NCBI GenBank assembly: GCA_001918745.1
Contig: MNGN01000064.1
Span: 1-34,596, forward strand
Length of the DNA: 34,596 nucleotides
Reading direction: 5' to 3'
DNA from: Crenarchaeota archaeon 13_1_40CM_3_52_17
Lineage (GTDB): Archaea; Thermoproteota; Bathyarchaeia; 40CM-2-53-6
The position numbers and the translations under genes were made by a program. The first letter of the stretch is position 1, and every line of letters begins with the position of its first letter. Below, one piece after another: positions 1-34,596 of the stretch. The notes under the pieces are model-generated. The model ran no database searches. It worked only from the letters and a program-made list of their open reading frames with translations, and was not told the origin of the DNA.

Positions 1-48
1 GTGGCACGACTAATTACTCGGTCACCTTAGTAGTTTGCACCGAGTGCA

Positions 49-1230
49 ATGTCTGCCAGTAAAGATGTAGTGATTAGAACCACGGGAATAAGCAAGTCAA
101 TTTTCGTTATCAGTTTGGTAATCGTTGCGGCTGTTAGTGGGGTCGCAGGCTTTTTCGTACCCGGACTTCTCAAGCAGTCATCGTCGGTGATTACGATTAA
201 TGGGGCAGGGTCCAGCTTTGTATTTCCATTGCTGTCTGCCATAGACGCGAATTACACTGCAAGTAATCCAAACGTTCAGATCAACTATCAGTCTGTTGGA
301 AGTGGAGCAGGTATAACTGATTTCAGCACGAAGATCGTTGACTTTGGTGCCACAGACGCGCCACTGTCGGGAGGACCAATTGGTCAGAGAGCTAATATCA
401 CAAGAGATACGGGTACTCCTCTTACTATTCCCGAATCCATTGGTGCCGTTGCTGTAGCCTACAATGTCAACGGGATTAGTACGGGCCTCAAGCTCAACGC
501 AACTGTCGCGGCTATGATCTTTCAAGGCAATATCACGCAGTGGAACGACCCGATCATTGCCAACATGAATTTGGGCGTCAATCTTCCCAGCTCCACTATA
601 ACTGTAGTCCATCGGTCAGACAGTTCCGGGACCACATTCATATTCTCAAGCTGGCTTAACTCCTCAAATTCCCATTTTCCGTGGAAATTGGGGGTAAGCA
701 AGACGCCTAAATGGCAGTATGGCACTCAAGCCACGTACCTTTCCCTTCCACAAAATGTGGGAGTCGCCGGTGGAGTACAGCAGAATCCCAACACGATTGG
801 GTATGTAGAACTAAACTATGTTCTTTCAACAACTCCACCAATGACCTACGCAACCGTCTTGAATGGAGACCAGAACGGTTACGTCCTTCCTTCACTGACA
901 ACGTCTACATACGCAGTCAACAACTCGACTGCGAGCCTACCAACAGGAGATGGCGATTGGTCCAAAGTCACTCTCCTAAACGCTCACGGCGGATCCTCCT
1001 ATCCGATTGTAAGTTTCACCTACATTCTTGTCTTCAAAGAGCTATCAGTCGTTCCTGGCATGACGCAGGCGAAGGCCCAGGCATTCGTCAACTATCTCTG
1101 GTATGTAGTACATAACGGACAAGATCAGGCAACGAAGCTATCGTTCGTAGCTCTCCCCTCTCCAGTCAGAACCATCGATGAGGCAACGATCAGGATGATG
1201 ACCTACAACAGCGTAGCCTTGCATAGCTAG
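49..1230 (+). CDS. pstS: Phosphate ABC transporter substrate-binding protein PstS
   Basis: 393 aa; N-terminal hydrophobic segment, then ITINGAGSSFVFPLLSAI and VVHRSDSSGTTFIFSSWL typical of PstS; followed by pstC, pstA, pstB, phoU. Confidence 0.95.
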   Translation: MSASKDVVIRTTGISKSIFVISLVIVAAVSGVAGFFVPGLLKQSSSVITINGAGSSFVFPLLSAIDANYTASNPNVQINYQSVGSGAGITDFSTKIVDFGATDAPLSGGPIGQRANITRDTGTPLTIPESIGAVAVAYNVNGISTGLKLNATVAAMIFQGNITQWNDPIIANMNLGVNLPSSTITVVHRSDSSGTTFIFSSWLNSSNSHFPWKLGVSKTPKWQYGTQATYLSLPQNVGVAGGVQQNPNTIGYVELNYVLSTTPPMTYATVLNGDQNGYVLPSLTTSTYAVNNSTASLPTGDGDWSKVTLLNAHGGSSYPIVSFTYILVFKELSVVPGMTQAKAQAFVNYLWYVVHNGQDQATKLSFVALPSPVRTIDEATIRMMTYNSVALHS

Positions 1231-1284
1231 TACGGCTCTGAGCGATTAAGATCATCAAACCATCACTCCTCGTCCTGTCCAACC

Positions 1285-2301
1285 ATGAGCCTTTCGGAAG
1301 AGGCAAGGCCGCAACAAGCCAAGACCCCAGCTCGAAGGCGATTGGATGCTCTCCGCACACCGCGACGGTTTTCCGCTGACGACTTATTCGAAACCTCCTC
1401 GACAATCTTTGCCGCGATGATCATTCTCATCATCGTCGTAACTTCCGTCCTTCTCATTCGAGGCTCGATCCCAGTTCTGCAGAGTTTCAAGACTGGTTTC
1501 TTTACTGGTACAAACTGGATTTCAGTAGCGGGGAGTGAGTCGTACGGTGTCCTCCCCTACGTTTTAGGCACGCTTGTCACTTCGGCAATCGCAGTTGCGG
1601 TCGGGGTGCCGTTGAGTCTGGGCATCGCAATTTTCCTGGCCGAGATGGCGCCTTGGTCTTTGAGGAATGCCTTGTCTCGGGTCATTGAGCTCTTGGCCGC
1701 GGTTCCTAGCATTATCTACGGTTTCTGGGGGCTTTTCGTGTTCCGCTTTTGGGTCAGAGATTACCTTGAAGCGCCAATCTCGAGCTATGTGGGCGCATTT
1801 CCGGTCTTTCAGGGGACCCCATTCGGTCTGGACATTCTCACTGCGGGTTTGATTCTTGCCATTATGATCATTCCTACAGTTTCCTCCATATCTAAGGACG
1901 TGATGATGGCTGTTCCGTCCTCTCAGAGAGAAGCAGCCTACAGCATCGGAGCAACGCGATGGGAGGTTGTCCGAACAGGGGTCCTCGGATACGCCCGTTC
2001 AGGAATCTTCGGGGCGATAATTCTGGGGTTGGGGAGAGCGGTGGGGGAGACAATGGCTGTCACGATGGTCATAGGAAACGCGTCAGGTCCTGCAGCTCTT
2101 CCCACCTCCCTATTCAAACAGGGTGCCACAATGGCCTCGGTCATCGCCAACGAGTTCAGCGAGGCAGAGCCCGGCTCTCTTCATCTTTCCGCTCTAATCG
2201 GTATTGGACTTACGCTCTTTCTGTCTGCAATCGTGATCAATGTTTTCGCGCAATTGATGGTTTGGAAAGTCTTGAAGGTTCGAGCGGGGTCCGTAGAGTA
2301 G
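1285..2301 (+). CDS. pstC: Phosphate ABC transporter permease PstC
   Basis: 338 aa multi-TM; AVGVPLSLGIAIFLAEMAP, ELLAAVPSIIYGFWGLFVF and GRAVGETMAVTMVIGN motifs. Confidence 0.95.
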   Translation: MSLSEEARPQQAKTPARRRLDALRTPRRFSADDLFETSSTIFAAMIILIIVVTSVLLIRGSIPVLQSFKTGFFTGTNWISVAGSESYGVLPYVLGTLVTSAIAVAVGVPLSLGIAIFLAEMAPWSLRNALSRVIELLAAVPSIIYGFWGLFVFRFWVRDYLEAPISSYVGAFPVFQGTPFGLDILTAGLILAIMIIPTVSSISKDVMMAVPSSQREAAYSIGATRWEVVRTGVLGYARSGIFGAIILGLGRAVGETMAVTMVIGNASGPAALPTSLFKQGATMASVIANEFSEAEPGSLHLSALIGIGLTLFLSAIVINVFAQLMVWKVLKVRAGSVE

Positions 2302-2303
2302 TC

Positions 2304-3161
2304 TTGTCGAACCAGTCTTTTAGAAGGTTCAAGGATAAACTTGCCTATGGCCTTGGCGTTCTTTGCGTCGTACTTGCCATGTTGCCATTGGCGAGTATTC
2401 TCTTTGAAGTTGTCGGAAAAGGTCTGCCTGCGATTAGCCTCGGCTTTCTTACAAAGACAACTGGCAACATAACTGATCCAAGCAGTGGAATTGGGAACGC
2501 CATAGAAGGAACCCTGATTCTCATCGGAGTGACTAGCTTGATTGCTGTTCCTATAGGCTTGCTCGCAGGGATCTACTTGGCAGAATTTGGCGACAACAAG
2601 TTCGGCAGAACGATAAGATTCCTAAATGATGTGCTAGCTGAGTTCCCTTCCATTGTAATAGGAATCCTAGCGTTTTCTGTCGTGGTAATTGCAATTGGGC
2701 ATTTCTCAGCGATAGCTGGCGCAGTGGCACTGTCAATCATAATGCTTCCAATCGTAACTCGGACTACTGAGGAGTCTATCAAACTAGTTCCGAGTTCTAT
2801 TAGAGACGCCTCGATGGCACTAGGTATCAGGAGATGGAGAACCAGTCTGAGCATTGTCTTGGTCACCGCCAAGGACGGGGTGATTACGGGAATCCTCCTC
2901 TCAATTGCTAGAATCTCCGGGGAGACGGCTCCTTTACTCCTCACGGTGCTGGGAAGCGGGTTCTTCTTCTCAGGCCTGGATCAGCCAATCGATGCTCTTC
3001 CTCTGAGAATATTTACAGATTACAAGAATTCCAATTACCCATCTCCGCTCGCACAGGGTTGGGGAGCGGCCCTCGTCCTCATAATGCTGGTTCTTGGTTT
3101 GAACCTTAGCGTTAGGCTGCTAACAAGAGGCAGGTCTAGTTTTGCGAGGGCACGGGCTTGA
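2304..3161 (+). CDS. pstA: Phosphate ABC transporter permease PstA (probable TTG start at 2304; the ORF track extends further upstream out of frame with pstC)
   Basis: [28 protein letters not shown] and [17 protein letters not shown] motifs; conserved region begins just after the pstC stop. Confidence 0.92.
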
Positions 3162-3988
3162 CATTGTCACTGCAAGTGGAAGAGTTGAAACCTGCAAATA
3201 GTGAAGCCCCCTCAATCAGAGGTACGTTGGAGAAGTTCAAGATCCAGACGGAGAAACTGAACGCTTGGTTTGGAAATAACCATGTACTCAAAGACCTGTC
3301 AATCAACATCAAGGAAGACGAAGTAACTGCTATAATCGGACCTTCTGGGTGTGGGAAGTCCACCTTCATACGATGCTTGAACCGCATGCACGAGCTGGTC
3401 CCTGGAGCGAGATCTTCGGGCGCAGTCTTGCTCGACAACGCTAACGTCTACGCGAGAGGAATAGACCCGGTCACGGTTCGAAGGAAAGTGGGTATGGTTT
3501 TTCAGAAGCCCAACCCATTTCCGACGATGTCAGTGTACGATAACGTTGCCGCGGGACTCAAATTGAACGGGATCAGGGACCACCAGAAGTTGGACCGGGC
3601 GGTTAAGCGGAGCCTTGAACTGGCATTTCTATGGGACGAAGTAAAAACGGAGTTGGACAAATCCGGGGCCAGCCTGTCCGGTGGGCAGCAACAGAGGCTT
3701 TGCATCGCCAGAGCACTGGCAGTCGAGCCTGAGGTCATATTGATGGATGAACCATGCTCAGCTCTGGACCCTGTAGCTACTGCCAAGATAGAGGAGTTGA
3801 TCTCGAGCTTGAAGGCTCAGTACACAGTGGTCATCGTGACTCACAACATGCAACAAGCAGCCAGAGTCTCTGATAATACTGCCTTCCTCTACTTGGGTCA
3901 ACTGATAGAATACGGCGAGACCACTCAGTTGTTCGAGAATCCAACAGAAGAGCTCACTGAACGCTACCTTACAGGTAAATTCGGTTAG
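3158..3988 (+). CDS. pstB: Phosphate ABC transporter ATP-binding protein PstB
   Basis: GPSGCGKST Walker [57 protein letters not shown]. Confidence 0.97.
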
Positions 3989-3998
3989 TGGTTGATTT

Positions 3999-4634
3999 TT
4001 GGCAAGACTCATGGATATTGGCCTTGAACGGCTGAGGAACATGGTTCTCGACATGGCAGACTTATCCGAGAAAACAGTGTCAACTTCAATCGACGCTTAT
4101 GTTCAAGGAAAAGACCTCCGCGAGAGGATATACGCTTGGTCTGAACAACTTCGCATGCTTCAAGACGAAGTCAGCGAATTGGCTGTAGAGCTAATTGCCA
4201 GGTACCAACCGGTGGCCTCAGATTTGCGATTCATCAAATCATGCATGGAAGTTGCCTATGGGTTCTCGCGGTTCGGAAGATACGCCCACGATATTTCAGA
4301 TGTCCTCGGAATATTTGGCGACCTATCAAAATGCGATAAGACCACGATAGAGCAGGCGGGAGATCAAGCGAAGAACATGATCCGGGTGAGCATCAAAGCA
4401 TTTACAGAACGAAACGTGGAACTCGCATCCAAACTGAAGAAGATGGATGATGTCGTCGATAACACTTACTTGGGGTTCGTCAAGAACTCGGCTTCGAACC
4501 CTTTGGGAGACTTAAAATGCACAGTCTCTGGGACATTGATCCTCCGTTATCTGGAAAGAATAGCAGACCACGCGACATATGTCGGCGAAAGCGTCCTGTA
4601 TATCGTCTCCGGAGAACGAGCCGCAAGGAAGTAG
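3999..4634 (+). CDS. phoU: PhoU-like phosphate uptake regulator
   Basis: 211 aa helical protein; RYQPVASDLRFIKSCMEVAYGFSRFGRYAHDISDV and LILRYLERIADHATYVGESVLYIVSGE match PhoU repeats; directly downstream of pstB. Confidence 0.93.
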   Translation: MARLMDIGLERLRNMVLDMADLSEKTVSTSIDAYVQGKDLRERIYAWSEQLRMLQDEVSELAVELIARYQPVASDLRFIKSCMEVAYGFSRFGRYAHDISDVLGIFGDLSKCDKTTIEQAGDQAKNMIRVSIKAFTERNVELASKLKKMDDVVDNTYLGFVKNSASNPLGDLKCTVSGTLILRYLERIADHATYVGESVLYIVSGERAARK

Positions 4635-4647
4635 GCTGCTTACGTCA

Positions 4648-4689
4648 ATCTAGGATCCACCTAGATGCTTCAAAACCATCTAGACGCTT
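4648..4689. repeat. Cluster of CTAG-centred repeats: 7-bp inverted repeat ATCTAGG-ATCCA-CCTAGAT plus an imperfect 14-bp direct repeat (CCACCTAGATGCTT / CCATCTAGACGCTT, 19-bp period)
   Basis: Read directly in the phoU to DUF47-remnant intergenic region. Confidence 0.6.
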
Positions 4690-4761
4690 ATTCTAAGAGT
4701 GTCAAACAGTCTACTTGGAGATAGCAACGGTCACAAGCGCAGCTCTTCATAGAGAAACGAT

Positions 4762-5125
4762 TTGACTCAGATGCGATTCGCCCCACGCGTTGTCTCATCG
4801 GGCTCAAGGAAACTTCTCATTCCGAGAGGGAAAATATTCTTTCAATTACTCGAAGAAGAGTCGAAGAATGCATTGGCGGGAGCCGTACAATTCAGTGAGC
4901 TAATCCAGAACTTCGACCATTTGGCAGACAAAAGGGACAAAATAAAGAACATCGAACACCATAGCCGGGGCGATCATGGGAGTAGGTTCAACCCGCAGAC
5001 TGTCAGCGGTGAGATGGGAAGTTGCTCGCAGAATAGTCTACGCCTGGGAGCTCACGATTCCCGCCGCCGCGGCCGCAATAGCTGGTCTATCATACGATCT
5101 TCTGAGCCTCGCGGGTCTCCGCTAG
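4762..5125 (+). pseudogene. Deletion fusion of DUF47 (PhoU-like PiT accessory) N-terminus with the C-terminal tail of a PiT phosphate permease, in different frames
   Basis: Frame of 4762: LLIPRGKIFFQLLEEESKNALAGAVQFSELIQNFDHLADKRDKIKNIEH (DUF47-like start). From about 4960 a different frame reads IAGAIMGVGSTRRLSAVRWEVARRIVYAWELTIPAAAAIAGLSYDLLSLAGLR-stop (stop 5123-5125), like a PiT C-terminus. Confidence 0.75.
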
Positions 5126-5233
5126 AGATACCTTGCTAACTGAGTCGAATCTAGTAGACAATGACGCCAAGGAATGGGAGAATAGACTGACTTGCATTCG
5201 AACCTGCTCGACGCACGCGCTCCCGAAAGAGCT

Positions 5234-6070
5234 CTATGACTCTTTGCGGAAGATCAAACAATATTGGTGGGAGCGGTTCCCGACCCAGGCGTTGTATATT
5301 CCGAGAGGTAGTAGCCGCTTATCATCGTGCAACCAGACCCTCTCGTCTTTCGGGACCCATGTCTCTGCTAAGCTTGTCAACGTTTCAAATGCGAGCGGAT
5401 GCAACCGACCCTCTGAGAAGACATTGTTCGTCACGACCACCAAATATCCTCCAACCTTCATAACTCGGTAGACCTCGTCAAAGATTCGCTTTTGGGCATC
5501 CAGAAATTCCCCATAATCATTGATATTTCCAATGTCTTGCGGATCGTCACTGTAGACCGTGTCCAATCCTCTTTCCACACGTTCACGTTGCCGAAGGCTA
5601 GCGCGCTTCAACTGGTTCCAGTATGGGGGCGATGAGATGCAGAAATCGAACTCGTGAACCTCACTTCTCTCCAAGATCTTGCGCAAGCCACGAGAATCCC
5701 CTTGCAGCACAAGTTGCCGGGTCTCGTTAGCAGATGTAGCCTCCTTGAGCCTCAACCTCGCCATTGACGCATATCGGGGGTTGATCTCAACTCCGACCCC
5801 GTTACGCCCTGCGGCTCTTGCGGCGAGGAGGGTGCTTCCTGTTCCCAGGAAAGGATCTAGCACCCACATGTTCCGTTTAGTAAAGAATTCTACAAACTCT
5901 CGGACAAGAGTCTCAGGAAAACCGGCTGGATGGACCAGCTTGGTTCTATCCCTGCGCGGTGGGCTATGTTTGAACCAAGATTTTGTGAACTTGATCCAAT
6001 CTTTGCCAGAGAGATGGTTCAGTCGGTTCGTTGGTTTGGGTTTCTTGCGAAGTTCGTCTTTTGGTAGCAA
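5234..6070 (-). CDS. DNA methyltransferase, N4-cytosine/N6-adenine type (SPPY)
   Basis: 278 aa; VLDPFLGTGSTLLAA (SAM-binding motif I) and FDFCISSPPYWNQ (catalytic motif IV); FDEVYRVMKVGGYLVVVTNN. Confidence 0.9.
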   Translation of the reverse strand: MLPKDELRKKPKPTNRLNHLSGKDWIKFTKSWFKHSPPRRDRTKLVHPAGFPETLVREFVEFFTKRNMWVLDPFLGTGSTLLAARAAGRNGVGVEINPRYASMARLRLKEATSANETRQLVLQGDSRGLRKILERSEVHEFDFCISSPPYWNQLKRASLRQRERVERGLDTVYSDDPQDIGNINDYGEFLDAQKRIFDEVYRVMKVGGYLVVVTNNVFSEGRLHPLAFETLTSLAETWVPKDERVWLHDDKRLLPLGIYNAWVGNRSHQYCLIFRKES

Positions 6071-6105
6071 GAGCTTTATCGTCGATCCCCTTGTCAGAAA
6101 CTAGG

Positions 6106-6113
6106 TTTATTAA
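6106..6113 (+). promoter_or_regulatory. Possible TATA box (TTTATTAA) for the rpoH-rpoB-rpoA transcript
   Basis: AT-rich octamer in the divergent MTase/rpoH intergenic region, about 80 nt upstream of the rpoH start. Confidence 0.35.
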
Positions 6114-6194
6114 CGGGTTTCCGGCGGGGGTACTTTTCACCTGTGGTAGGTCGGACTCTAAGCCGTCCCCCGCTCCCGAGGTAGCTACTAATAA

Positions 6195-6464
6195 TTGGTA
6201 AAGAAGCAAGACAAGGAGAAGGAACTCTCTTACGACGTATTCAAGCACGAACTTGTTCCCAAACATGTCCTCCTCAAACCTGAAGAAGCACGAGAAATCC
6301 TAGGCCGATATCACATCAAGCCCTTCCAGCTTCCGTACGTAAAATCTAGCGATCCGGCGGCGAGGACCATCGGTGCCAAGCCGGGAGACATAATCAGGGT
6401 CATTCGGAAGAGCGCTACCGCAGGTGAATCAGACTTTTACAGATATGTCGTGGAAGATTTTTGA
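6195..6464 (+). CDS. rpoH: DNA-directed RNA polymerase subunit H (TTG start)
   Basis: HELVPKHVLLKPEEAREILGRYHIKPFQLPYVKSSDPAARTIGAKPGDIIRVIRKS; archaeal RpoH signature; immediately upstream of rpoB. Confidence 0.96.
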   Translation: MVKKQDKEKELSYDVFKHELVPKHVLLKPEEAREILGRYHIKPFQLPYVKSSDPAARTIGAKPGDIIRVIRKSATAGESDFYRYVVEDF

Positions 6465-6488
6465 AAATGATTTTTGGAGAAAATTGAA

Positions 6489-9400
6489 ATGGCCGTAACA
6501 ACCCAACAGCTTTGGAACCTGTCTAAGGAGTTCATCAAGGACAGCGGGCTCGTTCGTCAACACATCGATTCATACAACGACTTCGTCGAGAGAGGACTTC
6601 AAGCAATCGTAGACGAAGTCGGAGAACTGCCCATCGAAATCGGAGATTATCCACTGAGGATCAAACTAGGTAAGATAGAGATTGGAGCACCCCGAGTGAT
6701 CGAAGTCGATGGCACCGAGAGATCGATCTATCCTGCCGAGGCCAGAATTCGAAATCTAACCTACGCAGCACCGCTCCACATGGAAATGATTCCTGTGATC
6801 GGCGAGAGAGAAGGTCAGCCCGAAATGGTCTACATCGGTGACCTACCAGTCATGCTCAAATCCAGAATCTGTCTCCTCTCGAAACTCTCACCCGACGATC
6901 TTGTGGGCGTCGGAGAAGATCCACTGGACCCTGGTGGATACTTCATTGTAAACGGATCAGAGCGAGTCATAGTCGCATTGGAAGATCTCGCTGCGAACCG
7001 GATTCTCGTAGACGTCGAACACACCGGCGTCAATCCAACCTACAAGGCCAAAATATTCTCCACGACCGTTGGTTTTCGAGCACGAATCGAGGTCGCCCTG
7101 AAGAGCGACGCGGGAATCTACGTAACAATGCCCGGAATTCCCAGCGACATACCTCTCATGATCCTCATGCGAGCCCTCGGGTTCGAAGAAGACGCCAAGA
7201 TCGCAGAGTTCGTAAGCACCGACCCCGACATACAAGATGAACTCGAAGCCTCATATGAGAAATCGCTAGAAGCCAACAACGTTCACGATGCCCTACTGTA
7301 TCTCGGCAACCGCCTGGCTCCAGGGCAGGTGGATGAATACCGATTAAAGAAAGCTGAATCTGTGTTGGATCGAAACTTTCTCCCACACCTGGGCAGAATG
7401 CCCTCCGAACGAAGGGAGAAGGGACTCTTCCTGACCGAAATTGCTGCTCGAATAATAGAAGTCAAGCTCGAACGACGCACTTCCGACGACAAGGATCACT
7501 ATGCGAACAAACGACTCAAATTAGCCGGCTCCCTCTTAGCTGAACTGTTCCGGATATCCTTCCGAAATCTTACTCGGGACCTCAAGTACCAGCTTGAGAG
7601 AATAACAATCAGACGGCACATAGAATTCTCCATCGCCAACGCGATCAGGCCTGGAATAATCACAGAGAGAGTCCAGCACGCAATTGCCACCGGAAACTGG
7701 GTAAGGGGAAGAATCGGAGTAACACAACTACTAGACAGGACAAACTTCGTCAGCACTCTAAGCCATCTTAGAAGGCTGCAGTCTCCCCTCAGCCGTAGCC
7801 AGCCGAACCTCGAAGCTAGAGACCTTCACCCCACCCATTATGGAAGGCTCTGCCCCGATGAGACACCTGAAGGCTCGAACTGCGGACTCGTCAAGAACCT
7901 CGCCCTCTCCAGCAGCATATCTGTCGGAATCGAGCCCAGAGAAATGGTCGACAAGCTTCGCAGAATGGGCGTAACCCCCATTGAAGACTCTGACAAAAAA
8001 CTGAGATCAATTGGTGGCAAAGTCATAGTTGACGGGATACTGGCGGGATACGCAAAAGATCCCTCAGCACTCGCCGGAGAACTCCGAGAACTCAGACGCG
8101 AAGGAAAAATGAGCTCCGAAGTCAATTTCTCATTCCATCCCCCAGAAGCAAGGGGAGGAAGAGCCGATTTACATGTGAACTGCGACGCTGGAAGAGTCCG
8201 ACGTCCACTAATTGTGGTTGACAGCGGCCGACCACGACTGACCGAGGACCACCTTATCCAACTCGAACAGGGACGAATCGCCTGGCAAGACCTGATCAGA
8301 TCAGGAGTCGTAGAAATGCTGGATGCAGACGAAGAAGAAAACGCCCTGATCGCCATGTACGAACACGACCTTAAGAAAGACCACACTCATTTGGAAATCG
8401 CGCCCTACGTGATGCTTGGAATAGCCGCAAGCCTCATCCCATTCCCCGAACACAACCAGTCTCCACGAAACGCCTACGAGTCAGCCATGGCGAAACAAGC
8501 CTTGGGCGTTTTCTCGACCAACTTCTTCACCAGGGTTGACTCCCGATCCCATCTCCTCCACTATGCACAGACGCCCATCGTCCAGACGAAACCGATGGAG
8601 GTCTTCAACTATCTCGAACGCCCTTCCGGACAAAACGTGGTCGTGGCAATCCTATCTTTCCAAGGCTACAACATGGAAGACGCGATCATCATTAACAAGT
8701 CCTCCGTCGACAGAGGCCTCTTTCGCTCAACCTTCTACAGAATCTACGAAGCCGAAAGCAGACAGTACCTCGGAGGACTGCGGGACAAGTTTGAGATTCC
8801 GGAAGCCGGTATCAGAGGATACCGCGGGGACCGCTACTACCGATTAATCGAAGAAGACGGAATGATCTCCCCCGAAGCAGAAGCCACAGGCAACACCGTA
8901 CTTGTCGGACGAACCAGCCCGCCAAGATTCATGGAAGAATATCGCGAGTTCGAAGCCAAAGGCCCTACCAAACGAGACTCTTCAGTCACGATGAGACCCT
9001 CAGAACAGGGAACCATCGACCAAGTCTTTGTAACCGAATCTATCGAAGGAAGCAAACTTGTCAAGGTAAAGGTAAGGGACCTCCGTATTCCCGAACTAGG
9101 CGACAAGTTCGCTTCTCGTCACGGACAGAAAGGAGTCATAGGACTCCTTGTACCACAAGAAGACATGCCGTTCACAGTCGACGGAGTCGTTCCCGACGTT
9201 ATCATCAACCCTCATGCGATACCGTCAAGAATGACAATCGGCCAGTTTGTAGAAACACTCGGTGGAAAACTGGCGTCCCAAATGGGAGAGATTATGGACG
9301 GAACAGCTTTCGAAAACATTGGACCCCAAGCCATCGGCGACATGTTAACCAAGCTTGGCTTCGAGAAGAGTGGACGAGAGCCCCTTTACAATGGGATTAC

Positions 9401-9836
9401 TGGCGAACGGCTGGCCGCAGACTTGTTCATCGGCGTCGTCTACTATCAGAAACTCCATCACATGGTGGCGGACAAGATGCACGCCCGAGCCAGAGGCCAA
9501 GTCCAAATGCTCACACGTCAACCGACCGAGGGTAGAGCCAGAGGGGGAGGATTACGATTTGGAGAGATGGAGAGGGACTGCCTCATCGGACACGGAGCAT
9601 CGGCCTTACTTCGCGACAGATTGCTAGAAGAATCTGACAAATACATTGCGTACGTCTGCGAGACCTGCGGCACCCTCGCCTATCATGATATCAAGCAAAA
9701 CAAGTACATTTGCCGTATCGACGCTGAGAAAGCGGTGATTTCCCCTGTCGCAATATCCTACGCGTTCAAGCTCCTAGTCCAAGAGCTCATGGCTCTCGGA
9801 ATCGCACCTCGACTCAACCTAGAGGAGAGAGCATAA
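6489..9836 (+). CDS. rpoB: DNA-directed RNA polymerase subunit B (unsplit B'+B''); ATG at 6489, ORF opens at TTG 6474
   Basis: GYFIVNGSERVI, HPTHYGRLCPDETPEGSNCGLVKNLAL, FQGYNMEDAIIINKSSVDRG, LGDKFASRHGQKGVIG, GGLRFGEMERDCLIGHGAS. Confidence 0.98.
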   Translation: MAVTTQQLWNLSKEFIKDSGLVRQHIDSYNDFVERGLQAIVDEVGELPIEIGDYPLRIKLGKIEIGAPRVIEVDGTERSIYPAEARIRNLTYAAPLHMEMIPVIGEREGQPEMVYIGDLPVMLKSRICLLSKLSPDDLVGVGEDPLDPGGYFIVNGSERVIVALEDLAANRILVDVEHTGVNPTYKAKIFSTTVGFRARIEVALKSDAGIYVTMPGIPSDIPLMILMRALGFEEDAKIAEFVSTDPDIQDELEASYEKSLEANNVHDALLYLGNRLAPGQVDEYRLKKAESVLDRNFLPHLGRMPSERREKGLFLTEIAARIIEVKLERRTSDDKDHYANKRLKLAGSLLAELFRISFRNLTRDLKYQLERITIRRHIEFSIANAIRPGIITERVQHAIATGNWVRGRIGVTQLLDRTNFVSTLSHLRRLQSPLSRSQPNLEARDLHPTHYGRLCPDETPEGSNCGLVKNLALSSSISVGIEPREMVDKLRRMGVTPIEDSDKKLRSIGGKVIVDGILAGYAKDPSALAGELRELRREGKMSSEVNFSFHPPEARGGRADLHVNCDAGRVRRPLIVVDSGRPRLTEDHLIQLEQGRIAWQDLIRSGVVEMLDADEEENALIAMYEHDLKKDHTHLEIAPYVMLGIAASLIPFPEHNQSPRNAYESAMAKQALGVFSTNFFTRVDSRSHLLHYAQTPIVQTKPMEVFNYLERPSGQNVVVAILSFQGYNMEDAIIINKSSVDRGLFRSTFYRIYEAESRQYLGGLRDKFEIPEAGIRGYRGDRYYRLIEEDGMISPEAEATGNTVLVGRTSPPRFMEEYREFEAKGPTKRDSSVTMRPSEQGTIDQVFVTESIEGSKLVKVKVRDLRIPELGDKFASRHGQKGVIGLLVPQEDMPFTVDGVVPDVIINPHAIPSRMTIGQFVETLGGKLASQMGEIMDGTAFENIGPQAIGDMLTKLGFEKSGREPLYNGITGERLAADLFIGVVYYQKLHHMVADKMHARARGQVQMLTRQPTEGRARGGGLRFGEMERDCLIGHGASALLRDRLLEESDKYIAYVCETCGTLAYHDIKQNKYICRIDAEKAVISPVAISYAFKLLVQELMALGIAPRLNLEERA

Positions 9837-9838
9837 CC

Positions 9839-12800
9839 ATGTCTCTCGCGACAATGGAAGAAGCTCACAAAGTAATCCAGAGCATCCGATTCACACTATT
9901 ATCACCCTCAGAGCTTCGAAAACTATCAGCAGTGGAAGTTCAGGCAGCAGACACTTACGATGAGGATGGAGTCCCGATTGTATCCGGGTTGATGGACGGC
10001 AGACTAGGGACTCTTGAGCCGCGCCAAAAGTGCAAGACCTGCGGCAACACCGCCTCCGCCTGCCCCGGGCACTTTGGCCACATTGAATTGGCTGAACCTG
10101 TTATCCATGTTAGCTTCGCAAAGCTCACTCATCGACTCCTCTCAATTACCTGCCGAAACTGCGGCAGAATACTGCTAAGTGAAGAGAAGATCGAGAAGTT
10201 CAAAGTACGCCACGCCGATCTCAAACAACGGCTCAACACCGTCCCCGACGCCTTCCTGGACGAGATCATCAAAGACGCCAAGAAGGCCCAGCAGTGTCCT
10301 CATTGTGGGCAAAAACAGTACCCAATCGAACATGGCAAGCCCACCACCTTCCACGAGATTGTGGCCGAGGGAGGCGCGGTGCGATTAACTCCCAGTACTG
10401 TCCGAGAGAGGCTTGAGAGAATTCCTGACGATGACCTCATTCTTCTCGGAATGGATCCGAAAGCCGCTCGACCCGAGTGGGCTGTCCTTCAAGTCATGCC
10501 CGTCCCTCCCGTCTCGGTCAGACCCTCAATAACTCTAGAGTCCGGCATCAGGTCGGAGGACGATCTTACTCACAAGCTCGTCGACATCATCAGGATCAAT
10601 CAGAAACTCCGCGAGGCACTTGAATCCGGAGTTCCAATCAACATCATTCAAGAACTCCACGAACTGCTCCAATACCACGTAACCACCTACTTCGACAACG
10701 AGGTCTCAGGCTTGCCCCCTGCGAGACACAGGTCGGGAAGGGCGCTGAAGACACTCGTTCAGCGATTGAAAGGAAAAGAGGGAAGATTCAGAGGCAACCT
10801 ATCTGGCAAAAGAGTTGACTTCTCAGCCCGAACAGTTGTATCCCCTGATCCGAATCTGGATATTAACGAGGTCGGAGTGCCCCTCGACGTTGCAAGCCGC
10901 CTAACGATTCCCGAGAAAGCTACTGACTACAATCTCGAAGAGATGAAGCGGCTTATCAGCAACGGCCCCGACACATATCCAGGGTCACTATACATTGTCC
11001 GTCCGGACGGCCGACGGGTCCGGCTAGAATTCGTCACAGATAGAAAAGTTGTCGCTGAAGCGCTTCAGCCAGGCTTCGTCGTCGAGAGACATCTCAGAGA
11101 TGGCGACATTGTGCTCTTCAACCGGCAACCGAGCCTGCACAGAATGTCCATCATGGCACACCGCGTCCGAGTCCTCCCCTACAAGACCTTCAGGCTCAAC
11201 CCAACCGTTTGCCCGCCATACAACGCGGACTTTGACGGTGACGAGATGAACCTCCACGTTCCACAAGGCGAAGAAGCCAGGACCGAGGCCCGCCTCCTCA
11301 TGCAGGTCCAGGACCAGATTCTCTCCCCAAGATACGGAGGGCCGATCATTGGAGCGATCCGAGACTCGCTGACCGCCGCATTCCTTCTAACGCAAAAGTC
11401 AACACTTCTGGATCGTCCGACTGTCTCGAAGCTACTTGCAGCAGCCGGCTTCGAGGGACCTATGCCAGAACCGGCGGTAGCAAAACCCGAAGAGAAATGG
11501 ACAGGCAAACAGATTTTCAGTATCGTCATTCCAAAGGGCTTCAATTTCGTCTCGAAATCCAACCTTTCAAGCTACTACAAGTGCGCGGATTGCGACAAGG
11601 GAGTTCTTCACGACTGCCCATATGATGCTTTCATCGTTATCAAAGACGGTGTCCTTGAGCAGGGCGTGATCGACAAGGCGTCTATCGGGGCTGAAAAATC
11701 AGAGAGCCTCTTCCATCGTATTGTCAAGGACTATGGGGCGGAGGATGCAAGAACGTTCCTCAACGCGGTTACAAAGCTTCTCGATCGATACATGGTTCTT
11801 CGAGGCTTCACATACGCGTTCGACGAACTCGAGATTCCCGCAGCCACCAAGGAAAAGATCGCAAAGGCCATTGCCAAGGCCGAAGAGAAAGTCAACGAGT
11901 ACATCGACAGCTACCGCAAAGAGACCCTGGAACGGTTGCCGGGCCAATCATTGGAAGAATCATTGGAGCTCTACATCATGAACGAGCTCTCTAGAGCGCG
12001 AGATGTAGCGGGCGAGTTCGCTGACCAGTACTTCCAGATGGACAACAGCGGCGTGATCATGAGCAGGGCGGGAGCCCGAGGGTCAACACTCAACATATCC
12101 CAGATGACCGCAAGCGTCGGCCAACAATCGATCAGGGGAAAGAGAATCCTCCGAGGATATCGCGGTAGAGCATTATCGTTCTTCAAACCCGGAGATGCAG
12201 GGGCGGCGGCTCGAGGATTCGTTTACAACTCCTACCGAGACGGGCTTGAACCCATCGAATTCTTCTTCCATGCGATGGGTGGCAGGGAAGGACTGGTGGA
12301 TACGGCGGTCAGAACTCAGCAGAGCGGATACATGCAACGACGCCTAATCAACGCGCTGGAACATCTCAGAGTCGAATACGATTCGACTGTCAGAGATTCC
12401 CGGGGCAACATTATCCAGGTCCGTTACGGCGAGGATGGTGTTGACACGGCGAAGAGTGATCACGGCAAGGCTGTGAACATCGATCGGCTCATAGAACGCA
12501 TTCGGCTTACAATGAAGAAGGGAACGGCGGCGACCAAGGAATACGTTGAGGACGAGGTGGATAAGGCGAACAGTACTCTCTCGCCCCTGATACTCAACAA
12601 GCTGCGCCAGAGCCTGGTAAACGCGAAACTGCCCAAGCCCGCCGTTGACGAGACAGTGTTAGAGGCAATAGAGAACTACAAACGCGCCTTGGTCGAGCCG
12701 GGCGAGGCTGCAGGAATTGTCTCCGCCCAGTCCATCGGGGAGCCTGGTACGCAAATGACGCTGCGAACCTTCCATTTTGCAGGAGTCCGAGAGCAAAACG

Positions 12801-13684
12801 TGACCTTGGGACTTCCAAGACTCATAGAGATCGTGGACGCACGCAAGATCCCCTCAACCCCAAACATGACGGTGTTCTTGGATGCGAAACACCGGGCGAG
12901 CAGAGAGAAGGCTCAGGAAGTAGCTACACAGCTCACCCATGCTACGCTGGGCGATATCGCCAGCACGTTCGAGTCCGATGTTACACGGATGAGGATCGAT
13001 GTAAAACTGAACCCGCAAGTGATGCGGGAGAGGGAGATTACCGTCCAGGACGTGCGGGATGCTGTAAAACCGCCGAATTGCGAGGTCAAAGTCGAAGGAT
13101 ACCATGTAGAAATCAAGTCGAAGGAGCTTGAGATCCCCCAGTTCAGACGCCTCGCAAGCAAACTCCTGGTCCATCACGTCAAAGGTTTGCCTGCAGTCCG
13201 AAGAGCTCTCGTTATCGAGGAGAAAGGTGAATGGATAGTTAGAACGGAAGGGTCAAGCCTCGCTTTGGCCTTTGAAGTCCCGGGCGTTGACACAAGCCGG
13301 ACAGTAAGTAACAACATCAACGAGACCGCTGTTGTTCTCGGAATCGAAGCAGCCCGCAATGTGATAATAAAAGAAGCGGTAGGAGTACTGGAGGAACAGG
13401 GTCTAGACGTAGACATTCGACACGTGATGCTAGTAGCCGATATGATGACCTCGTCAGGCGAGGTCCTCCAAGTTGGACGCCACGGTGTCAGCGGAGAGAA
13501 AGCGAGCACCCTTGCCAAGGCAGCCTTCGAGATCACAATTCCCACCATCGTAGATGCTGCCGTGAAGGGCATCGTAGACACTCTAAGGGGCGTTGCGGAG
13601 AACGTGATCGTCGGTCAACAAGTACCCATGGGCACAGGTCTCATAGAAGTCTCAATGTCCATGTCACGGAAAGGGAGCAAGTAG
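9839..13684 (+). CDS. rpoA: DNA-directed RNA polymerase subunit A, unsplit (A' and A'' in one 1281-aa ORF)
   Basis: CKTCGNTASACPGHFGHIEL zinc site, NADFDGDEMNLHVPQ active site (A'), and EAAGIVSAQSIGEPGTQMTLRTFHFAGV (A'' region) in one continuous frame; no intein signature inside. Confidence 0.98.
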   Translation: MSLATMEEAHKVIQSIRFTLLSPSELRKLSAVEVQAADTYDEDGVPIVSGLMDGRLGTLEPRQKCKTCGNTASACPGHFGHIELAEPVIHVSFAKLTHRLLSITCRNCGRILLSEEKIEKFKVRHADLKQRLNTVPDAFLDEIIKDAKKAQQCPHCGQKQYPIEHGKPTTFHEIVAEGGAVRLTPSTVRERLERIPDDDLILLGMDPKAARPEWAVLQVMPVPPVSVRPSITLESGIRSEDDLTHKLVDIIRINQKLREALESGVPINIIQELHELLQYHVTTYFDNEVSGLPPARHRSGRALKTLVQRLKGKEGRFRGNLSGKRVDFSARTVVSPDPNLDINEVGVPLDVASRLTIPEKATDYNLEEMKRLISNGPDTYPGSLYIVRPDGRRVRLEFVTDRKVVAEALQPGFVVERHLRDGDIVLFNRQPSLHRMSIMAHRVRVLPYKTFRLNPTVCPPYNADFDGDEMNLHVPQGEEARTEARLLMQVQDQILSPRYGGPIIGAIRDSLTAAFLLTQKSTLLDRPTVSKLLAAAGFEGPMPEPAVAKPEEKWTGKQIFSIVIPKGFNFVSKSNLSSYYKCADCDKGVLHDCPYDAFIVIKDGVLEQGVIDKASIGAEKSESLFHRIVKDYGAEDARTFLNAVTKLLDRYMVLRGFTYAFDELEIPAATKEKIAKAIAKAEEKVNEYIDSYRKETLERLPGQSLEESLELYIMNELSRARDVAGEFADQYFQMDNSGVIMSRAGARGSTLNISQMTASVGQQSIRGKRILRGYRGRALSFFKPGDAGAAARGFVYNSYRDGLEPIEFFFHAMGGREGLVDTAVRTQQSGYMQRRLINALEHLRVEYDSTVRDSRGNIIQVRYGEDGVDTAKSDHGKAVNIDRLIERIRLTMKKGTAATKEYVEDEVDKANSTLSPLILNKLRQSLVNAKLPKPAVDETVLEAIENYKRALVEPGEAAGIVSAQSIGEPGTQMTLRTFHFAGVREQNVTLGLPRLIEIVDARKIPSTPNMTVFLDAKHRASREKAQEVATQLTHATLGDIASTFESDVTRMRIDVKLNPQVMREREITVQDVRDAVKPPNCEVKVEGYHVEIKSKELEIPQFRRLASKLLVHHVKGLPAVRRALVIEEKGEWIVRTEGSSLALAFEVPGVDTSRTVSNNINETAVVLGIEAARNVIIKEAVGVLEEQGLDVDIRHVMLVADMMTSSGEVLQVGRHGVSGEKASTLAKAAFEITIPTIVDAAVKGIVDTLRGVAENVIVGQQVPMGTGLIEVSMSMSRKGSK

Positions 13685-13690
13685 AACCAG

Positions 13691-13999
13691 TTGGACGTGA
13701 ACAAACAGATCCGCATGGCCGTCAAGACCGGCAAGGTCGAGTTCGGAAGCAAGAACGCGCTCTCCAGCGCGTCCCTCGGGAGAGCTAAACTCCTAATCCT
13801 CGCAAGCAACTGCCCAACAGATTTTCGCGAGAACATCGTCTACGACGCGGAACAGTCAGAGGTTCCAGTCTACGTCTTCCAGGGCAGCAGCCTCGACCTC
13901 GGCGCGCTCTGCGAAAAACCCTTCCCAGTCGCATCAATGGTTGTTAAAGAACCCGGTGATTCAGAGGTCTTGAAGCTGGCTGAGAAGAATAATGAGTAA
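13691..13999 (+). CDS. rpl30e: Ribosomal protein L30e (TTG start)
   Basis: 102 aa; AVKTGKVEFGSKNALSSASLGRAKLLILASNCP...VPVYVFQGSSLDLGALCEKPFPVASMVV; canonical position after rpoA. Confidence 0.93.
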   Translation: MDVNKQIRMAVKTGKVEFGSKNALSSASLGRAKLLILASNCPTDFRENIVYDAEQSEVPVYVFQGSSLDLGALCEKPFPVASMVVKEPGDSEVLKLAEKNNE

Positions 14000-14276
14000 T
14001 ATTGCTTATCTTGCTGGGGTTTTGAAGGGAGATGGTTATCTCTATAGAGGACAGACTGGAAGGCCACGCTTTCAAGTCGAAACGATGTCCGCGAATTTCG
14101 CGGAGAAAATTGCGGGAGCGCTCAGAGCAATGGGGTACGTCCCTCGGATTGCGAGATATAGACACAGCCGGAAAAGCATGAGACTGCAACTAAATGTGCA
14201 TCGTTTAATCCGTGAGTGGAACCGCTCACTCGGGAATGTAAGGAATGTTTTTCATCATTTCATTTGGAGGATTTAG
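13992..14276 (+). CDS. LAGLIDADG homing-endonuclease-like small protein, apparently truncated (94 aa, one motif)
   Basis: YLAGVLKGDGYLYRG...GRPRFQVETMSANFAEKIAGALRAMGYVPRIARYRHSRKSMRLQLNVHRLIREW matches the LAGLIDADG helix plus following strands; ATG overlaps the rpl30e stop (ATGAGTAA). Confidence 0.72.
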   Translation: MSNIAYLAGVLKGDGYLYRGQTGRPRFQVETMSANFAEKIAGALRAMGYVPRIARYRHSRKSMRLQLNVHRLIREWNRSLGNVRNVFHHFIWRI

Positions 14277-14284
14277 AGCAAGTG

Positions 14285-14722
14285 ATGCTTCAGCCCAAGA
14301 TCAAGCTGACCAGTGAAGAAATGAAGTACATGGCTCTCTTCGAGAGCACTACAGGCGCCACCGTCCAAGACTGCCTGATCGACGAGAAGCTGGGACGCAT
14401 CATCTTCGTAGCAAAGCCCGGCGACATGGGACTCGCAATCGGAAAAGGCGGCAAGAACATCAACCAGCTGCGCAGGATGACAAGCCGACAGATCGAGGTT
14501 GTAGAGCACGCGGACACCCCGGAAGGCTTGATCCGGAACAGCCTCTCGCCGGCAAGGATCAAGGAGATCCGGGTAACGGAGAGGCCGGACAAGAAGATCG
14601 TGGTTGTTGAGGTTGACGCTCAGGATAAGGCGATAGCGATCGGAAAGAATGGTCGGACGATTGACAAGACACGCTTGCTTGTGAAGAGATACTTCGACAT
14701 CGACCACGTAGTCGTCCAGTAG
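14285..14722 (+). CDS. nusA: Transcription elongation factor NusA, archaeal (KH domains only)
   Basis: TVQDCLIDEKLGRIIFVAKPGDMGLAIGKGGKNINQLRRM and KAIAIGKNGRTIDKTRLLVKRYFDIDHVVV; SD-like GGAGG at 14266-14270. Confidence 0.92.
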   Translation: MLQPKIKLTSEEMKYMALFESTTGATVQDCLIDEKLGRIIFVAKPGDMGLAIGKGGKNINQLRRMTSRQIEVVEHADTPEGLIRNSLSPARIKEIRVTERPDKKIVVVEVDAQDKAIAIGKNGRTIDKTRLLVKRYFDIDHVVVQ

Positions 14723-14823
14723 GCCAAGATTCTAACCGTCTTCGACAGAAGCAATCCAAGATACTCTCCCCCCAACCACTCTTGCGTCGCGAGATGCGCT
14801 GTGCAATGCCCCCCTTTTTCTAG

Positions 14824-14835
14824 AGAAAATTTTCT
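14824..14835. repeat. Perfect 12-bp palindrome AGAAAATTTTCT adjacent to a C6T5-type tract
   Basis: Read directly in the unusually long nusA-rps12 spacer. Confidence 0.5.
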
Positions 14836-15065
14836 GTCTGTCATCGATAATCGGCGAGTCTCGCGGTTCAGGGCGGGATCCGGGCTTGGATGAAAAGGAG
14901 AACGACGGGAAATCTAGATCTACGAACGGTTTTAGGGCGAGAACAGGGTCATGTGCCAGATTCGAGATCAGGGCTGATTTCGGGGCGATTTCTTTCCGAG
15001 CTGGTTGGCGTCAATCTAAAAAGCAACCCAGCGAGCCTGTTGGTTTATCAGTATACGGTGGATGG

Positions 15066-17042
15066 ATGGCTAAGGCGTCTAGGGGGCTGTTCGCAGCCCA
15101 GAAGCTCCGGAAGAGGCGTAAGGAGTTCAGGTGGGCCTATGCACCCTACAAGCGACGAATGCTCGGCTTGGATTACAAATCCGACCCTCTCCAGGGAGCG
15201 CCGCAAGGAAAGGCCATTGTCCTAGAGAAGGTTGGGGTGGAATGCCGCCAGCCCAACAGCGCAGTGCGGAAATGTGTCGCCCCCGGGACAAATGTACTCT
15301 TGGCAGATGGAAACTCATCCCCAATTGAGAAGCTTGAGCAGCGCTGGCGAATTAGTGAAATTGCAACGTTTGATCCGCAGACGAGAGCTGTAGAAGGGTC
15401 GCCAATCGTAGATTTCTTCTCTCTCACCCAGTCGGAAGCCAGACAAATCGGAGCTCTAGAAGTTGTCACAGAAGAGACTGGACGCAGGATCGTCTGTAGT
15501 GCCGATCATCCCTTCTACACCTCGAACGGAATCGTTGACGCCCGAAGACTAGAGTTGGGAGACAAGGTCATAGTAATGCCCGTTCCGGGTGTCGAGAAGC
15601 AGCCATCGCGCGAACGTGTCCTCAACGACGAAGATGTCCTGAAAAACATTCCTCCTTCTTCAAGATCTAACCGTATCATTTCGGAACTCTATTCCAAAAG
15701 TCTCCTTCCATTAGCTTACGACAACGGGAAGATTGCTCAACTCGCACGAATTGTCGGCCACGTTTTCGGTGACGGAACGCTCAGCTATTCGAAAAGTGGG
15801 AATGGATGGACCGGAAAATTCGTCGCATCAGGTAATCCAGAAGAATTGGAAACCCTTGGCGCAGACCTGAGTTCACTCGGATTTCACTCAAGCCCTGTTT
15901 ACGAGGGAGAATCTACGAGCATAATCAACCTACACAGTGGCACCCAGCAAGTAATCTCTGGACACTATCACATCTTGGCTTCCACCTCAATCGTCCTGTT
16001 TACTCTGTTGAAATCACTTGGGGCACCGGTGGGTCGAAAATCTGATCTTACGTACATTGTCCCGCAGTGGATAATGAAAGCGCCTTTATGGGTCAAGAGA
16101 GAATTCCTGGCGTCTTTCTTTGGAAGCGAGCTGGAGAAACCTCGAGCCCGCGGAAGGAATGGAACCACTTTTCAAAGTCCGAGTTTCACCATCTGCAAGT
16201 CGGAGGACAACATTGAGAGCGGCAAGAGACTCATTAACACAATACGGTCGCTTCTCAAGGAATTCGGCGTTGAATCCTCCGAAGCTTCGATGAAACCTTC
16301 CGTCATCCGACGCAACAACGTGAAATCGTTCCGACTCACAACATACGTCGATTCAGGCTTCGAGAATCTTCTCTCGCTCTTTGGAAAGATAGGCTACAGG
16401 TATCAGAAGACCAGAGAAACTTTCTCCCGATATGCCTACGAATACCTTCTAATGAGAAAGCGTCGAATAGAACGCGCCAAGGAAGCGTACAGTCGTACCC
16501 TCGAGCTGAGGGCCAAAGGTCTCACCATCAAGCAGGTTTCTGAAAGGCTACGAGATGAAGGATACGATTTTGGGAGAGGCGTTGTCAATTCCTGGGCCTC
16601 GGTTGGAGTCAAAAGAACCGAAAGGCTGGGCTCCACAGCTCGTATCGGTCCTCCCTTCGCGGAGTTCGTCCGGCAACAGTCAGACTTGAACGACGGTCTC
16701 GTATGGGAAACTATTGCAGAGGTCAAGCGGTCCAACGAAAATCGATTATTGGACCTTACAACCGCCAGTAACAATCACAACTTCTTCGCCAACGGCTTCC
16801 TCACCTCCAACTGTGTGAGGGCTCAGATCATAAAGAACGGAAAAACCGTAACGGCCTTTCTTCCTGGCGATGGAGCGTTGAACTTCATAGACGAACATGA
16901 CGAGGTTGAGATTGAGGGCATTGGTGGTGCCGAGGGTAAGGCGTACGGTGACTTACCAGGAACACGATATCGCGTCTTCACTGTTAACGGTGTCAGCCTT
17001 GATGCCCTATTGAAGGGGAAGAAAGAGAAGCCTCGACGTTAG
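15066..17042 (+). CDS. rps12: Ribosomal protein S12 (uS12) precursor interrupted by an intein; likely ATG start at 15066 ([23 protein letters not shown])
   Basis: Extein halves ...[22 protein letters not shown] and [39 protein letters not shown]...GKKEKPRR join to a normal 145-aa archaeal S12. Confidence 0.95.
15273..16811 (+). mobile_element. Intein (513 aa) with LAGLIDADG/DOD homing endonuclease domain inserted in S12
   Basis: Begins [53 protein letters not shown] (block B-like); [15 protein letters not shown] and [14 protein letters not shown] (DOD motifs); ends [22 protein letters not shown] followed by extein Cys; in frame throughout, and removal restores S12. Confidence 0.95.
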
Positions 17043-17195
17043 TCCATTCGTAAAAGAAAGAGTATTGGTAATTTCTCTTCGGGTGGGACTCGTCCCTGCA
17101 GGTTCGGTAACAGTTTACTTATCTTTTTGAGTAGGAAATGTCCAAACGGCTTTAGTAACCATCGCTAATAGCTGAGAAACCCGGAGAGATGAAAA

Positions 17196-17345
17196 ATGGC
17201 ACTAGTATGGGGCGCAGTATGCACCGACTGCCAAATACTGGCAGTAGAAAACTGTCCCCACTGCAGTCGAGACCTGTGCGAAAAGCACAGCACGCAGCAC
17301 GAATGCGACCGGCTCAAAGCCCGAAGCTTCGATGTCGCGGGCTGA
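17196..17345 (+). CDS. Short Cys-rich putative zinc-binding protein (about 49 aa)
   Basis: MALVWGAVCTDCQILAVENCPHCSRDLCEKHSTQHECDRLKARSFDVAG; paired CxxC plus C/H spacing; below the ORF-track length cut-off; start coordinate uncertain by 1 nt. Confidence 0.5.
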   Translation: MALVWGAVCTDCQILAVENCPHCSRDLCEKHSTQHECDRLKARSFDVAG

Positions 17346-17407
17346 CATAATCCGACCTCGTGAGCTCGAACAAAACTTCTACGGCCGAAGATTAGCCCGC
17401 TATAAAC

Positions 17408-18613
17408 TCAATGAGTTGCTGTCGCTACCGCCGTCTGACTAGACGAGCTGTACTTCTTCCTGAAATCCTTCAACCCCATCTCTTCTCCGAGCACCACAAC
17501 TTGACTCTCTGATCTTCGCTGATAGAAAGGAAGCTTGACAACTTCGGCCTGGACCCGACGATCACGGATTCCGACAGCAAATCTCTCTCCGATCGCTGCT
17601 AACGACGGGGGGACGTAGCCCATTCCAATCCCAAGACTGAGTGTGGGAGAAAATGTGCCGCTCGACACCTTCCCAACTACATCAGTGTCCAAGAAAATGT
17701 CTTGGCCTTGTCGGGGAATTCCCTTCTCCGTCATCTTGAAACCAACTCTAACTCGGGTGGGTCCTTTTTCCTTCAAACGCGTGATTGAATTCTTGCCTAC
17801 AAAATTCGGCTTCTCCAAGCGAACAACCCAGTTGAGCCTTGCCTCGACTGGGGAAGTGTTCTCGTCAATATCATTTCCATAGAGACACATTCCCGCTTCA
17901 AGTCTCAGAACGTCTCTTGCACCCAAGCCGACCGGTGAAATCCCGACTTCTCTGCCACCTGACAGCAGTTTCTCCCAGACCTTCACCGCACTTGATGGTT
18001 CCTTCACGCTGCAATTCCACACGTAGATCTCGAAACCATCCTCACCGGTGTATCCGCTACGCGTCAGGAGGCACGGAATCCCCGCGACCTTCGCATCCTT
18101 CGTCCCGTATTTTTCCACCTCGTCAAGCTTGACACCGGACACGTTCCAGAGGATCGTATTCGCCCGAGGACCCTGAACTGCGAACATTGCAACATCATCA
18201 GAAACATCGGAAACGGTCACATTGGTTCGGGTCTTGTTTTTGAGAAGCCAGTTCCAGTTCTTGTCACGGTTCCCGGCATTGTAAACAACAAGATATCGCA
18301 GATTACCGATTCTGAAGATAGTCAGATCGTCCATAATTCCTCCCTTAGGATTGCAGAAGAGAGAATACAGCCCTCTTCCAACGGCAAGCTTGGACACGTC
18401 GTTCGTGGTGAGATCGTTGAGGAATGACTCGGCGCCCTTTCCTTCTGCTAGAACGCGTCCCATGTGGGAGACATCGAATATTCCACAGTTGTTTCTGACG
18501 CTGCGGCATTCCGGGATTATGCCTTCGAACCAGACGGGAAGGTCAAAGCCCGCATATTCGACGATGTTACCGTGTTTTCTATGGTACTCGTAGACGTGAG
18601 TTCTTCTTGCCAA
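17408..18613 (-). CDS. gcvT: Aminomethyltransferase (glycine cleavage T protein)
   Basis: GIFDVSHMGRVLAEGKGAESFLNDLTTNDV, FAVQGPRA, TRSGYTGEDGFEIYV, GLGARDVLRLEAGMCLYGNDIDENTSPVEA. Confidence 0.95.
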   Translation of the reverse strand: MARRTHVYEYHRKHGNIVEYAGFDLPVWFEGIIPECRSVRNNCGIFDVSHMGRVLAEGKGAESFLNDLTTNDVSKLAVGRGLYSLFCNPKGGIMDDLTIFRIGNLRYLVVYNAGNRDKNWNWLLKNKTRTNVTVSDVSDDVAMFAVQGPRANTILWNVSGVKLDEVEKYGTKDAKVAGIPCLLTRSGYTGEDGFEIYVWNCSVKEPSSAVKVWEKLLSGGREVGISPVGLGARDVLRLEAGMCLYGNDIDENTSPVEARLNWVVRLEKPNFVGKNSITRLKEKGPTRVRVGFKMTEKGIPRQGQDIFLDTDVVGKVSSGTFSPTLSLGIGMGYVPPSLAAIGERFAVGIRDRRVQAEVVKLPFYQRRSESQVVVLGEEMGLKDFRKKYSSSSQTAVATATH

Positions 18614-18672
18614 GGTTGCCTTCTCGTAATCCGCTGTAGTTGAGCGGTGGTAGAAAAGAGAATGCGAGGCAA

Positions 18673-18855
18673 CTATGGACCGGGAACAGGGGTCTCCGGA
18701 ATAATCTTCAGGTTTTCAGTGTCAAACCCCAGCTTCTTACCGCACTTCGGACAGTAGCCGCCGTTGCGCTGAATGATCTCGCCAGGGGTCTCGAGTTCAA
18801 GCCCGGTGTAGAGGAGTTCGCCGCACTTGGAGCATAAGATTCTCTGCGGACACAA
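18673..18855 (-). CDS. Small zinc-ribbon protein
   Basis: 60 aa; LCSKCGELLYTG...GGYCPKCGKKLGF, two CxxC knuckles. Confidence 0.65.
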   Translation of the reverse strand: MCPQRILCSKCGELLYTGLELETPGEIIQRNGGYCPKCGKKLGFDTENLKIIPETPVPGP

Positions 18856-18942
18856 ATTGGTGCGGAAGCCTCGTGAGGTCTCATGACCAAACGCGCTATA
18901 AAAACGGTTTCAGAGACTCGCATGAATTTGGGAAAGCAGGGC

Positions 18943-18950
18943 TTATAATC
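18943..18950 (+). promoter_or_regulatory. Possible TATA box (TTATAATC) for the membrane protein gene at 18991
   Basis: AT-rich octamer about 41 nt upstream of the ATG. Confidence 0.3.
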
Positions 18951-18990
18951 GGGGGATGGCCTTTGACCCACTTAACAACGTGGACCAGCG

Positions 18991-19431
18991 ATGGGTTTCA
19001 GAACAGGACTCTTCAAACTGAAGAGATCCCTCAACAACCTAGCATTTCGAATGAGTTTCGTTAAACTCGCACCCGGATCGAGCAGACCACTGTTGCCCGT
19101 AGCCTCCTTCCTGATCCTCGCCTTCACCGTCTTCGTCCTCGCAGGCGGACTGTTCATCTTGGTGGGTGCTGGTACCTCAGTGAGTCTCTTGAACGTCCAG
19201 CAAGGTCTCGGCTTCGTCTATCCCCACGACATCAACAACCAGACTCCCGCCGAAGGAGTGTTCGTGGCCCTGCTCTATGCGCTGGGAATCGTAGGATTGT
19301 ACATGATGTTCACGAGCACCCGGAACGCCTATCGGCCCAACCGAGCATACGGCTTTCTGGGATTCGGCATGCTGCTGAGCTTCGTCTTCATGGCCACGGC
19401 ATACTTTGTGCTATACCAGAAACTGATGTAG
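18991..19431 (+). CDS. Membrane protein of unknown function, about 3-4 TM
   Basis: 146 aa; hydrophobic stretches LLPVASFLILAFTVFVLAGGLFILVG, VFVALLYALGIVGLYMMF, FLGFGMLLSFVFMATAYFVLY. Confidence 0.65.
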   Translation: MGFRTGLFKLKRSLNNLAFRMSFVKLAPGSSRPLLPVASFLILAFTVFVLAGGLFILVGAGTSVSLLNVQQGLGFVYPHDINNQTPAEGVFVALLYALGIVGLYMMFTSTRNAYRPNRAYGFLGFGMLLSFVFMATAYFVLYQKLM

Positions 19432-19436
19432 TCTCC

Positions 19437-19450
19437 CCGCGGACCCGCGG
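19437..19450. terminator. GC-rich inverted repeat CCGCGG-AC-CCGCGG between convergent genes; possible hairpin
   Basis: Located between the stop of the 18991 ORF and the kdpC stop. Confidence 0.3.
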
Positions 19451-19475
19451 ATTGTTTCCTGGTCTGCACGAACTA

Positions 19476-19928
19476 TCAGAATTTACTGTAGGCAATGTTG
19501 CCTGTTTGGATGAGAGCGAGGTTGAGCCTTAGAACGTTGACGTACGGTGCACCGAAGATCCAGAACGTGCCTTCCTTGTTCTGGTCGACGATTTGTTGAA
19601 CCATATCCACTGAAATGCCTGTGGCAGAGCTAATCCTCGGGATCTGAGAATAAGCATCCTGGACTGTGATGTCGGGGTCAACCCCGGAAGCAGAATCGTT
19701 TCGAGGATGGAAAAAGATAGGGAGGCTGAAATTCTGCGCAATAAGACTCGAGCCCACAGGCTTACCGTGAAGCTGAACTAAGCTTCCATTTGCTTGAGAT
19801 GGAAAGACTAGCTGGGCTAAGCCCGTTATGACGAGGGGAAATATCAGCCCACACAATATCAGGGACACTACTGCCAATCTTATCGCGGGGCCATAGTTTT
19901 GTCCGAGTTTTTGCTTGATTTCCGTCAT
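19476..19928 (-). CDS. kdpC: Potassium-transporting ATPase subunit KdpC
   Basis: 150 aa; N-terminal TM, GSSLIAQNFSLPIFFHPRNDSASGVDPDITVQDAYSQIPRIS, PYVNVLRLNLAL; downstream of kdpB. Confidence 0.92.
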   Translation of the reverse strand: MTEIKQKLGQNYGPAIRLAVVSLILCGLIFPLVITGLAQLVFPSQANGSLVQLHGKPVGSSLIAQNFSLPIFFHPRNDSASGVDPDITVQDAYSQIPRISSATGISVDMVQQIVDQNKEGTFWIFGAPYVNVLRLNLALIQTGNIAYSKF

Positions 19929-19940
19929 GGTTTTGTTTTC

Positions 19941-22088
19941 CTAGAGCAACGATATTCCGAGGTCTATCAGCTTGATTCCCACAAATGGAATGATAACTCC
20001 GCCAACTCCATAGATCACTGTGTTCTTCAGGAAGAGTGTCATGGTTCCTGAAGGTTTGAACGTGACCCCTCTCATCGCTAACGGAATCAGAAGGGGGATG
20101 ATAATGGCGTTGAAGATGAGGGCGGAGAGAACGGCAGTGTTCAGGCCGAGCCCGAGAACGTTCAACGCCTTCAGCTCTGGGATGGTTGATGCAAACAAGA
20201 CTGGCATGATCGCGAAATATTTCGCTACATCGTTCGCGATGCTGAATGTAGTCACGGCGCCTCGGGTCATAAGCAATTGTTTTCCGAGCATCACTACCTC
20301 GATGATTTTGGCCGGGTTTGACTCGAGGTCGACCATATTGGCAGCTTCCTTCGCTGCTTGGGTCCCAGAGTTCATGGCCAGACCCACGTCGGCCATCGCT
20401 AGGGCAGGGGCGTCATTGGTCCCGTCTCCTATCATCGCAACAATTCTCGTCTCGCCTTGTTCCCGCTTGACGATGTGATACTTGTCCTCAGGTTTCGCCT
20501 CCGGTTGGTACTCGTCAATTCCCACCTCCGCCGCTATGCTCTTGGCGGTGAGCGGTTGATCGCCAGTTATCATAACCGGCCTAATGCCCATCACCTTGAC
20601 CGCCATGATCTTCTCCCTGATATCGGGTTTGAGAACGTCTCTCAGCCTTGCGATTCCGATCGCCTCTCGATTTCTCGAAAGCGCCATAGCTGTGTCTCCA
20701 GCTGCAGATATGTTCTGAACGATCCTGTCATAGTCTGTGGGAACAGATTTGACAATTTTCTTGATGGCATCTGGGGCGCCTTTGATAATTTCTGTCTCAT
20801 CGGATCCGATCGGGACGCCGCCCTCCACATGGGGTTCGAATTTTCTCCTCAGCCTTCCTCTCTCTCGGCCAGTCCCTCCGCTCTTTGGAAGCATGAATCC
20901 AGTCCCCCCAGCCAGTTTGACACCGCTAGTGCGGGTGCTGGCGCTGAACTCGTAGACCTCCGAGGCGTCTAGAGAGTTCATCTCTTTTGGAACAAACCCA
21001 TTCTCGTAAGCTAGCCTGATCATGCTTCTACCCTCGGGAGTATCATCATGCCACGAAGCTAGGAACGCGGCCTCGCCCACGTCCTTCTCGGTGAAGCCGG
21101 GGAATGGTAGAAACTCGACTGCCTGCCTATTACCGACTGTGATGGTCCCGGTTTTGTCGAGAAGAATTACATCGGTATCTCCCGCGGTTTCAACTGCCCG
21201 ACCGGATTTTGCGACTATCTTTTCCTTGTAGAGCCTGGAAATGCCGGATAGTCCGATCGAGGGTAGAAGTGCTCCTATCGTCGTAGGCAAGAGGCAGACG
21301 TAGAGCGCTATCAGGACCGAAAGGTCCGCTGCGAGACTTAGAACCAGAGATACGCCCAGCAGAGCCCCGATAAGGATGGTGAAAATCGCCGTGAGTCCTA
21401 TCAGGACAATTGTTACGGCCTGCTCGTTCGGCGTCTTCGGCCTCTTGGAGGACTCCACCATTCTAATCATCTGATTGATGAAAGTCTCATCAGGGTTGAC
21501 AGTGACCCTCGCCGTAAGAGTGTCACTGAGAACCTGCGAGCCCCCGATCACATCATCTCCCGGCGCCTTTCGAACCGCAGTTGACTCTCCTGTCAGGAGA
21601 GACTCGTCAACCATCGCGATTCCCTCTAGGACCGTTGCGTCAATGGGAACCGTGTCACCCTTCTCAAGAAGAATCATGTCGCCCTTACGAAGCTCTCTCG
21701 AGGGAGTCGGAACGATTCGTCTAGAATCTTCTTCGATGAGAATCTTCTTGCTGGATACCTCCATCTCGAGTCTACGAAGGCTGTTTGCAGTGTTCTTCGC
21801 CTGACTCTCTGCGAGCGCGTCAGATAGAGTGCTGAACCACACTGTAATCAGGAGAATCAACGCGACCTCCACGTAGAATGACTGGAGGGACGGGCTTGCA
21901 ACTCTGGGAAACCCTTCGGGGTATGTTGCCATAGCTGCTACGATGAAGAATGTGATCTCCACGATCAACATTACCGGGTTAGCGACTAGTCTAAGCGGAT
22001 TCAGTCGAACCAGCGAATCGACAAACACCTTCCTCGAAACCAGTGCTGGTCGCCGGACAAACAACATCCTGCTGAATCTAGTTGCCAT
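19941..22088 (-). CDS. kdpB: Potassium-transporting P-type ATPase subunit KdpB
   Basis: 715 aa; SLLTGESTAVRKAPG, DVILLDKTGTITVGNR, MIGDGTNDAPALAMADVGLAMNSGTQAAKEAANMVDLESNPAKIIEVV. Confidence 0.97.
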   Translation of the reverse strand: MATRFSRMLFVRRPALVSRKVFVDSLVRLNPLRLVANPVMLIVEITFFIVAAMATYPEGFPRVASPSLQSFYVEVALILLITVWFSTLSDALAESQAKNTANSLRRLEMEVSSKKILIEEDSRRIVPTPSRELRKGDMILLEKGDTVPIDATVLEGIAMVDESLLTGESTAVRKAPGDDVIGGSQVLSDTLTARVTVNPDETFINQMIRMVESSKRPKTPNEQAVTIVLIGLTAIFTILIGALLGVSLVLSLAADLSVLIALYVCLLPTTIGALLPSIGLSGISRLYKEKIVAKSGRAVETAGDTDVILLDKTGTITVGNRQAVEFLPFPGFTEKDVGEAAFLASWHDDTPEGRSMIRLAYENGFVPKEMNSLDASEVYEFSASTRTSGVKLAGGTGFMLPKSGGTGRERGRLRRKFEPHVEGGVPIGSDETEIIKGAPDAIKKIVKSVPTDYDRIVQNISAAGDTAMALSRNREAIGIARLRDVLKPDIREKIMAVKVMGIRPVMITGDQPLTAKSIAAEVGIDEYQPEAKPEDKYHIVKREQGETRIVAMIGDGTNDAPALAMADVGLAMNSGTQAAKEAANMVDLESNPAKIIEVVMLGKQLLMTRGAVTTFSIANDVAKYFAIMPVLFASTIPELKALNVLGLGLNTAVLSALIFNAIIIPLLIPLAMRGVTFKPSGTMTLFLKNTVIYGVGGVIIPFVGIKLIDLGISLL

Positions 22089-22098
22089 GATTCTTCCC

Positions 22099-23814
22099 CT
22101 AGAATCCGTTTACACGTCCTTGGAAGAACTCTCGAATCGGGCCTATCGCGAGAAATGGGAAGAAAGTGAGAAGGACGAGGACAAGTATGCTTCCGACAAT
22201 AACGATTGAGAAGAGGAAACTGTCCGTCCTTACGCCGACATCTGTTGTGAGTCTCTTTCTATTGATCATAGATCCTCCCAAGGCAAGCAATAGACCGATG
22301 GGTACGAAGCGCCCCAACAACATGACAATCCCTGTTGAGATGTTGAAGAATGGAGTGTTTGCGGATGCTCCGAGAAAATCGCTTCCATTGTTTGCCGCTG
22401 CTGTAGTAAACTCGTAGAAGATCCGGGTGAAGCCTATCGAGTTAGTCCCAACGCCGATTGCGCTTGCTGCCCCAGTTGAAAAGGCGAGGACTGTTGGTAT
22501 GAGGATGATGAGTGGGTGGACGAGAAACGCGATCATCACCAGTTTAACGTCCCTTGGAGTTATTTTCATTCCCAAGTACTCTGGGGTTCGGCCGGACATG
22601 AGGCCGACGATGAAGACAGTGAGGACGATGAACATGACCATGTACATCAGCCCTACTCCCTTCCCACCAGGGGTTGCCTGGATCAGCATTCCATTGAATG
22701 AGGAAAGTACGACCAGCGGGTTCATGCTGGATAGGGATGCGTTAACTGAGCCCGTGGTCACTGCCGTCGTGACAACGGTCCAGAAAACTGAGAAGAAGCC
22801 TCCAAAACGGACCTCCATGCCCGGACCCACAACTGAGAAGCTGGGGGTGAAGGCAATTAAGAGATCTAGTGCAAAGAGCGCATAGGCGCCCCAAAGAATC
22901 GGACGGCTTTCCCGTTTCTTACCAATCAATTGGCCGAATACAAAACAGAGTGATGTGGGAATCAGTAGCATGAGGAAGATCTGGAAGATGTCAGATGGAG
23001 GATTCGGGTTTTGGAATGGATAAGCTGAGTTCGCGCCAAAGTAACCTCCCCCATTTGTGCCCAGCTGCATGATACCGACAAGCGAAGCGACTGGGCCCAC
23101 CAAGATTGCTTGGGTAGCTCTCGTCGTCGCACCCTCCACTGTCGTGACAACTTGGTATCCGGTCAGAGTCTGAGGAACTCCCAGGCCGACGAATACTAAG
23201 GATGCCACGAAGCACAAAGGAAGCAGTATTCTTGTGAGAGACCTTGTAAAATCGACATAAAAATTACCCATGCCCTTCGAGTGGGCAATGAACCCTCGAA
23301 TCATCGCGATAGCCACGGATATTCCCGTAGCTGCACTGGTGAACTGCAGGAACTGGACGGCCATCATCTGACTAAGATAGGAAAGACCAGGAACTCCAGT
23401 TAGATTACTACAATTCGGGAGTTGAATGCAGTTTCCCTCTCCATTGTAGTGTTGTAAGTTGGTGTTGGTTGCGAAGCTGACAACCTGCATGAATGCAAGG
23501 TCCCATGAGAGACCGGGAAACCCTTGAGGGTTCAAGGGAAGAACGCCTTGAAGTGAGAATATTGTGAACGCGATTGCCATCTGGAAAATATTGACAATGA
23601 CAGCGGCGAGAAAGTATTCTTTCCAGCTCATACCGCGAGCCGGATCAACGCCCACGAGTCGATAGATTCCTCGTTCGACAGGGTTGAGTATCTTGTCGAG
23701 GCGACTAGGTGCTAGCGTGAATACTCTAGTAATGTGCGGGGAGAGGAGACGCGCCGATAAGATGGCTATGGCCAGAATTGTGATGAGTATGAATAAATTG
23801 CTCGGGTCGATCAG
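22099..23814 (-). CDS. kdpA: Potassium-transporting ATPase subunit KdpA; conserved N-terminus extends to about 23814, apparently with a CTG start
   Basis: FATNTNLQHYNGE, GTNGGGYFGANSAYPFQNPNP, AAANNGSDFLG selectivity-filter motifs; upstream of the ORF-track GTG (23655) the same frame reads LIDPSNLFILITILAIAILSARLLSPHITRVFTLAPSRLDKILNPVERGIYRLVGVDPARGMSW, typical KdpA N-terminus. Confidence 0.9.
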   Translation of the reverse strand: MIDPSNLFILITILAIAILSARLLSPHITRVFTLAPSRLDKILNPVERGIYRLVGVDPARGMSWKEYFLAAVIVNIFQMAIAFTIFSLQGVLPLNPQGFPGLSWDLAFMQVVSFATNTNLQHYNGEGNCIQLPNCSNLTGVPGLSYLSQMMAVQFLQFTSAATGISVAIAMIRGFIAHSKGMGNFYVDFTRSLTRILLPLCFVASLVFVGLGVPQTLTGYQVVTTVEGATTRATQAILVGPVASLVGIMQLGTNGGGYFGANSAYPFQNPNPPSDIFQIFLMLLIPTSLCFVFGQLIGKKRESRPILWGAYALFALDLLIAFTPSFSVVGPGMEVRFGGFFSVFWTVVTTAVTTGSVNASLSSMNPLVVLSSFNGMLIQATPGGKGVGLMYMVMFIVLTVFIVGLMSGRTPEYLGMKITPRDVKLVMIAFLVHPLIILIPTVLAFSTGAASAIGVGTNSIGFTRIFYEFTTAAANNGSDFLGASANTPFFNISTGIVMLLGRFVPIGLLLALGGSMINRKRLTTDVGVRTDSFLFSIVIVGSILVLVLLTFFPFLAIGPIREFFQGRVNGF

Positions 23815-23863
23815 CCGCTAACCGCCTCCATGGCACGGCCTCAGAGCTCACTGGGAGGTTAAT

Positions 23864-24178
23864 CTATTTCCGGTGACTGAAGGAAGCTGTTACAGCCGAT
23901 GTCGTATTCAAGATATCGCCGTTGGACCCGGAGCCCTTGTGCGTTTTTAGAACAATCGAGCTGACAGTGCTCTTGACGCCCTTGACCTTCATTATCTTGT
24001 TCTTGAGCACATCTCGAAACTCCTCAATGTCTGAGGCTGAGACAACAGTGACAATGTCAAACTCGCCGGTGACCTCGTAGAGGTCGACTACCTTGTCGAG
24101 GCGGGATAGAGCCTGGACTACATCGTCCATGTACGGCGATTCCACGAAGATGCTAACGAATGCGATGAGCGAGGCCAT
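23864..24178 (-). CDS. Stand-alone Lrp/AsnC ligand-binding (RAM) domain protein
   Basis: 104 aa; LIAFVSIFVESPYMDDVVQALSRLDKVVDLYEVTGEFDIVTVVSASDIEEFRDVLKNKIMKVKGVKSTVSSIVL; no HTH in the ORF. Confidence 0.85.
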   Translation of the reverse strand: MASLIAFVSIFVESPYMDDVVQALSRLDKVVDLYEVTGEFDIVTVVSASDIEEFRDVLKNKIMKVKGVKSTVSSIVLKTHKGSGSNGDILNTTSAVTASFSHRK

Positions 24179-24340
24179 GTTGATTCGACCGGCTTCGCAC
24201 CCGCGGCTGCGGCGGTAATTTATGCATTTCTTACAAGAAAGCTAGCCATTCTCAGCTTACTCAAAATATCCCTCGCCCGACCTGCCCAAGATTCACAATC
24301 GAATACTCACGATAAACCCCGGTACTAGACTGGACGCATG

Positions 24341-24435
24341 TGTTGTAACCTGACCTTCAGTAGTCCCTATCGAGTTTTTCAACCAATCGGCGCGGATGTT
24401 GTAACAACTGAAATCCTTCGGTCTGGGTTACAACG
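24341..24435. repeat. Three TTGTAAC-core repeats: TGTTGTAACC (24341-24350), TGTTGTAACA (24397-24406), inverted GGTTACAACG (24426-24435)
   Basis: Read directly in the divergent intergenic region upstream of the 24469 gene. Confidence 0.6.
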
Positions 24436-24468
24436 AGTTTATGCCCGGACGGGTTCTCAACGAAACAA

Positions 24469-24879
24469 ATGAGCAGGAGCCTAGCTCTAGTCATGGGTTC
24501 GTCCATTTCACCTAATGCTCAGGACGACTTCCGAACAAGCTGGAAGACTAGCAGGACCAACTCAAAGTTGGCGCAAGAGAAGACTTTCTCGTCGATGTTG
24601 CAGCTTAGTATTGGCGAGGGAGTGAGAGCGGCCCTGGGCCAGGCAATCCTCGGAGTTCTAAACGGCCAAGGCTTATTCAATGAAGCAACCGCTCCAAAGG
24701 AGTTCCATAGGAAGCTACAAACAGTATTCGGCAACGGGGCAACGGTACTCGAGAAAGTCATCGTCAAAGATCTCTTTCGGAAGCTGAATATTCCATACAA
24801 TTCTCAAGAACACTTCGACTATGGCGAGGCCCTTGAGAGGGCAAAAGATGCCTGCGCAGTAGAGGTACCAACAAAATGA
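24469..24879 (+). CDS. Small archaeal protein of unknown function, paralogous to the 25789..26112 product (possible NitrOD5-like output domain)
   Basis: 136 aa; APKEFHRKLQTVFGNGATVLEKVIVKDLFRKL resembles MDEFLQALRALLGYGARVVEKLVIARL. Confidence 0.6.
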   Translation: MSRSLALVMGSSISPNAQDDFRTSWKTSRTNSKLAQEKTFSSMLQLSIGEGVRAALGQAILGVLNGQGLFNEATAPKEFHRKLQTVFGNGATVLEKVIVKDLFRKLNIPYNSQEHFDYGEALERAKDACAVEVPTK

Positions 24880-25187
24880 GCGCCGCACAGATGCTTGAAA
24901 CGCTCCTCGCCTCAGAGATCACGGGAGACCTGCTGGTATTGTTCCACCGCAATCCTGGGCTCATCGACACACTCGACAGCGTAGCACGCCGCATTGGAAG
25001 AACCGGGAATGCGATCGAAGAAGATGTCCGGAGTCTTGTGAATCTGGGTATCTTGAAGACAAGGAGAATTGGTCGTTCGGAAGTCTTACTCTTGGACCGT
25101 GCCAGGGACAGGGAAGTCTTGGACGCTGTCGCGAAACATCTAAGGAATCTGGAAGGAGTCGAGAAAATTGACAACGTTAAGTTCTAG
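24876..25187 (+). CDS. Winged-helix DNA-binding protein (putative transcriptional regulator)
   Basis: 103 aa; LLASEITGDLLVLFHRNPGLIDTLDSVARRIGRTGNAIEEDVRSLVNLGILKTRRIGRSEVLLLDRARDREVLDAV; ATGA overlap with the preceding gene. Confidence 0.7.
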   Translation: MSAAQMLETLLASEITGDLLVLFHRNPGLIDTLDSVARRIGRTGNAIEEDVRSLVNLGILKTRRIGRSEVLLLDRARDREVLDAVAKHLRNLEGVEKIDNVKF

Positions 25188-25249
25188 GACACGAGTCTCC
25201 GGATGTCTTCCGCGGGGCCATAAAGAACGAAAGTGAGGCGATAGCGAGA

Positions 25250-25621
25250 ATGCTAGATCCTATCGTCTTACCAACGCTCTATTTCATCGCAGTCTTGGAA
25301 CTCATCTTCCAAGCGGGCGTCGTATTCTACGCCTACAAAGTGACGAGGATAACGGGCTCGTTCCGTGCCTGGACCTTGATAATCGCGGCGTTTTCGTTGC
25401 TGACGATTCAAAGCGTCGTCGGGTTGGCTCTGACACTTTCACTTCCAGCCGACCAGATAGCTAGTCTGATAAGCTCGGTTGGAGAGACTACTGCTATCCT
25501 CAGCTCGATGGTCACAGCGATAGCGGGAGCGCTTCTGTTCCTCGGCGTCTTTGGGCTCGCCAAACGATTCGAAAGCCAGGCAAAACCGCAGCCTGAGCAC
25601 GGGAAGAAAACCCCCGTCTGA
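25250..25621 (+). CDS. Small membrane protein, about 3 TM, unknown function
   Basis: 123 aa; VLPTLYFIAVLELIFQAGVVFYAY, WTLIIAAFSLLTIQSVVGLALTLSL, AILSSMVTAIAGALLFLGVFGL. Confidence 0.6.
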   Translation: MLDPIVLPTLYFIAVLELIFQAGVVFYAYKVTRITGSFRAWTLIIAAFSLLTIQSVVGLALTLSLPADQIASLISSVGETTAILSSMVTAIAGALLFLGVFGLAKRFESQAKPQPEHGKKTPV

Positions 25622-25788
25622 GGCCGACAAATTCTTCGAATTATTCGTGGGAGGCTGCCAAGGAAACAAATGTGCTACTTGAATATGAGCACGCATAATA
25701 GCTCAGGAAATGCTAGAGGTTACTGGGCCTACGAGAGAACTTCTCGAGACAAGTTTGGATCGCGCTTGGAGTTTTCCTAGCCTGTCGG

Positions 25789-26112
25789 TCAAACCTTATT
25801 CCGGCCCTTGCTCGAGAGATTCACAATCTCGGCCAGATTTCTACCTCTCGCTTCAGCAAGGGAAACTTCATTCGTTTCGACTAATCTAGCGATTACCAAC
25901 TTTTCGACTACTCTCGCTCCGTATCCGAGCAGTGCGCGAAGTGCTTGGAGGAATTCGTCCATTCTCTCGGGTGCTTCTTCCAAAGAAATGGAATATCTCT
26001 TACGAAGATACAGGAGAACAGAGTCCCTCGTACTAGTCCCGAGTGCACTGAGAGCGGCATCGATGGATTCTATCAGCGGTCGGTCCAACGACGTGCCGAC
26101 TATTGCGGCCAA
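25789..26112 (-). CDS. Small archaeal protein of unknown function, paralogue of the 24469 product; follows the KaiC-like gene directly
   Basis: 107 aa; IDAALSALGTSTRDSVLLYLRKRYSISLEEAPERMDEFLQALRALLGYGARVVEKLVIARLVE; start 1 nt after the KaiC-like stop. Confidence 0.65.
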   Translation of the reverse strand: MAAIVGTSLDRPLIESIDAALSALGTSTRDSVLLYLRKRYSISLEEAPERMDEFLQALRALLGYGARVVEKLVIARLVETNEVSLAEARGRNLAEIVNLSSKGRNKV

Positions 26113-26113
26113 G

Positions 26114-27532
26114 TTACGAGACCTGAATCAGTTCGATCTGGGCATGTGCTCCCTTGTCGGGGAGAGAGACTCCGTAATAGTCCGTCCTCGGTTTCACTCC
26201 CAAGAGACAGAGAACGCCGTCATACTGGACGAGTCTCAAATGAACGTCTGAGGCACTGGCAAGCTCTCTCAAGGTACTAGAGAATGGCCGAGCTATTGAG
26301 ATCATGATGTCACCAGCGTTTCGCACCTTGGCGATGGTCTCGATGATCAGACCCTGCATTGCGGGGAGATCCTTGGCGTATTTCGCCTCTAGCGCATCGA
26401 AGCCGATTATGCTTAACAGACGGTTCTCCGGTTTCCGCAGCTTCCTAGCTGTCTTCCAGAACATGTCAAAGGGCTGGAGGACCGTCGCACCCCCAAGGTC
26501 CACGGTGTTCGGACCACCCTTGCCCGTAATGTCGAAGATTTGAACTGACGCAAGCCCATCTGGAATGGATTTTCTGAGGGATTCCTGCAATTCCTCGGGA
26601 TACATTCCATTGACTGGGATACAAATGACTTGGTCACCGGACTTGACAGTGTTTGATATTATCGGCGAGAGAAAACTCATAAGTGAAGGTGATGAGACGT
26701 CTTCCCCGACCTCCAGGAGAATGTGGCTTCCCCTTCTAAGTCCGCCCCCGAGAACCGTGTCTAGACTCTTGATTCCAGTGGAAGAGTGTGATGCGGTATT
26801 CTTGATGACTGGATAAGAATGCCCATTGTTAGCATGTGAGGAGTCGAAAGGGCTTAGCATTCGAAACCCCCCATCGAGGGTGAACATGTGCTCCCTTCTC
26901 CCTATTTTGGTTCCCCGCAACTTGTGAATGATCAGATTTCTAATAACCCGCCCGTCGATCTCCTTCTGGGTGAACTTGAGGACTCCATCGGCAACGAACT
27001 CTTCTATCCCGAGCCCAAGCCTCGAAGTCCCCATTGGGACTTCTGAGATGAGGAGAGTGGTGCACTCAGCTTGCCTGATTATCTTGCCGAGAATCGTGTG
27101 AAGGATTGACCTCGCTTCTATCAGTTGAGGGACCGCTTGAGCCATTGCGGAAAAGGAGTCGATCACAAGCCTCGATGCTTTGAAGTCAAGGACCGCGTCA
27201 ACTATGGATTGGGTCACAGCGGGAATGCCTTCGTTCTTGACAGTTAGAAGGTCCATGTAGAGGAACATGCCAGCTTCATCTGCCTTTGCAAAGTCCAAAC
27301 CGTTCCGTGCGGTTTCCGAGAAAAACGCGTCACGACCCTCAGCGAAGGATACATAGATTCCCCTGTCTCCCTTGATGACACCCTCGTACAGGAATCTCGC
27401 GCTGAATGCCGTCTTACCCGACCCAGGAGTTCCTGCCACGAGAAATAGACCGGCTTTGGGCAGTCCACCCTCTATAACTTCGTCCAGTTCAGGGATGCCT
27501 GTGGGGACCCGTTGGAACAATCTTACAATCAC
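26114..27532 (-). CDS. KaiC-like RecA-superfamily ATPase with two RecA domains, the second lacking a canonical Walker A
   Basis: Domain 1: PTGIPELDEVIEGGLPKAGLFLVAGTPGSGKTAFSARFLYEG, RLVIDSFSAM. Domain 2: STGIKSLDTVLGGGLRRGSHILLEVGEDVSSPSL. Confidence 0.88.
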   Translation of the reverse strand: MIVRLFQRVPTGIPELDEVIEGGLPKAGLFLVAGTPGSGKTAFSARFLYEGVIKGDRGIYVSFAEGRDAFFSETARNGLDFAKADEAGMFLYMDLLTVKNEGIPAVTQSIVDAVLDFKASRLVIDSFSAMAQAVPQLIEARSILHTILGKIIRQAECTTLLISEVPMGTSRLGLGIEEFVADGVLKFTQKEIDGRVIRNLIIHKLRGTKIGRREHMFTLDGGFRMLSPFDSSHANNGHSYPVIKNTASHSSTGIKSLDTVLGGGLRRGSHILLEVGEDVSSPSLMSFLSPIISNTVKSGDQVICIPVNGMYPEELQESLRKSIPDGLASVQIFDITGKGGPNTVDLGGATVLQPFDMFWKTARKLRKPENRLLSIIGFDALEAKYAKDLPAMQGLIIETIAKVRNAGDIMISIARPFSSTLRELASASDVHLRLVQYDGVLCLLGVKPRTDYYGVSLPDKGAHAQIELIQVS

Positions 27533-27772
27533 GTGTCAGGTCTGCTGGGAAATCACGAAAGTTAAGGCTCGTGATACTTCTGATGAGGATCCTGAGTAAG
27601 CTCACGGATGACTATTGAGATTGTGTGTGACTTGAGTTCGCGCCTCAGTCTAAAAGTGATAGTTGCGCCCCTTGCTTATGCTTTTTTCCATCTTTCTTCC
27701 GGTCGAACTGTGAGTCTGCATATTCTGATAAACAAGCCTGATTGACGAATACGAACGGAAGCAGTCGTCTCA

Positions 27773-28741
27773 ATGGAAGTTCACAAGACTATACTGGATG
27801 TCATTGGAAACACGCCTCTCGTTCAGCTAAACAAAGTCTCGCAAGGTCTCAAACCCACTATTCTTGCGAAGCTGGAACACCTCAACCCAGGTGGAAGTGT
27901 TAAGGATCGAATAGGAATCGCAATGGTCGAACAAGCCGAGCAGAGAGGGCTCCTGAAGCCCGGTGGTACGATCATAGAGCCCACATCAGGAAATACCGGA
28001 GTAGGATTGGCAATGGTTGCCTCCGTGAAGGGCTACAAGATGATCTTCGTCATGCCCGACAAGATGAGCGAGGAAAAGAGGAGCATCCTACGGGCATACG
28101 GAGCAAAAGTGGTGATAACTCCTACAAACGTTTCCCCAGAATCCGCTGAACATTACACCAAAGTCGCGGAGAGACTGTCGAGAGAGACTCCGCACTCCTA
28201 CATGCCCAACCAGTATGAGAACCGAGCCAATCCCGACGCTCATTACCGAGCAACAGGACCCGAGATTTGGCGTCAGACCAACGGAAAAGTAGACGTTCTT
28301 GTCTGCGGCATGGGAACCGGAGGGACCATCACGGGAATAGGCCGATTTCTAAAAGAGAAGAAGAAAAACTTGAAGGTTGTCGGTGCCGATCCGGAGGGGT
28401 CAATTTTCTACCCGCGTTACCACCGACGCAAAGAAGAGCCCCATCAATACAAGGTGGAAGGGATAGGAGAAGATTTCATGCCTGGGACAATGGATTTGTC
28501 GATTGTAGATGATGTCATCCAGGTCTCTGACGGGGACGCGTTTCGCATGGCCAGACGACTGGCACAAGAAGAAGGAATACTGGTTGGAGGGTCAGGGGGC
28601 ACAGCAGTCCACGCTGCAGTGAAGGTCGCAGAGCATCTGCCAGAGGAGAAGACGATTGTAACATTGCTTCCTGATACCGGAAGGAACTACCTCAGCAAAT
28701 TATTCTCTGACCAATGGATGAAAGAACAAGGCTTCCTGTAG
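27773..28741 (+). CDS. cysK: Cysteine synthase / cystathionine beta-synthase-like PLP enzyme
   Basis: LDVIGNTPLVQLNKV, LEHLNPGGSVKDRIG (PLP Lys), EPTSGNTGVGLAMVA, GMGTGGTITGIGRFLKE, LLPDTGRNYLSKLF. Confidence 0.92.
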   Translation: MEVHKTILDVIGNTPLVQLNKVSQGLKPTILAKLEHLNPGGSVKDRIGIAMVEQAEQRGLLKPGGTIIEPTSGNTGVGLAMVASVKGYKMIFVMPDKMSEEKRSILRAYGAKVVITPTNVSPESAEHYTKVAERLSRETPHSYMPNQYENRANPDAHYRATGPEIWRQTNGKVDVLVCGMGTGGTITGIGRFLKEKKKNLKVVGADPEGSIFYPRYHRRKEEPHQYKVEGIGEDFMPGTMDLSIVDDVIQVSDGDAFRMARRLAQEEGILVGGSGGTAVHAAVKVAEHLPEEKTIVTLLPDTGRNYLSKLFSDQWMKEQGFL

Positions 28742-28779
28742 CTTCAGACGAGGAGCTTGAGTTGAGGGATAGGGACGTG

Positions 28780-28959
28780 ATGAATCTCTTGGACCAGCTC
28801 GAATTGTACACTTTGCGAGTTGGAAAGGGAACAGCGAACCAGAAAGACTACTGGCTATTCGTTCACAAGAGTATGAAGAGCGGCCTGCTAATGACGAAGG
28901 CTATGGAAAAATATCTGAACTACAAACTCCAAGGCCTGGGCGCAAAACCCCAAGACTAG
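28780..28959 (+). CDS. Small hypothetical protein (ATG 28780; ORF track opens at 28714)
   Basis: MNLLDQLELYTLRVGKGTANQKDYWLFVHKSMKSGLLMTKAMEKYLNYKLQG; coherent amphipathic composition, co-directional with cysK. Confidence 0.45.
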   Translation: MNLLDQLELYTLRVGKGTANQKDYWLFVHKSMKSGLLMTKAMEKYLNYKLQGLGAKPQD

Positions 28960-28981
28960 ACTAACAGCTTCAATCGCTAGG

Positions 28982-29665
28982 TCAGTCACTTACGATCCGG
29001 CCTGATTTGAGGAAGATTTTGGACGGGGCCTCGCTAACGATGTCGAGGTTGTGTGTGGCAATCACACATGTGGCCCCTTCCCCCTGAACCATGTCGGCGA
29101 CCAGTCGCATGAGTTGTTGAGAATTCTCTTGGTCAAGGTTTCCAGTAGGTTCATCCATCAAGACCAGTTCCGGCCTGTTAGCAACTGCCCTTGCCACCGC
29201 TACTCGTTGCTGTTCCCCAGCACTCAGCTGGGAAGGCCGGCGCCGTTCTTTACCTGTAATTCCTACACGGCGGAGCAGCTCTTCAGCGCGATCTTTCCTC
29301 TCTGCATCTGGCTTTCCTTCGAACATCATCGTGAGCATGACATTCTCTAGAACGGTAAGTTCATCGACAAGGTTGTAGTTCTGAAAAACGAAGCCGAAGG
29401 AATTCCTCCTGAGCTTAGATAGTCTTCGCTCGCTCATGATCGAGACTTCGATCCCCTCGAAGTAGATCCTGCCTGATGTCGGCTTGTCGAGTCCGCCTAG
29501 AAGGAAGAGTAGTGTTGTCTTGCCTGAGCCTGACGGCCCGTGAACAGCGAGGAGCTTTCGCCTGGCGATCTGAAGGCTTACATTGTCTAAGGCGATTGTT
29601 TTCTTAGGACCGTTGCCGTAGGCTTTGCTGAGGCCCTCCGTTCTTAGAATGACATTGTCATCCAA
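28982..29665 (-). CDS. ABC transporter ATP-binding protein, LolD/MacB type
   Basis: GPSGSGKTTLLFLLGGLDKPTSGRIYFEG, FGFVFQNYNLVDELTVLENV, QLSAGEQQRVAVARAVANRPELVLMDEPTGNLDQ. Confidence 0.95.
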   Translation of the reverse strand: MDDNVILRTEGLSKAYGNGPKKTIALDNVSLQIARRKLLAVHGPSGSGKTTLLFLLGGLDKPTSGRIYFEGIEVSIMSERRLSKLRRNSFGFVFQNYNLVDELTVLENVMLTMMFEGKPDAERKDRAEELLRRVGITGKERRRPSQLSAGEQQRVAVARAVANRPELVLMDEPTGNLDQENSQQLMRLVADMVQGEGATCVIATHNLDIVSEAPSKIFLKSGRIVSD

Positions 29666-30779
29666 ACCGGAAGACCTCCTGTGGCCGAACTCTTGCGATT
29701 CTGAGCGCCGGATAGATTGCCGCGGCTAATGAGACTGAGATCGCTAGAATGGTGGCATAGATGAAAGTCGACGGCACCAATATAATGGCGACATTGATTG
29801 TTTCTGCTACAGGTACTGATACTAGATTGAGTACGACGTAGGAGATTCCCAGACCAAGCAGCGTTGCAAGAATCCCGATCAAGAGGGACTCGTACAAGAC
29901 GAGCCTGATGATCTGGCTGGATGAAGCTCCTGTGGCTTTGAAGATGGCGAAGGTTCGCATTCTCTCCCGGAGGTTGTTGAGGTTCGAATTCATTATCCCT
30001 AGAACAGCGCTGAGAGATACGATGATTGTTATGTCGGTCGCAATCGCTTCGAGGGAAGCGAAGATAGGTGAGATCTTGGAGGGTGCTTCGCTGGTCCGGA
30101 ACGCATCTGTGGTTGGCAAGAGAGTTCGGATCTGCCCGATTATTGTGTCAACGTTTCGCGGGTCCTGAGTTGTAACCACAATCATAGACGTTTGGTTGAC
30201 CCACCCGATCAACTGCTGAGCAACGGAATGTGGGATGATGAGTGAATAGTCTATCCAGGCGTTGGTCTGATAGACTCCTGCGATACTGTAGTTGTACCCA
30301 TCGAGAAGGAGCGTTTGGCCTGAGGTTTTTCCAACTGTTGCAGCCAAAGCCTTGCCTATCGCTAATATTCCCGACTGGTTTGAAGAGATCATGGTGCCCG
30401 CGACCATTGTGTAGGTGAGCATGCGGGGCAGTTCGGACGGAACTACGCCTGCGATCACCGCCTGGTTATTGTCAACAGTCATCTGGGCCAGGGCAACCGG
30501 GGCGGCCAAGTTGACCCCGGGTATGCTCTGGACTGTGTTCGCATACGACATAGGGACCCTGCTGAAGAGTGGGAATGAGGTTCCTTTGCTCCAGACATCA
30601 ATCTCGCCTCCAAGCGAGGATACACTTCCTGAGACATTCATCTCAAGTGTCGAAACGAGAGATTGAACGCTCACGTAAGTCAGGATTAGCGCGGCTAGTC
30701 CTATGATCGTCAGAGTCGTTCGAATTGGCCGGCGGCTGAGTCCTTTGGCTGTAAATCTGACTAGACTGAACGCAGGCAA
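29658..30779 (-). CDS. ABC transporter permease, FtsX/MacB type
   Basis: 373 aa; N-terminal TM, large extracytoplasmic domain, C-terminal FtsX-like block LRERMRTFAIFKATGASSSQIIRLVLYESLLIGILATLLGLGISYV and YPALRIARVRPQEVFRFG. Confidence 0.9.
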   Translation of the reverse strand: MPAFSLVRFTAKGLSRRPIRTTLTIIGLAALILTYVSVQSLVSTLEMNVSGSVSSLGGEIDVWSKGTSFPLFSRVPMSYANTVQSIPGVNLAAPVALAQMTVDNNQAVIAGVVPSELPRMLTYTMVAGTMISSNQSGILAIGKALAATVGKTSGQTLLLDGYNYSIAGVYQTNAWIDYSLIIPHSVAQQLIGWVNQTSMIVVTTQDPRNVDTIIGQIRTLLPTTDAFRTSEAPSKISPIFASLEAIATDITIIVSLSAVLGIMNSNLNNLRERMRTFAIFKATGASSSQIIRLVLYESLLIGILATLLGLGISYVVLNLVSVPVAETINVAIILVPSTFIYATILAISVSLAAAIYPALRIARVRPQEVFRFG

Positions 30780-30820
30780 ACCTGCCTACTAGGGTTTTGT
30801 GCCATGAAGAAAAAGTTGGG

Positions 30821-33800
30821 CTATGGATCTGGCGGGGTTCCAGTCGGGGAAGGAGGCGTTGATGGAGTGATTCCAAAGGTGCTGGCCTGCCTCGCCTTCC
30901 TGATCCTTGTCCTGTAGAACAATCCCCCGACTGTAGCGACGACTATCGCTGCAATTACAGCTCCAATGAGGAGCCATGGTAACGGAGCAGCAGGGGGTGT
31001 TGTCCCCGGGGGCTGTGCCGGGGTCGGTGGGCTAGCAAAGACACCGAAAAGACTGAAGTGGGTTACTGTTCCCTCCACCCACATCTGGCTGGTGTTCACC
31101 ACCACGTTGCTTAGGGCGACCCAGCTGGTCCCGTCCCAGTAGTAGGGCGCGATGCCGCTGGCGTTGAGACCTTGAACCTGGCTGCTGGTGTAATAGAGTC
31201 GTATGCGTGCCGCTAGCGAGACGGAGACGTTGGCGGTTATCTGAACATAGATTCCGAGAGCCGATTTGCCAGACGGCGGGCCGGCGCCTAGGTTCGACGA
31301 TAGCTGTGTCACCTGGATTGCGATGGGTGTAGATACGTTGAGGGTGATAGTCGCCCTTAGTGTTGGAATATATTGAGATACGTTCAGAAATATGTTGGTC
31401 CCGGGTTTCTGTGGGATGACTATGTTGTTAGACCCTCCCTGCACTGTGTAGGAAAAGTCAACACCACCGTAATCCTGCAGAGCTAGGTTTCCAGGACGGT
31501 CGAAGGCCCTGATGCGGTAGAACACGACGGTGCCTCCGCTCTGAGCCGGTATCGTAGCATTGTAGATATCTCCCAGGGTAGACGACAATTGGAGGATTGC
31601 CTGTCCGTTCAAGTAGGCGCCGATAAGCGGAGTCATCAGGATCGATTTCCATGACTGCTTGTCTGTTGAGTACTCGAGTCTGACGGAACCGATTCCACTG
31701 GAGTCCGAAGCCTGGGTCCAGACATTCTCTGGATCGTTGGACGTAGGGGCGAACGGGGCATCCCATGGGACCGTGACCGCAGGTCCAGTTGTGTCAGTAG
31801 CCGTTATCACAGCTGCACTAAACCCTGCGATGTACCCGCGTCCCGTATAGGGGCTTCCGGGTATGATGAAGTCGTAGTTTGCATTGGTGAAAACGATGTA
31901 TGACCCGCCTGCCCGTGTCTGGATCCCTATCCTGAACTTGACGCTCTGGCCGGGACCAAGAGTCCCGGGCCAGTTACCGTAGTACGCTCCATAGCTAGTT
32001 TCGGGAGTGGTCCCGAATGGATCGAGTGCTCGAACGTTGAGAAGGAAGTTTGTCACGTCGGACAACCCTGTGTTAGTCGCGGTTACTACTGCAATGTCTG
32101 TAGCGCCGGCGGGAACGGGGGTTGTGGCTGAAATGTCTATTCTCACGTTCGGATTGAGCCCAGCGATCTTCGAATTATAGATCGAAAACTCCTGGGAGAG
32201 GTATTGGTTAAATCCAATGGTGGAAGACTGGTTGTAGTAAAGGTAGCCAGTGAACGAACCGACCGTCCAATTCCCATTTACGTTTCCGTTGTAGCTCACT
32301 ATGAAATTGATTGTTTGTGATGCACCTGGAGCCATGTCTGGAACCGTGCCGACCTCACGGTCAAGTGTTAGGCCAGGATCGATGTATTGGATAGTGACAT
32401 TGATAGAGTGATAGGTAGCGTTTCCTGTATTGTAGAGGTGGAACGTGACAGTCGTCGATGTGCCGTTGGCGATTATCGCCGGGTTAGTTGTGACATAGTT
32501 TTCGAGGAGTCCCTGCTGCGGAGATGGACCGACAGAAAGGGGGGAGTAGACTTCGAGAAGGGGACTGCTGAAGAAGAACCTGAACTTGCTCCCGTCCGGT
32601 GCTTGGGCAGTATCGTTGGTGGAACTCTCAAAGATGTTCGTGCTATTCGCTCTGACGACATACCAGGCAGACGCCTCTTGTCCGTAGGCCAGAGAAGCGA
32701 CCGAGAACGATACTCTTCCTCTGGAGTTGTCAACCGTAACATTTCCGTTGTCAACAACCGGTAACCATTGTCCCTGCGAATTGTAAACGGGGCTTGGAAT
32801 AAACGCGGTCACATTGACCTTCGACGCAGTTAGCTGTCCATTGTTCGTCACTCGAATAATGATCTTTACCAGGCTTTGGTTCTGCGCCACGTAGAGGAAG
32901 CTAAGTTTCTGGGTGTCCATCCTTGTGTCCACAACGGGGAAGATGGGAGGAGGCGTCACGGTCACCGTCACTGCGGAAGACTGGGCCTCATATTCTCCAA
33001 CTAACGACAGGACGTTGCCTGCTATCGTCACATTTGATCGGGTGCTGTAGGCAATTCTTTCAGGTTCTATTGTTAGGGGACCTGTGACGTTGAAGAAGTA
33101 AGGGTAAGACATTGTAATGGTCTTGCCCGGTCCAATGACTGTGGGTTCGACGACGTTAAACTGAATTGACTTGCTTCGGGAGCCATGCTGAGTCGAGCCT
33201 ACATAGGATGCGGTGAACTGGTAGTTGCCAAGAGCTAACTGGTTCTCGCCCGCCCAGCTAAACGAGAATTGTCCCGTAGAGTCGGTGACCACCGCTCCGA
33301 GGGCGTTGGTGAAACCGCTAGAATCGGTGTAAGAAAGCTGCACACTGGCGTTTGATATTGGCGCGCCTGTTCCGTTGACTAGATTTCCTGAAAACGCGGG
33401 AGACCAAGAGCCTTTACCAACCGGGCAGAGGGGGCAGTCTAGGCTGAGGTACGAAGCAATAGGGTCTCCTAGCGACGGGAGAGGCCCTGTGATCGCGATC
33501 TGGCTAGATTGCGTTAACAACCCGTAGTTTTGCAGTGTCAACTGGATCGTTATCGAGCCGTAGAGCTTGTGCGTTGCACCTGCCGGGTAGGAAAATACCG
33601 GAGCCCACGAATCGGTCGGCCCTAGAGGGATGTTTCCCTGTAGCGCCACGGGGAACAAGTTTGTCTGATTTCCAACCGACACTTGGGTGACGACCATGGA
33701 GCCACAGTAGGTGGAATAATTGAAGAGTTCAAATGAGAATTGAGTGGTATTGGCTTCAAGATTGAATATGTTTGGACAGGCTCCGTTGCTTGGTGTGGAG

Positions 33801-34588
33801 CCTCCTCCCAAGCCATTGGGGTAGAGAAAGAAGGACGCCTCTGGCGTGAGGTCGATAATGTTCCAGAAGGTCGCCGACGGGTCGTTGTTGGTAATGCTGA
33901 ACGTGATATTCCCAGTCCCTCCATAGATCGGACTTGAAGGGTTCACACTCTTGGTTACGGTCAGTGGCCCGGTTTTCACTTCGGCAGCAACAGAGAAGAC
34001 GTTGTTCCAGGAATAGGCGAAGCTGTCGGCGTCCATGTATGATGCGCTTATGGTAAATCCAGCATCTGGTGAGAGGGCTAAGAAATTGAAGTTGTGAGTG
34101 TCGACACCACCAATTGTAATTGAGCTAACGTCGTACGATATGGTACTACTTCTGCCGCCATAGTATCGGGGGTTTTCCCAGGAGTAAACCTCGGAATAAA
34201 ACAAATCGAAGTGGAGTTTCTGTGCGTTCATCGCGCCGATATTGGCTATGCTTAGTGAGAGGGTGAAGTTTTGACCAACATAGAAGGGCGCGGGGGATGT
34301 TGTCCAGGATGCGTTCAGAACGGGAGAGTTGAAGGCGGGGTAGTGGAAGGTCACAGATACCTCTGGCAGCGATCTCTCCGCTGAACCTACCCATGGGAAT
34401 AGACCTAGGACAAGGGTGGAGGTTGGACTGGATTGGATGACCATGGTAGATGGGCTAAAACTAGTCACTTGAGCGCCTCCCGGGAGAACTGTGACGAAGG
34501 TTTCGTTTGTAGTGGATTTCAGCGCCGTTGTTAGCCCTAAGACTGATGCGAAGTTCAAAGTGTGATCGGCTGCTTGTGAAAAGTCCAT
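30821..34588 (-). CDS. Very large extracellular Ig-like/NEW3-CARDB-type repeat protein with C-terminal TM anchor; likely 5'-truncated by the window edge
   Basis: 1255 aa rich in N/S/T and beta-strand repeats (e.g. LTVTKSVNPSSPIYGGTGNITFSITNNDPS, ITNNGQLTASKVNVTAFIP); C-terminal PWLLIGAVIAAIVVATVGGLFYRTRIRKA; no signal peptide at the ORF start. Confidence 0.8.
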   Translation of the reverse strand: MDFSQAADHTLNFASVLGLTTALKSTTNETFVTVLPGGAQVTSFSPSTMVIQSSPTSTLVLGLFPWVGSAERSLPEVSVTFHYPAFNSPVLNASWTTSPAPFYVGQNFTLSLSIANIGAMNAQKLHFDLFYSEVYSWENPRYYGGRSSTISYDVSSITIGGVDTHNFNFLALSPDAGFTISASYMDADSFAYSWNNVFSVAAEVKTGPLTVTKSVNPSSPIYGGTGNITFSITNNDPSATFWNIIDLTPEASFFLYPNGLGGGSTPSNGACPNIFNLEANTTQFSFELFNYSTYCGSMVVTQVSVGNQTNLFPVALQGNIPLGPTDSWAPVFSYPAGATHKLYGSITIQLTLQNYGLLTQSSQIAITGPLPSLGDPIASYLSLDCPLCPVGKGSWSPAFSGNLVNGTGAPISNASVQLSYTDSSGFTNALGAVVTDSTGQFSFSWAGENQLALGNYQFTASYVGSTQHGSRSKSIQFNVVEPTVIGPGKTITMSYPYFFNVTGPLTIEPERIAYSTRSNVTIAGNVLSLVGEYEAQSSAVTVTVTPPPIFPVVDTRMDTQKLSFLYVAQNQSLVKIIIRVTNNGQLTASKVNVTAFIPSPVYNSQGQWLPVVDNGNVTVDNSRGRVSFSVASLAYGQEASAWYVVRANSTNIFESSTNDTAQAPDGSKFRFFFSSPLLEVYSPLSVGPSPQQGLLENYVTTNPAIIANGTSTTVTFHLYNTGNATYHSINVTIQYIDPGLTLDREVGTVPDMAPGASQTINFIVSYNGNVNGNWTVGSFTGYLYYNQSSTIGFNQYLSQEFSIYNSKIAGLNPNVRIDISATTPVPAGATDIAVVTATNTGLSDVTNFLLNVRALDPFGTTPETSYGAYYGNWPGTLGPGQSVKFRIGIQTRAGGSYIVFTNANYDFIIPGSPYTGRGYIAGFSAAVITATDTTGPAVTVPWDAPFAPTSNDPENVWTQASDSSGIGSVRLEYSTDKQSWKSILMTPLIGAYLNGQAILQLSSTLGDIYNATIPAQSGGTVVFYRIRAFDRPGNLALQDYGGVDFSYTVQGGSNNIVIPQKPGTNIFLNVSQYIPTLRATITLNVSTPIAIQVTQLSSNLGAGPPSGKSALGIYVQITANVSVSLAARIRLYYTSSQVQGLNASGIAPYYWDGTSWVALSNVVVNTSQMWVEGTVTHFSLFGVFASPPTPAQPPGTTPPAAPLPWLLIGAVIAAIVVATVGGLFYRTRIRKARQASTFGITPSTPPSPTGTPPDP

Positions 34589-34596
34589 GTGGTTCT

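Follow-up and report, generated by a model that had tools for sequence, protein, structure and literature searches.

Probable remnant of a mobile LAGLIDADG homing endonuclease gene at the rpl30e-nusA junction of soil Bathyarchaeia

Introduction

Among described homing endonucleases, the closest counterparts of the 94-aa open reading frame (ORF) studied here are I-DmoI, which originates from an rRNA intron of an archaeon, together with related two-motif LAGLIDADG enzymes of archaea such as I-Tsp061I. The ORF aligns with the N-terminal half of these enzymes from before motif 1 to motif 2 and keeps the motif-1 acid, whereas it is devoid of their second half, lies between protein genes and outside any rRNA intron, and is broken in two of its three copies. 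In fungal mitochondria (cob, atp6), degenerate free-standing LAGLIDADG ORFs are flanked on one side by a host gene and on the other by a displaced copy of that gene's C terminus (PMC6279837). That arrangement resembles the present one in that the endonuclease ORF adjoins the 3' end of a host gene, the original tail of which lies beyond the insert, but the locus described here is on an archaeal chromosome, and its displaced tail amounts to about three codons, which form the end of the endonuclease ORF itself.

The homing cycle is known for introns and inteins (PMC1654191), and the operon considered here also holds an intein in the ribosomal protein S12 gene. Like the ORF, this intein is a LAGLIDADG homing element of patchy distribution, more similar between species than its hosts are; unlike the ORF, it is a spliced protein element that is whole at 513 aa, and the two show no close sequence kinship. 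The N-terminal LAGLIDADG domain of WhiA belongs to the same fold class as the ORF and gives a weak profile score and a weak fold match to it, in contrast to which the ORF has no helix-turn-helix (HTH), is not conserved, and has decayed in congeners.

Results

The 94-aa ORF and its flanking genes

Within the window (the whole stretch of DNA analyzed, 34,596 nt), the junction comprises the following features.

13691-13999, + strand: rpl30e, with a new tail AEKNNE (then stop) from the insertion (Pfam; comparison with congeners)
13987-14278, + strand: 292 nt of inserted DNA, flanked by the GCTGAGAA and CAAGTG of the empty site (comparison with 27 insert-free relatives)
13992-14276, + strand: 94-aa ORF, corresponding to the N-terminal half of a LAGLIDADG endonuclease with two motifs and stopping within motif 2
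14010-14036, + strand: LAGLIDADG motif 1 (LAGVLKGDG), with acid D14 kept and invariant in the alignment
14274-14276, + strand: TAG shortening the ancestral ORF (CAG at the equivalent site in genomes G017 and G014)
14285-14722, + strand: nusA, undisturbed (Pfam; site comparison)

The ORF, which begins MSNIAYLAGVLKGDGYLYRG and reads MSNIAYLAGVLKGDGYLYRGQTGRPRFQVETMSANFAEKIAGALRAMGYVPRIARYRHSRKSMRLQLNVHRLIREWNRSLGNVRNVFHHFIWRI in full, opens with an ATG overlapping the rpl30e stop (ATGAGTAA; TAA at 13997-13999), and 8 nt separate its terminal TAG from the nusA ATG. The upstream neighbor was identified by Pfam as L30e (Ribosomal_L7Ae/L30e, E 9e-17) and the downstream neighbor as archaeal NusA with KH domains (E 8e-20). 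Position, start overlap, and both flanking genes agree with a first-pass annotation made from the letters alone, and so does the close spacing to nusA, for which 9 nt had been claimed. GC3 was 0.46 in the insert ORF versus 0.61 to 0.75 in neighboring genes.

A LAGLIDADG_3 domain (PF14528) was detected at residues 4 to 63 (E 6.5e-5), with a score of 23.6 bits that lies just above the curated cut-off of 22.5, while NCBIfam and PHROGs gave nothing significant. When the protein was aligned with nine LAGLIDADG half-domains from relatives, its 94 aa spanned the whole N-terminal half and stopped, at HFIWRI, where the relatives enter motif 2 (e.g., HFVAGLIDAEG); moreover, a profile of this alignment compared with solved structures had I-DmoI as its top match (E 1e-22, residues 12 to 119). 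Based on where the alignment ends and on the profile match, the protein is by descent a two-domain I-DmoI-like enzyme truncated inside motif 2. The second motif and the C-terminal domain are absent, with no space left for them before nusA. The single motif and the truncation noted in the first-pass annotation hold, except that one full LAGLIDADG core is present and it is the other half of a two-motif enzyme that is lacking; the yardstick used there, a single-motif homodimer of roughly 160 aa, does not fit relatives that carry two motifs and run to about 200 aa or more. Set against homodimers of the I-CreI type, the ORF has one motif per chain, but it comprises 94 aa and the C-terminal subdomain is absent. 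AlphaFold2 run on the single sequence predicted, with low confidence (pLDDT 56), the order that was expected, H-E-E-H-E-E-H (H, helix; E, strand), and the Foldseek matches of this model (among them I-Tsp061I, the WhiA N-domain, and I-DmoI) were suggestive only, none being significant.

No paralogue of the ORF was detected in its own genome at E ≤ 10, no viral, phage, or plasmid source was found for it, and a search of the genome contigs for close relatives returned the G014 copy only. Paralogy with the S12 intein endonuclease was also considered and rejected (best E 0.12).

Occupied and empty sites among relatives

The comparison of this junction across related genomes, proposed with the first-pass annotation, was carried out on 30 genomes, including that of the window (G000), with nusA as bait; these are drafts, many of them incomplete. 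The junction was free of any insert in 27 (15 of the same genus, 2 of the same family, and 10 of the same order) and occupied in three, G000, G014, and G017, which are 3 of the 18 genomes of the genus and carry the insert at exactly the same place. In the 15 empty congeners the rpl30e stop overlaps the nusA start as TGATG (e.g., GCTGAGAACAAGTGATG, with L30e tail AENK), the L30e tails there being AENK, VENK, VEKK, or VAEKK, each followed by the stop. The insertion point lies in the last codons of rpl30e, and the location in an rpl30e-nusA spacer given earlier is right as to the two genes but not strictly as to a spacer. Short repeats (GAGAA / CAGAA) flank the insert, whose boundary is uncertain by a few bases because, in G014 and G017, a copy of AGAA occurs at either side.

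The three copies are in different states. The 292-nt insert of G000 holds the whole 94-aa ORF; that of G014 has suffered an internal deletion and a frameshift, leaving approximately the first 19 codons and a piece matching residues 69 to 94; and that of G017 has a larger deletion, leaving a 34-codon frame (MSNLSYLELVLKADGHLMNARNIFHHFSGRIQNK, then stop) in which the motif is ruined. Both ends of the insert are nevertheless retained in all three. In G017 and G014 the ORF continues as ...RIQN(K), and in G017 it terminates at a stop that overlaps the nusA ATG in just the manner of the L30e stop at empty sites of the genus. Comparison of the copies has shown that the ancestral insert ORF came to its end, still in frame, within the former tail of L30e, with the chain of stop/start overlaps preserved. 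An intact two-domain endonuclease at this site was not found among the genomes and sequences searched.

Insert history and host history

In the rpoB-rpoA tree (7.2 kb), G000 and G017 fell in a clade with the empty genomes G001 and G007, and G014 fell in a separate clade with the empty genomes G013, G015, and G004. A single clade of the three carriers was rejected by the AU test (p 2.4e-8 on rpoB-rpoA; 6.5e-5 on L30e plus nusA), while sisterhood of G000 and G017 was tolerated (p 0.42). Uncorrected synonymous differences per site in rpoA were 0.39 for G000-G017, 0.57 for G000-G014, and 0.53 for G014-G017, whereas over 96 alignable nucleotides the inserts differed at 13 (G000-G014), 19 (G000-G017), and 19 (G014-G017) positions (14 to 20%), far under the expectation for neutral DNA inherited with the host (p 6e-14 and 4e-5). 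Moreover, the G014 branch took 6 of 24 insert changes against 56% expected (p 0.003), a length too small to fit vertical descent. Changes specific to G000 in the comparable insert tail were, by eye and over few sites, non-synonymous or nonsense, the stop included, so nothing there points to purifying selection. Host sequence adjoining the insert showed no clear co-conversion tract.

The insert thus appears to have moved between species: in this small sample it combines exact insertion relative to empty alleles with a distribution and a divergence that depart from those of the host. The argument rests on three copies and 96 nt, and constraint on the retained ends could also give similarity. We consider it unlikely that a single ancient insertion in the ancestor of an 11-species subclade was inherited vertically, with about four precise losses and with deletions in G014 and G017, the ORF then being a remnant without recent movement and the low divergence of its ends reflecting constraint such as translational coupling to nusA. 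The flanking GAGAA / CAGAA repeats could permit precise loss, both ends persist in every copy, and the start region of nusA is itself little variable; vertical descent must, however, account for about four independent exact losses and for insert distances that depart from the host tree (p 0.003) and lie far under synonymous divergence.

The S12 intein and the LAGLIDADG load of the genus

Downstream of nusA lies a second LAGLIDADG element.

15066-17042, + strand: ribosomal protein S12 ORF, 718 aa, interrupted by an intein
15273-16811, + strand: S12 intein, 513 aa, whole, LAGLIDADG, at site PNSAVRK^CVRAQ

The rps12 gene was located in 17 genomes of the genus, of which four carry the intein (G000, G017, G014, and G004) and 13 do not. 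The pS between inteins was 0.21 for G000/G017 (host 0.39) and 0.09 for G014/G004 (host 0.32), the two pairs were saturated against each other (0.80), and the flanking extein codons diverged at about the host level. Similarity within pairs above that of the hosts, together with saturation between pairs, is evidence of recent homing: two intein lineages invaded the S12 site, and each has moved across species. As judged from these divergences, the rpl30e-nusA insert and the S12 intein, 1 kb apart, bear the same signature of excess similarity across species.

Transfer of both elements in one tract was not supported: the intervening nusA is at host-level or higher divergence (dS 0.80 for G000-G017), G004 has the intein without the insert, and the G014 intein is of another lineage than that of G000. 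G004 likewise breaks any perfect co-occurrence of the two.

LAGLIDADG_3 matches numbered 24 in G000, 32 in G017, and 28 in G013, with none in G001, G002, G007, or G012, and those of the genus mostly lie within long intein-like frames.

Discussion

A probable decaying homing endonuclease gene and its proposed course

In our view, the ORF is probably what is left of a free-standing LAGLIDADG homing endonuclease gene, one that passed from species to species and is now in decay. The LAGLIDADG_3 match, the 27 insert-free relatives, the truncation at motif 2, the non-monophyletic carriers, the low divergence of the insert relative to its hosts, the like signature of the S12 intein, the low GC3, and the richness of the genus in LAGLIDADG domains all support this reading, whereas the same 3' truncation in all three copies counts against it. 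A remnant of this kind was one of the two origins offered by the first-pass annotation, and it is this one that the empty sites, the two differently decaying congener copies, and the truncation at motif 2 support.

The insertion fell within the final codons of rpl30e, a place at which this gene ordinarily overlaps nusA, and L30e thereby gained a short new tail and a new stop overlapping the ATG of the insert. The ancestral insert ORF read on, in frame, through the former final codons of rpl30e, with its stop overlapping the nusA start, and both host genes are kept. The insert may then have spread between species by homing, in which empty alleles are cleaved and the element is copied during repair. 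Its C-terminal half would have been lost and decay is presumably under way, the G000 copy probably being inactive now as an endonuclease.

This locus illustrates how a selfish gene without a splicing element may settle between two essential overlapping genes with neither lost, by replacing the end of one gene and ending in frame in its old tail. Moreover, with three states of decay, empty sites, and, 1 kb off, an S12 intein that has also moved across species, the operon offers a natural setting in which to study the homing cycle of archaea that are not in culture.

Alternative explanations

The 3' truncation being shared by three copies, the form that spread would already have been half an enzyme, and such a truncated copy could have spread either by ordinary recombination or because the half was active as a homodimer. 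In the latter case, the mobile unit would be a 97-aa single-motif protein, equivalent to one half of an I-DmoI-like enzyme, which as a homodimer cuts the junction of rpl30e and nusA and homes between species of soil Bathyarchaeia, its start and stop overlapping both host genes; we regard this as distinctly improbable. To our knowledge, single-motif homodimeric homing endonucleases are around 160 aa, and a 97-aa form would be smaller than any of these. An active half is conceivable in view of the homodimeric enzymes engineered from monomeric I-DmoI that are cited in PMC3943268 (refs B107 and B108). If true, it would bear on the rise of two-motif LAGLIDADG enzymes from single-motif ancestors.

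The other origin offered at first, a domesticated WhiA-like DNA/RNA-binding protein translationally coupled to L30e, now seems very unlikely. The start does overlap the rpl30e stop, the weak fold matches include the WhiA N-domain, and WhiA_N gives a weak score (E 0.03; 14.8 bits, below the cut-off of 23.4); against this, 15 of the 18 genomes in the genus lack the ORF, its frame is broken in G014 and its motif ruined in G017, the tail changes specific to G000 are non-synonymous, stop included, and Pfam detects no HTH. The overlap behind the proposed coupling is thus real, whereas the regulatory role is not upheld, and the ancestral ORF overlapped nusA as well.

It is just as hard to credit an archaeal bulge-helix-bulge (BHB) intron in rpl30e with a decaying endonuclease ORF, whose splicing at the join GCTGAGAA^CAAGTG would restore the AENK tail. 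Flanks identical to the empty site and ends retained while the middle was deleted would suit such an intron, as would the provenance of I-DmoI, itself from an rRNA intron of archaea, and a CUGA/UCAG helix between the ends, which can be drawn but with its register off by one base; however, no motif with bulges of 2 to 4 nt was common to the three sequences at the junction, the inserts fold no better than shuffled sequence (z -1.6, +1.25, and -1.6), and there is no Rfam match. A group I intron or other known RNA element (no Rfam match at the gathering threshold in the whole window) and a chance ORF (two further species hold homologous remnants at this site) were rejected.

Other observations

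In many archaea, RNA polymerase subunit A is split into A' and A''. Here it is a single unsplit frame of 1,281 aa (9839-13684, + strand), colinear in nearly all congeners; the G002 gene (L096, near 6000) gave a three-piece match with about 20 residues missing, which suggests either a frameshift or a misassembly.

At the junction in congeners, an RNA hairpin (GGUCUUG/CAAGAUC; e.g., L032, 1465-1525) can arise from pairing of the end of rpl30e with the beginning of nusA, the nusA start codon lying in or near the loop, and z was -1.7, -4.1, and -1.2 in three sequences. In the window its arms are split by the insert (about 13955-13986 and 14279-14310). The first nusA codons vary little across congeners, silent sites included. 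The hairpin might aid translational coupling. A significant DNA palindrome at the insertion target was not supported.

Elsewhere in the genus, L004, L006, L072, L117, and L118 are free-standing ORFs of approximately 260 to 320 aa with, by eye, an apparent N-terminal HTH followed by two LAGLIDADG motifs.
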